This document shows positions 1 to 64,000 of a stretch of 64,000 nucleotides of DNA, piece after piece (the stretch's first letter is position 1; each line of letters opens with the position of its first letter). The position numbers were made by a program, and so were the translations under genes. Below the pieces are notes generated by a model, which saw only the letters and a list, made by a program, of their open reading frames with translations, searched no databases and had not been told where the DNA came from. Origin of the DNA: Aquitalea aquatilis (GTDB taxonomy: Bacteria > Pseudomonadota > Gammaproteobacteria > Burkholderiales > Chromobacteriaceae). Location: the NCBI RefSeq assembly GCF_005155025.1, contig NZ_CP039731.1, forward strand, positions 2,418,001-2,482,000, in the 5' to 3' direction.

Positions 1-1163
1 TTGCCGATTTGCTGACCGAACCGACGCCGCACGAGCTGGCAGCCTTGCAGCAACTGGGCCAGAGCCTGCAATTCGATGATGCCATCAATATCCAGTTTAC
101 TTCCGGCACCACCGGCAGCCCCAAGGGGGCCACGCTGTCGCATCACAATATCCTGAACAATGCCTTTTTTGCCGGCCAGGCCATGCGTTTCAGCAGCACG
201 GACCGGCTGTGCATCCCGGTGCCGCTCTACCACTGTTTCGGCATGGTGCTGGGCACGCTCACCTGCCTGACGCATGGCGCCTGCATGGTGTTTCCGGCAG
301 AAAGTTTCGATGTGCTCAGCGTGCTGCATACCGTGCAGGAAGAGCGCTGCACCGCCCTGCATGGTGTGCCGACCATGTTCATCAGCCTGCTGGATCATCC
401 GCAGTTTGCCGAATTCGATCTGTCCAGCCTGCGCAGCGGGGTGATGGCCGGCAGTCCCTGCCCGATTGAGGTGATGAAACGGGTCACCACGCTGATGCAC
501 ATGGAGCAGGTGACCATAGGCTACGGCATGACCGAAACCAGCCCGCTCAGCTTCCAGAGCCGCGCCGATACGCCACTGGACCAGCGCGTAGCTACCGTGG
601 GGCTGGTGCATCCGCATGTGGAGGTGAAGATTGTCGATAACGATGGCCGCATCGTGGCGCATGGAGAAACCGGCGAACTGTTGACCCGTGGCTATTCGGT
701 GATGCTGGGTTACTGGGATGATCCGGCGAAAACCGCTGATTCCATCGACAAGGCAGGCTGGATGCACAGCGGCGATCTGGCGGTGATGGACGGGCAGGGC
801 TATGTCAACATCGTCGGCCGGGTGAAAGACATGGTGATACGCGGTGGCGAAAACATCTATCCGCGTGAAGTGGAGGAGTTTTTCTATCGCCACCCGAAGA
901 TTCAGGAAGTGCAGGTGATTGGCGTACCGGATGACCGCTTTGGCGAAGAGCTGTGCGCCTGGATCAAGCTACGAGATGGTGAAACGGCCAGCGAAGACGA
1001 TATGCGCGCCTTCTGTCAGGGCCAGATTGCCCATTACAAGATTCCGCGTTATATCGAGTTTGTTGACAGCTTTCCCATGACCATTACCGGCAAGATCCAG
1101 AAGTTTGTCATGCGCCAGCAAATGAAGGAAAAGCTGGGGCTGAGCGATACCCGCACGGCCTGA
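1..1163 (+). CDS. Acyl-CoA synthetase (AMP-binding), C-terminal part; 5' end outside window
   Basis: Adenylate-forming ligase that activates a carboxylic (probably fatty or short-chain) acid to its acyl-CoA through an acyl-AMP intermediate in the cytoplasm. About 385 residues are visible of a family usually near 540-570, and the reading frame is open at the window edge, so the N-terminus is missing. The AMP-binding signature [11 protein letters not shown] is near visible residue 30, followed by GYGMTETS, the hinge/ATP motif [16 protein letters not shown] and the C-terminal ITGKIQK lysine loop. A strong hairpin terminator follows. The acyl-CoA dehydrogenase about 1 kb downstream on the other strand fits fatty-acid or methylmercaptopropionate-type catabolism. 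The exact substrate cannot be read from sequence. Confidence 0.9.
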
Positions 1164-1193
1164 TGGGAGATGGATCAAGCCTTGTGCGAAATG

Positions 1194-1217
1194 GCCCCGA
1201 CGTGTCGGGGCTTTTTT
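1194..1217 (+). terminator. Rho-independent terminator after the acyl-CoA ligase gene
   Basis: A 7-bp GC-rich stem (GCCCCGA / TCGGGGC) with a CGTG loop is followed by six T residues. It lies 30 bp after the ligase stop codon and just ahead of the next gene. Confidence 0.9.
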
Positions 1218-1260
1218 CGATACAATGCGGCCAATTCATTCTGACCGCTAGGAGCGCACC

Positions 1261-1938
1261 ATGACTGATATCGTATTCAATGACGCCGATCTGGCCCGGC
1301 TGGAACAGTTGCTGACGCCCTTGTCGATCAGTGGCAGTACCATGCGGCCCGACGAAGCCCAAGGCTTTTTCGCGGCATTGGCCAGCGGCCCGGATGCCCC
1401 GGAGCGCGCCATGTGGCTGGCCGAGGTGCTGGGTGATGCTCCTGCCTTTGACAAGCCGGAAGAAAAGGTCGAACTGGAAAACCTGCTGCAAAAGCTGTTC
1501 GACGTCACCGCGCATGTCCTGGCCGATGGCCGTGAGCTGGACCTTATCCTTTACGCCGACGATGACAGCGAGAGCGACGACGACGAAGCCGACTACTGGC
1601 CGTGGTGCAATGCCTATCTGTACGCGCTGGACGTGGTCGACACCGACTGGTTCGAAGCGGCCGACGATGAAGGTTTCGAAGACCTGCTGATGCCGATTCT
1701 GGTGCTGGGCGGCATGTTCGAGGAAGAAGAAGGCGAGGACCTGGTCACCTTTACCGACGAGGAAAAGGACGACTGCAAGGAACAGCTGCCGCAAGCACTG
1801 ATCGCAGTCTTCAACTACTGGCGCGCCAAGGCTCAGGCACCGGAAACCGTGCGCCGTGAAGGTGACAAGGTTGGCCGCAACGACCCCTGCCCTTGTGGTA
1901 GCGGCAAGAAATACAAGGCTTGCTGCGGTAGCAACTAA
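1261..1938 (+). CDS. YecA/UPF0149 family protein with C-terminal SEC-C zinc motif
   Basis: A 225-aa acidic cytoplasmic protein. Residues 1-190 fit the UPF0149 (YgfB/YecA) helical fold, and the last 20 residues form a SEC-C motif: CPC, eight residues, then CC. This is the zinc-binding motif also found at the C-terminus of SecA. E. coli YecA binds ribosomes and SecA substrates, so a role in ribosome-associated secretion or quality control is plausible but inferred. The ATG follows TAGGAGCGCACC, a good ribosome binding site. The gene is monocistronic, with terminators on both sides. Confidence 0.88.
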
Positions 1939-1960
1939 GCCTGTCTGCCTCAAATGCAAA

Positions 1961-1990
1961 ACCCGCATCAGCGACTGATGCGGGTTTTTT
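1961..1990 (+). terminator. Terminator after the YecA-family gene
   Basis: A perfect 10-bp stem (ACCCGCATCA / TGATGCGGGT) with a 5-nt loop runs directly into a T tract. It begins 22 bp after the stop codon. Confidence 0.92.
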
Positions 1991-2054
1991 GTATTGATGA
2001 CACGCCATGCAAAAAGCATGGCAGGCAGGAATGGTTTTGATTAGAATGAAAAAC

Positions 2055-2077
2055 GAGAGTACGAGCTCTCTTTTTTT
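2055..2077 (+). terminator. Second, weaker hairpin with T tract
   Basis: The 5-bp stem GAGAG / CTCTC is followed by seven T residues. It is the second of three plus-strand terminator-like hairpins in tandem in this gap. The short stem makes it weak on its own. Confidence 0.4.
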
Positions 2078-2092
2078 CATTCCTTTATTTAT

Positions 2093-2118
2093 AAGCCCGG
2101 GTTTCCGGGCTTTTTTTT
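2093..2118 (+). terminator. Third tandem terminator
   Basis: The 8-bp stem AAGCCCGG / CCGGGCTT with a GTTT loop is followed by eight T residues (2111-2118). It insulates the plus-strand unit from the convergent acyl-CoA dehydrogenase gene. Confidence 0.8.
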
Positions 2119-2156
2119 GTCTGGACTGCCCTGAGTAGCCGCTATCTGCTGCCAAT

Positions 2157-2180
2157 AAAAAAACGGCCCCGCAGGGCCGT
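2157..2180 (-). terminator. Terminator of the acyl-CoA dehydrogenase gene
   Basis: Read on the minus strand, a 7-bp stem (ACGGCCC / GGGCCGT) with a 4-nt loop runs into a T tract. It lies 23 bp past the stop codon of the minus-strand dehydrogenase gene. Confidence 0.88.
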
Positions 2181-2202
2181 ATCAGTGGAGTCGAACAAGC
2201 AA

Positions 2203-3987
2203 TCAGAAGGCGAAGTGTTCCTCATCCAGCGCCATCAGCGGCGCGGCACCGCCCTTGATGCGGGCGAGCAGGGTGTGCACTTCCGGGAACAGTTTGGCCA
2301 TGTAGAAGCGGCCGGTGGCAATCTTGGCCTGGTAGAAGGCGTCATCGCCCTGGCCCAGGCTGGCATGGGCCACTTCGGCCATGCGCGCCCACAGCCAGGC
2401 ATAGCTCAGGTGGCCGATCAGGCGCAGGTAGTCGGTGGCAGCGGCACCGGCTTCGTCCTTGTTCTGCAGGCTGGCCATGCCGATGCCCATGGTCACTTCG
2501 CCGATATCCTTCATCAGTTTGGCAAGTGGTGCGATGTAGTCGGCCAGCTTGTCATTGCCTTCGTTGGCCTGGCAGAACTGGTGAATCTGCTTGGTAAACT
2601 TGCGCAGCTTCTGACCCTGATCCAGCAATACCTTGCGTCCCAGCAGGTCGATGGCCTGAATGCCGTTGGTGCCTTCGTAAATCTGCGAGATACGGCAATC
2701 GCGTACCAGTTGCTCCATGCCCCATTCACGAATGAAACCGTGTCCACCGAAAACCTGCATGCCCATATTGGCGGCTTCATAGCCATTGTCGGTCATGAAG
2801 GCTTTGGCCACCGGGGTGAGCAGGGCGACCAGATCGGCCGCATCCTGACGGGCTGCTGCATCCGGGTGCTTGTCCTCGATATCCAGCTGCAGGGCGAGTA
2901 AGGCAGTCAGTGCGCGGCCGGCTTCGGTATAGGCTTTCTGGGTCAGCAGCATGCGGCGCACGTCCGGATGCACGATGATGGGGTCGGCTGCCTTGTCCGG
3001 GCATTTGGCTCCGGTCAGTGCGCGCATTTGCAGGCGTTCACGGGCATAAGCCAGTGCACCCTGGAAGGACGCTTCGCCAATACCCAGGCCCTGCATGCCG
3101 CAGCCCAGACGCGCCGCGTTCATCATGGTGAACATGCAGGACAGGCCCTTGTTGGCTTCGCCAATCAGATAGCCGCGAGCACCATCCAGATTGATCACTG
3201 CCGTGGCATTGGCCTTGATGCCCATCTTGTGTTCCAGACTGCCGCAAGCCACCGGGTTACGGCTGCCATCGGCGTGGTACTTCGGCACGATGAACAGCGA
3301 AATCCCCTTCACGTCCTTGGGCGCATCCGGCAGACGGGCCAGCACCAGATGGATGATGTTGTCGGACATGTCGTGTTCGCCGGCCGAGATGAAAATCTTG
3401 GTGCCGGTAATGCTGTAGCTGCCATCGCCGTTTGGTTCGGCACGGGTTTTCAGCAGACCCAGGTCGGTGCCGCAGTGCGGTTCGGTCAGACACATGGTGC
3501 CGGTCCAACTGCCATCCACCAGGCGTGGCAGGTAGGTGGCTTTCTGTTCTTCGGTGCCATGAGCGTGGATGGCAGCATACGCACCATGCGACAGGCCGGG
3601 ATACATCGACCAGGCCACATTGGACGAGCACTGCATTTCCATTACCGGGAAAGCCAGCGATTTGGGCATGCCCTGGCCACCGTAGGCCGGGTCACAGTCA
3701 AGTGCCGGAAAACCCAGCTCGCAATATTGCTTGTAGGCTTCCTTGAAACCCGGCGGGGTGGTGACGGCCTTGGTGCTGGGGTCGAACTGGCAGCCTTCTT
3801 CATCGGCCTGGCGGTTCAGCGGGGCCAGCTCGCTTTCGCAAAACTGGGCGGCGGCTTCCAGGTAGGAAGTAAAGATGTCCTGGGTGGCTTCCTCGTAGCC
3901 GGGCAGGGCGGGGATGATGTCCTGTACCTTGATCAGTTCGTTGAGCACAAAGTCAAAGTCACGCAGCGGGGCTTTGTATGCGGGCAT
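2203..3987 (-). CDS. Acyl-CoA dehydrogenase with PF12806-type C-terminal domain (DmdC/FadE-like)
   Basis: A 594-aa FAD flavoenzyme expected to oxidise acyl-CoA to trans-2-enoyl-CoA, passing electrons to ETF. The N-terminal run MPAYKAPLRD, the length near 595 and an extra C-terminal helical domain are typical of the DmdC-like subfamily (3-methylmercaptopropionyl-CoA dehydrogenase and long-chain relatives). The signature around CLTEPHCGTD and the FGGHGF / QIYEGTNGIQ motifs are present. The ATG at 3987 was chosen because it follows CAGGAGAGACC and matches family N-termini; an in-frame ATG 27 codons upstream lacks such a site. The promoter region holds a CAAAC/GTTT operator-like repeat. The ligase at the window start may act in the same catabolic route. 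Confidence 0.92.
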   Translation of the reverse strand: MPAYKAPLRDFDFVLNELIKVQDIIPALPGYEEATQDIFTSYLEAAAQFCESELAPLNRQADEEGCQFDPSTKAVTTPPGFKEAYKQYCELGFPALDCDPAYGGQGMPKSLAFPVMEMQCSSNVAWSMYPGLSHGAYAAIHAHGTEEQKATYLPRLVDGSWTGTMCLTEPHCGTDLGLLKTRAEPNGDGSYSITGTKIFISAGEHDMSDNIIHLVLARLPDAPKDVKGISLFIVPKYHADGSRNPVACGSLEHKMGIKANATAVINLDGARGYLIGEANKGLSCMFTMMNAARLGCGMQGLGIGEASFQGALAYARERLQMRALTGAKCPDKAADPIIVHPDVRRMLLTQKAYTEAGRALTALLALQLDIEDKHPDAAARQDAADLVALLTPVAKAFMTDNGYEAANMGMQVFGGHGFIREWGMEQLVRDCRISQIYEGTNGIQAIDLLGRKVLLDQGQKLRKFTKQIHQFCQANEGNDKLADYIAPLAKLMKDIGEVTMGIGMASLQNKDEAGAAATDYLRLIGHLSYAWLWARMAEVAHASLGQGDDAFYQAKIATGRFYMAKLFPEVHTLLARIKGGAAPLMALDEEHFAF

Positions 3988-4072
3988 GGGGTCTCTCCTG
4001 TTGGTTGCGCTGCCCGGGTTTTCCGGGTCGAATAGCTTGTATGAGCAGGGTAGGGCTGTGTTGCTCACTTAA

Positions 4073-4108
4073 TTCAAACGCTTGTTTAATTTATTCCGTC
4101 GCGTTTGA
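4073..4108. promoter_or_regulatory. Candidate PsrA/FadR-type operator upstream of the acyl-CoA dehydrogenase gene
   Basis: CAAAC-GCTT-GTTTA at 4075-4088 resembles the PsrA (TetR-family fatty-acid regulator) consensus of CAAAC and GTTTG half-sites 2-4 nt apart. A further inverted TCAAACG (4074-4080) / CGTTTGA (4102-4108) pair overlaps it. The site lies about 90 bp upstream of the dehydrogenase ATG and upstream of the divergent DUF2062 gene. The assignment is by motif and context only. Confidence 0.45.
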
Positions 4109-4171
4109 CAACTCCTTTTACCTGCACCCGCCTCGTGGTGTGGCATTACGACAACGGGAAGGTGGCTGGCC

Positions 4172-4729
4172 ATGCGTTGCTTGCGAACAACAATCCGCCG
4201 TCTCAGCACTTACCGCCACCAGCTGCTGAGCCGGCCAGGCCTGGGCTGGCTGGGGCGCTGGCTGGACCAGCCGGCCTGCTGGGCCGTGCAACGACGCAAG
4301 GTGGCACAAGGCGTGGCACTTGGCCTGCTCACCGGCTTGCTTCCGGGGCCGCCGAAACGGCTGGCCACCCTGCTGCTGGCGCTGTGTCTGCGTGTCAATC
4401 TGCCAGCAGCCTTGCTGGCCACGCTATACAGCAATCCGCTTACCATCCTGCCGCTTTATTTTCTGGCTTATTCCTGTGGACTGCTGTTACTGGGTGACCC
4501 GGCTGCAGGTACAATGAGCCAGCCTCCAAGCTGGGAGGCCCTGTCGCTGCAGCAATGGGTCGTGCAACTGGTGCATTGGTTGCTGTCGCTGGGCTGGCCC
4601 TTGTTGCTTGGTCTGCTGGTCATGGGGCTGGGGCTGGCATTGTGCGGCTATGTCTTGGTGATGCTGGGCTGGCGCTGTGCCGTGGTTCGAAACTGGAAGA
4701 ACAGAAAGGCAGCACGTGGATCTTGTTGA
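4172..4729 (+). CDS. DUF2062 domain membrane protein
   Basis: A 185-aa inner-membrane protein of the DUF2062 family. The basic N-terminus is followed by hydrophobic stretches at about 48-70, 80-115 and 135-170. The central segment with LTGLLPGPPKR and YSNPLTILPLYF is the recognisable DUF2062 core. No biochemical role is established for the family. It is the first gene of a tight cluster with a Nudix hydrolase and a PilZ protein, and its stop codon overlaps the start of the next gene. Confidence 0.85.
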   Translation: MRCLRTTIRRLSTYRHQLLSRPGLGWLGRWLDQPACWAVQRRKVAQGVALGLLTGLLPGPPKRLATLLLALCLRVNLPAALLATLYSNPLTILPLYFLAYSCGLLLLGDPAAGTMSQPPSWEALSLQQWVVQLVHWLLSLGWPLLLGLLVMGLGLALCGYVLVMLGWRCAVVRNWKNRKAARGSC

Positions 4730-5273
4730 AAAGAAACTGCAGTCGGAGCTGGTGTATGAGGGTGGCTTTCTCAAGGTGCACAAGGACAAGGTACTGCTGC
4801 CGGATGAGTCGCATGCCAGCCGCGAGTACATTCTGCATCCCGGTGCCGTGGCTGTACTGGCGCTGACGCCAGACCGGCAACTGGTGCTGGAACGCCAGTA
4901 CCGTTACCCGGCAGGCCGCGTGTTTGTGGAAATTCCCGCCGGCAAGATTGATCCCAACGAAGCCCCGGAGCAGACGGCCCGCCGCGAGCTGCTGGAAGAA
5001 ACCGGTTACCAGGCCGCCAACTGGCGTTATCTGGGTACGGCCTATCCCTGCATCGGTTATTCCAACGAGCAGATCAGCTACTACCTGGCCGAAGGGCTGC
5101 AAGCCGGTGAACGGCAGCTGGACGAGGGGGAGTTTCTCGAAGTGCTGACCCTGCCGCTGGAGCAGGTGATGCAAATGGCGCTGTCCGGTGAAATCTGCGA
5201 TAGCAAATCCATTGTCGGCCTGCACTGGCTGGCCGCCTATCTGGATGGGAGACTGCCTGGTGCCGCCGTTTGA
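4716..5273 (+). CDS. Nudix hydrolase, ADP-ribose pyrophosphatase type
   Basis: A 185-aa cytoplasmic hydrolase probably cleaving ADP-ribose or related nucleotide sugars to AMP and ribose 5-phosphate with Mg2+. A complete Nudix box starts at GKIDPNE and ends at RELLEETGY, about residue 72-94. The upstream RQYRYPAGR segment is typical of ADP-ribose pyrophosphatases (NudF/YffH group). The GTG at 4716 was chosen: it follows AGAAAGG, overlaps the DUF2062 stop by 14 bp and matches family N-termini. An ATG at 4677 would run deep into the preceding gene. It overlaps the next (PilZ) gene, so the three are probably cotranscribed. Confidence 0.88.
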   Translation: MDLVEKKLQSELVYEGGFLKVHKDKVLLPDESHASREYILHPGAVAVLALTPDRQLVLERQYRYPAGRVFVEIPAGKIDPNEAPEQTARRELLEETGYQAANWRYLGTAYPCIGYSNEQISYYLAEGLQAGERQLDEGEFLEVLTLPLEQVMQMALSGEICDSKSIVGLHWLAAYLDGRLPGAAV

Positions 5274-5577
5274 CCCCTATCATGAACGACGTGGTGCGCG
5301 CCGCTTGCAGATGGGTTGCAAGGCCCGCATCCGCTCGCTGCACACCGGCGAAACCCACTACGGCGAATGTGTCGACCTGTCGGTAGACGGCATGGCCTTT
5401 CGCTCTTCCTATGTACCGCAGCATGGCGAGCGGCTGTCGGTCATTGTGCTGGCACCTTCGCTGGGCGGGCTGCCGGGCAAGCCACTGGAAGCCGAGGTGG
5501 AAGTGCGCCGCTGCAATGAGGTCAAGCGTGGGCAGGTCTATGAAATCGGCACCCGCATTATCGAACGCAAGAGCTGA
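5260..5577 (+). CDS. PilZ domain protein (probable c-di-GMP receptor)
   Basis: About 105 aa and almost entirely one PilZ domain. The c-di-GMP binding signature is intact: an arginine-rich ERRGARR near the N-terminus and DLSVDG (D/N-x-S-x-x-G) about 30 residues later. Proteins of this kind bind cyclic di-GMP and relay it to motility or surface functions. The start is uncertain. GTG 5260 has GGGAGA 8-12 nt upstream and is preferred over ATG 5245; both overlap the Nudix gene. A c-di-GMP riboswitch elsewhere in the window shows the same messenger is used here. Confidence 0.85.
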   Translation: MPPFDPYHERRGARRLQMGCKARIRSLHTGETHYGECVDLSVDGMAFRSSYVPQHGERLSVIVLAPSLGGLPGKPLEAEVEVRRCNEVKRGQVYEIGTRIIERKS

Positions 5578-5922
5578 AACATCTGCTTGCAAATTGATAC
5601 ATTATTCCTGCTGGTCGATTTTACGGGTCGGTGTTTTGTAGGTGGTTGATTTAAAAGATTTATTTTTCAAAATGCAGAATGGAAATTTTTTCTCTTAGTT
5701 TTTTCTTTGATCATATCAAGATATTTCTCAATAAAATTCAGTGACTTAGCTGGCTAATGTGCCGAAAGTCCTGATTGCCACGCTTTTATTCTTGCTGTCC
5801 AGCGCATGTGCTATACCCAGAAAAAGAGAAGCTGAAAAACCAGTCAGTACTCTAATTTGCCAGGGGAATGCGGGTGCACCATGCACGCCGTGCGCGCCCC
5901 TGCAACCAGCCAGGAGAGAGCC
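5578..5922 (+). other. AT-rich 345-bp gap upstream of prkA; probable promoter region
   Basis: This stretch is clearly more AT-rich than its neighbours from 5590 to 5760, then returns to normal composition. It must hold the promoter of the prkA-yeaH-spoVR unit, which in enterobacteria is a stress/stationary-phase promoter. I could not pick out a convincing -35/-10 or sigma-54 element. A 60-codon GTG frame at 5759-5941 begins like a lipoprotein but runs into prkA (see rejected items). Confidence 0.5.
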
Positions 5923-7851
5923 ATGCACCCGGACATCTTGAGCCACTACGCCTCCCGCTACGACAAGACGCGTGAAGAGGAATACACCATTCAGGAGTAT
6001 CTGGAGATCTGCAAACGAGATCCAGCTGCTTATGCCACGGCTTCCGAGCGCATGCTGGCAGCCATTGGCGAACCGGAACAGGTGGATACTCGCCACGACC
6101 AGCGCCTGTCACGCATCTTTTCCAACAAGGTCATCAAGGTCTACCCCGCCTTCCGCGAGTTTTACGGCACCGAGGAAGTGATCGAGCAGGTGGTGGCCTA
6201 TTTCCGCCATGCTGCCCAAGGGCTGGAAGAGAAGAAACAGATTCTCTACCTGCTGGGGCCGGTAGGCGGCGGCAAATCGTCGATTGCCGAAAAGCTGAAA
6301 GAGCTGATGGAGCAGGTGCCGTTTTATTGCCTCAAGGGCAGCCCGCTGAACGAGTCGCCGCTGGGCTTGTTCAATGTGGATGAGGACGGTGCCATTCTGG
6401 AAGAAGAATTCGGCATTCCGCGCCGCTATCTCAAGACCATTCCCAGCCCGTGGGCGGTGAAGCGGCTGCATGAATTCAATGGCGACATCGGCCAGTTCAA
6501 GGTGGTGAAGCGCTACCCGTCCGTGCTGCGGCAGATTGCCGTGGCCAAGACCGAGCCGGGTGACGAAAACAACCAGGACATTTCCTCGCTGGTGGGCAAG
6601 GTGGACATCCGCAAGCTGGAAAAATATGCCCAGGATGACCCGGATGCCTACAGCTACTCTGGCGGCCTCTGCCTGGCCAACCAGGGCCTGCTGGAATTCG
6701 TGGAAATGTTCAAGGCACCCATCAAGGTGCTGCACCCCTTGCTGACTGCCACCCAGGAAAGCAATTTCAAGGGCACGGAAGGCTTTGGTGCGATTCCATT
6801 TGATGGCATCGTACTGGCCCACTCCAACGAGTCGGAGTGGAAGCAGTTCCGCAACAACAAGAACAACGAGGCTTTCCTCGACCGTATCTACATCGTCAAG
6901 GTGCCGTACTGCCTGCGGGTGACCGAAGAGATCAAGATCTACGACAAGCTGATCCGCAACTCGTCCTTGGGCAATGCGCCCTGCGCACCGGGAACCCTGA
7001 AGATGATGGCGCAGTTTGCCATTCTGTCGCGGCTGAAAGAGACAGAAAACTCCAGCCTCTTCAGCAAGATGCAGGTGTACGACGGCGACAATCTGAAAGA
7101 CACCGATCCCAAGGCCAAGTCGCTGCAGGAATACCGTGACTATGCCGGGGTGGACGAAGGCATGAACGGTCTGTCGACCCGCTTTGCCTACAAGATACTG
7201 TCCAAGGTGTTCAACTTCGACAACCAGGAAGTAGCCGCCAACCCGGTGCATCTCTTGTATGTGCTGGAACAGCAAGTGGAGCGGGAACAGTTCCCGGCCG
7301 AGCAGGAGCAGAAATACCTGACTTTCCTGAAGGAGTATCTGGCGCCCAAGTATGTCGAGTTCATCGGCAAGGAAATCCAGACTGCCTATCTGGAAAGCTA
7401 CTCCGAGTACGGCCAGAACATTTTCGACCGCTATGTCACCTTCGCCGACTACTGGATTCAGGATCAGGAATACCGCGATCAGGACACCGGCGAAATCTTC
7501 GACCGCACCTCGCTCAATGGCGAGCTGGAAAAGATCGAGAAACCGGCCGGGATTTCCAATCCCAAGGACTTCCGCAACGAAATCGTCAACTTCGTGCTGC
7601 GGGCCCGAGCCAATAATGGTGGCAAGAACCCGACCTGGACCAGCTATGAAAAGCTGCGCACGGTAATCGAGAAGAAGATGTTCTCCAATACCGAAGAGCT
7701 GCTGCCGGTGATTTCCTTCAATGCCAAGGCCAGCGTGGAAGATGCCAAGAAGCACGAAGACTTCGTCAACCGCATGGTGGAAAAAGGCTATACCGCCAAG
7801 CAGGTTCGCCTGCTGTGCGAATGGTATCTGCGGGTACGCAAGTCCTCCTGA
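5923..7851 (+). CDS. prkA: PrkA family serine protein kinase / AAA ATPase (YeaG-like)
   Basis: A 642-aa cytoplasmic protein, near the 640-aa family norm. The N-terminal half is an AAA-like PrkA domain with the P-loop GPVGGGKSS at about residue 112-120. The C-terminal half is the PrkA kinase-like domain. E. coli YeaG acts with YeaH in adaptation to sustained nitrogen starvation and stationary phase; kinase activity is reported for homologues. The ATG at 5923 follows CAGGAGAGAGCC and gives the canonical MHPDILSHYASRYD start. It is first in the conserved prkA-yeaH-spoVR trio. The 162-bp gap to yeaH contains hairpins that may set relative expression. Confidence 0.95.
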   Translation: MHPDILSHYASRYDKTREEEYTIQEYLEICKRDPAAYATASERMLAAIGEPEQVDTRHDQRLSRIFSNKVIKVYPAFREFYGTEEVIEQVVAYFRHAAQGLEEKKQILYLLGPVGGGKSSIAEKLKELMEQVPFYCLKGSPLNESPLGLFNVDEDGAILEEEFGIPRRYLKTIPSPWAVKRLHEFNGDIGQFKVVKRYPSVLRQIAVAKTEPGDENNQDISSLVGKVDIRKLEKYAQDDPDAYSYSGGLCLANQGLLEFVEMFKAPIKVLHPLLTATQESNFKGTEGFGAIPFDGIVLAHSNESEWKQFRNNKNNEAFLDRIYIVKVPYCLRVTEEIKIYDKLIRNSSLGNAPCAPGTLKMMAQFAILSRLKETENSSLFSKMQVYDGDNLKDTDPKAKSLQEYRDYAGVDEGMNGLSTRFAYKILSKVFNFDNQEVAANPVHLLYVLEQQVEREQFPAEQEQKYLTFLKEYLAPKYVEFIGKEIQTAYLESYSEYGQNIFDRYVTFADYWIQDQEYRDQDTGEIFDRTSLNGELEKIEKPAGISNPKDFRNEIVNFVLRARANNGGKNPTWTSYEKLRTVIEKKMFSNTEELLPVISFNAKASVEDAKKHEDFVNRMVEKGYTAKQVRLLCEWYLRVRKSS

Positions 7852-8013
7852 GCACGCGCCGGCCAGCGGGTTTCTGCCCGCCGGACCGGCACCGATTCTG
7901 GCCCGGACTGTCCAAACAGGATGGTCCGGCTTGGCCGGGTCGCATGCCGCGACCGTAGCAAAGGCTGGCGCCCGCAGACCAGCCGGGCCGCAGGAGACAA
8001 CAGCGAGGTTGCC
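7852..8013 (+). other. Structured prkA-yeaH intergenic region
   Basis: A GC-rich 162-bp gap with no gene. Hairpins GCGGG/CCCGC at 7866-7881 and CCGGAC/GTCCGG at 7903-7929 lie between the two genes. Neither has a T tract, so they look like mRNA stability or processing structures, or a leaky attenuator, not a terminator. A GAGG just upstream of 8014 serves as the yeaH ribosome binding site. Confidence 0.5.
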
Positions 8014-9288
8014 ATGTCCCACATCATAGACAGACGCCTGAACGGCAAGAACAAGTCCGCGGTCAACCGCGAGCGTTTCTTGCGCCGTTTCAAGGCGCAG
8101 ATCAAGGAAGCCGTTTCGCGTGCGGTGAAGGGGCGCAGTATCACCGATATCGAGAGCGGCGAGAAAGTCTCCATTCCGGTCAAGGATATTTCCGAGCCGG
8201 TATTTCATCATGGCCAGGGCGGGGTGCGCGAGCAGGTGCATCCGGGCAATGAAGAATTCATTCGGGGGGATCGTATTCAACGTCCGCAAGGCGGCGGTGG
8301 AGGTGGCGGTGGTGGCAAGGCCAGCCAGGATGGCGAGGGTGAGGACGACTTTGTGTTCGAGTTGTCGCGCGAAGAATTCCTCAATGTGTTTTTTGATGAC
8401 CTGGCGCTGCCCAATCTGATCAAGACCCAGCTGATGGGCGTGGAAGAGCTCAAGCAGGTGCGGGCCGGCTACACCAATGACGGCACCCCGGCCAATATCA
8501 GCATCGTCCGTTCCTTGCGTGGTGCACTGGCGCGGCGTGTCGCCATGGCCGCGCCAACCCTGGCCAGCCTGGGCGAGGCCGAGGAAGACCTGGACCAGTT
8601 GCTGGAGTCGGATGACGAAAGCGCGCTGGAAGTGCGCGACCAGCGCAAGCGCATCCATATGCTGCGCGAGAAGCTGGCCAGCATCCCTTTTATCGACCCT
8701 TTCGATCTGCGCTACAACAACCGCATCAAGCAGCCCAAGCCCACCAGCCAGGCGGTGATGTTCTGCATCATGGATGTGTCCGGTTCGATGGACGAGCAGA
8801 AAAAAGACATGGCCAAGCGCTTCTTCATCTTGCTCTACCTGTTTTTGCAGCGTAACTACGACAAGATCGAAGTGGTGTTCATCCGCCATCACACCAGTGC
8901 GGTGGAGGTGAACGAGGAAGACTTCTTCCACTCGCGTGAAAGCGGGGGGACGGTGGTGTCCTCGGCGCTCAATCTGATGGCGGACATCGTCAAGAAGCGT
9001 TACAGCGGCAGCGAGTGGAATATTTATGCCGCCCAGGCTTCCGATGGCGACAACTGGGACAGCGACTCGGCCAATTGCGGCCGCATCATGGAAGAACAGC
9101 TGCTGCCCTATTGCCAGTATTTCGCCTACATCGAAATCACCGAGGGCGAGCCGCAAAACCTCTGGTACGAGTACCTCAAGGTCAAGGAACGCCAGCGGCA
9201 TTTCGCCATGCAGAAAATCCGCTCGGCCTCCGATATTTATCCGGTATTCCGGGAGCTGTTCAAACGCCAGCCAGCCACGCGCGCCTGA
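8014..9288 (+). CDS. yeaH: YeaH/YhbH family protein (DUF444, UPF0229), VWA-like
   Basis: A 424-aa cytoplasmic partner of PrkA. The basic N-terminus ([15 protein letters not shown]) is followed by a glycine-rich linker near residues 92-105 and a C-terminal von Willebrand A-like fold. That fold carries the metal-site sequence DVSGSMDE (MIDAS DxSxS) at about residue 254. Known YeaH/YeaG phenotypes concern nitrogen starvation and sporulation-like stress programmes. The ATG at 8014 matches family N-termini; the frame is open upstream to 7921 but that part is unlike the family. It lies between prkA and spoVR, and the three proteins are thought to act together. Confidence 0.94.
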
Positions 9289-9320
9289 GTGCCAGGGCCG
9301 GCCGCCAAGGGGAATGCAGC

Positions 9321-10835
9321 ATGACACCCATTTCCACCGGGTCCGAATGGACCTTCGACCTGATCGAAGAATACGACCGCGCAATCCGCAAGATCGCAGT
9401 GGATGAATTCCAGCTGGACGTCTATCCCAATCAGCTGGAAGTGATTACCGCCGAACAGATGATGGATGCCTACTCCTCGGTCGGCATGCCGGTGAACTAC
9501 CATCACTGGAGCTTCGGCAAGCACTTCGTTTCCACCGAAAAAAGCTACAAGCGTGGCCAGATGGGCTTGGCCTACGAAATCGTCATCAACTCCAGCCCCT
9601 GCATTGCCTATTTGATGGAAGAAAACTCCATGACCATGCAGGCGCTGGTGATTGCCCACGCCGCCTATGGTCACAACAGCTTCTTCAAGGGCAATTACCT
9701 GTTTCGTGCCTGGACCGACGCCTCGGCCATTGTCGACTATCTGGTATTTGCCAAGTCCTACATCAGCAAATGCGAGGAGCGCTATGGCATCGACGAGGTG
9801 GAGATGCTGCTGGATTCCTGCCATGCGCTGATGAACTATGGTGTGGATCGCTACAAGCGGCCGCAGAAGCTGTCACTGGCCGAGGAGCAGGCGCGGCAGG
9901 TGGAGCGCGAACAGTATCTGCAGATGCAGGTCAACGACCTGTGGCGCACCATTCCCAAGCGCGACAAGGACGATGCCAATCGCGAACCGCAACGTTTTCC
10001 GGCCGAGCCGCAGGAAAACCTGCTGTATTTCATCGAAAAATCCGCGCCCTTGCTGGAACCGTGGCAGCGCGAGCTGGTGCGCATCGTGCGCAAGGTGGCG
10101 CAGTATTTCTACCCGCAACGCCAGACTCAGGTGATGAACGAGGGCTGGGCCACGTTCTGGCACTACACCATTCTCAACCGCCTGTACGACAAGGGGCTGG
10201 TGACCGATGGCTTCATGATGGAGTTTTTGCAGAGCCACACCAATGTGGTGTATCAGCCGCCGGTGACGGCGCGCTGGTATAACGGCATCAACCCCTATGC
10301 CCTGGGTTTTTCCATGTACCAGGACATCAAGCGCATCTGCGAAGCGCCCACGGACGAGGACAAGGCCTGGTTTCCCGATCTGGCCGGTACCGACTGGCGC
10401 AGCTCGCTGGAATTCGCCATGAAGAACTTCAAGGACGAAAGCTTTATTTCACAATACCTTTCGCCCAAGCTGATTCGCGATTTCCGCATGTTCTCCATTC
10501 GTGACGACGACCATGAAGACAAGCTGGAAGTGTCGGCCATCCATGACGAAAGGGGCTATCGTGACATCCGCAGCAAGCTGGCCGAGCAATACAACCTGGG
10601 CTCGCGTGAGCCGAACATTCAGGTGTGGTCGGTCAATGTGCGGGGTGATCGCAGCCTGACCTTGCGCCATACCATGCACAATCGCCGTCCGCTGGACGAG
10701 GGCAGTGCGCAGGAAGTGCTCAAGCATGTGGGACGGCTGTGGGGCTTTGATGTCCGGCTGGAAAGCGCAGACAACGACGGTGCGGTCACGCAGAGCTTCG
10801 AGGTGAAATCCAGTCTGGAATTACAGCGGCTGTAG
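9321..10835 (+). CDS. spoVR: SpoVR family protein (YcgB-like)
   Basis: A 504-aa cytoplasmic protein of the SpoVR/YcgB family, near the usual length of about 510. The N-terminal block with DVYPNQLEVI and the MPVNYHHWSFGK segment, and the central NEGWATFWHY motif, are family hallmarks. The HxxxxxH-like and NEGxAxxxH elements resemble metal-hydrolase sites, but no activity is established. In Bacillus the founding member affects spore cortex formation; in proteobacteria the gene accompanies prkA and yeaH. The ATG follows AAGGGGAATGCAGC, 32 bp after yeaH. It ends 5 bp before the convergent hmuV stop codon, with no terminator visible between them. Confidence 0.94.
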   Translation: MTPISTGSEWTFDLIEEYDRAIRKIAVDEFQLDVYPNQLEVITAEQMMDAYSSVGMPVNYHHWSFGKHFVSTEKSYKRGQMGLAYEIVINSSPCIAYLMEENSMTMQALVIAHAAYGHNSFFKGNYLFRAWTDASAIVDYLVFAKSYISKCEERYGIDEVEMLLDSCHALMNYGVDRYKRPQKLSLAEEQARQVEREQYLQMQVNDLWRTIPKRDKDDANREPQRFPAEPQENLLYFIEKSAPLLEPWQRELVRIVRKVAQYFYPQRQTQVMNEGWATFWHYTILNRLYDKGLVTDGFMMEFLQSHTNVVYQPPVTARWYNGINPYALGFSMYQDIKRICEAPTDEDKAWFPDLAGTDWRSSLEFAMKNFKDESFISQYLSPKLIRDFRMFSIRDDDHEDKLEVSAIHDERGYRDIRSKLAEQYNLGSREPNIQVWSVNVRGDRSLTLRHTMHNRRPLDEGSAQEVLKHVGRLWGFDVRLESADNDGAVTQSFEVKSSLELQRL

Positions 10836-10839
10836 CGGA

Positions 10840-11616
10840 TCAGCGCGTACCGTGCGGGACAAAGGCCCGGATGCTGGCATCCGGGCTGATCAATTCAGCC
10901 AGCCGGATGCCGTAAATGGCCTCCAGCCGCGCCTGCTGCATGATGTCGGCGGTGCGGCCAAAGGCGATGCTGCAGCCATCCTGCAGCAGCAAGACCCGGT
11001 CGGCATGGCGCAGCGCCAGGTTCAGGTCGTGTACCACCGCCACCACGCCGATGTGCAAGTCCTGCGCCAGCCGCCGCCATTGCGCCATCTGGCTGTCGGC
11101 AATGGCGAAGTCCAGCGCGGCCGTGGCCTCATCCAGCAATAAATAGCGTTCCGGCTGTGTGGATGCCAGTAGCTGGCACAGTGCGCGTGCCAGGTGGGCG
11201 CGCTGCGCCTCGCCCCCGGACAGGCTGTCGAGCCGGCGTTGCGCCAGTGCGCTGGTGTCGGTCAAGGCCAGCGCCTGTTCTATAGCTGCCGCCTGCTGGC
11301 CGGGAGCAGCAAAATAACTGCCGGCCGCGACCAGCTCGTTCACCCGCCAGCCGGATGGAGCAGCTGCCTGCTGCTCCACCACGGCGCGCAGGCTGGCCAG
11401 ACGGGCCGGGCTCATGCCAGCCGTATCCTGCCCGCCCAGCCAGACGCTGCCGCTGTCGGGACGCAGATAGCCCGACATCAATTGCAGCAGGGTGCTCTTG
11501 CCCGCGCCGTTGGGGCCAAGGATGACGCACAACTCGCCGGGCACGGCCTGTAGCGAAACCTGCCATAACAGTCGCTTGCTGGCACGCTGCAAACATACCT
11601 GCTCCAGCTCAAGCAC
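10840..11616 (-). CDS. hmuV: Hemin/iron ABC transporter ATP-binding protein
   Basis: A 258-aa cytoplasmic ATPase that powers the FecCD/BtuC-type permease encoded just upstream. Walker A GPNGAGKST, signature LSGGEAQR, Walker B LLLDEAT and the H-loop VVHDLNLA are all present. Sequence and context fit HmuV (haem) or a close FecE/BtuD relative. The GTG at 11616 was chosen because it follows AGGAGTCAAAC and begins VLELEQVCLQ as in the family; it overlaps the permease gene by 8 bp. No periplasmic binding protein or receptor gene is next to it, so those would be encoded elsewhere. Confidence 0.88.
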   Translation of the reverse strand: MLELEQVCLQRASKRLLWQVSLQAVPGELCVILGPNGAGKSTLLQLMSGYLRPDSGSVWLGGQDTAGMSPARLASLRAVVEQQAAAPSGWRVNELVAAGSYFAAPGQQAAAIEQALALTDTSALAQRRLDSLSGGEAQRAHLARALCQLLASTQPERYLLLDEATAALDFAIADSQMAQWRRLAQDLHIGVVAVVHDLNLALRHADRVLLLQDGCSIAFGRTADIMQQARLEAIYGIRLAELISPDASIRAFVPHGTR

Positions 11617-12583
11617 GGTTTGACTCCTGTTCTCGTCGTAACAGCCACAGAAAAAACGGGGCACCCAGCAGACTGGTGATGACGCCAACCGGCAATTCCG
11701 CAGGGGCCAGCAGGCTGCGTGCCAGCCAGTCGGCGCTGACCGTCAGCCAGGCACCCAGTAGTGGAGACGCCAGCAGCAGGCGGCGGGCGTCGCTGCCGGT
11801 CAACAGCCGGGTCAGATGCGGTGCCAGCAGGCCGACAAAGCCGATCATGCCGCAGCTGGATACCACCACGCCGGCGGCGATGGAGGCAAGGCAGACGACC
11901 AGCCATGCGCCACGGCGAATGTCAAAACCCAGATGAAACGCGGTGGCTTCACCCAGTTGCAGGGCATTGAGCAAGCGCCAGTGGCGGAACAAGCCCAGCC
12001 AGACCAGCGGCGTGGCCAGCAGCAACAGCCAGGCCTGCGGCCATTCAGCATTGGCGAAACTGCCCATCAGCCAGAAGGTGATGCTGCGCAGGGCACCATC
12101 CGGCAGGGTGGTGATCAACAGCGTCAGCAGACTGCCCAGCAAGGCTGCGATGGCCACGCCGGACAGGATCAGCCGGCTGCCATTGCCATTGGGCGAGGCC
12201 AGCAGGCGAATCAGCCACAGCGTCAGCAGACTGCCGGTAAAGCCGGCCAGCGAAACCGGCAAGATGCCGGCGCCCAGGCTGAGTGCCAGTGCGGCGGCCA
12301 GTGCCGCTCCGCTATAGATGCCCAGCAGGCCCGGTTCGGCCAAGGGATTGCGGAAGCGTGCCTGGATGGCGGCTCCGGCGCTGCTCAGCAGCATGCCGCT
12401 GCAGATGGCGACCAGCAGACGTGGCAGGCGTAGCTGCAGCAGTAGCTGCAGTTGCAGCGCCGGCAGTGTTTGATTGCCATGCAGCATGGCCCAGACAATG
12501 CCGCTGCCGTGCAATAGCGAAGCGAGGCAAGTCAGTAGCAGGGCAGCCAGCAGGCACTGGCAGAGCAGGGAGAGGCGGATCAT
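11609..12583 (-). CDS. hmuU: Hemin/iron-siderophore ABC transporter permease (FecCD/BtuC family)
   Basis: A 324-aa inner-membrane permease, typical length for FecCD/BtuC, with about nine to ten hydrophobic segments. It carries the conserved RLPR motif near residue 57, GAAIQARFRNPLAEP and the GMIGFVGLLAPH loop. It imports a haem or Fe-siderophore complex with the HmuV-like ATPase, whose start it overlaps. The start is at the codon giving MIRLSLLCQ, directly after the dapB stop and a GC-rich hairpin at about 12595-12620. Being third in bamE-dapB-hmuU-hmuV is odd, although fur starts a few hundred bp beyond bamE. Confidence 0.87.
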   Translation of the reverse strand: MIRLSLLCQCLLAALLLTCLASLLHGSGIVWAMLHGNQTLPALQLQLLLQLRLPRLLVAICSGMLLSSAGAAIQARFRNPLAEPGLLGIYSGAALAAALALSLGAGILPVSLAGFTGSLLTLWLIRLLASPNGNGSRLILSGVAIAALLGSLLTLLITTLPDGALRSITFWLMGSFANAEWPQAWLLLLATPLVWLGLFRHWRLLNALQLGEATAFHLGFDIRRGAWLVVCLASIAAGVVVSSCGMIGFVGLLAPHLTRLLTGSDARRLLLASPLLGAWLTVSADWLARSLLAPAELPVGVITSLLGAPFFLWLLRREQESNRA

Positions 12584-12627
12584 CAGCAGGGGAAGGGAGC
12601 CAGCCGGGCGGCCGGCTCCCGCAGGCC

Positions 12628-13817
<1,190 letters not shown>

Positions 13818-13837
13818 GAGACTCCGATGGGCTGAGG

Positions 13838-13865
13838 ATTATATTTAACTGGCGGTGTTAGGCAA
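13838..13865 (-). promoter_or_regulatory. Sigma-70 promoter of bamE
   Basis: Read on the minus strand, TTGCCT (13860-13865) and TATAAT (13838-13843) are separated by 16 bp. The perfect -10 lies about 20 bp upstream of the bamE ATG, in the short bamE/fur intergenic region. Confidence 0.75.
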
Positions 13866-13917
13866 AGCCGGAAAAAGGCTTTATCATGCTTCAAAAATCG
13901 ACCTAATTTATATCACG

Positions 13918-14346
13918 ATGAGCAAAGCCAGTCACCTTAAAGATATCGGCCTCAAAGCCACCGGCCCGCGTCTGAAAATTCTCGACCTGTTCGAGATGAC
14001 CGACGATCGCCACCTGTCGGCCGAAGATGTCTATCGCAAACTGCTGGCCGAGAATATCGACATCGGTCTGGCCACCATTTACCGCGTGCTCACCCAGTTC
14101 GAGCAGGCCGGTATTCTGGTACGCCACCATTTCGAATCCGGCAAGGCCGTGTACGAGCTCAACCAGGGTGGTCACCACGACCACATGGTGTGCGTGAAGT
14201 GCGGCAGCGTGATGGAATTCTTCGATCCTGAAATCGAGGCCTTGCAGGATCGCATCGCCGAGCAGCACGGCTTTCGCATTGCCGAGCATGCGCTGTATCT
14301 GTACGGCGAATGCCTGAGCTGCCAGGGCAAAACCGGCAGCAAGTAA
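13918..14346 (+). CDS. fur: Ferric uptake regulator Fur
   Basis: A 142-aa dimeric metal-dependent repressor that binds Fur boxes with Fe2+. The N-terminal winged helix covers about residues 1-85 ([15 protein letters not shown]; the recognition helix follows with [15 protein letters not shown]). The dimerisation/metal domain carries [11 protein letters not shown] and a C-terminal CLSC. The ATG giving [13 protein letters not shown] matches Fur N-termini. Its stop codon shares one base with the aat start. A near-consensus Fur box at 55064 and the hmuUV genes are likely targets. Confidence 0.96.
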
Positions 14347-15047
14347 TGATTCCCTGGCTCGGACACGAGCTGGTTTTTCCTCCGGTTCGCAGCGCACTGG
14401 CCGAACCGGACGGTTTGTTGGCTGCTGGTGGCGACCTGTCGCCGGCGCGCCTGCTGCTGGGGTACTCCCAGGGCATCTTCCCGTGGTTTTCCGCAGGCGA
14501 ACCCATTTTGTGGTGGTCGCCTTCTCAGCGCATGGTGCTGTTCCCGCCGCAGCTACGCGTCAGCCGTTCGCTGGACAAGACGCTGCGCAATCGCCACTAC
14601 CGGGTGACGCTGGACACCGCTTTCCGACAAGTGATGGAGGCCTGTGCCGCACCGCGCGCCGGGGCTGCCGGTACCTGGATCATCCAGCCCATGGTGGAAG
14701 CCTACTGTCGTCTGCATCAGCTCGGGGCGGCACATTCTTTCGAGGTATGGATGGATGGCGAACTGGTGGGCGGGCTGTATGGCGTGGCGCTGGGGCGGAT
14801 GTTCTATGGCGAATCGATGTTTTCCCACCGTACTGACGCCTCCAAAATCGCCTTTGTCCACATGGCTCGCCACTTGCAGGCGCAGGGCGTGGACATGATT
14901 GACTGCCAGATGCATACCCCGCATCTGGCCAGCCTGGGCGCAACGCTGATTCCAAGGGCCGAATTTATTGCTACTCTGAAGAACAAGACGCTTGAACCCC
15001 AGGCGGACAGCATGTGGAACTATTGTTTCGACCATGAGCCATCGTGA
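14346..15047 (+). CDS. aat: Leucyl/phenylalanyl-tRNA--protein transferase
   Basis: A 233-aa cytoplasmic N-end rule enzyme that adds Leu or Phe from tRNA to N-terminal Arg/Lys of proteins, marking them for ClpS-ClpAP. Family landmarks are [20 protein letters not shown] near residue 20, GIFPWF, and the C-terminal block [16 protein letters not shown]. The length matches the family. It starts within the fur stop codon (TAATG) and overlaps bpt by 14 bp, so the two transferases are translationally coupled. Confidence 0.96.
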
Positions 15048-15765
15048 TGCCGGACCGGCGGTTGCCATTCATTTTTATGCCACCGCCCCCTATGCCTGCA
15101 GTTATCTGGACGGTCGCCAGGCGCGCTCGCAGGTAGCCATTCCTGCCGAAGCCATTGATGCCGCGGTTTACAGCCAGCTGGTCCGGCTGGGTTTTCGCCG
15201 CAGTGGTCTGTATACCTACCGGCCTTATTGCGATAGTTGCCAGGCCTGCGTGCCGGTGCGGCTTCCGGTAGCGGCCTTCACGCCCAACCGCAGTCAGCGG
15301 CGCAGCTGGAAGCGCTTGCAGGACATGGAGGTGCGGCTGTTGCCGCTGGAGTTCCGCCAGGATCATTACCAGCTGTACCACGACTATCAGCAGTCACGCC
15401 ATGCCGGGGGCGGCATGGCCGAGGATAATGTGCAGCAGTATTCCGAGTTCATTCTCAAAAGCGGCGTGGATAGCCTACTGGCCGAGTTCCGGCTGGATGG
15501 CGAGCTGAAAATGGTCAGCCTGATCGACCGGCTGGCCGACGGCCTGTCGGCGGTGTACACCTTTTATGATCCGCAGGATGCCCAGGCAGGCTATGGCGTA
15601 TTCAATGTGCTATGGCAGGTGGAGCTGGCGCGGGCCTGGCAGCTGCCCTATCTATATCTGGGCTACTGGATTGCCGATTGCCGCAAGATGGCTTACAAGT
15701 CGCAGTATCGGCCACTGGAGCATTTGCAGGACGGGCGCTGGGTGCCGGCAGCATCGGGAGAGTGA
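15034..15765 (+). CDS. bpt: Aspartate/glutamate leucyltransferase
   Basis: A 243-aa cytoplasmic enzyme of the arginyltransferase (ATE) fold. Bacterial Bpt transfers Leu from tRNA to proteins with N-terminal Asp or Glu, the second branch of the bacterial N-end rule. Cys-rich CDSCQAC near residue 65, FTPNRSQRR and the C-terminal [18 protein letters not shown] block are characteristic. The ATG at 15034 gives the usual N-terminus and overlaps aat. The pair aat-bpt covers both substrate classes. A strong 19-bp hairpin follows. Confidence 0.95.
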
Positions 15766-15773
15766 GGGGGCAG

Positions 15774-15814
15774 GCATGCAAAACAGGCTGACATGGTCAG
15801 CCTGTTTTGCATGC
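15774..15814. terminator. Long perfect hairpin between convergent genes
   Basis: The arms 15774-15792 and 15796-15814 are perfectly complementary (19 bp) around a 3-nt loop. The embedded AAAACAG / CTGTTTT gives T-rich 3' arms in both directions. It lies between the convergent bpt and glycine-zipper lipoprotein genes and is probably a bidirectional terminator. Confidence 0.8.
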
Positions 15815-15834
15815 CGGCTACTGACCAGGTGTGA

Positions 15835-16302
15835 TCAGTAAGGTACCACCCGGTCGTCACCGCCACCGCTCAGCAGGCGTACACGCTGGCCTGCGCTCAG
15901 CGGGATGTCGGCATCCTGCACGATGGAAACCATGCGGCCACTGCCGTCCAGTTTGACAGTCACTTCTAGTGCATTCTTGCTACCCATGCTGCGCTGGGCT
16001 GCCTGGGTGCCGAAACCACCGGCCAGTGCGCCGATGATACCACCGGCGATGGCACCCTTGCCGCCGCCGACATTGCTGCCGGCCAAGCCGCCAAGAGCCG
16101 CGCCGCCCAGTGTCAGCAGCTCATTGTTCTGGCCTTCCATCTTGACGTTGTTGACCGACACCACGGTGCCCAGTTGTACGCTCTGCGCCTGGCGCATTTG
16201 CCCCTTGGAGTAGACGGCGGCGGAATCGGAGGTGGCGCAGCCGGAAAGCAGGCCCAGCGACAGGCTGCCAAGCATTACAAGGCGAGTCATCTTGTTGAAC
16301 AT
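15835..16302 (-). CDS. Outer-membrane glycine-zipper lipoprotein (SlyB/Pcp-like)
   Basis: A 155-aa lipoprotein: the signal peptide ends in the lipobox LLSGC near residue 21. A glycine-zipper 2TM segment of alternating Gly/Ala (GGAALGGLAGSNVGGG and on to GGFG) covers about 75-115. The C-terminal domain carries VTVKLDGSG and the LSAGQRVRLL end. SlyB/Pcp proteins are abundant outer-membrane lipoproteins tied to envelope integrity. The ATG at 16302 follows AGGGAGGATAT. It lies 17 bp downstream of pyrD and is possibly cotranscribed with it. Confidence 0.88.
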   Translation of the reverse strand: MFNKMTRLVMLGSLSLGLLSGCATSDSAAVYSKGQMRQAQSVQLGTVVSVNNVKMEGQNNELLTLGGAALGGLAGSNVGGGKGAIAGGIIGALAGGFGTQAAQRSMGSKNALEVTVKLDGSGRMVSIVQDADIPLSAGQRVRLLSGGGDDRVVPY

Positions 16303-16319
16303 ATATCCTCCCTGGGATG

Positions 16320-17360
16320 TCAATTGCGGGTTTGTTGTTGCAGGTGGCGGGCGATGGCCTGGCTGCACTGCGCGATCAGCGGTGGTCCCTGATAGATCAG
16401 GCCGCTGTACAGCTGTACCAGTGTGGCACCGGCTTGCAGCTTTTCTACTGCATCTTCGCCACTGAGAATGCCGCCTACCCCTATGATGGGCAGGCTGCCG
16501 TCTAGTTCACGCGCCAGCTTGCGGATCAGCGCGGTGGAGCGTTCCCGTACCGGTGCGCCGGACAGGCCGCCTGCTTCGTCCTGCAGCGGGTGGCCGGCAA
16601 TCTCTACCCGCGACAGCGTGGTATTGGTGGCGATGACGCCATCAATCTTGTTGACGGTCAGCAGACGGGCGATGTCGGCAATCTGTTCGTCGTCCAGGTC
16701 CGGAGCGATCTTCACCGCCAGCGGCACATAGCGACCATGTTGGTCGGCCAACTGCTGCTGGCGGGTCTTGAGAGCAGCCAGCAGGCGCGACAGCTCGTCG
16801 CCTTGCTGCAACTGGCGCAGGTTCTTGGTATTGGGCGAGGAGATATTGACCGTGATGTAGCTGGCGTAGGCATAGACCTTGTCCAGGCAGATCAGGTAGT
16901 CATCCACCGCGTTTTCAATCGGAGTAACTGCGTTTTTGCCGATATTGATGCCCAGCACGCCGTTGAAACGGCAGTTGCGCACATTGTCGAGCAATACATT
17001 GACGCCACGGTTGTTGAAACCCATGCGATTGATGATGCCCTGATGTTCCGGCACGCGGAACAGGCGTGGCTTGGGGTTGCCATCCTGTGGGCGTGGGGTG
17101 ATGGTGCCGATTTCCAGAAAGCCGAAGCCCAGCGCCGCCAGCGCGTCGATATGGTCGCCATTCTTGTCCAGGCCGGCAGCCAGACCAACCGCATTGGGAA
17201 AAGTCAGACCCATGGCCTTGACCGGCGCCCGGCTGACCGCCGGAACAGCCAGGCCAAGCAGGCGCAGTTTGTGCGCCTTGTCCAGCAGCTGCAGGGTTTG
17301 TTCGTGGGCGGTTTCTGCGTCAAATCTGAACAGCAGAGGGCGCAGAAGCGGGTAGAGCAT
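16320..17360 (-). CDS. pyrD: Dihydroorotate dehydrogenase (quinone), class 2
   Basis: A 346-aa FMN enzyme that oxidises dihydroorotate to orotate in de novo pyrimidine synthesis, donating electrons to membrane quinones. The N-terminal about 40 residues ([21 protein letters not shown] begins this part) form the membrane-associated helices of class 2 enzymes. FMN/substrate motifs include [18 protein letters not shown], the NISSPNT loop with the catalytic Ser, and the C-terminal [11 protein letters not shown]. Length is normal. An inverted repeat overlapping a -10-like TATACT lies just upstream and may regulate it. Confidence 0.96.
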
Positions 17361-17379
17361 GAGCGTCTCCGGAATGAAT

Positions 17380-17403
17380 TTGCCCGCTAGTATAACCGGG
17401 CAA
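17380..17403 (-). promoter_or_regulatory. Inverted repeat over the putative pyrD -10 region
   Basis: TTGCCCG (17380-17386) and CGGGCAA (17397-17403) form a perfect 7-bp inverted repeat around a 10-bp spacer. Read on the minus strand, the spacer region contains TATACT (17389-17394), about 30 bp upstream of the pyrD ATG. This is either an operator over the promoter or a hairpin at the start of the transcript. No good -35 was seen. Confidence 0.4.
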
Positions 17404-17453
17404 TGGCCCTGAGCCGAAGCACCATGGTCAAATCCACGCCCGCTTACGCTGCT

Positions 17454-18044
17454 TCAGAGTATCTGGCAGGCTTCGTCAAAACCAAAGCGCGGTGCGCGCG
17501 CATGCAGCTTGCCGGCCTCGCCATAGCCCAGGTTGATCAGGAAATTGGACTGGCAGCGGCCATCAGCAAAAAACTCGCCATTCACCCCGGCATTGTCAAA
17601 ACCCGACATCGGGCCGCAGTCCAATCCCAGCGAACGTGCCGCCATGATCAGGTAGGCACCTTGCAAGGTGCTGTTGCGGGCGGCGGTGGCGGCAATGGCG
17701 GCATCGTTGCCTTCAAACCAGCTCTTGGCGTCGGCATGTGGAAACAGCCGTGGCAAGTGCTCATAAAATTGCATGTCTTGCGCCACGATCACGCACACCG
17801 GAGCGGCCATGGTCTTCTCTACATTGCCTTCCATCAGGAAGGGGCGCAGCCTTTCCTTGGCCGCCGGGGTCTTGAGGAAAACGAAGCGGGCTGGCGAGCA
17901 GTTGGCGCTGGTGGGGCAGAGCTTGAGCAGGTCAAACAGCTGATGCAGGGTGTCATCGCTCACCGGGCGTTGCTGCCAGTGGCTGTGACTGCGGGCATTG
18001 TGAAACAGCTGTTCCAGCGCAGTGGCGGATAGCGGGGTGGTCAT
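17454..18044 (-). CDS. Nitroreductase family protein, RutE/HadB-like
   Basis: A 196-aa FMN-dependent oxidoreductase of the RutE subgroup (malonic semialdehyde reductase / probable NADPH dehydrogenase in the Rut uracil pathway). The core shows CPTSANCSPARFVFL near residue 43, AQDMQFYEHLPRLFPHAD and the GLDCGPMSGFDNAGVN motif. No other rut genes are nearby, so a general quinone or nitro-compound reductase role is equally possible. It is separated from pyrD by about 90 bp and lies on the same strand. Confidence 0.85.
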   Translation of the reverse strand: MTTPLSATALEQLFHNARSHSHWQQRPVSDDTLHQLFDLLKLCPTSANCSPARFVFLKTPAAKERLRPFLMEGNVEKTMAAPVCVIVAQDMQFYEHLPRLFPHADAKSWFEGNDAAIAATAARNSTLQGAYLIMAARSLGLDCGPMSGFDNAGVNGEFFADGRCQSNFLINLGYGEAGKLHARAPRFGFDEACQIL

Positions 18045-18079
18045 GGGCTCCTCCTGATTGTTATGGTACGGGCGTCTGA

Positions 18080-18901
18080 CTATTTGCCGGCCGGAACGGC
18101 TGCCGGGGCAGGGGTGGTGGACGGTTGCGATGGCAGCACTTCGGCCTCGTTCTGGTCTTCAGCCAAAACGGTAATGGACACGCGGCGGTTGGTGGCGCGG
18201 CCATCTGGCGTGGTGTTGTCGGCCACCGGCAGGTTTTCTCCCCGTCCTACGGCGACCAGTCTTGCCGGGCTGATGCCGCTTTCCTGGAATAGTCGCACTA
18301 CGCTGCCAGCGCGGGCGGCAGACAGTTCCCAGTTGGACGGATAAGTGGAGGTCTTGATGGGGACGTTGTCGGTAAAGCCTTCCACCCGGATCTGGTTATC
18401 CACCTTGGACAGCAGGGCGGCCATGCCGGACATGATCTGGCGCGACTGGTCGTTGGGTGCAGCCTGACCCACCGGAAACAGCGCCGTATCGCGGATGTCG
18501 ACGGTGATGCCCTTGGGGCTCTGGGTGATGTTGACCTGCCCGCCCTTGACCAGCGGGTCCATCACCTTGGCCAGATCCGCTGCCAGCGAGCCGAGTTTGG
18601 GATTCGGTTCGACATGGTGGTCCCCCGTGATGGCCTTGGCAATCGGCTTGGTCTGGGGGATTTCTATCATGGTATTGGCCCCACCGCTGGGCGGGGTGGT
18701 ATTGATATTGATGGTGGAGCCACTGCGAAAGGCATCGACGATGGCCGAGGACAGTACCCGGTACTTGCCCTCGTTGACCGAGGAAATGGCGTACATCACC
18801 ACGAAAAAGGCGAACAGCAGGGTGATGAAGTCGGCATAGGACACCAGCCAGCGTTCATGGTTTTCGTGCTCTTCTTCCTGACGGCGGCGTCTGCTTGCCA
18901 T
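18080..18901 (-). CDS. motD: Flagellar motor protein MotD (MotB family)
   Basis: A 273-aa stator B-type subunit. The basic N-terminus is followed by HERWLVSYADFITLLFAFF (single membrane helix about 18-40 with the proton-binding Asp of YADF). A plug/linker and a C-terminal OmpA-like peptidoglycan-binding domain follow (about 130-250, with GFTDNVPI and LSAARAGSVVRLF). The EEEHENHERW start is like Pseudomonas MotD, partner of MotC. No motC/motA gene is adjacent: upstream lies an S49 peptidase. The C-terminus is Pro/Ala-rich. Confidence 0.9.
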   Translation of the reverse strand: MASRRRRQEEEHENHERWLVSYADFITLLFAFFVVMYAISSVNEGKYRVLSSAIVDAFRSGSTININTTPPSGGANTMIEIPQTKPIAKAITGDHHVEPNPKLGSLAADLAKVMDPLVKGGQVNITQSPKGITVDIRDTALFPVGQAAPNDQSRQIMSGMAALLSKVDNQIRVEGFTDNVPIKTSTYPSNWELSAARAGSVVRLFQESGISPARLVAVGRGENLPVADNTTPDGRATNRRVSITVLAEDQNEAEVLPSQPSTTPAPAAVPAGK

Positions 18902-18926
18902 GTGTGCTCCGCGATGAGGGCTGTTG

Positions 18927-19865
18927 TCAGAACAGGCGGGTGTTGAACAGGCTGCGTACGCCCCCGGCGAATTCGACGCCTATCTTGCGCGCCACGCGGC
19001 TGGAAAGATCGTCCTGCTGGGTGTAGTCCACCGTCTTTTCGGCCTTGATGATGTCACGCGCGACCGAGCGGGTATTGCCCAGGCCATCCGCCAGTCCCAG
19101 CGGGATGCTCTTTTCGCCGATCCATACCATGCCGGAAAATAGCTGCGGGTCGTTTTTCAGCCGGCTGCCACGGCCATCCTTGACTGCCTTGATGAACTGC
19201 TGGTGGATGTCATCCAGCAATTGCTGGCGGATGGCGTCCTGCTTGGGATTGACCGGGGAGAAGGGGTCGCCCATCGCCTTGTTTTCACCGGCAGTCTTCA
19301 GGCGGCGTTCCACGCCCAGCTTGTCCATCAGGCCGGTAAAGCCAAAGCCGTCAGACAGTACACCGATAGAGCCGACAATGCTGGCCTTGTCGACGAAGAT
19401 CTTGTCTGCAGCGGCGGCAATGTAATAACAGCCGGACGCGCATACTTCCTGCACGGTGACATACACCGGAATGGCCGGGTGCAGCTTTTTCTGACGGCGG
19501 ATTTCATCATAGGCCATGCCGGACAGTACCGGGCTGCCGCCGGGGCTGTTGGCCTCGATGACGATACCGCGCGTGCCGTGGTCGGCATAGGCGTCTTGCA
19601 GCGCAGCGCTGAGTTTCTCGGCGGTATTGTTTTCGCTATCGATGACGCCATCCAGGCTGATGACGGCAGTGTGGCCGCTGCCGGTCAGGGCCTCGGCCGA
19701 TTTGTCTTCATTGCGTGCAAAGGCAAAGGCCAGCAGGCTGCCGATGATGCCCAGCCACACCAGGCGGAAAAAGATTTTCCAGCGCCGTGCGCGGCGTTGT
19801 TCCACCACGGCGGCCATGGCCAGTTTTTCGACTAGCTGGCGTTCCCAGTTTGGAGTGTCGTTCAT
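18927..19865 (-). CDS. Membrane-anchored S49 family peptidase (SppA-like)
   Basis: A 312-aa signal-peptide-peptidase-type serine protease. One N-terminal membrane helix at about 28-47 anchors a periplasmic catalytic domain. The Ser nucleophile motif CASGCYYIAAAADKI and VGSIGVL follow NSPGGS. The catalytic Lys should be in the region KTAGENKAMGDPF. Single-domain SppA-like proteins degrade cleaved signal peptides or membrane fragments. It is part of the minus-strand run rluC, HAD phosphatase, Rieske protein, peptidase, a grouping typical of Neisseriales and relatives. Confidence 0.9.
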   Translation of the reverse strand: MNDTPNWERQLVEKLAMAAVVEQRRARRWKIFFRLVWLGIIGSLLAFAFARNEDKSAEALTGSGHTAVISLDGVIDSENNTAEKLSAALQDAYADHGTRGIVIEANSPGGSPVLSGMAYDEIRRQKKLHPAIPVYVTVQEVCASGCYYIAAAADKIFVDKASIVGSIGVLSDGFGFTGLMDKLGVERRLKTAGENKAMGDPFSPVNPKQDAIRQQLLDDIHQQFIKAVKDGRGSRLKNDPQLFSGMVWIGEKSIPLGLADGLGNTRSVARDIIKAEKTVDYTQQDDLSSRVARKIGVEFAGGVRSLFNTRLF

Positions 19866-19906
19866 TGTGCTTGCCCTGAGTGCGAATGTCGGCAGTCTAG
19901 CAAAAT

Positions 19907-20266
19907 TCAGTCAGGCATGACATTCAGCCACACTTGGCCATCTGCTTCATGCAGCGGGAGCGCTTGCAGGCTCTGGCCGCGGCAGGGGCCGCCCACGCAG
20001 CGGCCATTATTGGGCAGGTAGAGTGCACCGTGCATGCTGCACACCAGATACTGTCCGGATAAATCGAACACATTGCCATCTTGCAAGTCCAGTTCGATGG
20101 GAATGTGGCGGCAGGCATTCACATAACCATAGACCCGGCCCTGATAGCGCAGTGCCAGGGCAGACTGCTGCTTGCCATCTGCACCGTCCAGCTCGAAGCG
20201 GACGGCGCGGCCACTATCCTGCAAATCGGCGCTGGCGCAGATCAGCCTAGTCGTGCCAGCAGCCAT
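19907..20266 (-). CDS. Small Rieske [2Fe-2S] protein
   Basis: A 119-aa soluble Rieske ferredoxin-type protein. Cluster ligands are in CRH (near residue 52) and CSMHG about 22 residues later, the C-x-H and C-x2-H pattern. There is no signal peptide. It could pass electrons to an oxygenase or act as a redox sensor; no partner reductase is next to it. The start overlaps the HAD phosphatase gene by 25 bp. A later start would reduce this but would remove part of the first beta strand. Confidence 0.85.
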   Translation of the reverse strand: MAAGTTRLICASADLQDSGRAVRFELDGADGKQQSALALRYQGRVYGYVNACRHIPIELDLQDGNVFDLSGQYLVCSMHGALYLPNNGRCVGGPCRGQSLQALPLHEADGQVWLNVMPD

Positions 20267-20901
20267 TGCTGCAACTCCGCAAAGCTATGGACGATAGTCT
20301 GCGGCTGGCAATCCTGCAGCAGTCCCACATCGTGTGCGCCGTAGCTGACGCCAACGCCATGCGCGCGGGCATTCAGTGCCATGTTCAGGTCGTGGCTGGT
20401 GTCGCCAATCATCACCGTGCGCGCCAGTTCCACCCCTAGCTCATCGCTCAGTTCCTGCAGCATGGCCGGATGCGGCTTGGAATGGCATTCGTCCACGGTG
20501 CGGGTGGCGTCAAACAAGGGTCCCAGGCCGGTTTCAGCCAGCAGGCGATCAAGGCCCACCCGGCTGTTGCCGGTGGCCACCGCCATGAATACCCCGCGTT
20601 CGCGCAACGCATGCAGGCCTTCGCGTACACCGTCGAACAGGGTCACACCCTCGTCGCTGCTGCGATAGTGGCGGATAAAGCTCTCGGTCAGCGCCTTATG
20701 CTGCGCATCGTCCAGGCCGGGGCAGGCCAGGTGCAGCGCCTGGTCCAGCCGCAGGCCGATGACATGACTGGCCGCCTGGCGGTCTGGCACGGTCAGGCCC
20801 AGTTCGCGACAGGCATTCTGGATGGAATGGGTGATGTGCGCCGTGGAATCCATCAGCGTGCCATCCCAGTCGAATACCAGCAGGTCGTAGTGGCGTGCCA
20901 T
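20242..20901 (-). CDS. HAD-superfamily phosphatase (Gph-like)
   Basis: A 219-aa hydrolase with all four HAD motifs: DWDGTLMDS (I), ATGNS (II), SKPHP (III) and GDTSHD (IV). The helical cap insertion after motif I marks the phosphoglycolate/pyrophosphate phosphatase group. The substrate is not determined by sequence; removal of 2-phosphoglycolate or another small phosphate is likely. Its ATG overlaps the rluC stop (TGATG), and its 3' end overlaps the Rieske gene. Confidence 0.88.
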   Translation of the reverse strand: MARHYDLLVFDWDGTLMDSTAHITHSIQNACRELGLTVPDRQAASHVIGLRLDQALHLACPGLDDAQHKALTESFIRHYRSSDEGVTLFDGVREGLHALRERGVFMAVATGNSRVGLDRLLAETGLGPLFDATRTVDECHSKPHPAMLQELSDELGVELARTVMIGDTSHDLNMALNARAHGVGVSYGAHDVGLLQDCQPQTIVHSFAELQQWLLARLG

Positions 20902-21836
20902 CAGTTTCTCAGTTTCTTCAGAAAGCCTTCCAGCTCGGCCGGTAGTGGGGCTTCCAGTTTCAATGGCTCGCCGGTAAGCGGGTGGGGCAGGCTCAGGCTG
21001 CGCGCGTGCAGGAACATGCGTTTCAGGCCGCGTTTGGCCAATTCTTTATTAAAGGCAAAGTCGCCGTATTTTTCGTCACCGGCAATCGGGCAGCCGCTGG
21101 CCTGCATGTGCACGCGGATCTGATGCGTACGGCCGGTACGCAAATGGGCTTCCACCAGGGTGAAGTCGGCAAAGCGTTCCACCACGCTGAAATTGGTGTG
21201 GGCAAACTGGCCATCGTCGCCCTCGGCCACCTTGACGCGGCGCTCGCCATCTGCGGTGTGGAATTTGAACAAGGGCAACTTGACGCTCTTGTTGCTCGGG
21301 TCCCAGGAGCCCAGTCCCAGCGCCAGATAGCGCTTGTCCGGTACGTTGGCGCGCATCATGTCATGCAGCTTCACCAGTGCCGAGCGCTTCTTGGCCAGCA
21401 TCAACAGGCCGGAGGTTTCCCGGTCCAGCCGGTGTACCAGTTCCAGATATTTCCAGTCCGGGTGCGCCTTGCGCAGTTGTTCGATCACGCCAAAGGACAC
21501 GCCGCTGCCACCATGCACGGCCACACCGGCCGGCTTGTCGATCACCAACAGCGCAGTATCTTCATACACCACCGGGAAGCTGCCGGGCGGCACATCGTTG
21601 ACCGGGCGCTCGGCCACGCGAATGGGGGGGATGCGGATCTGGTCGCCAGCCTGGATGCGATAGGATGCATCAATCCGGCGCTTGTTCACCCGTACTTCGC
21701 CCGAGCGCAAGATGCGATAAATATGGCTTTTTGGTACGCCTTTTAGAATGCGTACCAGGAAGTTGTCCAGCCTTTGGCCGGAATCTCCATCGTCCACGTC
21801 AAGAAACGTGACGGAGTCTTTGCGAATGTCAGTCAT
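20901..21836 (-). CDS. rluC: 23S rRNA pseudouridine synthase RluC
   Basis: A 311-aa pseudouridine synthase expected to modify 23S rRNA at U955, U2504 and U2580 (E. coli numbering). An N-terminal S4 domain (QRLDNFLVRILKGVPKSHIY, about 18-75) precedes the RluA-type catalytic domain. That domain has HRLDRETSGL bearing the catalytic Asp, and RTGRTHQIRVHM. The ATG giving MTDIRKDSV was chosen over one ten codons upstream. It is divergent from rne, as in many proteobacteria where rluC and rne are head to head. Confidence 0.94.
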   Translation of the reverse strand: MTDIRKDSVTFLDVDDGDSGQRLDNFLVRILKGVPKSHIYRILRSGEVRVNKRRIDASYRIQAGDQIRIPPIRVAERPVNDVPPGSFPVVYEDTALLVIDKPAGVAVHGGSGVSFGVIEQLRKAHPDWKYLELVHRLDRETSGLLMLAKKRSALVKLHDMMRANVPDKRYLALGLGSWDPSNKSVKLPLFKFHTADGERRVKVAEGDDGQFAHTNFSVVERFADFTLVEAHLRTGRTHQIRVHMQASGCPIAGDEKYGDFAFNKELAKRGLKRMFLHARSLSLPHPLTGEPLKLEAPLPAELEGFLKKLRN

Positions 21837-22355
21837 ATTGCTTATACTTCGTGCGCTCGATCGCACATTTCAGTGCGATGACAGCGTTCCGGAAAGCCAT
21901 GGTCACAGGCAGTATTGCCGCGTGATGCTGCTGCGGGAAAGTGAACCGGCCGGCAGGGTGTTGACCCTGACCTGATGCCGCGTCAACCGGCCGCAGCCAA
22001 GGTTAACTCGCTCACCAAAAAGCAGCGATGGTAATGCATTTAGTCGCATAACGCACTCACGAGTATTCCATTTCCTGATGCAAAGCCAGTCAGGAGATCT
22101 TGCAGCAAAGTTTGACCCGGCACGCAGCCCTCCAGTTTGTCCAGCTCGCCCGCGATGGCGGGCTGGGAGAAAATTTCCGATGCGCTAATGCGCTCAAACC
22201 CCCGGGCACGTGTGAATTTAGTCAGGAAGTAGGCTTGATATCTCGGTTGTAATGATCTTTATACCAACACTTCTTTCGGAAAGCGCCCATCAATAGCCTC
22301 TGGGCCGTCAAATACTGGCTGCATCCCTTGCGTGAGTGCCGCGCAGGGAACGTTT
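21837..22355 (+). promoter_or_regulatory. rluC/rne divergent region and long rne leader
   Basis: A 519-bp gene-free stretch. It holds a long inverted repeat (CGGCCGG 21947-21953 / CCGGCCG 21987-21993) and a GCCCGC-gatg-GCGGGC hairpin at 22148-22163. Long structured rne leaders are known in E. coli, where RNase E autoregulates through hairpins in its own 5' UTR, so a similar role is likely by analogy. No convincing -35/-10 pair was identified. Confidence 0.5.
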
Positions 22356-25300
22356 ATGAAACGCATGTTGTTTAATGCAACGCAGGCTGAAGAGCTGCGC
22401 GTTGCCATCGTCGACGGGCAAAAGCTGGTCGACCTCGATATCGAAACCGTTGGCAAAGAACAACGCAAAGGGAACATCTACAAGGGCATCATCACCCGTA
22501 TCGAGCCCTCCCTCGAAGCGTGCTTTGTCGATTACGGCACCGAACGCCACGGCTTTCTGCCGTTCAAGGAAGTCTCCCGCTCCTATTTCCAGGGCTATGA
22601 CGGCGGCCGTCCGCGCATTCAGGATGTGCTGCGTGAAGGCATGGAAGTCGTTGTCCAGGTAGAAAAGGACGAGCGCGGCAACAAGGGCGCTGCCCTGACC
22701 ACCTATATCAGCCTGGCTGGCCGCTATCTGGTGCTGATGCCCAATAACCCGCGTGGTGGTGGCGTATCGCGCCGCATCGAGGGCGAAGAGCGTCAGGAAC
22801 TGAAAGACCTGCTGGCCCAGCTGGAAGTCCCCAATGGCATGAGCCTGATTGCCCGTACCGCTGGTATCGGCCGCAATCTGGAAGAGCTGCAGTGGGACAT
22901 GGGCTATCTGATGCAGCTGTGGCGCGCCATCGAAGGTGCTGCCGGCTCGCAGAATGCACCTTTCCTGATTCTGCAGGAAGGCAGCCTGGTGATCCGCGCC
23001 ATCCGTGACTACTACCACCCGGATATCGGCGAAATCCTGATCGACACCGACGAGATCTATGAACAGGCCCGCCAGTTCATGAGCCACGTGATGCCGAACA
23101 TGGTGCATCGCGTAAAGCTGTACAAGGATCACGTTCCGCTGTTCTCGCGCTTCCAGATCGAACACCAGATCGAAACCGCCTTCTCGCGCAGCGTGCAGCT
23201 GCCGTCCGGTGGTGCCATCGTGATCGACCACACCGAAGCGCTGGTGTCCATCGACGTCAACTCCGCCCGCTCCACCAAGGGTGCTGACATCGAAGAAACC
23301 GCCCTGCGCACTAACGTTGAAGCCGCCGAAGAAATTGCCCGCCAGCTGCGTCTGCGCGACCTGGGCGGTCTGATCGTGATCGACTTCATCGACATGGAAA
23401 ACCCGAAAAACCAGCGTGAAGTGGAAAACAAGCTGCGCGATGTACTGAAGCACGACCGTGCTCGCGTACAGATGGGCAAGCTGTCCCGCTTCGGCCTGCT
23501 GGAACTGTCGCGTCAGCGTCTGCAGCCGTCGCTGGGTGAAACCAGCCACGAGCCTTGCCCGCGCTGCCATGGCATCGGCTTCATCCGTGGTGCCGAATCC
23601 TCCGCCCTGCACATCCTGCGCATCATCCAGGAAGAGGCAATGAAGGAGAACACCGGTGCGGTGCATGCCCAGGTGCCGGTAGATGTGGCCACCTTCCTGC
23701 TGAACGAGAAGCGTGCCGAAATCCACTCCATCGAAGAGCGTCTGGACGTGGACGTAGTGCTGATTCCGAACATTCATCTGGAAACGCCGCATTACAAGAT
23801 TGCCCGCATTCGCCACGATGATCTGGCCGAGCTGGGTGACAGCCCGAGCTATCTGCGCGTGGAAGTGCAGGAAGAAGACATCATCACCAACTTTGGTCAG
23901 GAAAAGCCCAAGGTTGAACGTCAGGAAGCCGCCGTCAAGGGCATCACCCCGCAACAGCCGGCTCCGGTGTCCAGCCAGCCCGAAGTGGCTGCTGCAGCCG
24001 CTCCGGTAGTGGCCGAGCAGGGCGTGGTCGGTCGTTTCTTCGGCTGGGTGAAGAGCCTGTTTGCCGAACCGGAACAGCAAGCGCAAGAAACCGAAAAGAA
24101 AAAGCCGGCAGCCGCGACTAGTTCGCGTGACGGTCAGCGCAATGGCAACCGCCAGCGTGGCAATGAGCGTCGTCCGGGTAGCCAGGCGCGTCGTGATCAC
24201 AATGACCGTCGTCATGGCGAAGACGCTGGCAAGCGTCCGGCCGAAGCCCGCCAGGATGGCGAGCGTCAGGATGGCCGTCGTCAACCGCAGCGCAATGAAC
24301 GTGCTGATCGTCAGGAACGTCCGGAGCGCGTAGAGCGTGCCGAACGCCCGGAGCGTGCAGAACGCAGTGAGCGTGCCGAGCGTGGCGAACAGCCGCAGCG
24401 CGAGCCGCGTCAGCGTCGTGAACGCGAACCGCGTGAAAACCGCGAGCCGCGCGAGCAGAATGCCCGCCCGCAAGCAGAAGAGCGTGGTGAGCAACAAGCT
24501 GCACCGCAGGCTGCAGAAAAGCCGTCGCGTCGTCGTCAGCCGCAGTCCGAGCGTAATGAAGCAGACAAGCCGCAGGCTAATGCTGCTGAAGAGCTCAAGC
24601 TGAACAGCGCCGAAGGTGTGGAAGCTGCTGCCGAGTCGGCCGAACAGCAAGAGCGTGGTGAGCGTGGTCGTCGTCGTCGTGGTCGTCGTGACCGTCGTCG
24701 CGAACCGCTGGATGGCGAAAACACCGCAGCGCTGGGCGAAGCTGGTGAAGTAGTTGCCGCTGCAGCTGCCGGCTTTGTTGCTGTAGAAGCCGTTTCTGCG
24801 CTGGAAGCCGCTCCGCAGCCGGAAGTCGTCAAGCCGGTAGAACAGGTGGCCGAAGCCGTAGCCAGCGAGCCGGTGGTGCAGCCTGCTGCTGCCGAAGTGG
24901 TCGTAGTGGCCGAGCCAGTTGCTCATGTCGAGCCGCAGCAGGTGGCCGAGGAGGCCGCTACCGTTGTCGTTGAGCAAGCTGCGCTTGAGCCGGCCCCGGT
25001 CAGCGAAGTGGCAGTGCCTGCGGAAGCCCCGGTAGCCGTGGCGGCTGCTGAGGTGGTGCTGGAGCAGATCAGTACCGTCATCGAAGCGCAGCCGCTCAGC
25101 ATTGAGACGGCTGTGGCCGAAGTGGCCGTAGTTGTCGAGCCGGTTGTAGCAGAGCCGGTGGTGGCTGTGGTTGAGCAAGTGACGGAAGTTGTCGCTGCGC
25201 CGGTCGTGGCTGCGGTGGAAACCAAGCCGGAAGCGCCGGCCGACCTGGGTGGTCTGGTCATGGTCGCTACCAAGGCTGTGGTACAGCAGGAACAGCCGCA

Positions 25301-25409
25301 AGTCGAAGTGCCGGCCGGTCCGCGTCGCCGCGATGTGGTACGTCAGGTGGCCGAGCAGGCCGCTCCGGCAGAGCTGATGCTGCAGCAGGTGGAAACCCGC
25401 AATAACTGA
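22356..25409 (+). CDS. rne: Ribonuclease E
   Basis: A 1017-aa endoribonuclease and degradosome scaffold. The N-terminal half (1 to about 510) contains the RNase H-like/S1/5' sensor/DNase I folds. Catalytic aspartates are D300 (SIDVNSARS) and D343 (IDFIDM), and the Zn-link cysteines are C401 and C404 in CPRCHG. Then come a membrane-targeting-like stretch GRFFGWVKSLFAEP (about 560), a long Arg/Glu region with repeated ERPER/RAER units (about 590-740), and an Ala/Val/Glu/Pro-rich disordered tail. The ATG at 22356 gives the canonical MKRMLFNATQ; eight in-frame codons upstream are ignored. It is followed by a hairpin and tRNA-Asn. Confidence 0.97.
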   Translation: MKRMLFNATQAEELRVAIVDGQKLVDLDIETVGKEQRKGNIYKGIITRIEPSLEACFVDYGTERHGFLPFKEVSRSYFQGYDGGRPRIQDVLREGMEVVVQVEKDERGNKGAALTTYISLAGRYLVLMPNNPRGGGVSRRIEGEERQELKDLLAQLEVPNGMSLIARTAGIGRNLEELQWDMGYLMQLWRAIEGAAGSQNAPFLILQEGSLVIRAIRDYYHPDIGEILIDTDEIYEQARQFMSHVMPNMVHRVKLYKDHVPLFSRFQIEHQIETAFSRSVQLPSGGAIVIDHTEALVSIDVNSARSTKGADIEETALRTNVEAAEEIARQLRLRDLGGLIVIDFIDMENPKNQREVENKLRDVLKHDRARVQMGKLSRFGLLELSRQRLQPSLGETSHEPCPRCHGIGFIRGAESSALHILRIIQEEAMKENTGAVHAQVPVDVATFLLNEKRAEIHSIEERLDVDVVLIPNIHLETPHYKIARIRHDDLAELGDSPSYLRVEVQEEDIITNFGQEKPKVERQEAAVKGITPQQPAPVSSQPEVAAAAAPVVAEQGVVGRFFGWVKSLFAEPEQQAQETEKKKPAAATSSRDGQRNGNRQRGNERRPGSQARRDHNDRRHGEDAGKRPAEARQDGERQDGRRQPQRNERADRQERPERVERAERPERAERSERAERGEQPQREPRQRREREPRENREPREQNARPQAEERGEQQAAPQAAEKPSRRRQPQSERNEADKPQANAAEELKLNSAEGVEAAAESAEQQERGERGRRRRGRRDRRREPLDGENTAALGEAGEVVAAAAAGFVAVEAVSALEAAPQPEVVKPVEQVAEAVASEPVVQPAAAEVVVVAEPVAHVEPQQVAEEAATVVVEQAALEPAPVSEVAVPAEAPVAVAAAEVVLEQISTVIEAQPLSIETAVAEVAVVVEPVVAEPVVAVVEQVTEVVAAPVVAAVETKPEAPADLGGLVMVATKAVVQQEQPQVEVPAGPRRRDVVRQVAEQAAPAELMLQQVETRNN

Positions 25410-25415
25410 TGTATT

Positions 25416-25453
25416 CCGTCGGGCCTCTGAATTTCAGTTCAGGGGCTTGACGG
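25416..25453 (+). terminator. Hairpin after rne (terminator-like)
   Basis: CCGTC (25416-25420) pairs with GACGG (25449-25453), and the inner CCTCTGAA pairs with TTCAGGGG. A weak T-rich stretch follows. The 3' arm overlaps the -35 of the tRNA-Asn promoter. Confidence 0.55.
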
Positions 25454-25475
25454 TTTGATCAGGTTTTTATAGAAT
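25447..25475 (+). promoter_or_regulatory. Sigma-70 promoter of tRNA-Asn
   Basis: TTGACG (25447-25452) and TAGAAT (25470-25475) are separated by exactly 17 bp. They lie 20 bp upstream of the mature tRNA 5' end. Confidence 0.8.
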
Positions 25476-25494
25476 TGCGTTCTCTCAAGGCAAT

Positions 25495-25570
25495 TCCCTG
25501 ATAGCTCAGTTGGTAGAGCGACGGACTGTTAATCCGCAGGTCGCAGGTTCGAGCCCTGCTCGGGGAGCCA
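25495..25570 (+). tRNA. tRNA-Asn (GTT)
   Basis: A 76-nt cloverleaf: acceptor TCCCTGA pairs with TCGGGGA (one T-G wobble), the D-arm contains AGCTCAGTTGGTAGAGC, the anticodon GTT is at 25528-25530, the T-arm contains GGTTCGAGCC, and CCA is encoded. The closing pair of the anticodon stem looks like an A-C mismatch. Confidence 0.97.
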
Positions 25571-25578
25571 AGCATTTG

Positions 25579-25607
25579 AAGCCCAGTCAGCAATGACTGG
25601 GCTTTTT
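25579..25607 (+). terminator. Terminator after tRNA-Asn
   Basis: An 11-bp stem (AAGCCCAGTCA / TGACTGGGCTT) with a 4-nt loop is followed by a T run. It starts 9 bp after the CCA end. Confidence 0.92.
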
Positions 25608-25969
25608 GCATTGTGTGGTCATGGTCGGTCAGACCATGACATGCTGCTTGCGCGGCGATGGCCAACCCCTGTTCCGCCTATGTGTTGGCGCCGGGCCGCG
25701 ACACGGTTCGTGTGATGTTGAAATATTATTTTTTGTTTGCCGGCTTGCTGTCGGCATGCAGTTTGCAGCCCGGCCGACAGTCGCCCTGTCGCGCCGGGCT
25801 GTATTGTTTTCATTTGCGGCTAGCGAGTTTGGCCGTGGTGGCCGCTATGATGTATAAAACAGCAAGTTCCGCGCAGATGCGGCCTGTCAGCGGGCCGCAT
25901 CTTACAGACGGGACAGGACCAGTCCAGAAGCTCATCCAATAAAAACAAACTCAACAGGGAAGTCAGAGG
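25608..25969 (+). other. Gene-free region upstream of the chemoreceptor
   Basis: About 360 bp without a convincing gene. It contains a 10-bp stem-loop (25875-25884 / 25893-25902, core GATGCGGCC / GGCCGCATC) about 70 bp before the chemoreceptor ATG, without a T tract. I looked for a sigma-28 (flagellar) promoter, expected for chemoreceptors, and did not find a clear match. Confidence 0.5.
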
Positions 25970-27589
25970 ATGACAATCAAGCTCAAAATTACACTGCTGC
26001 TCTCCATTGCCTTGCTGGCCTTGCTGGTGGTCAGCGGTGTCGGTCTGTTGCAGCTCAGTGCAGCGCAGAGCCGTTTCGAATACATCAGCAGTAATACCTT
26101 TCCCAGTCTGAAAGCCCTGCAAACCGCCCAGACGGCCATGTACGGCATGCGTAGCTCCTTGCGCAACCATGTTTCGCACGTGCAGCAGGAGAAAAAGCAG
26201 GCAGACGAAAAGGCCATCGAAAGCAGCCGGCAACAGTTTGACAAGGCAGTCAGCCAGTATGAAACCGAGCTGGCCGTGGATGACAGCGACCGCCAGATGG
26301 TGAAGCAGGCCAAGGCAGACATGGTGCAATACCGCGCCGCGATGGACGAGTTTTTCAATAACTCGCGCTCCAACTACATGTCGGTGGCGACTGCCATGCT
26401 GGAAAGCGGCAGCCTGTTTCAGCTGTCCGGCAAGCTGGAGGCGGATCTGAACAAGCTGATCGGCTACAACTATCAGCTGGGCAACCAGCAAAACGAGGCA
26501 AACCGGGCAGCCTACAATGCCGCCAAATGGCTGCAGACGGCCCTGGCCCTGGCTGTGTTGTTGGTCACGGCCATTGGCGGCTGGCTGCTGATCCGCGCCA
26601 TTACCCGTTCGCTGTCCGACATGCAGCACACCATGGAGCTGGTCAGCCAGCAGCGTGATTTCAAGCTGCGGGTACACAGCGACAGCAAGGATGAACTGGG
26701 GCGCACTGCCACGGCCTTTAACAGTCTGCTGGACAGCTTGCAGCAAAACCTGCTGCAACTGCGACATGGTGCGCAGGATGTCATGGCCTCATCGCACAAG
26801 ATGAACGAGGCGGCAGATGATATTTATCAGGCCGCGTCGGCCCAGAGTGAATCCTCTGCCGCGGTGGCTGCCACCATCGAACAGATGACGGTGAGCGTCA
26901 ATCATGTGGCCGAGCGTGCCGACGAGGCGCAGCTGCTGTCACAAACCTCCAGCCGCCAGGCTGAAGCCGGCTCGGTGACCATCAGCCAGACCATTAGCGA
27001 TATCCGCGATATTTCCGGTGCCATTGCCAGCGCCAGTAATGCCTTGCGCGGGCTGAATGCGCAGAGCAGCCAGATCGTGTCGGTGGTGCAGGTGATTCGC
27101 GATGTGGCAGACCAGACCAATCTGCTGGCGCTCAATGCCGCTATCGAAGCGGCACGTGCCGGTGAAATGGGCCGTGGCTTTGCCGTGGTGGCCGATGAAG
27201 TGCGCAAGCTGGCCGAGCGCACCGCCAGTTCCACCCAGGAGATCTCCGCCAGCCTGTATGCCATGCAGCAGGCTTCGGCAGCGGTGGTGGACCAGATGAA
27301 GAATGCGGAAATGCTGGTGGAGGGCGGTGTCAGCCGGGCTGATGAAGCCGACCGCGCCATCCAGAGCATAGGTGAAGCCGCCGCCGGCACCACCGGCATG
27401 GTGGCTGACATCTCGGTGGCCATCAAGGAGCAGGGCATGGCCAGCAACAGCATTGCCCAGCAGGTGGAGCGCATCGCCCAGATGTCGGAGCAGGCCAATT
27501 CGGCCGCTTCGCAAACCGCAGGCAGTGCCAAGGACTTGCGCGGGCAGGCCGAGCGCCAGATGCAGATCATCGCGCAGTACCAGCTATAA
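25970..27589 (+). CDS. Methyl-accepting chemotaxis protein
   Basis: A 539-aa transmembrane chemoreceptor. TM1 is at about 7-29 and a roughly 155-residue periplasmic helical (4HB_MCP-like) sensor follows. TM2 is at about 188-208 and the HAMP domain at about 209-262. The cytoplasmic signalling domain has the highly conserved hairpin tip around [20 protein letters not shown] (about 393-412). There is no C-terminal NWETF-type pentapeptide for CheR tethering. The ligand is unknown. The ATG follows an AGGGAAGTCAGAGG stretch. It lies alone, upstream of a type I secretion operon. Confidence 0.94.
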
Positions 27590-27797
27590 GCACCGCCAGG
27601 GAGGCTACTGAGCGACCGGCTGTTGCTGCAGGCTGGCCTGGCAGGATCGACCGGTCTGAAACCATGCCCCGCCTTGATTCAGGACGTCATCATCAAGCTG
27701 GGGCTGTGTTAACATCCCTTTCACTTTTTAGCGGCCGAGGCTGGCTGCGTCGTCCGGTGTGCTTGCTTCCAGATTGGCCCCCCTGAGTCCCTTGCCG

Positions 27798-29552
27798 ATG
27801 AAACATCATTTAGCGTCCCGCTCCGAGTTGTCCCAGGTCCTGCAAACCTTCAAGCAGACGTTTTACCAGCTGGGGGCCTTCAGTGCCGTGATCAATCTGC
27901 TGATGCTGCTGCCTTCCATCTACATGCTGCAGATCTACGACCGGGTTTTGCACAGCCGCAACGAAACCACGCTGCTGATGCTGACGCTGCTGATGCTGGG
28001 GCTGTACGGGCTGATGTCGGTGCTGGAACTGGTGCGCTTTTCGGTACTGATCCGGGTAGGCAACCGGCTGGACATGCAGCTGAATTTCCGGGTGTTCACC
28101 GCGGCCTTCGAGCGCAATCTGCGCAAGAACAATGGCAATGCCTCGCAGGCGCTGCATGACCTGACCAGCGTGCGGCAGTTTCTCACCGGCAACGGGCTGT
28201 TTGCTTTTTTCGATGCCCCGTGGGCGCCGATCTACCTCGCCGTCACCTTCATGTTTCACTGGATTCTCGGCCTGTTCGTGCTGGGAGGCATGATTATCCT
28301 GTGTGCGCTGGCCTGGCTGACCGAGCGTTCCACCCGCAAGCCGCTGGCCGAGGCCAATCAGGCCTCCATCGCGGCCGGCAACTACGCCAATAACAATTTG
28401 CGCAACGCCGAAGTGATCGAGGCCATGGGCATGCTGCCGGCCTTGCGCGAGCGCTGGTTCCTGTTTCAGAGCCGGGTGCTGGAAAAGCAGACCGAGGCTT
28501 CCGACAAGGCTGCCCGCATCGGTGCGCTGTCCAAGCTGGTGCGCCTGTCCCTGCAATCACTGGTACTGGCTGTCGGTGCCGTGCTGGCCATCCAGAATGA
28601 AATCTCCCCCGGCATGATGATTGCCGGTTCCATCCTGATGGGGCGGGCTTTGCAGCCGGTGGAAATGGCCATTGGTACCTGGAAGCAGCTCAACAGTGCG
28701 CGCGCGGCCTATCAGCGGCTGGAAGAGCTGCTGGCCGAATTCCCCGCCCGCATCAGCGGCATGAGTTTGCCGCGTCCGCAGGGAAGGGTGCAGGTGGAAG
28801 GCGTGGTGGCGGCCGCGCCCGGCAGTGGTGTACCGATTCTCAAGGGCATCAGTTTTGCCATCGAACATGGTGATATCGTTGGCGTGGTCGGCCCCAGCGC
28901 GGCTGGCAAATCTACCCTGGCGCGGCTGCTGGTGGGTATCTGGCCGGCGCAGTCGGGCAAGGTCAGGCTGGATGGTGCCGACATTTTCCAGTGGAACAAG
29001 GACGAGCTGGGGCCGCATATCGGCTATCTGCCGCAGGATGTCGAGTTGTTTGATGGCAGCATCGCCGAAAATATCGCCCGCTTTGGTGAGATAGATTCGG
29101 AGCGCGTCATCGAGGCAGCCAGCCGGGCCGGGGTGCACGAGATGATTCTGCACTTTGCCCAGGGCTACGATACCCGGCTGGGCGATGGTGGTCACCGGCT
29201 CTCCGGCGGCCAGAAACAGCGCATCGGCCTGGCCCGTGCCATCTATGCCAGCCCCGCTTTCGTGGTGCTGGATGAACCCAATTCCAATCTTGACGATGTC
29301 GGCGAACAGGCACTCATCCATACCGTGATGGACCTGAAGGCGCATGGCACTACCGTGGTGCTGATCACCCATCGCACCAGCATCCTCAATGCGGTGGACA
29401 AACTGCTGGTGATGCGCGAAGGCCAGCTGCATTTGTTCGGCCCGCGCGACCAGGTGTTGTATGCCCTGAGCCAGGCCGCGCAGCAGGCCTTGCAGCAGCA
29501 GGCGGCCATGCAGGGCCAGGCCGACCAGACTTCCGACGAGAACCATGCATGA
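27798..29552 (+). CDS. Type I secretion ABC transporter (PrtD/AprD family)
   Basis: A 584-aa inner-membrane ABC exporter, with transmembrane and ATPase domains fused. Hydrophobic segments occupy about 20-290. The nucleotide-binding domain has GPSAAGKST (Walker A, about 370), the signature LSGGQKQR, LDEPNSNLDD (Walker B) and the THR switch. There is no C39 peptidase or C39-like N-terminal domain, which fits the PrtD class that exports proteases, lipases and HasA. The ATG at 27798 gives MKHHLASRSEL; the ribosome binding site is poor. It overlaps the adaptor gene by 4 bp. The likely cargo is the calpain-like protease encoded convergently downstream. Confidence 0.93.
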   Translation: MKHHLASRSELSQVLQTFKQTFYQLGAFSAVINLLMLLPSIYMLQIYDRVLHSRNETTLLMLTLLMLGLYGLMSVLELVRFSVLIRVGNRLDMQLNFRVFTAAFERNLRKNNGNASQALHDLTSVRQFLTGNGLFAFFDAPWAPIYLAVTFMFHWILGLFVLGGMIILCALAWLTERSTRKPLAEANQASIAAGNYANNNLRNAEVIEAMGMLPALRERWFLFQSRVLEKQTEASDKAARIGALSKLVRLSLQSLVLAVGAVLAIQNEISPGMMIAGSILMGRALQPVEMAIGTWKQLNSARAAYQRLEELLAEFPARISGMSLPRPQGRVQVEGVVAAAPGSGVPILKGISFAIEHGDIVGVVGPSAAGKSTLARLLVGIWPAQSGKVRLDGADIFQWNKDELGPHIGYLPQDVELFDGSIAENIARFGEIDSERVIEAASRAGVHEMILHFAQGYDTRLGDGGHRLSGGQKQRIGLARAIYASPAFVVLDEPNSNLDDVGEQALIHTVMDLKAHGTTVVLITHRTSILNAVDKLLVMREGQLHLFGPRDQVLYALSQAAQQALQQQAAMQGQADQTSDENHA

Positions 29553-30922
29553 ACCTGTTCAAAAAACTGACACGCCAGGCCTCTGATCGCGCACAGACCC
29601 CGCCGGCCCAAGGTGCGGTCGAGCGCTTTGGCCGGGTGGATACCGACGACCAGCGCATTGGCCGCTGGGGCATGAAAATCGTTCTGGTCGGCTTTGGCGG
29701 CTTCCTGCTGTGGGCCGCACTGGCTCCGCTGGATGAAGGCGTTACCGCCAACGGCACGGTCATCGTCGCCAGCAATCGCCAGACCGTGCAGCACCTGACT
29801 GGCGGCAGCATCGAAAAGCTGCTGGTGGGTGAGGGGGACGTGGTGAAGAAGGGTCAGCCGCTGATCCAGCTCAACGACACCGAAGCCCGCGCACAAATGG
29901 GCAGCACGCTGGCGCAGTTCATCAGTGCCCGTGCCATCGAAGACCGGCTGCTGGCGGAGCGTGCCGGCCTGCCCACGCTGGTTTTCTCGGACGAGCTGAA
30001 CGCGCTGGCCAGCGATGCCCGTGTGGCAGAGGCCAAACAGCTGCAAACCCAGCTGTTCAATACCCGCCGCGACGGCTTGCGTAACGAACTGAAGGCGCAG
30101 GATGAAAACATCAACGGTCTGCAACAACAGCTGCACGGATTCCAGGGGGTAAAGGCAGCGCGAGCCGAACAGAGCAAGTGGCAGGACAAGGAGCTGGAAG
30201 GCATCCGCGAACTGGCGGCCGGTGGCTATGTGCCGAAGAACCGCCTGTATCAACTGGAGCGCGGGGCGGCCGAGCTGCGTGGCGAACTGGCTGACACCAT
30301 CGCCAATATCGGCCGTGTCCAGGACAGCATTGCCGAAACCAAGCTGCGCCGCATCGCGCGCCAGCAGGACTACCAGAAGGAAGTCGAGTCACAGCTTACC
30401 GACATCCAGAAAGAAACCGGTGCCTTGCGCGACCGGCTCACCGCCCAGCGCTATGTGGTGGCCAACAGCACTATTCGTGCGCCGATTGACGGCCTAGTGG
30501 CGGGGTTGAAAGTTCATACCATCGGCGGTGTGGTGCAGGCCGGCCAGGCGCTGATGGATGTGGTGCCTACCAGTCAGCCCTTGCTGATCGAAGCTGCCGT
30601 CGATCCGGCCATGAGCGCCAAGGTACGTAGCGGGCTGCCGGTGGATGTCACCTTCCCCGCGCTGAATCAGCAGACCACCCCGGTGATTCCCGGCGTGGTG
30701 GCTACCTTCTCGGCCGACCGGCTGCTGGATCCTAAATCCGGAATGCCCTACTACCTGGCGCAAGTCAAGGTCACCCCCGCCGGCATGAAGCTGCTGGGAG
30801 AGCAGCCAGTCAAGCCCGGCATGCCTGCCACCATCGTCATTCGCAGTGGTGAACGCACCATGCTGCGCTATCTGCTCAAGCCCGTCATGGATCGCATGAA
30901 TCTGGCATTCAAGGAGAGCTGA
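29549..30922 (+). CDS. HlyD-family type I secretion periplasmic adaptor (PrtE-like)
   Basis: A 457-aa membrane fusion protein. A short cytoplasmic N-terminus is followed by one membrane helix at about 45-67. Then come a beta-barrel/lipoyl segment beginning NGTVIVASNRQTVQHL, a long alpha-helical coiled-coil hairpin (about 120-300), the second lipoyl half (STIRAPIDGLV) and a C-terminal beta-barrel ending ERTMLRYLLKP. It links the ABC exporter to the outer-membrane channel. It overlaps the ABC gene (ATGA) and abuts the TolC-like gene, so the three form one operon. Confidence 0.93.
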   Translation: MNLFKKLTRQASDRAQTPPAQGAVERFGRVDTDDQRIGRWGMKIVLVGFGGFLLWAALAPLDEGVTANGTVIVASNRQTVQHLTGGSIEKLLVGEGDVVKKGQPLIQLNDTEARAQMGSTLAQFISARAIEDRLLAERAGLPTLVFSDELNALASDARVAEAKQLQTQLFNTRRDGLRNELKAQDENINGLQQQLHGFQGVKAARAEQSKWQDKELEGIRELAAGGYVPKNRLYQLERGAAELRGELADTIANIGRVQDSIAETKLRRIARQQDYQKEVESQLTDIQKETGALRDRLTAQRYVVANSTIRAPIDGLVAGLKVHTIGGVVQAGQALMDVVPTSQPLLIEAAVDPAMSAKVRSGLPVDVTFPALNQQTTPVIPGVVATFSADRLLDPKSGMPYYLAQVKVTPAGMKLLGEQPVKPGMPATIVIRSGERTMLRYLLKPVMDRMNLAFKES

Positions 30923-32281
30923 ATGGCCGCTCGCCGCACTCTGCGCCTTTCTGTCCTGCTGGCTTGCTATGCCATGCTGAGCCTGCCTGTAGCCAGCGGC
31001 TATGGCTTGCTGGAAGGGTTTCAGCTGGCGCGCCTCAATGATGCGCAATACCAGGCGGCTGCTGCCGAGCGCGAGGCGGGCGAGGCCAACAGGCCCATGA
31101 GCCGGGCGCAACTGCTGCCCACGCTGAACGCCAGCTTCAACCGCAGCAAGGTAACCGGTTCGGATACCGCGCCGGATTTCTTCGGTACGCTGAATACCTC
31201 GCCGCTCAAGTATATGAGCCAGGATGCGGCGATCCAGCTGCGTCAGCCCATTTTCAATTTGCAGCGCTGGGCCATGTATCAGCAGGGCAATGCCCGGGCT
31301 GATTACAGCCAGGCGATTTTCTCGCGCAAGGAGTACGAGCTGGCGGTGCGCTATCTGACCAGCTATCTGGGCCTGCTGCTATCGCAAAAGAACATCGCCT
31401 TGAGCGAGGCCAAGCTGCAGGCGCTCAGCGGTACACGCTTGCAGGCGCAAAAGCTGTTTGATCAGGGCGATGGCACCATCACCGATATCCACGATGCCGA
31501 GTCGCGCATGGCGCTGGCCGAAGCGGAGCTGATTGAAGCGCGCACGATGCAGGCCATTGCCGAGCGCAGTCTGTCGGCCATTACCGGCGAAATGCCCCAG
31601 CAACTGGCCGAGCCAGAGCCGGGGATCGTGCAGTACCTGGGTGTGACCGGGCAGTTGGCCGATTGGCGTGAACAGGCCTTGCAGCACAGCCCGGACATCC
31701 AGGCCGCGCAGATGAATGTGCGCATTGCCGAACAGGAGCACAAGAAAGCCCGTGCGGCCAATTATCCCAGTCTGGATCTAGTCGCCAGCAAGGACCGCTC
31801 CAGTGCCAGTTCCGTGTCCACCATCAATCAGCGCATTACCCAGAATGTGATCGGAGTCGAGCTGAGCGTGCCGCTGTTCAATGGCGGCTTCAATTCCGCC
31901 CAGATCACCCAGACCAGTGCGCTGTATCGCCAGGCACTGGCCGAACTGGACAATGCACGTACTCAGGTGGAGCTGGAAGTGACCAAGCAGTTTTATGGCA
32001 TCAGCAACGGTGTGCGCAAAGTGGCAGCCTTGCAAACGGCGGTGAGCGCCAGCGCGGAAACCGTCAAGGCCAGCAAGCTGGGGCTGGCTGCCGGCGTGAA
32101 AACCCTGACCGACATCCTCAATAGTGAAGAGCAGCTATATCAGGCAAAGCGCGATTTGCTGCTGGCGCAATACAACCAGCTGGTTAGCTGGATCTCGTTA
32201 CGCGCTGATTGCGGCATCCTGAGTCCGCAAGATCTGCTGCTGCTGGATCAGCACTTCAGCCACCAGGCTGCTGTGCGCTAG
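30923..32281 (+). CDS. TolC-family outer-membrane protein (PrtF-like)
   Basis: A 452-aa outer-membrane channel protein with an N-terminal Sec signal peptide (MAARRTLRLSVLLACYAML begins it). Two repeated outer-membrane-efflux halves show LRQPIFNLQRW near residue 108 and LSVPLFNGGFNSAQI near 315, the paired beta-hairpin entrances typical of TolC. It completes the type I secretion operon. It starts at the base after the adaptor stop. Two hairpins lie between its end and the convergent calpain gene. Confidence 0.93.
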   Translation: MAARRTLRLSVLLACYAMLSLPVASGYGLLEGFQLARLNDAQYQAAAAEREAGEANRPMSRAQLLPTLNASFNRSKVTGSDTAPDFFGTLNTSPLKYMSQDAAIQLRQPIFNLQRWAMYQQGNARADYSQAIFSRKEYELAVRYLTSYLGLLLSQKNIALSEAKLQALSGTRLQAQKLFDQGDGTITDIHDAESRMALAEAELIEARTMQAIAERSLSAITGEMPQQLAEPEPGIVQYLGVTGQLADWREQALQHSPDIQAAQMNVRIAEQEHKKARAANYPSLDLVASKDRSSASSVSTINQRITQNVIGVELSVPLFNGGFNSAQITQTSALYRQALAELDNARTQVELEVTKQFYGISNGVRKVAALQTAVSASAETVKASKLGLAAGVKTLTDILNSEEQLYQAKRDLLLAQYNQLVSWISLRADCGILSPQDLLLLDQHFSHQAAVR

Positions 32282-32377
32282 TGTCTCTTGTCCTGCGCGT
32301 GCTGCTGGCCAAGGCAGCAGCGGCGGGCGACTTCTCTCATTCCTGTCCACTGAAGCTGCAGGCAGCCACAAATGAAA

Positions 32378-32400
32378 CAGACCCGGCCTGGCCGGGTCTG
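32378..32400. terminator. Palindromic hairpin between T1SS operon and calpain gene
   Basis: CAGACCCGG / CCGGGTCTG forms a 9-bp perfect stem with a 5-nt loop. There is no T tract on either side, so termination would have to be assisted. Confidence 0.5.
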
Positions 32401-32414
32401 GTGTAGTTCTCAAG

Positions 32415-32449
32415 CAACAGCGCACTGGCAGCAATGCCGTGCGCTGTTG
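32415..32449. terminator. Second, longer hairpin between the convergent genes
   Basis: CAACAGCGCAC (32415-32425) pairs with GTGCGCTGTTG (32439-32449). The inner GGCA / TGCC closes on a GCAA tetraloop with one bulged base, giving about 15 bp in total. It lies 16 bp past the calpain stop codon on the minus strand. It probably protects or ends both converging transcripts. Confidence 0.55.
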
Positions 32450-32464
32450 GCATCTGGCGCGGGC

Positions 32465-35212
32465 TTATACCAGATGATGCTCTGCCAGCGCGGCGGCGTT
32501 CATGTTGACACCCACCAGTGAAATGGCCGGTGCTTCGGCGCTGAGCAAAGGATGCGGCGAGGCAGCCACACCACCAATCGACAGTGAGAAGGTTTCACTG
32601 GCCGACAGGCCGGAAGTATCGGTGGCCTTGACGGTGATGTCGGCCGACTCAATCAGGCTGCCCATGGTTGCGACAAAGCTGTCGGTTTTGGGGTTGAAGG
32701 TAATCCAGCTGGGCAGCGCCTGGCCATTGGCCTGGCTTGCGCTATAGCTGAGGGTCTGTCCTTGCGGATCGATAAATGTGCCCTGCGGTACGCTGATATT
32801 GAGTGTGCCGTTGGCGTTGAACGTGATGCTTAGCGGCAGCGGGTTGACCACCGGCGCTTTCAGCGCGGTAGCCACATCATTGATGGTAAAGGTTTCCGAA
32901 GTCGACAGGCCGGCGCTGTCGGTGGCGGTCAATTTGACTAACAAGCTGCCTGCCGTGGTAGGTGCCGTGCCGGAGAAGGTTTCGGTCTGGGCGTTGAATG
33001 CCAGCCAGGACGGCAAGGCCTGGCCACTGCTCAGCGCCGCTTTGTAAGTCAGTGCCAGCCCTTGCGGATCGACAAAGGTATTGGACGGCAGGCTAATGCT
33101 GAACGCCTTGCCGGCATTGATGGTTTGCGTTGCCGTCTGCAGGTTGAGCGTGGGCGCGGCATAGCTGTCGTTCAGGGTGAAGGTTTCCGAGGTCGACAGG
33201 CCGGCCTGATTGCTGGCACTGACCAGCAGCGACAGCGTGGTATTGGCCGTCGGCGCGGTGCCGGAGAAGGTCTGGGTTTGTGCATTGAAGCTCAGCCAGG
33301 ACGGTAGTGCCGCGCCACTGGCCAGCTTGGCGGTATAGGCCAGGGTCTCGCCTTGCGGGTCGGTAAAGGTGCCGGCCGGCAGGGCGAAACTGAAGCTGTG
33401 GCCGGGGGTGACCAGTTGACCTGCAGTGGCTTTGGCCAGAATCGGTGCAAGGGCAGTGTCGGTGATGGAGAAGGTTTCCGACGCAGACAAACCTGCAGTA
33501 TCGGTAACCGTCACCAGCACTTGTGTGCTGCTGGAGGATACCGGCGTGGTACCGGACAGGGAGTTGGTCTGGGCGTTGAAAGTCAGCCAGGAGGGCAGTG
33601 CTTGCCCATTGCTCTGGGTTACCTTGTAGGTCAAGGCTTGGTTTTGCGGGTCGGTAAAGGCATTGGCCAGCGACAGCGAGAAGGCATGATTGGCCGCCAG
33701 GGTCTGATTGGCCGTCTGGTTGCTCAGGATGGGTGCAGCTGGTGTGACTGGCACCGTGCCGCCAACATTGTCGACGGTGATGGTGTCACCAGCGGCCAGC
33801 AAGGTGGCCAGGCTGACTTCGAAGGTGGTGTTCCAGTACTGGCCGGTTTGCGAACCCCAGGGGTTGCGGATCTGCAAGTAGCCATTGGCGGTGTCGATAC
33901 CGTAGATCGACATGGCATGGCCCGCCACCAGTTGCACCTTGCCGCCAGCATCGTAGCTCCAGGTGTAAGACGACAACACCAGATCGTCGCCGGCGGCCAG
34001 ATCGGCTTTCAGTGTGCCCAGCACACTGGCCGTGGTAATGCCGCTTTGCGAACCGGTGCCGGAGAGCGAAGCATTATAGGTACGGCACAGCCAGCTGGTG
34101 CCATTGGCGCAAAAATCGGTAATCTGCGAAGCGCCGGTGATGGCCTCCAGCGCATACTCGGGCAAGCCACCATTGCCGATGGCAGTAAAGCTGTTGCCGG
34201 TGTAGCTGTTGCCGGTGGTCACATTGATGGACTGCAACTGGGCATAGGCTTTTTCCAGCAGCGTGGCCCACATATTGCTGCCACTGTTACAGCCGGTTTG
34301 CAGCGTGTTGTTGACGGTAACGTACTCGGTGGAGCCCCGGTAGTGGAAGGCCACGCCATAGCTGTCGTTACCATTGGCCGTGATCATGTTCTTGATGATG
34401 TTGGGGTTGCGGCTGGCGACCTCGGCAATTGAGGACAAGAAGTAGCAGTCCCCCAGCTTGCCCTGATTGATATCATTGGCCGAGGGGCCGCTGGCCCCGA
34501 ACAGCGCCGCAGTGCTGGTGCTGTAGGTGATCTTGGAGGTAGAGCCACTCACGGTGACGGTCGACGATGGCAGGTCAGTGCCTTGCAGCCATTTGCCGTT
34601 CAGATAATTCAGTTGCGCCGCGCTGGAACCGGCAGCCAGATTACCCAGGCTGCTGCTGGCAGCACCACCACCAGTCCAGGATGCATTGGCGGCATTGCCG
34701 TTGACCAGTGCGTTCAGGGTGTACAAGTGATAGCCGGATGCGCTCTCGCCAACATTCAGGTTGGTGACAATCGTTTTCAGATCGTTGAACTGATTGGCCG
34801 ACAGCGTGGTTTTGTTGCTGGTCAGTTCAGCAGACAAATCAGTGACCAGTTTGGCCAGCCCGGCTTCGGTAACCGTTCCAGCCATGGCATTCATATCGGC
34901 CTTCAGCACCGAGTCCGACAGCGTGGCAATCCAGGATGGTGCGGTGGTACTGCCCGTTTTCACCATGCTGCCGGTGCTGCTTACCGTGCTGCTGCTGGCC
35001 AGCGCAGTGCTACTGGCGGCGCTTGCGCTCACCGTTGCTGCAGTCGGGCTGGTGTTGGGGGAGGGGCTAAACAGCGAAGCCAATGCCGACACGGACAGAT
35101 CGCCCAGCCCGAGAAAACCGGGGTCAGACAACAACCCTTCGGCGGCCTTGGTCATGGCCGCATTGGCGAGGAGCTGGTCTTGCTGGCGGGTCGAAGTATT
35201 CGAGGCGCTCAT
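32465..35212 (-). CDS. Secreted calpain-like (C2) cysteine protease with four cadherin/dystroglycan-type repeats
   Basis: A 915-aa protein without a Sec signal peptide. Residues 1-100 are Ser/Ala/Thr-rich and low complexity. A calpain-family catalytic domain spans about 240-485, with Cys256 in QGKLGDCYFLS, His432 in AGHAMSIYG and Asn450 in RNPWG: the complete Cys-His-Asn triad in canonical contexts. Four tandem repeats of about 95 residues follow (about 494-587, 589-682, 688-781, 786-879), each with DPQ, ALPSWL/I.FN, then GLS.SETF, as in CADG/He_PIG domains. No RTX nonapeptides are seen. The C-terminus ends LAEHHLV. The neighbouring T1SS operon and lack of a Sec signal make it the likely type I substrate. 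The start follows AGAAGGAAAG. A c-di-GMP riboswitch lies in the leader. Confidence 0.92.
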   Translation of the reverse strand: MSASNTSTRQQDQLLANAAMTKAAEGLLSDPGFLGLGDLSVSALASLFSPSPNTSPTAATVSASAASSTALASSSTVSSTGSMVKTGSTTAPSWIATLSDSVLKADMNAMAGTVTEAGLAKLVTDLSAELTSNKTTLSANQFNDLKTIVTNLNVGESASGYHLYTLNALVNGNAANASWTGGGAASSSLGNLAAGSSAAQLNYLNGKWLQGTDLPSSTVTVSGSTSKITYSTSTAALFGASGPSANDINQGKLGDCYFLSSIAEVASRNPNIIKNMITANGNDSYGVAFHYRGSTEYVTVNNTLQTGCNSGSNMWATLLEKAYAQLQSINVTTGNSYTGNSFTAIGNGGLPEYALEAITGASQITDFCANGTSWLCRTYNASLSGTGSQSGITTASVLGTLKADLAAGDDLVLSSYTWSYDAGGKVQLVAGHAMSIYGIDTANGYLQIRNPWGSQTGQYWNTTFEVSLATLLAAGDTITVDNVGGTVPVTPAAPILSNQTANQTLAANHAFSLSLANAFTDPQNQALTYKVTQSNGQALPSWLTFNAQTNSLSGTTPVSSSSTQVLVTVTDTAGLSASETFSITDTALAPILAKATAGQLVTPGHSFSFALPAGTFTDPQGETLAYTAKLASGAALPSWLSFNAQTQTFSGTAPTANTTLSLLVSASNQAGLSTSETFTLNDSYAAPTLNLQTATQTINAGKAFSISLPSNTFVDPQGLALTYKAALSSGQALPSWLAFNAQTETFSGTAPTTAGSLLVKLTATDSAGLSTSETFTINDVATALKAPVVNPLPLSITFNANGTLNISVPQGTFIDPQGQTLSYSASQANGQALPSWITFNPKTDSFVATMGSLIESADITVKATDTSGLSASETFSLSIGGVAASPHPLLSAEAPAISLVGVNMNAAALAEHHLV

Positions 35213-35234
35213 GGCTTTCCTTCTGAAGAGTAAG

Positions 35235-35247
35235 GCAAAGCTAAAGG
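35235..35247 (-). promoter_or_regulatory. Candidate switching strand of the riboswitch expression platform
   Basis: On the minus strand this 13-nt segment (CCTTTAGCTTTGC) is complementary, with one mismatch, to the conserved aptamer core at 35318-35330 (GCAAAACTAAAGG). It sits 22 nt upstream of the start codon, next to the ribosome binding site. Pairing would break the c-di-GMP pocket, so the two structures should be exclusive. Confidence 0.6.
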
Positions 35248-35278
35248 AGCGCTTGCAGCGGACACAGGGCGTGTTGCT

Positions 35279-35359
35279 GGCAACTGGCTGACATAAGCGG
35301 CCAAGCCGCCCGTAGTCCCTTTAGTTTTGCGTCGCCGGCTTTCACCGGTTTTGCCTATA
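35279..35359 (-). promoter_or_regulatory. Cyclic-di-GMP-I (GEMM) riboswitch aptamer
   Basis: Read on the minus strand: the closing helix pairs GGCAA (35355 side) with TTGCC (35279 side). P1b is ACCGG-TGAAA-GCCGG with a GNRA-type loop. Then comes the invariant GACGCAAA, then GGGACTA, a P2 hairpin GCGGC-TT-GGCCGC, and AGCCAGTTGCC matching the AGCCGGGTTGCC-like end of the family. Order, spacing and about 81-nt size fit GEMM-I. A TAAAAT -10-like element (35368-35373) would place the transcript start just ahead. It is the leader of the calpain-like protease gene, with the ATG 66 nt downstream. One deviation is A instead of G after GCAAA. Confidence 0.87.
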
Positions 35360-35541
35360 ACGGTCTAATTTTATGTGTGAAATTTCGTAAATGGAAAAGG
35401 AAATTTACACTTTGTATCTGATCCGCGACAGATACCCAGCAAACGATGAAGAGTGCTTCAAGCCAGTGCAGCAGACCGTATGCCAGCGTGCCTATTCCTG
35501 CCTGCCACCATGCAGGCTAGCTGCCGCGAGGGGCAAAAGCC

Positions 35542-35594
35542 AAACCCCGGACGCCGCGTGTTCTCGACTGAAACACGGGAGCCCGGGGTCTTGA
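35542..35594. repeat. 53-bp imperfect palindrome, copy A (integrase-derived)
   Basis: Outer arms CCCCGG (35545-35550) / CCGGGG (35583-35588) and inner arms CGTGTT / AACACG. It shares 41 of 53 positions with copy B at 38898-38950, with identical length and arm positions. On the minus strand it can encode KTPGSRVSVENTRRPGF, matching the integrase fragment at the other end of the island. It marks the left end of the accessory segment. Confidence 0.7.
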
Positions 35595-35936
35595 GTCAGG
35601 TAGGTGTTGCTGCTTTGCTAGCGGCTGAGGTTGCTGCGGTTTTGGCCCTTTTCCCTCAGAACCTGTTCATAGTCTGCTGGATTTAGTCGAAATGGGGTGA
35701 TACCGCGTTAAAAACGCCTGCGGAATGCTCATTTACTCCATGTAAACTCTGCTTCTCCGCTTGTTTTCCGTCGTTTTCGTCTTGTCTCACTCTAGCTTGC
35801 GAGACTTTGAACAGGCTCGCCTAATTTCATACAGCTGCTCAGGTCCGCGCAGGAACTCCAGAATACAGCCAGCTATTGACTGTCAGGTGCTGGCAAATCT
35901 CGGTTTCGAAATAGTGTTTTTGGTGCAGGCTCATGG
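35595..35936. other. Gene-free left flank of the accessory island
   Basis: About 340 bp with stop codons in all frames at short spacing and no recognisable protein. It lies between palindrome copy A and the end of the HEPN gene. I see no promoter or repeat worth naming here. Confidence 0.4.
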
Positions 35937-36380
35937 TTATTCCGACCATTCAGGATGGTTTTCGGCCAGCCATGCCCGGGTGTGGGCCAGCAGGGCTGCA
36001 GCTTGCTGCAGGCAGGCGTCTAGGGCGCTATCTGCAATCGGGTCGCCCTGGTAGTCGTTCACATTGCGCTGCTTGCGCAAGGCATCCAGTACGATCACTG
36101 CCTTTGGCGGCAGATCCATGGTTTTCGGTAAACACTGGATCGCTGTCTGGTGATGGCCGGGCTTGCTGGTCGAGGTGCGGTAACCGCGCGCCAACAGGCC
36201 GACCATGGCGCATTGCATGATGGTCTTGTAGGCCGCATCAAAGCGGTTGTCAGCACTCAGGCCCGGCAAGGCTGCATCGGCCAGATTCCGCGCTGCCGCT
36301 GCCAGCAGTTTCTGGATGGCCGCTTTGTCTGCCGGCTGTCGCAGCAATTGGCCCGTTGCCATTAAATTATCCAGCGTCAT
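35937..36380 (-). CDS. HEPN-domain protein of a HEPN/nucleotidyltransferase pair
   Basis: A 147-aa all-helical protein of the HEPN superfamily. Regions RFDAAYKTIMQCAMVGLLA and GHHQTAIQCLP are typical of HEPN partners of MNT genes. The catalytic RNase motif R-x4-6-H is represented by R105-NVND-Y110, so the His is replaced by Tyr. The related toxin HepT carries RX4HXY and is AMPylated on its Tyr. The partner gene upstream overlaps it by 14 bp. It is either a toxin with a variant active site or a regulatory subunit. Confidence 0.8.
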   Translation of the reverse strand: MTLDNLMATGQLLRQPADKAAIQKLLAAAARNLADAALPGLSADNRFDAAYKTIMQCAMVGLLARGYRTSTSKPGHHQTAIQCLPKTMDLPPKAVIVLDALRKQRNVNDYQGDPIADSALDACLQQAAALLAHTRAWLAENHPEWSE

Positions 36381-36945
36381 GTATTGTTCCCAATAGCATC
36401 AAGTTTGGCCGCGTCAGCACATCACGGACAAAGTAGTCATCAGCGGCACGCATTTGCTGCCATTTCTCAGTGCTATACACCACGGGGTTGATCTCGCGCC
36501 CCAGCATGGCCTGGCAGGGGTACAGTGCCTCCACCACCTCGGCAAAGCCGACACGGCCCACCACCAGCACATCAATATCCGACTCGGCATGTGCCTCGCC
36601 CCGTGCCATGGAGCCAAATACCAGCGCCAGCTCGATCTGCCCGGCCAGCGGCTGCAAGGCATCACGCAAGGGGGTGGACAGGCCAACTGTCTTGCGGAAT
36701 AGCCCAGCCAGCTCGGGATACACCGGGTTGGCCACATTGGCCTGGTACAGCACCTGATTGCCCCGTGTACTGCGCAACAGCAAGCCACAGGCAGCAAGTT
36801 TCGCCAGTTCCCGGTGCAGTGAACCGGGCGAGCTGCCTGTCAGGCGGGCCAGCTCGCGCACATGCAGTGATTGTTCCGGGTGTAACAGCAGGCGGGCCAG
36901 CACACCCTGGCGCTGCGCACCAAACAGGGTTTCAAGCAAATCCAT
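36367..36945 (-). CDS. Nucleotidyltransferase (MNT) with N-terminal winged-helix DNA-binding domain
   Basis: A 192-aa protein. Residues about 12-68 form an ArsR-like winged helix (HVRELARLTGSSPGSLHREL). Residues about 100-190 are a minimal nucleotidyltransferase with the GSX10DXD motif GS111...D123-x-D125 (GSMARGEAHAESDIDVLV). MntA-type antitoxins AMPylate a cognate HEPN toxin; here the fused DNA-binding domain suggests autoregulation. The ATG at 36945 gives MDLLETLFGA; the frame stays open 10 codons upstream. Operator-like repeats lie directly upstream. It is paired with the overlapping HEPN gene. Confidence 0.85.
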   Translation of the reverse strand: MDLLETLFGAQRQGVLARLLLHPEQSLHVRELARLTGSSPGSLHRELAKLAACGLLLRSTRGNQVLYQANVANPVYPELAGLFRKTVGLSTPLRDALQPLAGQIELALVFGSMARGEAHAESDIDVLVVGRVGFAEVVEALYPCQAMLGREINPVVYSTEKWQQMRAADDYFVRDVLTRPNLMLLGTIHDAG

Positions 36946-36958
36946 ATGTAACTCTTTT

Positions 36959-37066
36959 GGCTTCAATTGTAGCAATATTGGCTACATTAAAGCCGGCAAT
37001 GACCCGACTCAAGCAAAATCAATGGTTGCAGCTAAAAAGGCTGCAATTGAAGCAAAAAAGGCTACA
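36959..37066 (-). promoter_or_regulatory. Operator-like repeats upstream of the MNT/HEPN genes
   Basis: A 29-bp sequence occurs twice, at 36959-36987 and 37038-37066, with 24 of 29 positions equal. The first copy contains the inverted repeat TGTAGC-N7-GCTACA (36968-36973 / 36981-36986). The second keeps the GGCTACAT half. They flank the likely promoter of the MNT gene; the second also overlaps the stop of the preceding GIY-YIG gene. The winged-helix part of the MNT protein is the natural candidate to bind here. Confidence 0.6.
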
Positions 37067-37982
37067 TATCGACTAGCTGGGCATCCTGCCAATCGGTATA
37101 GCTTTGCCCGCTGTCCTTCAGCTTCCACTCGATACGGCCATTGGCATTGCGTGCCAGCACGATGGCGGCGGCAGCACTGGGGCTGTTGAAGGGACAATCC
37201 TCGCTGAAAACCAGCATGCCATTGTCAGTGGGCACCAGCTTCTTGGCCTCTTGCAGCGACTGATGCAGCTTTTTGTAATTGACCCATTTCTCGTTTTCCC
37301 ATTGGCCGCGAGCTAATGAGCCTTTACGCACAATGAACTCGCCATCGATTTCCTGTGCGGTGGCGCTGATACCTTGCCTGGTCGTGATGGAGAACACCGG
37401 GGACTGCACGCTGGAGTCCTGTTCGCTTGGCTGCGTTGTGGCCGCTTGCGCCGGCACGGCACGCAGCAAATCCAGCCCCAGCGCTGGCAGCACGATTTGC
37501 AATTGTTCAATCAGGTAGTGCATGTCGGCCATGTCGGCTTCCGGCAAGACGCCATATTCGTTTTGCTTGCCTTTGACATTGGCCACAGACAAACGCCCGG
37601 CATGGCTGGCAATCGAAATCAGCTTGCTTTCCACATAGCGCAAATGGCCTTTGGTGAGGTTGGCATCCTTGCTGGTAAAGATGAACATGCGATCCCAGAA
37701 GTCCTTACCACCGGTGGACTCCGGCTTGTTGTGCTGGGCCAGCCGTTCTCCTACCACTTCCGATTCGCCGATATACGCCTGGCGGCTGTCAGAGTCGGCA
37801 GGATTGTCGCCAACCAGCACATACAAGCCAGGCCGGCTGGCTTCTGCCAGCTTGAGCACATCCGCCAGCCGGGAGCGCGGGGCGCTGATCACATGGCCGG
37901 TCCAGTTGATGATTTCAGCCGTGATGATGCCACCTGGCGTACCGTCCACCAGAAACATGCGGATGGATTTGCCGTGGTTCAC
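37062..37982 (-). CDS. GIY-YIG nuclease-family protein with C-terminal DUF4357
   Basis: A 306-aa cytoplasmic protein. The N-terminal part contains a GIY-YIG-like core (GLYVLVGDN and, about 15 residues on, AYIGESEVVGERLAQH), followed by FWDRMFIFTSKDANLTKGHLRYVE, which carries the expected Arg/Glu region. Residues about 255-300 match DUF4357 (SPSAAAAIVLARNANGRIEW). The family occurs in mobile and restriction-like contexts; function is unproven. It overlaps the upstream YggL-like gene by 4 bp (ATGA) and ends in the operator repeats of the MNT gene. Confidence 0.82.
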   Translation of the reverse strand: MNHGKSIRMFLVDGTPGGIITAEIINWTGHVISAPRSRLADVLKLAEASRPGLYVLVGDNPADSDSRQAYIGESEVVGERLAQHNKPESTGGKDFWDRMFIFTSKDANLTKGHLRYVESKLISIASHAGRLSVANVKGKQNEYGVLPEADMADMHYLIEQLQIVLPALGLDLLRAVPAQAATTQPSEQDSSVQSPVFSITTRQGISATAQEIDGEFIVRKGSLARGQWENEKWVNYKKLHQSLQEAKKLVPTDNGMLVFSEDCPFNSPSAAAAIVLARNANGRIEWKLKDSGQSYTDWQDAQLVDM

Positions 37983-38347
37983 ACCAGATCCATCCAGCTA
38001 TCGTCATGCCAGGCGTCGAGCAATTCGCTGACCTCGGCCTTCGCCACGGCAGGGTAGCGACTCACCCAGGCCTGCAGGGCGTCGCGTTGGGTCAGGGTCA
38101 CGCTGCCGCTGGCATAGGTGGTGATGAAGCCGCTGCTCTCATCACCGCCGTAAGTCAGGCCCAAGGCTTCCACCTTTTCAATCAGCGCCTCGACATAGCT
38201 GTCTCGTGCAGCTCCTTTCAGTGGGGTGACAAATTGCACCGACAAGCTAAAGCCAAGCTCCTGAAATTCGCCTGCATGGTGCTTTTTGCGCTGGCGACGG
38301 TTCCAGTTGGCCAGACGACGAGCGGAAGGGATGATGATGTTGTTCAT
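37979..38347 (-). CDS. YggL-like (DUF469) protein
   Basis: A 122-aa basic protein with RRQRKKHHAGEFQELGFSL near residue 17, the hallmark of YggL/DUF469, and a C-terminal VSELLDAWHDDSW. E. coli YggL associates with the 50S ribosomal subunit. The copy here has an extended N-terminus and sits in an accessory island, translationally coupled to a GIY-YIG protein, so a diverged role is likely. The ATG start is supported by the ACAAGGTAAACC ribosome-binding stretch upstream. Confidence 0.75.
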   Translation of the reverse strand: MNNIIIPSARRLANWNRRQRKKHHAGEFQELGFSLSVQFVTPLKGAARDSYVEALIEKVEALGLTYGGDESSGFITTYASGSVTLTQRDALQAWVSRYPAVAKAEVSELLDAWHDDSWMDLV

Positions 38348-38753
38348 GGTTTACCTTGTTCTCATTGTGTCAGCGTGGATTTGTTGGATGGATAGAGCAC
38401 GGCGATACCACTCATCATGTGGTTACGGCTAGTCCCGTACTTGGCTAACCAGACAAGAGCTGAGCGGGTTGTTGTGCTCACTAGTCTACATGACAGGCAT
38501 GGGCTGCATCGTCGCGGATGTGCTGTTCACCGTGGTGCCATTGCCGCGTTCTCTGTTGTTTTGGCGGCTGGGGCGCCTCATCTTCGAAGTAGGCTTGCTT
38601 ATCTTAGTCAATGGCATGTTTTCGCTATCCTGCAGCGCAGTTGTCTGGCTGCTGTTTGTCCTTGAGGCCGAGCACGTTCCTACTGCCCGCGTCACGCGGT
38701 GGGTGTTCCACGCTAATGGTGGTGTAGTCATGTATCGACGACAGTCCAGCCTG
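38348..38753. other. Gene-free right part of the island
   Basis: About 400 bp with no recognisable gene. A plus-strand hydrophobic frame at 38469-38774 starts from GTG without a ribosome binding site and has no family resemblance (see rejected items). The region carries the presumed promoter of the YggL-like gene on its left. Confidence 0.4.
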
Positions 38754-38775
38754 TCATGGCCCGCTCCATTGTAAT

Positions 38776-38819
38776 AAACCCCGGATGCACCCCCTGCTAA
38801 CAGGTGGATGAGTCCGGGG
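38776..38819. repeat. 44-bp palindrome, copy C
   Basis: Outer arms CCCCGG / CCGGGG as in copies A and B. The inner arms are different in sequence but still paired: CCCCCTG with CAGGTGG (one mismatch) around a CTAA loop. It lies within the 3' end of the integrase remnant frame, 79 bp from copy B. Confidence 0.65.
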
Positions 38820-38897
38820 TTTGTATGGGGCAGGGTGCTGGCATCGCTTCGGGGTGCGGAAGCACCACACCTTAGCGCGCTTTCCTACGCGCAAAGT

Positions 38898-38950
38898 AAA
38901 CCCCGGTATCCGCGTGTCCTTGAGTTCTACACGTGAATCCGGGGTCTTGA
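38898..38950. repeat. 53-bp imperfect palindrome, copy B (inside the integrase remnant)
   Basis: AAACCCCGG at the left and CCGGGGTCTTGA at the right, with inner arms CGTGT (38913-38917) / ACACG (38929-38933). On the minus strand it encodes KTPDSRVELKDTRIPGF of the integrase arm-binding domain. It shares 41 of 53 positions with copy A. Confidence 0.7.
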
Positions 38951-39044
38951 TTCTGGATATATAGCTGTCGGTCAGGTGCGCCTGCATCGTTCGCTCCGGG
39001 GTGGCAACTGGGGTCGAGCGCTACAGGCAAACACCCAAAACAGC

Positions 39045-40634
39045 TTATTCCTTGGCTGTGCTGTCCTCTGCTCCGGCAGCGGCATCGCGTGCCTGCTGCT
39101 GGGCGGCACTTCTGGCGTCGTAATACTCTTTGTTATCCAGATAGTGCTGACGGCGGGCTTCCTTGGCTGCGGCTTTTTCCGCCAGTTCCGCTTGCTTCTT
39201 GGCTTCTGCCTCGGCTTCCTGCGCCTTGCGGGCCTGACGCTTGGCTTCGCGGATGGCTTCTTCCGCCGCTTCCATGTCAGCCACTTCCTTCAGGCTCTTG
39301 GCCGGGCCGGTTTTTTCGAACCAGGCGACGGACTCGACGTGGGCGGTGTGCGGGAACATGTTAATGATGCCGGCGGCCTTGAGGGTGTAGCCCTTGGTGT
39401 TCACCAGCACATTGGCGTCGCGCGCCAGGGTGGCCGGATTGCAGGAAACATACACGATGCGCTGCGGCGCGGTATCGTCGGTCATGGCCTTGAGCAGCTG
39501 GATGGCACCGTCGCGCGGTGGGTCGACCAGCATCTTGTCGAATTTGCCCAGCGCGGCAAAGCTTTCCGGGGTGACATCGAACAGGTTGGCCATTTCATAC
39601 GTCACCTTGTCTTGCAGGCCGTTATGGGTGGCATTTTCCACGGCGCGCTTGACCAGTGCCAGGCTGCCTTCCATGCCGTGTACATTAGCGCCGGAGCGGG
39701 CAATGGGCAGGGTGAAGTTGCCGATGCCACAGAACATGTCGGCAATGCGTTCGCCCGCTTGCGGGTCGAGGAAGCTGAGGGCGCGTGCCACCATGACCGC
39801 ATTGATCTGCGGGTTGACCTGGGTGAATTCGGTGGGGTAGTAGGGCATTTCCACGCCGTATTGCGGCATGCTGTAAGTCAGCTTTGGCGCATCCAGCGGG
39901 TAGATGGGATAACAGGTATCCGGGCCGGCTGGCTGCAGCCAGATCTGCAGGGGGCGCTGTGGCTGGCAATGCTGATCGGCGAACTGTTGCAGCAGCTTTT
40001 CGTCAGCCTGGCTGATGGCATCCATATTGCGGAATACCAGCACGTCCACCTTGTCACCTACTGCCACTTCCACTTGTGGCATGCGGCTGTTGATCGACAG
40101 TTTGGCGATCATTTCGCGCAGCGGCATGATCAGGTCGGAAATGTGCTTGGGCAGGATATGACACTCGCGCATTTCAGCGATATAGCTGGAGTTCTTCTCA
40201 TGGAAGCCCACCAGTACGCCGCCCTTTTTTGCCACCAGGCGTGCCGACAGACGGGCGCGGTGGCGGTAATGCCAGGTGGGGCCGGCAATCGGGGTGAGAA
40301 TGCGCTCGGCCTTCACCTTGCCGATGAACTTGAGGTTGTCTTCCAACACGCGCTGCTTGATGGCGACCTGTGCGGTAAACTCGACGTGTTGCATGGAACA
40401 GCCGCCACAGGTGCCGTAGTGCGGGCAGGCTGGTGTGGCGCGCATGAAGCTTTCCTTCAGCACGGCAGTGGTATCGGCGTTTTCGTACGTGGGCTTTTTG
40501 CGGTAGGCGCTGTATATTACCTTTTCATACGGCAGGGCACCGTCGATGAAAATGGTTTTGCCGTCGACGTGGGCGACCCCGCGGCCTTCGTGGTCAAGTG
40601 ATTCGACCAGAGCAATGGTCTGTTGCTGAGTCAT
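39045..40634 (-). CDS. rlmD: 23S rRNA (uracil-1939-C5)-methyltransferase RlmD with C-terminal extension
   Basis: A 529-aa SAM- and [4Fe-4S]-dependent methyltransferase. A TRAM domain (about 1-60) precedes the iron-sulfur ligands [10 protein letters not shown] and ECHIL. The Rossmann methyltransferase core has [22 protein letters not shown] and the catalytic Cys in [12 protein letters not shown]. About 441 residues cover the whole family length. The remaining about 88 are an Ala/Glu/Lys/Arg-rich coiled coil ([20 protein letters not shown]) not found in E. coli RlmD. The ATG at 40634 gives [17 protein letters not shown]; no clear ribosome binding site is visible. Confidence 0.94.
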
Positions 40635-40772
40635 TGTATTCGTGTGATAAATCAGGCGGAAAAGCGTGATTTTCTCAAAATATGCGCCGCTGCGCAGGGG
40701 TTTTTGCCAGAGCGGTCGATATCGGGTTTCTGTTATGATGCCTTCAATCAAAAACTATTGGTCTGGTGCGCG

Positions 40773-41675
40773 ATGAAGCAGTCGGTTTTTACTCTTGTAC
40801 CTGGTGTGGTTCTGCTGCTGGGCAGCATGGCTGGCTGGGCTGCCAACATGCCTGAGCCGGATATTCTGATCAGTCAGACCGGCCAGCATCTGGTAGTGAA
40901 TCTGCCGCAGGCGCGGCTGTTTTTGTATCAGGATGGCCGTCTTCAAAAAATCTACCCGGTGGCGGTCGGCAAGATGCTGACCCAGACGCCGACTGGCAGC
41001 TATGCCATTACCGGCGTGTATCGTGATCCTAGCTGGCATGTGCCCAAGTCGATCCAGGACGAGCAGAAAAACCAGGGCAAGCCGGTGCTGACCGTGGTGC
41101 CGCCCGGCCCTGACAATCCGCTGGGGCCGGTGTTCATCCGCTTTGGCGAGGCCAAGCTGGGGTTGGGTTTTCATGGCACCAATGCGCCCGGTTCGGTGCC
41201 AGGGTTTCGTAGCCATGGCTGTATCCGGCTGAAAAACCCCGATGCCTTGAATCTGGCGGGTACGGTACAAAAAGGTGCGGCGGTTACCGTGGCCTACCAG
41301 ACCGTCCTGCTCAACGAGGATGGCGCTGGCGAGCTGTGGCTGACGGCCTACAAGAACCACTACAAGCAGGATGACCCGTCCTTCCCCCATCTGGCTGACA
41401 GCCTGCTGGAGTGGCAGCGTACCCATTCGGTGGCGGTGGTGGGCAAGCGGGTGGACCACGCGCTCAAGGAGCGCAGTGGCAAGCCGGTTTGTCTGACCTG
41501 CAAGAGCGACAGCGGTAATCCGGGCGAGCTGGCGGCAGTGCGCTGGCTGTCCCTGCCGCCCAAGGGCGGTGTTCCTGTCGAGCAGCAGGCTGTGCCGCAA
41601 GATCCGGCGGCCCAGTCCTACAACTCTGCAGGCAGCAAGCTTAAGCTGGTGAAGAAGCCCGCCGTGGTTTTGTAG
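40773..41675 (+). CDS. Periplasmic L,D-transpeptidase (YkuD family)
   Basis: A 300-aa enzyme of the peptidoglycan layer. The signal peptide is residues 1-25 (cleavage after GWAA). A short LysM-like/linker part is followed by the YkuD catalytic domain at about 55-170, with the motif HGTNAPGSVPGFRSHGCIRL containing His and the Cys nucleophile. It makes 3-3 crosslinks or attaches lipoproteins, as in ErfK/YbiS. The C-terminal about 110 residues are an extra region with a CLTC pair. The ATG at 40773 was chosen because it starts the signal peptide; the frame is open 50 codons upstream. It is divergent from rlmD. Confidence 0.92.
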   Translation: MKQSVFTLVPGVVLLLGSMAGWAANMPEPDILISQTGQHLVVNLPQARLFLYQDGRLQKIYPVAVGKMLTQTPTGSYAITGVYRDPSWHVPKSIQDEQKNQGKPVLTVVPPGPDNPLGPVFIRFGEAKLGLGFHGTNAPGSVPGFRSHGCIRLKNPDALNLAGTVQKGAAVTVAYQTVLLNEDGAGELWLTAYKNHYKQDDPSFPHLADSLLEWQRTHSVAVVGKRVDHALKERSGKPVCLTCKSDSGNPGELAAVRWLSLPPKGGVPVEQQAVPQDPAAQSYNSAGSKLKLVKKPAVVL

Positions 41676-41700
41676 GTTCTTGGTGCTTGGTGGATGATGA

Positions 41701-41724
41701 CAAGGCCGACGCAAGTCGGCTTTG
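41701..41724 (+). terminator. Hairpin after the L,D-transpeptidase gene
   Basis: CAAGGCCGAC / GTCGGCTTTG forms a 10-bp stem with one wobble and a GCAA loop, 26 bp past the stop. There are only three T residues, inside the 3' arm, so it is a moderate terminator. Confidence 0.6.
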
Positions 41725-41806
41725 TGCTTGTCCGGGGGCCGCATACTTGCTTTTTTGTGTTGCGACCCTATATTAGCCCCTTCCCTTGCAAGCAGGCAGC
41801 GTAGTA

Positions 41807-42403
41807 ATGACAACCATTGTGGCAGTGAGAAAAGGCAATCAGATTGCTATTGCCGCCGATAGCCAGACCACCTTTGGCGACGACCAGAAACTGCTGGCCG
41901 GTTATGACTGTTTTCATAACAAGATTTTCCAGCATGGCGACAGCTATCTGGCCATTTCCGGTTCCGCAGCCCACGACCTGGTATTGCAAGGTGCATTGAA
42001 AGAGTTGAAGAAAAAGGATCTCACCAGTCGTAAGGGTATTTTCGATACCTTTCGCAAACTGCATCCCAAATTGAAAGACGGGTTTTACCTGCGTCCGGAA
42101 GAGGACGAGGAAGATCCCTATGAATCCAGTCAGATGATGGTGGTGATCGTCAATGCCCACGGTATTTTTGGTGTCTATCCCATGCGCGAGATCTACCAGT
42201 TCTCGCGTTTCTGGGCGATAGGTTCAGGGCGCAAATTCGCCATGGGGGCGATGTTTGCCGCTTATGAGCAGGATTTGAGTGCGCAGGAAATCGCAGAAAT
42301 CGGCGTGCGTGCCGGTTGCGAGTTTGATGTCAATTCCTGTCTGCCAATGACCGTCTATACCGTAGAAGTGGCCGAGGACGCCGCCAAGGAAAAAACAGCA
42401 TGA
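41807..42403 (+). CDS. Proteasome-like Ntn hydrolase, betaproteobacterial proteasome homologue (BPH) type
   Basis: A 198-aa Ntn-fold protein whose N-terminus MTTIVAVRKGNQIAIAADS matches HslV/proteasome beta subunits. Removal of Met would expose Thr as nucleophile, with Asp (AADS) and a downstream Lys in the expected positions. The mid-region SSQMMVVIVNAHGIFGV and GSGRKFAMGAMFAA also fit the fold. No ATPase partner (HslU/Mpa) is nearby. It fits the group I know as BPH, reported to form double rings of seven. The ATG at 41807 puts Thr second. It overlaps hslO by 4 bp, tying it to protein quality control. Confidence 0.82.
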   Translation: MTTIVAVRKGNQIAIAADSQTTFGDDQKLLAGYDCFHNKIFQHGDSYLAISGSAAHDLVLQGALKELKKKDLTSRKGIFDTFRKLHPKLKDGFYLRPEEDEEDPYESSQMMVVIVNAHGIFGVYPMREIYQFSRFWAIGSGRKFAMGAMFAAYEQDLSAQEIAEIGVRAGCEFDVNSCLPMTVYTVEVAEDAAKEKTA

Positions 42404-43281
42404 GCCAACACGATACTTTGCAACGCTTCCTGTTTGATGGTGCACCGGTACGCGGTGCGCTGGTGCGCCTGGATGGCGCATGGCAGCAGGTGCTGGCACG
42501 CCGGGCCTATCCGGCCGCCCTGAAAACCATTCTGGGTGAAATGATGGCGGCGGCCGAATTGATGGCTGCCAATCTCAAATTCGAGGGCGCGATGATTTTG
42601 CAGCTGCATGGCAGCGGCCCCTTGCGCCTGGCTGTGGTGGAGTGCAATCACGACCGCACGGTACGCGCCACGGCCAAGTGGGATGGCGACCTGGCGGACG
42701 AAGCTCCCATTCTGGAATTGCTGGGTGGTAGCGGCCAGTTTGTCATCACGCTGGAGCCCCGGCATGACAAATCGCAAACCTGGCAAGGCATTGTGGCGCT
42801 AGAGGGCGACACCATCGGCCAGATGCTGGAAAACTACATGCTGCGTTCCGAACAGCTGGAAACCCGCTTGGTGCTGGCTTGTAACGACAGCACGGCCGCC
42901 GGCATGCTGTTGCAGCGTTTGCCGGACGGGCATGGCGAGCCGGAAGGTTGGGAGCGCATCAGCATTCTGGGCGGCACCTTGCAGGCAGAAGAGCTGCTCG
43001 GTCTGTCGGCTGAAGATATTCTGCACCGGCTGTTTCATGAGGAAACGGTACGGGTGTTCGAGCCGGAGGGCGTCAGCTTTGCCTGTAACTGCAGCCAGGA
43101 GCGGGTGGGCAATATGCTGAAAATGCTGGGTGGCCAGGAAGTGGGCGAAGTCTTGCTGGAGCAGGGCAGCGTGGAAATCGTCTGCGATTATTGCAACCAG
43201 CATTATGTATTTGACGAGGAAGATGCCAATACCCTGTTCAATTACGACCTGCTGGCGGCCGTGCGCGAGGCGCGGCACTAG
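42400..43281 (+). CDS. hslO: Redox-regulated chaperone Hsp33
   Basis: A 293-aa cytoplasmic holdase activated by oxidative unfolding. The C-terminal zinc centre is complete: CNC in FACNCSQERV and CDYC in EIVCDYCNQHY, the C-x-C and C-x-x-C pattern. The N-terminal domain shows LLGGSGQFVITLEPR. The length matches the family. Its ATG overlaps the stop of the proteasome-like gene, so the two are cotranslated. A terminator follows 30 bp after the stop. Confidence 0.95.
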   Translation: MSQHDTLQRFLFDGAPVRGALVRLDGAWQQVLARRAYPAALKTILGEMMAAAELMAANLKFEGAMILQLHGSGPLRLAVVECNHDRTVRATAKWDGDLADEAPILELLGGSGQFVITLEPRHDKSQTWQGIVALEGDTIGQMLENYMLRSEQLETRLVLACNDSTAAGMLLQRLPDGHGEPEGWERISILGGTLQAEELLGLSAEDILHRLFHEETVRVFEPEGVSFACNCSQERVGNMLKMLGGQEVGEVLLEQGSVEIVCDYCNQHYVFDEEDANTLFNYDLLAAVREARH

Positions 43282-43310
43282 CTGCTGTGCTGTCTTGCTA
43301 GCCTGTGTCA

Positions 43311-43336
43311 AAACCGCCATATTCTGGCGGTTTTTG
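43311..43336 (+). terminator. Terminator after hslO
   Basis: A 9-bp stem (AAACCGCCA / TGGCGGTTT) with a 5-nt loop runs into a T tract. Confidence 0.9.
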
Positions 43337-43477
43337 TCTTTGTGCTGGACCAAACCGCTGCTTGCGAGCAGCCTGTCCGCAGTGGCTGTTTAAGGAAATA
43401 GTAGATTTGATCACAAATGTGCTGATATTCTAAACAGGCACGCAGCATCAAACCTGTATCGAAGGAGTAGGGAAACA

Positions 43478-44569
43478 ATGAAAAAAATGCTTGTAGGCGG
43501 CCTGCTGGCTGCATCTGCACTGGCTGCTCAGGCTGGCGCACCGGTTGTCAATATTTACAACTGGTCGGATTACATTGCGCCCACCACGGTGCCCGATTTC
43601 AGCAAGAAAACCGGCATCAAGGTACGCTACGACGTGTATGACAGCATGGAGACGCTGAATGCCAAGCTGGTGACCGGCCGCTCCGGCTATGACATCACCG
43701 TGCCTTCCAATAATGTGCTGGAAGTCGGCATCAAGGCCGGCCTGTTCCAGCCGCTGGACAAGAGCAAGATCCCCAATTACAAGAACCTGGACCCGGCCCT
43801 GCTGAAGCTGATGGAAGCATCCGATCCGGGTAACAAATACGCCGTGCCGTATTTCTGGGGCGTCATCACCCTGGGCATCAATGAAGACAAGGTGAAAAAG
43901 GCGCTGGGCGGCAAGCTGCCGGCCAATGAATGGGATCTGCTGTTCAAGCCGGAATACGCTTCCAAGCTGAAGTCCTGCGGCGTCAGCATTCTGGACTCCG
44001 CTGCCGACGTACTGCCCAAGGTGCTGCACTACTACGGCAAGCAGCCGGGTAGCAATAACGAAGCCGACTACAAGGCCGTTACCCCGCAGCTGGCTGCCAT
44101 CCGCAGCAGCATCACCCAGTTCTCGTCCTCCGGCTATATCAACGATATCGCCAATGGCGACGTCTGCCTGGCCATGGGTTATGGCGGTGACCTGAACATC
44201 GCCAAGCGTCGTGCCGAAGAAGCCAAGCGCGGCGTGAACATCAAGGTGCTGATGCCGTCGTCCGGCGTGGCTTTCTGGGTGGACAGCATGACCATTCCGA
44301 AGGATTCGGCCAATGTGGCCAATGCGCTGGCCTTCATCAACTACACGCTGGACCCGCATGTGGCAGCGGCCAACGCCAACAAGGTGACTTACGCACCGGG
44401 CAGCCTGGCTGCACGTCCCTTTGTTGACAAGAAGTATCTGGCTGACCGCAGCATCTTCCCGACGGCAGATGATGTGAAAAAAGGCTTCATCATGAAGTCG
44501 GTTGACCCGAAAACCCTGCGCGTGTACTCGCGTCTGTGGCAAAACTTCAAGCTGGGCCGTGCCGGCTGA
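43478..44569 (+). CDS. Polyamine (putrescine-type) ABC transporter periplasmic binding protein
   Basis: A 363-aa periplasmic solute-binding protein of the PotD/PotF family. The signal peptide ends near residue 19 (ALAAQA). The mature part begins VVNIYNWSDYIAP, the family signature. The ligand pocket includes YDITVPSNN, WGVITLGIN and GYGGDLNIA. Closest in style to PotF (putrescine). No permease or ATPase genes are adjacent, so it either works with a transporter encoded elsewhere or has a sensory role. AAGGAGTAGGG precedes the ATG. A terminator follows. Confidence 0.92.
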   Translation: MKKMLVGGLLAASALAAQAGAPVVNIYNWSDYIAPTTVPDFSKKTGIKVRYDVYDSMETLNAKLVTGRSGYDITVPSNNVLEVGIKAGLFQPLDKSKIPNYKNLDPALLKLMEASDPGNKYAVPYFWGVITLGINEDKVKKALGGKLPANEWDLLFKPEYASKLKSCGVSILDSAADVLPKVLHYYGKQPGSNNEADYKAVTPQLAAIRSSITQFSSSGYINDIANGDVCLAMGYGGDLNIAKRRAEEAKRGVNIKVLMPSSGVAFWVDSMTIPKDSANVANALAFINYTLDPHVAAANANKVTYAPGSLAARPFVDKKYLADRSIFPTADDVKKGFIMKSVDPKTLRVYSRLWQNFKLGRAG

Positions 44570-44594
44570 TTGCGCGCACCTGGCATGACACCAA

Positions 44595-44618
44595 AAGCTC
44601 CCGCAAGGGAGCTTTTTT
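44595..44618 (+). terminator. Terminator after the polyamine-binding protein gene
   Basis: An 8-bp stem (AAGCTCCC / GGGAGCTT) with a GCAA loop is followed by T residues, 25 bp past the stop. Confidence 0.92.
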
Positions 44619-44772
44619 CATGTCCAGAGCGGCTAGCCGGCCACTGAATCGCGGGAAACCACGCTGGTGAACGGGGCGACTTTTGCCGGTGGTCTTGGTA
44701 TCCTTGCAGGTTCGATATTGTCGACGGCCGGATGGCTGCCGACAAATGTTTATGCTAATGCCAGGAGTGTTG

Positions 44773-45480
44773 ATGATACCCAACCGCCAGCTCAATGATT
44801 ATGTGCGCGAACAGGGTTTGAAGCTTGACCGTACCGAACTGCAAATCGCCGTGATGACCCTGCAGGCGGTGCTGGACGTGGACAAGGCGCCGGTGCAGCG
44901 CGATCTGTTCCGCTATCCGGTGCCCAAGCTGAGCGAGGATGGTGCTTGCTCGCTGATCGAGGAACTGGCCGACGAGCCGTATGACCTGGCCCCCTGGTTT
45001 GGCGGCGAGAGCGAGCCGGCCCGCACTCTGCTGACTAATCTGAATGCGCTGGTGGACTCGGTCAATCACAAGATCGGTGCCGACTGGCTGGGCATCTATC
45101 GCCGCGCTGGCGAAGGCAAGCAGGCGCGTCTGCTCAAGCTGGCTTATCTGGGCCTGCCCAGCCGGGCCGAATTTCCGCTGACTGAAGCCTTTGCCGAAAC
45201 CAGCAATAACAGCCGGGTGGGTCTGACCGGCTGGGGCGTGCTGATTGAAGACGTGGCCGCCTGGCGGGCAGAAGGCGGCGGCTATTACGAATGCGATCCC
45301 AAGGTAAAAAGCGAAGTGTGCCTGCCCATCGTTGACGAGCACGACCGCGTGCTGGGCATTCTGGATGCCGAATCCAGCCAGGTGGGTTTCTTCGATGAAA
45401 GCCGTCTGGTTTGGCTGGCGGCATTGGCCATTGTTCTGGCCGCTCCATTCGCTGCCATGCCGCCGCTTGAAAAGATGTAA
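44773..45480 (+). CDS. GAF-domain protein
   Basis: A 235-aa cytoplasmic protein. The N-terminal about 75 residues are unassigned. Residues about 90-230 form a GAF domain (DWLGIYRRAG, then KSEVCLPIVDEHDRVLGILDAESS, FFDES). The stretch around YYECDPKVKSEVCLPI resembles free methionine-(R)-sulfoxide reductases and keeps a Cys at the ECD position. The usual CG resolving-cysteine motif appears as TG, so that activity is uncertain. The ATG at 44773 follows CAGGAGTGTTG. It stands between two terminators with ribA downstream. Confidence 0.75.
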   Translation: MIPNRQLNDYVREQGLKLDRTELQIAVMTLQAVLDVDKAPVQRDLFRYPVPKLSEDGACSLIEELADEPYDLAPWFGGESEPARTLLTNLNALVDSVNHKIGADWLGIYRRAGEGKQARLLKLAYLGLPSRAEFPLTEAFAETSNNSRVGLTGWGVLIEDVAAWRAEGGGYYECDPKVKSEVCLPIVDEHDRVLGILDAESSQVGFFDESRLVWLAALAIVLAAPFAAMPPLEKM

Positions 45481-45565
45481 CTTGCCCTCAGTTAAATAGT
45501 ACTGACTATTACTAATTGCTTTGCGTGGCAAGCGCTAAGCTTTCTGAACAGATTCCGGAGCAAGC

Positions 45566-46189
45566 ATGGCCGTGCAATTTCCTAATCCCCTGGTAGAACC
45601 CGCTGTCGATTATGTGGCCAGCTGCCGCCTGCCCACGCCGTGGGGTGAGTTCACCATGCATGGTTTCGAGGAAACCGAGACCCGGCGCGAACACGTGGTG
45701 CTGACCCTGGGCAATGTTGCCGATGGTCTGCCAGTGCTGGCCCGTCTGCATTCGGAGTGTCTGACTGGCGATGCGCTGTTTTCGCTGCGCTGCGATTGCG
45801 GCTTCCAGCTGGAGGCGGCACTGGACGCCATCGCCAAGGAAGGTCGTGGTGCCTTGCTCTACCTGCGGCAGGAGGGTCGCGGTATTGGCCTCATCAACAA
45901 GATCCGCGCCTACAAGCTGCAGGATGGCGGTGCGGATACAGTAGAGGCCAACGAACAGCTGGGCTTCCCGGCGGACATGCGCGATTTCCGCGTGGCGCGC
46001 CATATGCTGGATGCGCTGTCCATCAAGAGCGTGCGGGTGATGACCAATAACCCGCGCAAGCTGGAAACCCTGAAGAACGCCGGTATTGATGTCGTGGAGC
46101 GGGTGCCGTTGATGGTGGGGCGTAATCCGCACAACGACCGTTACCTCGATACCAAGGCCGCCAAGCTCGGGCACATGCTGTTTTCCTGA
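45566..46189 (+). CDS. ribA: GTP cyclohydrolase II
   Basis: A 207-aa Zn enzyme converting GTP to 2,5-diamino-6-ribosylamino-pyrimidinone phosphate, the first step of riboflavin synthesis. Zn ligands are in [18 protein letters not shown] (three Cys). [10 protein letters not shown] and the catalytic [11 protein letters not shown] region are present. It is a stand-alone RibA, not fused to RibB. The ATG follows CCGGAGCAAGC. I saw no FMN riboswitch in the 85-bp leader. A terminator follows. Confidence 0.96.
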
Positions 46190-46211
46190 GTTGTCAGTCT
46201 TTGCTGCCCCA

Positions 46212-46240
46212 AAATGCCAGAGCGTTGCTCTGGCATTTTT
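46212..46240 (+). terminator. Terminator after ribA
   Basis: A 12-bp stem (AAATGCCAGAGC / GCTCTGGCATTT) with a 3-nt loop is followed by T residues, 22 bp past the stop. Confidence 0.93.
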
Positions 46241-46365
46241 CATGGTTGCTGCGCGCACTATGGCGGAGACTGAAGTTACGGCATAATTTGCCGATATATT
46301 TAAAATAAAATAAGCGTACAGTTTTAATTGCATGGGGCTGGCAAGCAAGGCGATGAGGAGTCACT

Positions 46366-47028
46366 GTGAAAGTCACACCCAAGCAGAATGTGTTGTTGAA
46401 TGCGTCGGCCTGGAATCCACTGCCGGCTTACCGCGCTGCGCCAGCCGTGGCGCAGTTGGCCGATTTTCAGCCCGGCAGCGAGGTATTGGCCGAATACCTG
46501 GACTGGGTGGCCTATCTGGATGATCTGGCCAGGCAGGCCAGGGAAGGGCAGGACGACGACGGGCGGCGGCTGGCGCTGGCCAAGTTGCGTTTTTTGCATC
46601 GCCGGGTGCTGTTGCTGCACGAGCAGATGATGCAGGGCGGACGCAGTCAGGTGAAGGCCGGGCTGGATGCGCTGTTACGGCTGGCTGGCGAACTGGAGCA
46701 GGTGGTACAGGAGCTGACCGGACGCCAGCCGCCGGTGGTGGATGAGTGGCCCTTGCCCTACCGCTTGTATAGCCGGCAGTCACCGCCGGCGGAGGGCTTG
46801 CGGCTGATGGCGGCTGGGCGCGAGCGGCGCTTGCGGCCACGGTTGGCCGGCAATGTGCTGCATCCGGATGAGCAGCATGCTGCACGGCTGGTGTTGCATG
46901 GCATGCGTTTTGTCATGGCGCTGGTGCGCGATGGTTTCGGCATGGCGCAGCATCCGCTGCTGCTGCAGGCGGCAGATCAGGTATTGCGCATCAATCAGCT
47001 GATTGGCCCGGAGCAGGGCAATATATAG
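46366..47028 (+). CDS. Hypothetical protein, Leu/Arg-rich, predicted helical
   Basis: A 220-aa protein I do not recognise. There is no signal peptide or membrane segment. Leucine and arginine are abundant, with helical stretches (ALAKLRFLHRRVLLLHEQMM, LLRLAGELEQVVQELTG). Codon use is like neighbouring genes, which supports it being real. AAGGCGATGAGGAG precedes the ATG, and an AT-rich promoter-like stretch (46280-46330) lies upstream. It ends 20 bp before a bidirectional terminator shared with the tRNA array. Confidence 0.7.
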   Translation: MKVTPKQNVLLNASAWNPLPAYRAAPAVAQLADFQPGSEVLAEYLDWVAYLDDLARQAREGQDDDGRRLALAKLRFLHRRVLLLHEQMMQGGRSQVKAGLDALLRLAGELEQVVQELTGRQPPVVDEWPLPYRLYSRQSPPAEGLRLMAAGRERRLRPRLAGNVLHPDEQHAARLVLHGMRFVMALVRDGFGMAQHPLLLQAADQVLRINQLIGPEQGNI

Positions 47029-47047
47029 AGTAGGGTGCCGCAATGAA

Positions 47048-47077
47048 AAAAGCCGGAATCGTGAGATTCCGGCTTTT
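47048..47077. terminator. Bidirectional terminator between hypothetical gene and tRNA array
   Basis: A 13-bp stem (AAAAGCCGGAATC / GATTCCGGCTTTT) with a GTGA loop. A/T runs on both sides allow it to end the plus-strand gene and the minus-strand tRNA transcript. Confidence 0.9.
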
Positions 47078-47081
47078 GAGT

Positions 47082-47157
<76 letters not shown>

Positions 47158-47213
47158 GGTGTTGCTTGACTTGCCATGCGGTCTGGAGCCGACATCACAA
47201 GCTGACTGTAGTG

Positions 47214-47289
<76 letters not shown>

Positions 47290-47343
47290 GGTAATGCTGG
47301 ACTCCTGATAACCGTCAGTGTGTCATCAAAAGCTTACTGTCTG

Positions 47344-47419
<76 letters not shown>

Positions 47420-47441
47420 ACGGGTACTACGTCTGGTACTC

Positions 47442-47517
47442 TGGCGTCCCCACGGGGAGTCGAACCCCGGTTACCGCCGTGAAAGGGCGATGTCCTAGGC
47501 CACTAGACGATGGGGAC
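47442..47517 (-). tRNA. tRNA-Glu (TTC)
   Basis: A 76-nt cloverleaf: acceptor GTCCCCA / TGGGGAC, anticodon TTC in CCCTTTCACGG, T-arm GGGGTTCGAACCCC, CCA encoded. Second gene of the array in transcription order. Confidence 0.97.
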
Positions 47518-47546
47518 CCTAAGAACTTTATCCGACTGGAACGGTT

Positions 47547-47622
<76 letters not shown>

Positions 47623-47647
47623 GTGTGTGTCGTTCACAGTGGGGCGC

Positions 47648-47676
47648 AGTATAGACAGGCTGCCGTTGGCTGTAAA
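47648..47676 (-). promoter_or_regulatory. Sigma-70 promoter of the tRNA array
   Basis: On the minus strand TTTACA (47671-47676) and TATACT (47648-47653) are separated by 17 bp. They lie 25 bp upstream of the first tRNA. Confidence 0.75.
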
Positions 47677-47713
47677 GGGATCTGCGAAAAAAATTTTGCT
47701 GCGCGGCCTGCGC

Positions 47714-47719
47714 TATAAT
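47714..47719 (+). promoter_or_regulatory. -10 element of the hpnC promoter
   Basis: A perfect TATAAT lies 33 bp upstream of the hpnC start. No good -35 at normal spacing was found, so only the -10 is annotated. Confidence 0.4.
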
Positions 47720-47752
47720 CGGCGGCTTAGCAATGACTGTGCGGGAATGCCG

Positions 47753-48565
47753 ATGTCGGTTGGCCATTATGAAAACTTCCCGGTAGGTTCCATTTTGCTG
47801 CCCCGCCGCATGCGCCGGGCGGTGCATGCCATCTACCATTTTGCCCGCTATGCCGACGATGTTGCCGACGAGGGTGACAAGCAGCCGGAAGAACGGCTGC
47901 GCGAGCTGGCGCATCTGCAGGACGAGCTGGATGTCATCCGTGACGGTGGCATCCCGGCCATGCCGCTGATGCGTAATCTGGCTGCCGCCATCAGCAGCCA
48001 TGCGCTGCCCATGCAGCCGTTTTACGATCTGCTGTCGGCCTTCAGCCAGGATGTGGTGAAAAAGCGTTACCAGAACTTTGCCGAAGTGGTGGACTATTGT
48101 CGCCGTTCGGCCAATCCGGTAGGGCGGCTGATGCTGGCCCTGTATGGTGAAAACGACCCGCGCAGCCAGGCCATGTCTGATGGCATCTGCACCGCGCTGC
48201 AACTGATCAATTTCCTGCAGGACGTGGCCATCGACTGGGACAAGGACCGCATCTATATCCCGCTGGATGATCTGCAGAAATTCCGTATCCGCGAATCGCA
48301 GATCGCCGGGCGCGATGCCACCGGCCTGTGGCGGCCGATGATGCTGGCGCAAATCGAGCGCACCCGTAAAATGCTGCAGGCCGGTGCGCCGCTGGGCAAG
48401 GTGCTCAAGGGGCGGCTGGGTCTGGAATTGCGGCTGGTCATCATGGGCGGCGAGCGTATTCTGAAAAAGCTGCACGACAGTGGCGGCGATGTGTTTCGCC
48501 AGCGCCCGGTGCTGACCTGGCGCGACTGGATTTATATGTTCTGGCGTGCGCTGCGTGCCCGCTAA
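47753..48565 (+). CDS. hpnC: Squalene/phytoene synthase family protein HpnC
   Basis: A 270-aa prenyltransferase-fold enzyme. HpnC converts presqualene diphosphate to hydroxysqualene in the HpnCDE route to squalene. The first aspartate-rich motif is YADDVADEGD (about 33-42), the second DVAIDWDKDR (about 160). The ATG at 47753 was preferred (GCGGG upstream); ATG 47747 is two codons earlier in frame. First gene of hpnC-hpnD-hpnE, with 151 bp before hpnD. Confidence 0.92.
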   Translation: MSVGHYENFPVGSILLPRRMRRAVHAIYHFARYADDVADEGDKQPEERLRELAHLQDELDVIRDGGIPAMPLMRNLAAAISSHALPMQPFYDLLSAFSQDVVKKRYQNFAEVVDYCRRSANPVGRLMLALYGENDPRSQAMSDGICTALQLINFLQDVAIDWDKDRIYIPLDDLQKFRIRESQIAGRDATGLWRPMMLAQIERTRKMLQAGAPLGKVLKGRLGLELRLVIMGGERILKKLHDSGGDVFRQRPVLTWRDWIYMFWRALRAR

Positions 48566-48716
48566 GCACGGCTAACAAAAAAACTGGTGCAGCGTTGCGC
48601 CGCCTGGCCCCTGGAGTGCCGCGCTATTTTGTTGGCTGCTCCAGCGACCGCTACAGACAATAACAACCATTCTTCGGGATGCTCCGGCAGGCCCGATGGC
48701 AGATGAGGAGAGGCGA

Positions 48717-49562
48717 GTGACGCCGCAGCAGTATTGTCAGGACAAGGCCGCCAGCAGCGGCTCCAGCTTTTACACCAGTTTCCGCTTTTTGCCGGCAGAT
48801 CGTCGCGATGCCATTACCGCGCTGTATGCCTTTTGCCGCGAAGTGGACGATGTGGTGGACGAGTGCCACGACGAGGGCGTGGCCCGTGCCAAGCTGGCCT
48901 GGTGGCGTGGCGAGGTGACCAAGCTCTACCACGGCCAGCCTGAGCATCCGGTGATGCAGGCGCTCAAGCCGCATGTGACCGCGCTCGACCTGCCGCAGAA
49001 CCTGCTGGAAGAAATTGTCGACGGCATGCAGATGGACCTGGACTTCGCCCGTTACGAGCGCTTTCAGGATTTGCTGCTGTACTGCCACCGGGTGGCCGGC
49101 GTGGTGGGCCAGCTGGCCGCGCAGATTTTCGGCTATCAGGACCGGCAGACACTGAAATACGCCCACGAACTGGGCATCGCCTTTCAGCTGACCAATATCA
49201 TCCGCGATGTGGGTGAGGACGTGCGCCGTGGTCGCATCTACCTGCCGGTAGAAGAACTGCAGCGCTTCAATGTGCCGGCCAGTGATCTGAGCAGTTATCA
49301 GGAAACCCCGGAATTCGCCGCGCTGATGAGCTTCCAGATCGAGCGTGCCCGTGAATACTACCGCCGCGCCTGGGATTTGCTGCCGGCAGTGGACCGCAAA
49401 AGCCAGCGTCCCGGCTTGCTGATGGCCGCCATTTACCGCGCCACGCTGGAGGAAATCCAGCTGGACGGTCCGGCCAAGGTGCTCAACCAGCGCCTGTCGC
49501 TGACGCCGCTGCGCAAGCTGTGGCTGGCCTGGCGCACCTGGGTGCTGGGTTACCAGGCCTGA
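48717..49562 (+). CDS. hpnD: Presqualene diphosphate synthase HpnD
   Basis: A 281-aa enzyme that condenses two farnesyl diphosphates to presqualene diphosphate. Motifs are CREVDDVVDE (first Asp-rich) and NIIRDVGEDVRRGRIYLP (second). SGSSFYTSFRFLP at the N-terminus is typical of HpnD. GTG 48717 is preferred because AGGAGAGG sits at the right distance and the protein then starts TPQQYCQDKAA like its relatives; ATG 48696 would overlap that ribosome binding site. It is followed by hpnE after 7 bp. Confidence 0.93.
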   Translation: MTPQQYCQDKAASSGSSFYTSFRFLPADRRDAITALYAFCREVDDVVDECHDEGVARAKLAWWRGEVTKLYHGQPEHPVMQALKPHVTALDLPQNLLEEIVDGMQMDLDFARYERFQDLLLYCHRVAGVVGQLAAQIFGYQDRQTLKYAHELGIAFQLTNIIRDVGEDVRRGRIYLPVEELQRFNVPASDLSSYQETPEFAALMSFQIERAREYYRRAWDLLPAVDRKSQRPGLLMAAIYRATLEEIQLDGPAKVLNQRLSLTPLRKLWLAWRTWVLGYQA

Positions 49563-49569
49563 TCCTGAC

Positions 49570-50874
49570 ATGGCTGCCATTCCACGTATTGCCATCATCG
49601 GGGCCGGCTGGGCCGGCCTGGCGGCGGCCGTTGAGTTGGCTGGCCACGCCGAGCTGACGCTGTTTGAAGCCGGGCGCGAGCCGGGCGGGCGGGCACGCCG
49701 CATCAGTGCCAGCGACAGCCAGCTGGATAACGGCCAGCATATTCTGATCGGTGGCTATCACCAGTGTCTGCGGCTGATGCGCAAAGTGGGTGTCGACCCC
49801 GAACAGGCCATGCAGCGCCTGCCCTTGAGCTGGCATCGCCAGGATGGCATACGCATGCAATGCCCACGCTGGCCGGCCCCGCTGCATGTGCTGGCTGGCC
49901 TGCTGTCGGTCAAGGGCTTGGGCTGGCAGGACAAGTGGCGCTTGGCCCGCGCCTTGCAAAGCCTGCAGCGTCAGGGCTGGCGGCTGGCCGAAGACTGTAC
50001 GGTCAAGCGCTGGTTGCAGCAGCAAACCCAGTCGGACTGGCTGGTGGAGCAATTCTGGCGGCCCATGGTGCTGTCGGCGCTCAATACGCCGCTGGAGCAG
50101 GCCTCGATGCAGATTCTGGCGACCACGCTGCGCGACAGCCTGGGTGGCCGTCGTGCCGACAGCGACCTGTTGCTGCCCAGGCAGGACCTGTCGGCACTGT
50201 TTCCCACCCCGGCCTTGCGCTGGCTCAGCGAGCAGGGCGTGCAGTGGCGCGGCGGCGTGCGGGTGGAGCAGCTGCAAGCCGCCTCACATGGCGTGCTGGT
50301 GGATGGTCAGCCTTTCGACGCGGCCATCGTGGCGCTGGCGCCTTATCACGCCGCCGCCCTGTTGCAGGAGCCGGTTTTGCAGGCGCAGGTCAAGGCTTTC
50401 CAGTACTGGCCGATATATACCGCATACCTGCGCTACGATGCCGACATCGCCATGCCCTTGCCGATGATGGGCTTGCAGGGCGGCACACTGGACTGGCTGT
50501 TCGACCGCCAGGCGCTGTCTGGTGAGCGTGGCTTGCTGGCTGCTGTCATCAGCGCACCGCTGCTGGCGGTACAGGCGCTGAGTCGCGAAGCGCTGCTGCG
50601 CAAGGTGGAAACCGATATCGGTGAGCTGCTGCCGGCCTTGAACGGCCTGCAGCCGACCGCCGCGCAGCTGATCGTGGAAAAGCGCGCCACCTTTGCCTCA
50701 ACCGTGGGACTGACAAGACCACACTGCCGTAGCAGGGTACAATCGGTTTTTCTGGCGGGGGACTGGCTGTGCCCGGACTACCCCGCCACGCTGGAAGGGG
50801 CGGTGCAAAGCGGTGTGACTGCCGCCCGCCAGCTATTACAGGATTTGCCATCATCACGGGTCGCCGCCGGGTGA
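49570..50874 (+). CDS. hpnE: Hydroxysqualene dehydroxylase HpnE (FAD-dependent)
   Basis: A 434-aa amine-oxidase-like flavoprotein. HpnE reduces hydroxysqualene to squalene. The N-terminal dinucleotide-binding motif IIGAGWAGLAAAVEL is at residues 8-22, with GREPGGRARR after it and the C-terminal FLAGDWLCPDYPATLEGAVQ FAD-binding end. It completes the squalene-forming trio; no squalene-hopene cyclase gene follows in this window. The start is 7 bp after the hpnD stop. Confidence 0.92.
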   Translation: MAAIPRIAIIGAGWAGLAAAVELAGHAELTLFEAGREPGGRARRISASDSQLDNGQHILIGGYHQCLRLMRKVGVDPEQAMQRLPLSWHRQDGIRMQCPRWPAPLHVLAGLLSVKGLGWQDKWRLARALQSLQRQGWRLAEDCTVKRWLQQQTQSDWLVEQFWRPMVLSALNTPLEQASMQILATTLRDSLGGRRADSDLLLPRQDLSALFPTPALRWLSEQGVQWRGGVRVEQLQAASHGVLVDGQPFDAAIVALAPYHAAALLQEPVLQAQVKAFQYWPIYTAYLRYDADIAMPLPMMGLQGGTLDWLFDRQALSGERGLLAAVISAPLLAVQALSREALLRKVETDIGELLPALNGLQPTAAQLIVEKRATFASTVGLTRPHCRSRVQSVFLAGDWLCPDYPATLEGAVQSGVTAARQLLQDLPSSRVAAG

Positions 50875-50893
50875 CTCACAGCAGAAAATCAAT

Positions 50894-51652
50894 ATGAACC
50901 AAACATTTGCCAAAGATTGTCTGGCTGGCCGCGTCATTCTGGTGACGGGTGCTACGCAAGGGGTAGGTCGGGAAGCTGCGCTGACGTTTGCCGCGCACGG
51001 TGCGTCGGTGGTATTGCTGGCGCGCAGCGTCAAGGGGCTGGAAAAGGTCTACGATGAAATCGTGGCCGCCGGTGGCAAAGAGCCTGCTGCCATTCCGCTG
51101 GATCTGCTGACGGCGACCGACGAGCAATTGAGCAACGCCGCTTTCCAGATCAAGCGCGAACTGGGCCAGCTGGATGGCATCGTGCATTGCGCCTCGCATT
51201 TTTATGCCTTGTCGCCGCTGTCCAACCAGGGCATAGACGAGTGGATGAACCAGTACCGCATCAATACCGTGGCACCGTTTGCGCTGACCCGCGCCTGCCT
51301 GCCACTGTTGAAGGAGTCGGCCGACGCCTCGGTATTGTTCATGGGTGAAACCCATTCGCTGCACCCGGCGGCTTACTGGGGCGGCTTCGGCGCGTCCAAG
51401 GCTGGCCTCAACTACCTGACCCGCGTGGCGGCTGACGAGTGGGAGGTGTATCCGAACCTGCGCGTCAACCAGCTGATTCCGGGTCCGGTGAATTCGCCGC
51501 AACGCAATCGCACCCATCCGGGCGAAGCCAAGAGCGAGCGGGCTGATCTGGCCACGCTGATGCCCTATCTGCTGCACTGGATGAGTGATGCCAGTAAGGG
51601 GCAGAGCGGCGAAATCGTCGAACTGGACCTGCGCAGTCAAAAAGGCGAATAA
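50894..51652 (+). CDS. Short-chain dehydrogenase/reductase family protein (YciK-like)
   Basis: A 252-aa Rossmann-fold protein. The nucleotide-binding TGATQGVGRE is at residues 18-27, NTVAPFALTR near 124. At the active site the usual Y-x-x-x-K reads F165-G-A-S-K169 (WGGFGASKAG); Ser155 is present and the nearest Tyr is 161. If F165 truly occupies the Tyr position, normal SDR catalysis is doubtful. Similar to YciK-type SDRs of unknown substrate. It lies directly after hpnE and may be cotranscribed, but no pathway link is evident. Confidence 0.85.
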   Translation: MNQTFAKDCLAGRVILVTGATQGVGREAALTFAAHGASVVLLARSVKGLEKVYDEIVAAGGKEPAAIPLDLLTATDEQLSNAAFQIKRELGQLDGIVHCASHFYALSPLSNQGIDEWMNQYRINTVAPFALTRACLPLLKESADASVLFMGETHSLHPAAYWGGFGASKAGLNYLTRVAADEWEVYPNLRVNQLIPGPVNSPQRNRTHPGEAKSERADLATLMPYLLHWMSDASKGQSGEIVELDLRSQKGE

Positions 51653-51708
51653 GCGGCACGGGGCCGGTCATCACGCGGTGGCCGGCAGATGGTCTATGGG
51701 GGGAGAGC

Positions 51709-52314
51709 ATGAAGAGTCTGTGGATCTGGCCCTTGCTGGTGCTGCTGGCCGGCTGCAACTGGGTCAATAATGTGTCCGGCCTGTCCAAGGAGGCACACAA
51801 GGCGCTGGGCGCTGCCTGCCGCCAGACCGGCCGCTCGCTGGAAGAGTGCTTCAAGCGCAACCCGGAGGCTGATACTGCGGCCATTTATGCCGGCTGGCGC
51901 GAGATGAACGAGTACATGTCCAAGAACAAGCTGGACACCATGGAGCCGCCAGCCAGTGACAGCCCCAAGCCACACGGTGACACGGCGTCCGCCGCCAAGG
52001 ATGGTGCTGCCGCACCAGCCGCCACCCCGGCAGAGGGCAAGTCCTCCAGTGCGGCACCCAGCCCGGCAGCCCCGCCGCCACTGAGCAGCGAGGAGGCCGA
52101 CAAGGCCGCCAAGAGCGATCCGCAGGTGGCGGCCGTACTGGCCGCCATTCGTCATAATGGTGGGGCTGAGAAAGCCAAGGCCAAGGCGGGCAGTAGTAGC
52201 GGTGAACCAGACCAGAAGCGCCTGCTCAACATCATCCAGCAACTCAATGGCAACAAACCTGCCGACAACGGCCAGCCCCCGGCCGACAATGCCAATAACG
52301 CCAATCCCGGTTGA
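51709..52314 (+). CDS. Hypothetical lipoprotein
   Basis: A 201-aa protein with a signal peptide ending in the lipobox LLAGC (Cys16). Two further Cys (AACRQTGRSLEECF) in residues 36-47 form a small conserved-looking N-terminal domain. A long Ala/Pro/Ser-rich linker (about 80-130) leads to a short C-terminal helix EADKAAKSDPQVAAVLAAIR. Function unknown. A GGGGAGAGC ribosome-binding stretch precedes the ATG. It sits just upstream of radA. Confidence 0.75.
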   Translation: MKSLWIWPLLVLLAGCNWVNNVSGLSKEAHKALGAACRQTGRSLEECFKRNPEADTAAIYAGWREMNEYMSKNKLDTMEPPASDSPKPHGDTASAAKDGAAAPAATPAEGKSSSAAPSPAAPPPLSSEEADKAAKSDPQVAAVLAAIRHNGGAEKAKAKAGSSSGEPDQKRLLNIIQQLNGNKPADNGQPPADNANNANPG

Positions 52315-52335
52315 ATCCTTCCTGCGCTTTTCCTG

Positions 52336-53700
52336 ATGGCAAAAACCAAAACTGTTTTCAGCTGCACCGAGTGCGGCGGCCAAGTGCCGAAATGGCAGGG
52401 CCAGTGTCTCCATTGTTCTGCCTGGAACACCCTGGTAGAAGCCGTTTCCACCCCGGCAGCCAGTAACCCGCGCTTCCAGTCCTGGTCCACCACCAATGCC
52501 CGGGTACAGGTGCTGTCCGAGGTCAAGACCGAAGAAGTCCCGCGCGACCCCTCCGGCATCGACGAGCTGGACCGGGTGCTGGGTGGCGGCATCGTGCGCG
52601 GTGCGGTCATCCTGATTGGCGGTGACCCCGGCATCGGCAAATCCACCCTGCTGTTGCAAGCGCTGGCCGTCATCGGCAAGCGGCGCAAGGTACTGTATGT
52701 GTCGGGCGAGGAATCGCCACAGCAGATCGCCCTGCGTGCCTCGCGGCTGGCGGTTGACCCCAGCCAGGTCAACTTGCTGGCGGAAATCCGCCTGGAAGCC
52801 ATTCAGGAAGTACTGAAGCAGGAACAGCCGGAAGTCGCGGTCATCGACTCTATCCAGACCCTGTATACCGAGCAGGTGACCTCCGCCCCCGGTTCGGTAT
52901 CGCAGGTGCGTGAATGTGCCGCCCAGCTCACCCGCATGGCTAAGCAGACCGGCACCACCATCCTGCTGGTGGGCCATGTCACCAAGGAAGGCTCGCTGGC
53001 CGGCCCGCGCGTACTCGAACACATGGTGGACACCGTGCTGTATTTCGAGGGCGATGCGCACTCCAACTACCGCATGATCCGCGCCATCAAGAACCGCTTT
53101 GGCGCAGTCAATGAGCTGGGTGTGTTCGTGATGACCGAAACCGGCCTCAAGGGCGTGTCCAACCCCTCGGCCATCTTCCTGTCTTCCTATCGTGATGATG
53201 TGGCCGGCTCTTGCGTGCTGGTCACGCAAGAGGGCAGCCGCCCGCTGCTGGTGGAAATCCAGGCACTGGTGGACGATTGCCATGGCATGCAGCCCAAGCG
53301 CCTGGCGGTGGGGCTGGAGCAAAACCGCCTGGCCATGCTGCTGGCGGTACTGCATCGCCACGGTGGCGTGGCCTGCTTTGATCAGGATGTATTCCTGAAT
53401 GCGGTGGGCGGGGTCAAGATCAGCGAACCGGCAGCCGACCTGGCAGTGATCCTGGCCATGGTGTCGTCCTTGCGTAACAAGCCCTTGCCGAAAAAGTTGG
53501 TAGTGTTTGGCGAGGTGGGGCTGGCCGGCGAAGTGCGGCCGGTATCACGCGGGCAGGAGCGGCTGAAAGAAGCCGCCAAACTGGGCTTCAGCCGCGCCAT
53601 CGTGCCCACGGCCAACAAGCCGCGCCAACCCATCGAAGGGCTGGAAGTGATTACCGTGGACCGGCTGGAACATGCCGTCGATTACTGTCGTGGAGACTGA
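52336..53700 (+). CDS. radA: DNA repair protein RadA (Sms)
   Basis: A 454-aa DNA-dependent ATPase/helicase that promotes branch migration in recombination. The N-terminal C4 zinc finger (CTECGGQVPKWQGQCLHC) spans residues 10-27. The P-loop is GGDPGIGKST near 95, the RadA-specific KNRFG motif near 253, and the C-terminal Lon-like domain starts around 290. The length is typical (about 455). It is followed after 3 bp by the ECF sigma factor gene. Confidence 0.97.
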   Translation: MAKTKTVFSCTECGGQVPKWQGQCLHCSAWNTLVEAVSTPAASNPRFQSWSTTNARVQVLSEVKTEEVPRDPSGIDELDRVLGGGIVRGAVILIGGDPGIGKSTLLLQALAVIGKRRKVLYVSGEESPQQIALRASRLAVDPSQVNLLAEIRLEAIQEVLKQEQPEVAVIDSIQTLYTEQVTSAPGSVSQVRECAAQLTRMAKQTGTTILLVGHVTKEGSLAGPRVLEHMVDTVLYFEGDAHSNYRMIRAIKNRFGAVNELGVFVMTETGLKGVSNPSAIFLSSYRDDVAGSCVLVTQEGSRPLLVEIQALVDDCHGMQPKRLAVGLEQNRLAMLLAVLHRHGGVACFDQDVFLNAVGGVKISEPAADLAVILAMVSSLRNKPLPKKLVVFGEVGLAGEVRPVSRGQERLKEAAKLGFSRAIVPTANKPRQPIEGLEVITVDRLEHAVDYCRGD

Positions 53701-53703
53701 GCC

Positions 53704-54264
53704 ATGATTGCCCATGCCGACCTGGAAGCCGAACTGGCCTATCTGCAGCGCTATGCCTTGGCGCAGCTGCGCGACCGCGACGCTGCCAATGAAATCGTGC
53801 AGGAAACCGTGCTGGCGGCGCTGGAGTCGGGTGACAGTTTCAATGGCAAGTCCAGTCTGCGCACTTGGCTCACTTCCATTCTGCGCTTCAAGCTGATCGA
53901 CCGGTTGCGGCGCAAGGGCAAGGAGGTGTTGTTCGAATCGCTGGAGGATGAAACCGACGACAGCGACTTTGACGGCCTATTCAGCAAGAATGGCCACTGG
54001 CAGGACAAAATCAAGGCCTGGAGCGGGCCAGAAGAGTCGCTGATGTCGCGCCAGTTCTGGGAAGTATTCGAGCGCTGTTCCGAGGTGATGCCCCGGCGCA
54101 CGGCCATGGCTTTTGTCATGCGCGAGGTGATGGGGCTGGAAATTGCCGAAATCTGTAACAATCTGGACGTGACGGCGACTAACTGTTCAGTGCTGCTGTA
54201 TCGCGCCCGCATGAGCTTGCGCGAGTGTTTTGAAATTCGCTGGACCGGGGAGGCCCACGCATGA
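53704..54264 (+). CDS. ECF-type RNA polymerase sigma factor
   Basis: A 186-aa sigma-70 family protein. Region 2 is at about 10-75 (LRDRDAANEIVQETVLAALE, LRTWLTSILRFKLIDRLRR). The linker DETDDSDFDGLFSKNGHW is followed by region 4 at about 120-175 (MPRRTAMAFVMREVMGLEIAEI). The pattern resembles ECF sigma factors paired with small zinc-binding anti-sigma proteins. It begins 3 bp after radA and overlaps the next gene by 4 bp. No autoregulated promoter could be identified. Confidence 0.9.
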   Translation: MIAHADLEAELAYLQRYALAQLRDRDAANEIVQETVLAALESGDSFNGKSSLRTWLTSILRFKLIDRLRRKGKEVLFESLEDETDDSDFDGLFSKNGHWQDKIKAWSGPEESLMSRQFWEVFERCSEVMPRRTAMAFVMREVMGLEIAEICNNLDVTATNCSVLLYRARMSLRECFEIRWTGEAHA

Positions 54265-54440
54265 AAATCAGTTGCCGGCAGGCCAGCCGTCTGATATCGC
54301 AGGGAATGGATCAGCCTTTGAATCAATGGCAATACGTGCGCTTGCGGGTGCATTTGTGGATGTGCGGCAACTGCCGCCAGTTTTCCCATCAGCTGCAGTT
54401 GTTGCAGCAAGCCGCTCGCAAGGCCGGTCGCGGAGAGTAA
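54261..54440 (+). CDS. Small zinc-finger protein, probable anti-sigma factor (zf-HC2-like)
   Basis: A 59-residue gene overlapping the sigma factor stop (ATGA). The protein starts MKISCRQASRLISQGMDQPL and has a HLWMCGNCRQF motif near residue 35, the H-x3-C-x2-C zinc site of ZAS anti-sigma factors, together with an upstream Cys5. It has no membrane segment, so it would be a soluble, possibly redox-responsive anti-sigma. Position, overlap and motif support the pairing. A terminator follows 20 bp downstream. Confidence 0.85.
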   Translation: MKISCRQASRLISQGMDQPLNQWQYVRLRVHLWMCGNCRQFSHQLQLLQQAARKAGRGE

Positions 54441-54460
54441 GGCTGTAAGGTGGAAAGAGC

Positions 54461-54484
54461 AAAGCCGGGTCAATGCCCGGCTTT
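54461..54484 (+). terminator. Terminator after the sigma/anti-sigma genes
   Basis: AAAGCCGGG / CCCGGCTTT forms a 9-bp stem with a TCAATG loop. It nearly equals the hairpin at 54658-54681. Confidence 0.8.
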
Positions 54485-54599
54485 CAGATTATTGACAAAC
54501 CCCTCTCGCTTTTCGAAAGGAAAGCGAGGCTCCCTTGCAGGGCAAGGGCGGGGGGGTTGGGAGTAAATTGGAAGGCTGCGGAATCAATCACTTAGTCGA

Positions 54600-54620
54600 G
54601 AGGCCCGGCTTTGCCGGGTC
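54600..54620. repeat. Middle hairpin of a triplicated CCGGG hairpin set
   Basis: GCCCGGC-ttt-GCCGGGT forms a short stem without T tract. It lies between two nearly identical terminators and shares their core. Confidence 0.5.
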
Positions 54621-54657
54621 CAGTGAAATCGCACCAGTTTACTTTGTCAGCAGCCTG

Positions 54658-54683
54658 AAAGCCGGGTCCATGCCCGGCTTTTT
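54658..54683. terminator. Terminator between sigma unit and DUF2325 gene
   Basis: AAAGCCGGG (54658-54666) / CCCGGCTTT (54673-54681) with a 6-nt loop and a plus-strand T run. It abuts the DUF2325 stop codon on the minus strand and can serve both directions. Confidence 0.8.
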
Positions 54684-54685
54684 GC

Positions 54686-55039
54686 TTAATGGCGCTTCTT
54701 GTTGCTACTGGCAGGCTGACAGCGCTGCGGACAGCTGCCGCACTGCTTGCTGGAGAGGCCGGCGCAGTCCAGCGACTGTTTCAGGGCACAGACCGAGCGG
54801 CGGCAGGCGATGAAACGGACTTGTTCTTCCGCCGCCAGTGCGCGGAAATGGCGCATCACATTGTGGCCGAGAAAATCGGTAAACAGGATGAGCAGATCGG
54901 TGCCGGCCGGCAGGCGGTCGCTCTTGCGCTGGTGTGAACTGTTGCGGCCGTTCAGGTGGCGGTGAATGGTGATGCCGAACTCTTGCAGCACCTCGGGAAT
55001 ATTGCCCAGCGTATCCGCGCCTACCAGCATTGCATTCAT
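54686..55039 (-). CDS. DUF2325 protein, iron-regulated
   Basis: A 117-aa protein. Residues 1-85 fit DUF2325 (MLVGADTLGNIPEVL, then GTDLLILFTDFLGHNVM). The C-terminal 35 residues are Cys-rich (CRRSVC, later CGSCPQRC), suggesting metal or redox binding. The ATG at 55039 follows CAGGAGCTGTC. A near-consensus Fur box 25 bp upstream indicates repression by Fur-Fe2+. Similar genes in proteobacteria are part of iron-limitation responses; exact function unknown. Confidence 0.85.
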   Translation of the reverse strand: MNAMLVGADTLGNIPEVLQEFGITIHRHLNGRNSSHQRKSDRLPAGTDLLILFTDFLGHNVMRHFRALAAEEQVRFIACRRSVCALKQSLDCAGLSSKQCGSCPQRCQPASSNKKRH

Positions 55040-55063
55040 GACAGCTCCTGAGTGATATGTTTT

Positions 55064-55082
55064 GCAAATGATAATCATTATT
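55064..55082. promoter_or_regulatory. Fur box upstream of the DUF2325 gene
   Basis: GCAAATGATAATCATTATT matches 16 of 19 positions of the consensus GATAATGATAATCATTATC, including the whole centre. It lies 25 bp upstream of the DUF2325 ATG. Fur itself is encoded at 13918-14346. Confidence 0.88.
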
Positions 55083-55133
55083 ATTTACAAAGACAAGTGC
55101 CATCTGGAGTGATTGTTATCTGGCGGCAAAACG

Positions 55134-55913
55134 CTAAGGCAAGGCCTGCACGCGGATGCGCACGGATTGCTGGCCGCTTAGCAACTGCCGGCCCGTGCCA
55201 ATCAGCAAGCTGCTGCGGCCTTGCTCGTCGCGGCCTATGCTGCCCACTTCTATCCACTCACCCAGCCGCCCGGCTACCGTGGTGGAAAGCTGGCTGCCCT
55301 TGAGTTGGTTGCCGGCAAAGGCCTGCTGGCTGACCGCCAGTTCGATGAGCACCCGCTCACCCTGCAGGTGAGGGAGGGCGTAAAAGCCGCTGACGGCCTC
55401 CTGCCAGCTGCTGCCGCGCACGATATTGCCTTGCGGCGTCAGCAACAGCCAGGGCAGCGGGCGGCTGTTGGCGGTCTGGATGAAACCGCTGCGCCCATCC
55501 AGCAAGGTGAGGCTTTGCAGGCTTTGGCTGGATCGGCTGTGGCTGTCCTGCTGTGCGGACAAGGCGACGCCATTACCCGCACTGCCGGGGAGAGTGCGAC
55601 CAATGCTGATATTGCCTTGCAGCTGTACGCCGGACTGGCTCTGTACACTGCTGCCGGATTGGCTTACCTCCAGCCGCAGGCTGACCGGGCGCACATCCAG
55701 CTGGCGTGCCAGCTCTGCCAGGCGGGCTTCCCGTTCAGGGCTGGCGTCAATGATCAGCTTGTTGTCCATCGCACTCAGCCGTTCATCCGGCCGCAGTTGC
55801 GGCTGCAGCGCTGCTTGCAGTTCGCTGGGGGCGCGCCAGTTCAGTTCGACCAGTTGCAGGGCCTGGGCGGCGCTGTTGGCCAGCAATAGCGAAACAAGCA
55901 ACACGAAACGCAT
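55134..55913 (-). CDS. Periplasmic protein with secretin N1-like domain
   Basis: A 259-aa exported protein with a signal peptide of about 18 residues (ANSAAQA cleavage). Residues 35-85 (MDNKLIIDASPEREARLAEL, ending LDVRPVSLRLEV) match the NolW/secretin N1 fold that precedes secretin pores. There is no pore domain. The rest includes LLDGRSGFIQTANSRPLPW and ERVLIELAVSQQ, again secretin-like. It may be a decayed or specialised accessory of a type II/IV system; none is encoded nearby. It abuts ubiB, with 0 bp between. Confidence 0.65.
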   Translation of the reverse strand: MRFVLLVSLLLANSAAQALQLVELNWRAPSELQAALQPQLRPDERLSAMDNKLIIDASPEREARLAELARQLDVRPVSLRLEVSQSGSSVQSQSGVQLQGNISIGRTLPGSAGNGVALSAQQDSHSRSSQSLQSLTLLDGRSGFIQTANSRPLPWLLLTPQGNIVRGSSWQEAVSGFYALPHLQGERVLIELAVSQQAFAGNQLKGSQLSTTVAGRLGEWIEVGSIGRDEQGRSSLLIGTGRQLLSGQQSVRIRVQALP

Positions 55914-57596
55914 TTACAGCTCCTTGCCTGAGCGCCAGATCGACCAGATCAGCCATACGCTGTTGAACAGGGCAATCATGAAGCCGATAAAGCCGAAGAA
56001 GGGCAGGCCGAACAGCTTGGGCCCGGCGTTGACCGTCATCACGATGGAAGAGCCGATGATCAGGCAGCCGGTGACGATGGCCATAGTCAGACGATTGGTA
56101 CTGCGGTCCAGCTGCTTGCCGAAACTGTCCAGCCGTTGCAGGTCCAGATTGATGCGGAATTTACCCTGACGGATGTCCTTGGACAGGCGCAGGATGTCAC
56201 GGGGCAGGCCGGTGAGCATGCCCAGCGTTTCCTGCAGCGTCAGCTTGCCGCGCTTGAGCAGGGTTTTCGGGTGGTAGCGCGCCAGCATCAGTTCGCGCAC
56301 AAAGGGGGTGATGTGCTCCACCAGCTGGAAATCCGGATCGAGTTGGCGGCCCAGCCCTTCCAGCGTGATCAGCGCCTTGAACAGCATGGCCATGTCTGGC
56401 GGCAGCAAAATGCCGTGGTCGCGGATCAGCGCCATGATGTCGGTGATCAGCTGGCTGATGTTGAGGTCTTTCAGCGGCACGTGTTCGTACTGGAACATGA
56501 ATTCGCTGATGTCGTAGGCAAATTTCTGCTCGTCCACCGGGGTGTTGCCGGTCCACTCCACCAGTACGTCCATCATGGCGTGCTCGTTGCGCTCGGCCAG
56601 TGCCGCCAGCAGGTCGACGATTTCGTCGCGCCGGCCATGGCTGATGCGACCCACCATGCCGAAATCGATAAAGGCAATGCGGTGTTCCGGCAGGAAAAAT
56701 ACATTGCCGGGGTGCGGGTCGGCATGGAAAAAGCCGTTGAGCAGAATCATCTTCAGCACGGCATCTGCGCCACGGCTGGCCAGCTCCACCGGGTTCAGTC
56801 CGCTGTCGGCCAGCTGGTCCAGCCGGCTGGCCGGTACGCCATCAATGTGCTGCTGCACATTCACCGCCGGATTGGTGTAGTCCCAGTACACGTGCGGCAC
56901 CACCACCTGGGCGTCATCGGCAAAGTCACGGGCGAAGCGTTCCATATTGCGCGCTTCTACCGCCAGATCCATCTCGCGCTTGAGCGAGCGGGAAAACTGG
57001 GCGACGATTTCCACCGGCTGGAAGCGCCGCGCATCGGGGAATTCCATTTCGATCAGCGTGGCCAGATGCGCCAGGATGCGCAGGTCGGCATCCACCTTTT
57101 CAACGATGCCGGGGCGGCGCAGCTTGACGGCCACATGGCTGCCATCATGCAGGGTGGCGAAATGCACCTGGGCGATGGAGGCCGAGCCGATGGGCTTTTC
57201 ATCAAAGCTGGCAAACAGCTCTTCCGGCGGTTTGCCCAAGGCCTTGATCACCAGCAGCCGTACCGAGGCCGGGTCGACCGGTGGCACCGTGGACTGCAGT
57301 TTTTCGAATTCGGCAATCCACTCGGCGGGGAATACATCCACCCGCGTCGACAGGATTTGCCCCAGCTTGATGAAGGTGGGGCCCAGCTCTTCGAAGGCCA
57401 GCCGCACCCTGACCGGAGTGGGCAGGCCCGCGTCGGCATCGGGCAGGTGCAGGTTCAGCCATTCGCCGGCTTTTTCCATGGCGCGTGGCAGACGCAGGCG
57501 CTGGGCGAACTCTCCCAGGCCGTGGCGGATGAGGATGCCGCTGATTTCCTTCAGGCGCGGAAGGTCGCGCATTGCAACAAGAGTTTCTCTGAGCAT
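55914..57596 (-). CDS. ubiB: UbiB-type atypical kinase (ABC1/AarF family)
   Basis: A 560-aa membrane-associated kinase-like protein needed for ubiquinone synthesis. The KxGQ motif (FIKLGQILSTR) is near residue 83, the P-loop-like GSASIAQVH near 130, the catalytic loop HADPHPGN near 285 and IDFGM near 303. Two membrane helices lie at the C-terminus (about 500-550). The ATG at 57596 gives MLRETLVAMRD. No ubiE/ubiJ genes are next to it, unlike E. coli. It is divergent from the NlpC/P60 gene with 60 bp between. Confidence 0.92.
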   Translation of the reverse strand: MLRETLVAMRDLPRLKEISGILIRHGLGEFAQRLRLPRAMEKAGEWLNLHLPDADAGLPTPVRVRLAFEELGPTFIKLGQILSTRVDVFPAEWIAEFEKLQSTVPPVDPASVRLLVIKALGKPPEELFASFDEKPIGSASIAQVHFATLHDGSHVAVKLRRPGIVEKVDADLRILAHLATLIEMEFPDARRFQPVEIVAQFSRSLKREMDLAVEARNMERFARDFADDAQVVVPHVYWDYTNPAVNVQQHIDGVPASRLDQLADSGLNPVELASRGADAVLKMILLNGFFHADPHPGNVFFLPEHRIAFIDFGMVGRISHGRRDEIVDLLAALAERNEHAMMDVLVEWTGNTPVDEQKFAYDISEFMFQYEHVPLKDLNISQLITDIMALIRDHGILLPPDMAMLFKALITLEGLGRQLDPDFQLVEHITPFVRELMLARYHPKTLLKRGKLTLQETLGMLTGLPRDILRLSKDIRQGKFRINLDLQRLDSFGKQLDRSTNRLTMAIVTGCLIIGSSIVMTVNAGPKLFGLPFFGFIGFMIALFNSVWLIWSIWRSGKEL

Positions 57597-57656
57597 GGGC
57601 TGATTGGTGTCCAAGTTGGCTTTACACTCCCGTCCCTGTCCGATAGAGTGCGGCCT

Positions 57657-58445
57657 ATGAAATTGCAACTCCGATTACTCGCCGTGATGCTTGCTGGCGT
57701 CATGGTTTTTGCCCAGGCCGCACCGGAAAAAAATGTGCAGGATGCACGGCCCAAGGTCGAGGCCTCGGAAGACCCCATTGCCAAGTATGCCTCGCCTGGC
57801 GAGGATGCAGTAGGGGATTTGCTGCTGCAGGCCATGAGCCTGCTGGGCGTGGCCTACCGTTTTGGTGGCAATTCGCCGGTCAGTGGTCTGGATTGCAGCG
57901 GTTTTGTCCGTTATGTATTCCAGAAATCCCTCAAGGTCAATTTGCCTCGTACCTCGGCCGAGATGGCGCATATCGGCAAGGCCGTCGATAAAAGTGAACT
58001 GGTCGCCGGTGATCTGGTCTTCTTCAATACCCGCGGTTTTGCCTATTCCCATGTTGGCATGTATATGGGCAACGGCAAGTTCATCCATGCGCCGCGTACC
58101 GGGCGCAATGTCGAAGTGGTGAACATGAACCAGAGCTACTGGCAAAGCCGCTGGAATGGCGCGCGCCGCATCAACCGCAATAATGCCAATGTGCAGGCTG
58201 CGGATGAATTGCCGGGTGCCGCCGACAGTGTCGCCGCCAAGTCGCGTGACAACAGTGCAGCGGCAGCGCCCAAGGTAAAATGTCGCAAAGGCAAGAAGTG
58301 CAAGGCGGTAGCCGAAGCGCCCGCCAGCAAGAAAAAGGGCAGCAAGGCCGAGAAAGCCAGCAAGGGTGGCAAGTCGGCGCGCAGTGACAAGCCCGCCCGT
58401 GCCGGCAAGTCTGGCCACGGCAAGAAGAAAAAGGTCGCCGGCTGA
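57657..58445 (+). CDS. NlpC/P60 family peptidoglycan endopeptidase
   Basis: A 262-aa exported hydrolase. The signal peptide is about residues 1-21. The NlpC/P60 domain (about 55-180) has the catalytic Cys in LDCSGFVRY, His in YSHVGMYM and a third polar residue at FIHAPR. It cuts D-Glu-meso-DAP linkages in peptidoglycan. The C-terminal about 60 residues are an unusual Lys/Ala/Ser-rich basic tail that could bind the wall or DNA. The ATG at 57657 starts the signal peptide; the frame is open far upstream only because it is antisense to ubiB. Confidence 0.92.
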   Translation: MKLQLRLLAVMLAGVMVFAQAAPEKNVQDARPKVEASEDPIAKYASPGEDAVGDLLLQAMSLLGVAYRFGGNSPVSGLDCSGFVRYVFQKSLKVNLPRTSAEMAHIGKAVDKSELVAGDLVFFNTRGFAYSHVGMYMGNGKFIHAPRTGRNVEVVNMNQSYWQSRWNGARRINRNNANVQAADELPGAADSVAAKSRDNSAAAAPKVKCRKGKKCKAVAEAPASKKKGSKAEKASKGGKSARSDKPARAGKSGHGKKKKVAG

Positions 58446-58471
58446 ACCGCTGGCGGCTGACCATCATCACG

Positions 58472-58498
58472 ATGCCCGCTTTGGCGGGCATTGCGTTT
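58472..58498 (+). terminator. Hairpin after the NlpC/P60 gene
   Basis: ATGCCCGC / GCGGGCAT is an 8-bp stem with a TTTG loop, followed by TGCGTTTT. A moderate terminator. Confidence 0.65.
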
Positions 58499-58514
58499 TC
58501 AGGATTAGCCAGGC

Positions 58515-58733
58515 ATGGCCATGAATATTGACATTCCGGTATGGAAAGATCCGCAAGGTGGCATTGTCGCCTGCGTGGAAAAAATCAAGGTAATGAACGA
58601 AAACCTGGAGGAATTGCAGCAGATGGCGCAGGACGCGCTGGAAGATGCCATTCTGATGGGCTGTGACGAACAGCAGGTCAAGGATTTCCTGGTGCGGCTG
58701 ATGCAAAGCCTGCACAACCCCTACCAGCCCTGA
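58515..58733 (+). CDS. Small acidic protein of unknown function
   Basis: A 72-aa protein (or 70 from the ATG two codons later). It starts NIDIPVWKDPQGGIVACVEK and is predicted helical after residue 25, with ELQQMAQDALEDAILMGCDEQQ. Codon use is like neighbours. It lies 13 bp before lolC and may be cotranscribed with it. I recognise no family. Confidence 0.7.
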   Translation: MAMNIDIPVWKDPQGGIVACVEKIKVMNENLEELQQMAQDALEDAILMGCDEQQVKDFLVRLMQSLHNPYQP

Positions 58734-58746
58734 AAGGCAGACCGGC

Positions 58747-59994
58747 ATGCAATGGCCTTTTGAAGTCCTGATCGGGCTGCGTTATCTGCGCGCCAAACGG
58801 CGCAATGGTTTTATCTCCTTTATTTCCCTGATTTCCATTGTCGGCATCGCCTTGGGCGTGGCGGCGCTGATTATCGTGCTGTCGGTGATGAACGGTTTCC
58901 AGAAGGAAATCCGTGGCCGCATCCTCAGTGTGGCCTCGCATGTGGAAATCTCCGCCTTTGACGGGCGTCTGCCACAGTGGCAAAACGTGGCCAAGGTGGC
59001 CGAGCGCGATGCCCATGTTGTGGCCGCCGCTCCCTTCGTGAATGGTCAGGGCCTGTTTTCTGCCTATGGCAATGTGCGCGGCGGTCTGGTGCGCGGCATC
59101 GAGCCGGTACTGGAAGACAAGGTGGTGGACGTGGGCCAGCACATGCTGCAAGGCAAGCTGGAGGCGCTGAAGCCCGGCCAGTTCGGCATCGTGCTGGGGG
59201 TGGAGCTGGCGCGCCAGCTCAGCGTTGGCATGGGCGACAAGGTTACGCTGTTCACGCCGCAGGGCACGGTGACGCCGGCGGGGATGATCCCGCGCTACAA
59301 GCAGTTCACCGTGATCGGCATCTTCAAGGTGGACATGTTCGAATACGATGCCTCGCTGGCGATGATCCATCTGCAGGATGCCCAGGTGTTGTCGCGCCTT
59401 GGCGATACCGTCAGTGGCGTGCGGCTGAAGCTGGACGACCCGATGCTGGCACCGCTGGTGAAGGCCAATCTGCAGCAGGCGCTGGGCCAGCAGTCGCAAG
59501 TGATCGACTGGACCGATACCAATGCCAATTACTTCCGTGCGGTGCAGATTGAAAAACGCATGATGACCATCATCCTCACGCTGATTGTGGCGGTGGCGGC
59601 CTTCAATCTGGTGTCCACACTGGTGATGGTGGTGACCGACAAGCAGGCCGACATCGCCATCCTGCGTACGCTGGGTGCGGCACCGTCCAGCATCATGAAG
59701 ATTTTCATGATTCAGGGTTCGGTGGCTGGCATCAGCGGCACGCTGGCCGGGGTGGCAGGCGGGGTGCTGGTAGCGCTGAATCTGGACGTGATCGTGCCGC
59801 TGATCGAAAAAGTGCTGGGGACCAAGCTGCTGTCCAGCGAGGTGTACATGATCGACTACCTGCCATCCGACGTGCAGCTGGGCGACGTGAGCACCATTAC
59901 CGTGATTGCCCTGCTGCTGGCCTTGCTGGCCACCATTTATCCCAGCTGGCGCGCTGCGCGCACCCAGCCGGCGGAGGCGCTGCGCTATGAGTAA
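58747..59994 (+). CDS. lolC: Lipoprotein-releasing ABC transporter permease LolC/E
   Basis: A 415-aa inner-membrane permease that extracts outer-membrane lipoproteins and hands them to LolA. TM1 is at about 26-50 ([20 protein letters not shown]) with the typical start [17 protein letters not shown] large periplasmic domain (about 50-270) is followed by TMs at about 275-300, 315-345 and 375-400. A single LolC/E-type gene next to lolD suggests a LolF-like homodimeric arrangement, common in betaproteobacteria. It overlaps lolD by 8 bp. Confidence 0.94.
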
Positions 59995-60676
59995 TGTGCT
60001 GAACTGCCGCAATCTGGGCAAAACCTATAGCGAAGGCCGGCTCAACCTGACCGTGCTGTCCGATGTGACACTGCGGGTGGACAAGGGCGAGCGGCTGGCG
60101 ATTGTGGGTGCTTCCGGCTCGGGCAAAAGTACGCTGTTGCACCTGCTGGGCGGGCTGGATACGCCCAGCCAGGGCGTAGTGGAAGTGCTGGGACGCGATC
60201 TGGCCAGCCTGTCCGAGGCTGAGCGTGGCGTGCTGCGCAACCAGTCGCTGGGCTTTGTTTACCAGTTCCATCATCTGCTGCCGGAATTCACCGCACTGGA
60301 AAACGTGATGATGCCCTTGCTGATTCGCCGCCTGCCGCGCAAGGAAGCCGCCGAACAGGCGGCTGCCATGCTGGAGCGGGTGGGGCTGTCGCAACGCCTG
60401 CAGCACAAGCCGGGTGAATTGTCCGGTGGCGAGCGGCAGCGTGCCGCCATTGCCCGCGCGCTGGTGACGCAGCCGGCCTGCCTGCTGGCCGACGAGCCGA
60501 CCGGCAATCTGGATTACCAGACCGCGCGCCAGGTGTTCGACCTGATGCTGGAACTGAACGAGGGCCTGGGCACCAGCCTGATCATCGTCACGCATGATCT
60601 GGAGCTGGCCGGACGGGCGCAACGCATATTGCGGCTGGTGGAAGGTCGTGTGCAGGATGCGGCGGCCGGCCAGTAA
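59987..60676 (+). CDS. lolD: Lipoprotein-releasing ABC transporter ATPase LolD
   Basis: A 229-aa ATPase of the MacB/LolD group. Walker A is GASGSGKST at about residue 40. The LolD-characteristic [20 protein letters not shown] follows, then the signature LSGGERQR and Walker [12 protein letters not shown]. The ATG at 59987 overlaps the lolC stop. The frame is open 27 codons upstream, inside lolC. Confidence 0.96.
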
Positions 60677-60705
60677 GGCCATGGCGTGCTGCCAAGGAGA
60701 ATCAG

Positions 60706-62013
60706 GTGCTGCTAGTTCGTGAAGAAATGAATTTTGACACGGTGGTGACCGCTGCCCAGACCGGCACTGGCCTGAGCCAGTTGCTGCTGGCTGTGCTGTG
60801 CCTGCTGCTGGGAACCTTTGCCGCACGGCAGGTGTTCCGCCGCTGGTTTCAGCACCACCCGGAGCGCTACGAGCGTTTCGTCAGCTACACCGCCTTCCGG
60901 CTGGTGTTGCCCAGTGTGGCATTGGTCAGCATGCTGCTGTGCATTGTCGGCTGGAATCTGCTGACGCATAGCCGGCCGCACTTGCTGCCGCTGTTTACCG
61001 CCATGCTGTTCTGGCTGGGGGTGATCCGGCTGTTTTCCTCGGTGATGCGCCAGGCCCTGCCCAAGGGCAAGTTCGAACGCCATTCCGAACACTTCATCGC
61101 CACCGTGCTGTGGCTGGGTTTTGTCAGCTGGGCCATCGGCTTTGATGATGTGATGCTGGACTGGCTGCAATCGGTGTCCTTTACCGTGGGCAAGACCCAT
61201 CTGGACCTGCTGACCATCCTCAACGCCATGCTGTGGGTGTCCATCATCGTGGTGGTGGCCTTGTGGGTCAGCCGGGTGATCGAGGCGCGGGTGATGGGGC
61301 TCAAGCACATGGACCTGTCGCTGCGCATCGTGTTTTCCAAGATGGCGCGCACCCTGCTCATCGTGGTGGCGGTGCTGATTGCCCTGCCGGTGGTAGGCAT
61401 CGATCTGACCGTGCTGTCGGTATTCGGTGGTGCGCTGGGTGTGGGGCTGGGTTTTGGTCTGCAAAAGATCGCCAGCAATTATGTCTCTGGCTTCATCATC
61501 CTGCTGGATCGCTCCATCCGCATCGGCGACCGGCTGATGGTGGATAACCGCGTTGGCTACGTCACGCGCATCACCTCGCGCTATGTGGTGCTGAAAAGCG
61601 CCGACGGCTCCGAGGCGCTGGTGCCGAACGACGCGCTGATTTCCAATACCGTGATCAACCAGTCCTATTCGGACAAGGCGATGTGGATCAGCCTGCCCAT
61701 TCAGGTGGATTACGCTACCGATCTGGATCAGGCGCTGGCCGTGCTGCGCGAATCCGCCGTACACCCGCGGGTGCCGACCGATCCCGCGCCGGCCGCCTTT
61801 GTCACGGCATTTGCCGATAGCGGCATCAATCTGGAGCTGGGCATCTGGGTGAAAGACCCGGAAAACGGCTTCATGGGGCTGAAGTCGGAAATCTATCTGG
61901 CCATCTGGCGGCGCTTCAAGGAACTGGGCATCGAGATTCCTTACCCGCAGCGGGATGTGCGTATTGTCAGCGATGTGGCCGTGGCGCTGCCCGGCCGGGG
62001 AGAGCAGGCATGA
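60706..62013 (+). CDS. MscS-family mechanosensitive channel
   Basis: A 435-aa inner-membrane channel. It has about five to six hydrophobic segments (about 22-42, 62-85, 95-112, 125-145, 165-190, 215-235), more than the three of E. coli MscS. The MscS core follows with the pore helix GGALGVGLGFGLQKIASNYVSG and the beta domain RIGDRLMVDNRVGYVTRI. It releases solutes on hypo-osmotic shock. GTG 60706 has AAGGAGAATCAG upstream; ATG 60727 is the alternative. It overlaps the response regulator gene by 4 bp. Confidence 0.93.
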   Translation: MLLVREEMNFDTVVTAAQTGTGLSQLLLAVLCLLLGTFAARQVFRRWFQHHPERYERFVSYTAFRLVLPSVALVSMLLCIVGWNLLTHSRPHLLPLFTAMLFWLGVIRLFSSVMRQALPKGKFERHSEHFIATVLWLGFVSWAIGFDDVMLDWLQSVSFTVGKTHLDLLTILNAMLWVSIIVVVALWVSRVIEARVMGLKHMDLSLRIVFSKMARTLLIVVAVLIALPVVGIDLTVLSVFGGALGVGLGFGLQKIASNYVSGFIILLDRSIRIGDRLMVDNRVGYVTRITSRYVVLKSADGSEALVPNDALISNTVINQSYSDKAMWISLPIQVDYATDLDQALAVLRESAVHPRVPTDPAPAAFVTAFADSGINLELGIWVKDPENGFMGLKSEIYLAIWRRFKELGIEIPYPQRDVRIVSDVAVALPGRGEQA

Positions 62014-62645
62014 GCGGCAAGCGACTGGCGATTGTGGATGACGATGCCGCCGTGCGGCAGGCCTTGATCTGGTTGCTGGATGGTCAGGGTTATCAGGTCA
62101 GCGGCTTTGACAGCGCCGAGGAGTTCCTGGCGAGCGGGCCGGATACCGGCTTCAACGGACTGATTGTCGATCTGCGCATGTCCGGCATGTCCGGCATCAT
62201 GCTGCTGGAGCGGCTGGCCGACTGGGCCTATTGCCCGCCCGCCATCATGCTGACAGCGCATGGCGATGTGCCGCATGCGGTGGCAGCCATCAAGCTGGGC
62301 GCGCTGGATTTCATGGAAAAGCCCTTTGATGATGAAGTGCTGCTGGCGCGGGTGGAAAAGATGCTGCGCCAGGACGAAGCCAACCGTGCCGTGCATGGCC
62401 GTCGCCAGCGTGTCAGTACGCTGCTGGCCTCGCTGACCGAGCGTGAAAAGGAAGTCATGCAGCTGATCTTGCTGGGCAAGCTCAACAAGCAGATTGCCGA
62501 GGAGCTCTCCATCAGCATGAAAACCGTGGAAGTGCACCGCTCGCGGGTATTCGAGAAAATGGGCGTCAAGTCGGCAGTGGAGCTGGCCGGCCTGCTGGCG
62601 GCCAGCCAGTCCGAGCATGGCGGGAGTCGCGGCGATGGGCACTAA
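62010..62645 (+). CDS. FixJ/NarL-type response regulator
   Basis: A 211-aa two-component regulator. The receiver domain is residues 1-120 with acidic pocket DDD (10-12), phospho-acceptor Asp54 in LIVDLRMSG, Thr in MLTAHGD and Lys in MEKPFD. A LuxR-type HTH is at about 138-200 (LTEREKEVMQLILLGKLNKQ). The PxxIMLTAHGDV style is FixJ-like. No sensor kinase gene is adjacent. Coupled by ATGA to the mechanosensitive channel gene, and overlapping nudB. Confidence 0.92.
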   Translation: MSGKRLAIVDDDAAVRQALIWLLDGQGYQVSGFDSAEEFLASGPDTGFNGLIVDLRMSGMSGIMLLERLADWAYCPPAIMLTAHGDVPHAVAAIKLGALDFMEKPFDDEVLLARVEKMLRQDEANRAVHGRRQRVSTLLASLTEREKEVMQLILLGKLNKQIAEELSISMKTVEVHRSRVFEKMGVKSAVELAGLLAASQSEHGGSRGDGH

Positions 62646-63081
62646 GCAGCCGCTATCGGTGCTGGTGGTGATTCACACTGCAGACGGCCAGGTCTTGCTG
62701 ATCGAGCGTGCCGACAAGGCCGGCTACTGGCAATCGGTCACCGGCAGTCGCGAGGGCGAGGAAAGCCTGCTGCAAACCGCCTGCCGCGAACTGCTGGAAG
62801 AAACCGGCCTGGTGGCCGCCGCGCATCAGTTGACAGACTGGCAGCTGCACAACCGTTACGAAATCTACCCGCACTGGCGTCACCGTTATCCTGCCGGGGT
62901 CACGCATAACGACGAGTATGTGTTTGGCCTGCAACTGGCGCATGCACAGGAGGTGCAACTGGCTCCGGGCGAACACACCGCCCAGCAGTGGCTACCCTGG
63001 CAGCAGGCGGCCGAACTGGTGTTTTCCCCGTCCAATGCCGCAGCCATCCGCCTGCTGCCGTCCCGGCTTGGCCTCGAATAG
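62635..63081 (+). CDS. nudB: Dihydroneopterin triphosphate diphosphatase
   Basis: A 148-aa Nudix hydrolase that removes pyrophosphate from dihydroneopterin triphosphate in folate synthesis. The Nudix box starts GSREGEE and ends RELLEETGL (about 38-60). YWQSVTGS before it and the HRYPAGVTHNDEYVF segment are typical of NudB. The ATG at 62635 overlaps the end of the response regulator gene by 11 bp. Confidence 0.9.
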   Translation: MGTKQPLSVLVVIHTADGQVLLIERADKAGYWQSVTGSREGEESLLQTACRELLEETGLVAAAHQLTDWQLHNRYEIYPHWRHRYPAGVTHNDEYVFGLQLAHAQEVQLAPGEHTAQQWLPWQQAAELVFSPSNAAAIRLLPSRLGLE

Positions 63082-63094
63082 GCTTAGACGCTGT

Positions 63095-64000
63095 TCATAG
63101 CCTGAGCAGCCAGCCGCTGAGTGCGGCGGCTGCCAGCACCCGGATCACCCCCACCTTGTAGCGCAACAGCGCCACACCAGCCGCCAGGGCAATCAGCACG
63201 GCCACCCAGTCCGGCCCGGCCTGCCAGCCCTGTGGCCATAGGGCATGCCAGCCAAAAAACAGCGCCAGATTGGCAATCACCCCCACCACTGCCGCCGTGA
63301 TGGCGGTCAGCGGCGCGGTGAGCGACAGCGTGCCGTGAGTACGCTCGATCAGCGGCCCGCCAGCCAGAATGAACAGAAAAGACGGCAAGAAGGTAAACCA
63401 GGTCACCAGGCAGGCGGCCATGATGCCGGCCAGCCAGGGCGCGCAGTCGCTCACATGCTGATAGCCACCGACAAAGCCGACAAATGTCACCACCATGATC
63501 AGCGGCCCGGGTGTGCTTTCGCCCAGCGCCAGCCCGTCCATCATCTGGCCGGCACTCAGCCAGCCGTAGTGGCTGACCGCGCCCTGGTAGACATAGGGCA
63601 ATACCGCATAGGCGCCACCAAAAGTCAGCAAGGCTGCCTTGGTGAAAAACCAGCTCATCTGGGTAAACGGGTGCTGCCAGCCATAGTGGCTGAGCAGTAC
63701 GAGCAGTGGCACGGCCCATAACAGGCTGCCGGCGACCAATACCCGCAGCAGTCCGGACAGGCTGAAGCGGGCATGCGCCGGCGTGGGCGTGTCATCGTCG
63801 ATCAGTGCCGGGCCGCTGGTGGTCGCAGGCTGGCCATGGCCACCCTTGCCGGTGGCAAACAGCGCCGGGTTGTGCCGTCCGGCCAGATAGCCGATGGCGG
63901 CGGCGGTCAGCACGATCAGTGGAAACGGCAGGCCAAACAGCGCCAGTGCCACGAAGGAGGCCGCTGCCAGCGACCACAGTAGCCGGTTTTTCAGCGCACG
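63095..64000 (-). CDS. chrA: Chromate transporter ChrA, C-terminal part; 5' end outside window
   Basis: About 302 residues are visible and the frame is open to the window edge. The full CHR protein is near 400-450 aa with two homologous halves. The second CHR half is complete: LTFGGAYAVLPYVYQ and ESTPGPLIMVVTFVGF are the family motifs, with five to six hydrophobic segments. It exports chromate (or sulfate-like anions) across the inner membrane. The inter-half linker (TSGPALIDDDTPTPAHAR) is polar. It converges on nudB with 13 bp between the stop codons. Confidence 0.9.
   Translation of the reverse strand, partial: RALKNRLLWSLAAASFVALALFGLPFPLIVLTAAAIGYLAGRHNPALFATGKGGHGQPATTSGPALIDDDTPTPAHARFSLSGLLRVLVAGSLLWAVPLLVLLSHYGWQHPFTQMSWFFTKAALLTFGGAYAVLPYVYQGAVSHYGWLSAGQMMDGLALGESTPGPLIMVVTFVGFVGGYQHVSDCAPWLAGIMAACLVTWFTFLPSFLFILAGGPLIERTHGTLSLTAPLTAITAAVVGVIANLALFFGWHALWPQGWQAGPDWVAVLIALAAGVALLRYKVGVIRVLAAAALSGWLLRL

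Follow-up and report, generated by a model that had tools for sequence, protein, structure and literature searches.

A c-di-GMP-I riboswitch predicted to act as a translational OFF switch for a candidate type I-exported calpain in Aquitalea

A c-di-GMP-I (GEMM-I) riboswitch precedes a gene for a calpain-family cysteine protease in Aquitalea aquatilis, and the protease gene is convergent with a type I secretion operon. From the predicted structures of the leader, we propose that the riboswitch is probably a translational OFF switch for a type I-exported calpain. We argue this from two mutually exclusive structures, from the pattern of Shine-Dalgarno masking, and from an anti-aptamer structure that is lower in energy than the aptamer state without ligand. 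Coordinates are those of the window, which is the whole 64-kb stretch of DNA that was analysed.

The aptamer and the calpain gene

The following features were assigned on the minus strand:

35276..35365, minus strand: c-di-GMP-I (GEMM-I) riboswitch aptamer, a covariance match to RF01051, present in 8 of 10 genus genomes
35368..35397, minus strand: putative sigma-70-type promoter (TTTCCA - 18 - TAAAAT) directly before the aptamer, from a consensus scan
32465..35212, minus strand: calpain-family (C2) cysteine protease of 915 aa with four He_PIG stretches (Pfam), ATG at 35212

The original prediction placed a GEMM-I riboswitch at 35279-35359 and named Infernal with the Rfam c-di-GMP-I model as its check. 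When the whole window was searched with cmscan (Rfam 15), RF01051 matched the minus strand at 35365..35276 with 66.6 bits (E 7.6e-11). This match encloses the predicted interval, exceeds the gathering cut-off of 35 bits, and aligns with model positions 1-87 of 87. It is the single RF01051 match found across the 4.36 Mb of this genome, and none of 14 control genomes searched in the same way had one. By model score, the RNA is an RF01051 riboswitch, and ligand binding is predicted.

GGCAAA, the GACGCAAA core, and a GAAA-capped hairpin are all present in the Rfam alignment, and these columns are invariant in the eight Aquitalea leaders. c-di-GMP-I riboswitches carry a tetraloop receptor on their second stem. 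In that receptor region, the eight leaders show CUAC..UAUG or CAUG in place of the CUAA..UAUG of the model. One anatomical detail of the prediction, a closing helix between GGCAA and the terminal TTGCC, was rejected because the Rfam alignment pairs those letters differently: GGCAA pairs through its GC with that of GACGC, and the AACT that follows GACGCAA pairs with the terminal AGTT.

The aptamer ends 63 nt before the calpain open reading frame, on the sense strand. Seven further aptamers occupy the same place in other Aquitalea (60.5-67.5 bits across 8 of 10 genus genomes), so that a riboswitch lies upstream of the calpain ATG in the sense orientation in 8/8 calpain-bearing genomes. The aptamer core is near-invariant among the eight species, and its flanks have diverged. 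A promoter consensus scan of the A. aquatilis leader found one site (0.2 were expected in shuffles). The two other leaders that were scanned each have a site with a spacer of 18 at this place, and a TARAAT box is at that position in 8/8 leaders. This is weak evidence that the putative promoter at 35368..35397 is functional.

The downstream gene had been described as encoding a calpain-family protease with adhesion-type repeats, and Pfam agrees. Peptidase_C2 (PF00648) matched with 60.4 bits (E 1.9e-16, cut-off 23.8) and the He_PIG Ig-like domains with E 7.4e-56 in four stretches; protein and aptamer are conserved together in 8/8 Aquitalea genomes with either one. The predicted triad is Cys256, His432, and Asn450, and C/H/N are invariant in all 15 aligned sequences, including that of A. 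aquatilis. Calpains made up 19 of the 20 PDB sequence matches at E up to 1, and the remaining one was dystroglycan, at 0.13. An AlphaFold2 model of residues 95-485 (pLDDT 77.8) was used with Foldseek, and 40/40 hits at E<=0.001 were calpain cores, the best with E 3.5e-12 and a moderate TM score (0.48 by query, 0.60 by target). Therefore, by domain match and model, the protein is a C2 peptidase with a calpain fold, and its proteolytic activity is predicted. Calpains of the genus are 910 to 1110 aa long and differ in the He_PIG repeat stretch.

Bacterial calpains are described as rare in the available text of PMC4631099. According to that text, they lack the calcium sites of animal calpains, may be secreted or membrane-associated, occur only once per bacterium, and are maintained by an evolutionary pressure that is called unknown. 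One genome in our phylum sample (G565) holds two calpain-domain genes (L100 and L105), contrary to that count of one per bacterium. The A. aquatilis protein has the C2 core, Cys-His-Asn triad, and calpain fold in common with the proteins covered there, and Aquitalea adds a riboswitch leader and a type I secretion operon. The main text of PMC4631099 has no mention of Aquitalea, riboswitch, or type I secretion.

Co-occurrence with a type I secretion operon

Three genes on the plus strand converge with the calpain gene:

27759..29552, plus strand: type I secretion ABC transporter (ABC_tran, ABC_membrane), listed start GTG at 27759, maybe ATG at 27798
29549..30922, plus strand: HlyD-family membrane fusion protein (HlyD_3), in 8/8 loci, partial (275 aa) in genome G006
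30923..32281, plus strand: TolC-type outer membrane protein (OEP), in 8/8 loci, convergent with the calpain gene

The listed GTG start of the ABC gene is probably too far upstream, because two genomes (G003 and G005; loci L047 and L048) have an in-frame TAG at the place of residue 6, before Met14, and the matches in four other genomes begin at residues 12-14, around Met14.

The genus set had 10 genomes, with Aquitalea aquatica, A. magnusonii, A. palustris, A. pelogenes, and Aquitalea sp. LB_tupeE as close relatives. The riboswitch was found in eight, the calpain in the same eight, and a close ABC ortholog (86-100% identity) in the same eight only. The other two, G008 and G009, lack all three, and their best ABC matches are paralogs at about 30%. 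G009 is complete. G008 is 61% complete, so its absences are weak evidence. The riboswitch-calpain unit is convergent with the TolC, HlyD, and ABC genes in 8/8 loci. Beside it lies rlmD in 8/8, and a chemotaxis gene is on the other flank in six of the eight stretches, truncated at a contig end in one of the six. In G009, the same flanking genes (tRNA, MCP/chemotaxis gene, and rlmD) enclose other genes, with no match to the calpain, ABC, HlyD, or TolC genes. By their co-occurrence, convergence, and joint absence, the three parts (riboswitch, calpain, and pump) behave like a single module.

The stretch from the riboswitch to rlmD (35937-38347) is variable, because its small genes are mostly unmatched in the other loci: a DUF4357 gene and its neighbour were matched in A. 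aquatica only, and the other two in none of the seven other loci. Elsewhere in the window, a tandem tRNA cluster at 47082-47622 contains four tRNA-Ala(GGC) and one tRNA-Glu.

We extended the analysis to wider samples. In the family, a calpain was found in 9/61 genomes and GEMM-I in 11/61, and both occurred together only in the eight Aquitalea. A calpain was found in 1 of 369 genomes of the class sample (A. aquatilis itself) and in 6 of 398 of the phylum sample at E<=0.001, four of them over the cut-off, A. aquatilis included. Homologs elsewhere include those of Rhodoblastus (L041) and Telmatospirillum (L042). No RF01051 match above the gathering score was found in the stretches examined at calpain loci L035, L041, L042, L065, L100, L101, L102, L105, and L108-L111, the last four of which cover the L100, L105, L101, and L102 loci with longer stretches. 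Seven loci outside Aquitalea (L041, L042, L065, and L108-L111) were compared for export genes. At L065 and L111, ABC and HlyD genes lie no more than a few kb away and are only 25-27% identical to those of Aquitalea. No ABC match was found at the other five (L041, L042, and L108-L110).

Secretion of the calpain is a candidate property that rests on the adjoining type I secretion operon. A crude hydropathy scan found no evident signal peptide and no strongly hydrophobic N-terminus in 8/8 Aquitalea calpains. The RTX motif GGxGxD was also absent from all eight, and therefore the calpain is not an RTX protein. In the genus alignment, its C-terminus has a conserved AP-ISLVG followed by a variable tail. 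The calpain might instead be cytoplasmic, with the operon serving another cargo. The absence of an evident Sec signal and of an RTX motif fits this, as do the five of seven loci outside Aquitalea that have no ABC match. Even so, the ABC gene and the calpain are present or absent jointly in 10/10 genus genomes and adjacent in 8/8, loci L065 and L111 are likewise near ABC/HlyD genes, and He_PIG repeats are common in surface proteins. We therefore regard a cytoplasmic calpain as improbable and export by the adjacent pump as the better candidate.

Another part of the A. aquatilis genome (L192:2993-15585, at about 3.78 Mb) has a second ABC/HlyD pair, next to which lies the gene for an RTX protein of 2758 aa that contains He_PIG and matches Lipase_3 weakly. 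This RTX protein and the calpain are 41% identical over part of its He_PIG region.

Alternative structures in the leader and the direction of control

The following features of the leader bear on the direction of control, about which the original prediction made no claim:

35318..35330, minus strand: aptamer core strand GCAAAACTAAAGG, which can form the anti-aptamer helix with 35235-35247
35235..35247, minus strand: switching strand CCTTTAGCTTTGC, which can pair either with the aptamer core or partly with the region of the ribosome-binding site
35205..35252, minus strand: predicted hairpin masking the Shine-Dalgarno sequence and start codon, outer stem GCGCTC...GAGCGC
35216..35222, minus strand: Shine-Dalgarno sequence AAGGAAA, starting 10 nt before the ATG; AAGGAAA in 8/8 leaders

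The linker from the end of GTTGCC to the ATG is 60-66 nt long in the eight leaders. In the predicted anti-aptamer helix, the linker sequence CCUUURGnUUUGY pairs with GCAAAaCUAAAGG in the core of the aptamer. The 12 pairs are conserved in 8/8 leaders (96/96 cells paired), two of them being kept by wobble. No compensatory double changes were found in this helix or in the ribosome-binding-site hairpin among the eight leaders. The anti-aptamer helix has no covariation because its aptamer strand is invariant, and its support is conservation.

With the aptamer core as query, the helix was reached by 0-2 of 1000 dinucleotide shuffles per linker in the eight leaders; the core was chosen because it is the ligand site, and this choice, the more favourable one, was made after the whole-duplex result and the alignment. 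When the query was the whole aptamer, 2-38 of 300 shuffles reached the best ungapped helix, which in three leaders (L003, L004, and L007) was a different one. The total duplex energy of aptamer and linker was ordinary in 8/8, being reached by 59 to 494 of 1000 shuffles. We dropped whole-leader duplex energy as a switch test because it gave no signal in any of the eight leaders.

The hairpin that would mask the ribosome-binding site had 87.1% of 116 cells paired across the eight leaders in the register of the A. aquatilis leader. Compared with shuffles, there was a clear excess in L001, L002, L006, and L008, a borderline one in L005 and L007, and no excess in G002 (L003) or G004 (L004).

We compared two constrained folds of each leader. 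The openness of the Shine-Dalgarno sequence with aptamer pairs imposed and with the anti-aptamer helix imposed was 0.01/0.57, 0.02/0.57, 0.39/0.80, 0.39/0.67, 0.44/0.58, 0.17/0.71, 0.43/0.67, and 0.17/0.42, where the aptamer-state constraint forbids conflicting pairs, does not enforce every aptamer pair, and includes no ligand energy. The Shine-Dalgarno sequence was thus less open in the aptamer state in 8/8 leaders. Openness of the AUG was in the predicted direction in only 4/8. Ligand-free, the anti-aptamer state was 1.6-8.1 kcal/mol better than the aptamer state in the eight leaders, and in five (L002, L004, L005, L006, and L008) the unconstrained minimum equalled its energy to one decimal. 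In the free fold of the A. aquatilis leader, the Shine-Dalgarno sequence is mostly paired (0.10 unpaired). Therefore, the ligand-free state may not be fully ON.

An intrinsic terminator was rejected as the expression platform, because a scan of three leaders (those of A. aquatilis, L061, and L058) gave no terminator-like site on the strand of the gene. The L061 leader has one such site, which is antisense.

Together, the leader suggests an OFF switch. At high c-di-GMP, the aptamer would fold and retain the core strand (35330-35318). The strand CCUUUAGCUUUGC (35247-35235), further downstream, would then be available to mask the Shine-Dalgarno sequence and start codon, and little calpain would be made from the masked ribosome site. 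At low c-di-GMP, the core strand would pair with CCUUUAGCUUUGC, the ribosome site would open, and calpain would be made. It would then leave via the adjacent ABC-HlyD-TolC pump and might cut surface, matrix, or foreign proteins, most plausibly in detachment or foraging.

The opposite sign, an ON switch in which c-di-GMP raises calpain and the protease serves sessile growth (matrix maturation or surface-protein processing), seems to us rather unlikely. It has points in its favour: class I switches of either sign exist, the A. aquatilis Shine-Dalgarno sequence is masked even without a constraint, and AUG openness is mixed. The available text of PMC6366702 describes Bc2 of B. thuringiensis as ON, two V. 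cholerae switches as responding oppositely, and all seven functional class I switches of C. difficile as OFF, and it states that direction is not transferable between species. Against the ON reading are the lower openness of the Shine-Dalgarno sequence in the aptamer-forced state in all eight leaders and a conserved alternative helix that uses the aptamer core. That helix also bears on a further possibility, that a real aptamer acts mainly on transcript fate, by Rho-dependent termination or decay, and not by masking the ribosome site. A linker of 60-66 nt, with no terminator-like gene-strand site in three leaders, would suit such control, which we nonetheless judge improbable because the linker has a conserved block complementary to the aptamer core and partly also to the Shine-Dalgarno region. 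Finally, the off-consensus letters in the receptor region (CUAC for CUAA) might point to a chance resemblance or to a decayed, non-functional riboswitch. With a score of 66.6 bits (E 7.6e-11) and a near-invariant core in eight species whose flanks have diverged, this is very hard to credit. A translational OFF switch is therefore the reading that we carry forward.

Relation to known systems

As a riboswitch, the aptamer matches the full RF01051 model; what sets it apart is its target gene, a calpain. The original prediction knew of no GEMM switch described before a bacterial calpain, and the literature is in line with this. We found no openly licensed PMC paper that combines calpain, c-di-GMP, and riboswitch, none that combines Aquitalea and riboswitch, and none on a studied bacterial calpain. 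A wider search of openly licensed PMC papers had no riboswitch-controlled calpain among the matches listed.

The prediction had also presented extracellular proteolysis as a new direct output of c-di-GMP. This was overstated, given a precedent in C. difficile and the endopeptidase genes described below. The available text of PMC6366702 and PMC11477304 describes zmpI/PPEP-1 as a secreted protease that is negatively regulated by a class I c-di-GMP riboswitch and releases two adhesins, both c-di-GMP-activated. Common to the two systems is a class I c-di-GMP riboswitch before a protease gene, secretion being a candidate property in Aquitalea. PPEP-1 is a Gram-positive zinc metalloprotease under transcriptional control, whereas Aquitalea has a C2 cysteine protease, type I export genes, and predicted translational control. 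Therefore, the Aquitalea calpain is not a member of the PPEP-1 family.

We also looked for riboswitch-protease pairs in the class sample, in which 67 of the 369 genomes have GEMM-I matches, A. aquatilis included. We examined 110 of the 116 GEMM-I sites, leaving out that of A. aquatilis, one over the cut-off, and four under it. An open reading frame of >=50 aa was found downstream of 105/110 (28/30 and 77/80), the choice being mechanical (the longest near the aptamer). Two repeats (L127 and L168) were dropped, and 103 were scanned. Among the Pfam matches listed, at least 8 of the 103 have endopeptidase domains: S8 (L079, L086, L087, and one A3 member), C1 (L088 and one A3 member), M12B (L091), and trypsin (one A4 member). 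M23, counted apart from the endopeptidases, was in at least three (L070 and two of A2). Other domains downstream of GEMM-I included Response_reg, PilZ, and PagP, each in at least three members (L070-L191). None of the other class-sample GEMM-I sites precedes a calpain at that sensitivity, because the sole C2 match in the 369 genomes is that of A. aquatilis.

In genome G059 of the same family, a GEMM-I aptamer (60.6 bits) lies upstream of a gene for a subtilase (S8) whose start resembles a signal peptide (L068:7169-9575). By eye, the C-terminus of this subtilase is autotransporter-like, and Pfam names S8 only. The pairing of riboswitch and protease thus recurs with unrelated proteases, as the G059 subtilase and the class-sample endopeptidases indicate. 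Along with PPEP-1, this suggests that proteases of unrelated families (C2, S8, C1, M12B, and trypsin-like) have come under the direct control of c-di-GMP through RNA. A riboswitch before a secreted protease has a precedent in PPEP-1, and the calpain target and the export genes appear to be new.

LapG is a BTLCP (PF06035) that is controlled at the protein level by LapD. The A. aquatilis calpain differs in having no PF06035 match in Pfam. A. aquatilis also has separate genes for LapG, LapD, and a 1986-aa Big_13-repeat protein side by side (L193:7198-15952, at about 847-856 kb), and LapG is in 10/10 genus genomes, unlike the calpain. LapD-LapG is described as an inside-out proteolysis system in the available text of PMC3032545, and surface proteolysis at low c-di-GMP would be the same outcome here. 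The calpain belongs to the family of neither PPEP-1 nor LapG; functionally, it may resemble both.

More tentatively, the locus could be a dispersal or attack module that is gained or lost as a unit. Falling c-di-GMP would lead directly to calpain release via its own pump, and Aquitalea would shave off adhesins or matrix, whether its own or those of a neighbour or a plant, in parallel to the protein-based LapD-LapG system. We see this as possible and hold it well short of probable. The plant setting comes from the available text of PMC8770550, a Tn-seq study of the duckweed isolate A. magnusonii H3, and not from the A. aquatilis genome; in the main text of that study, the terms calpain, peptidase, and secretion are absent.

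In this freshwater genus, one compact locus links a calpain, a protease rare in bacteria, to a known signal, a known type of switch, and a candidate exporter, and the role of the calpain is therefore directly testable. If the dispersal or attack module is real, a bacterial calpain would have a defined signal as its input, and LapG would have a counterpart under RNA control.
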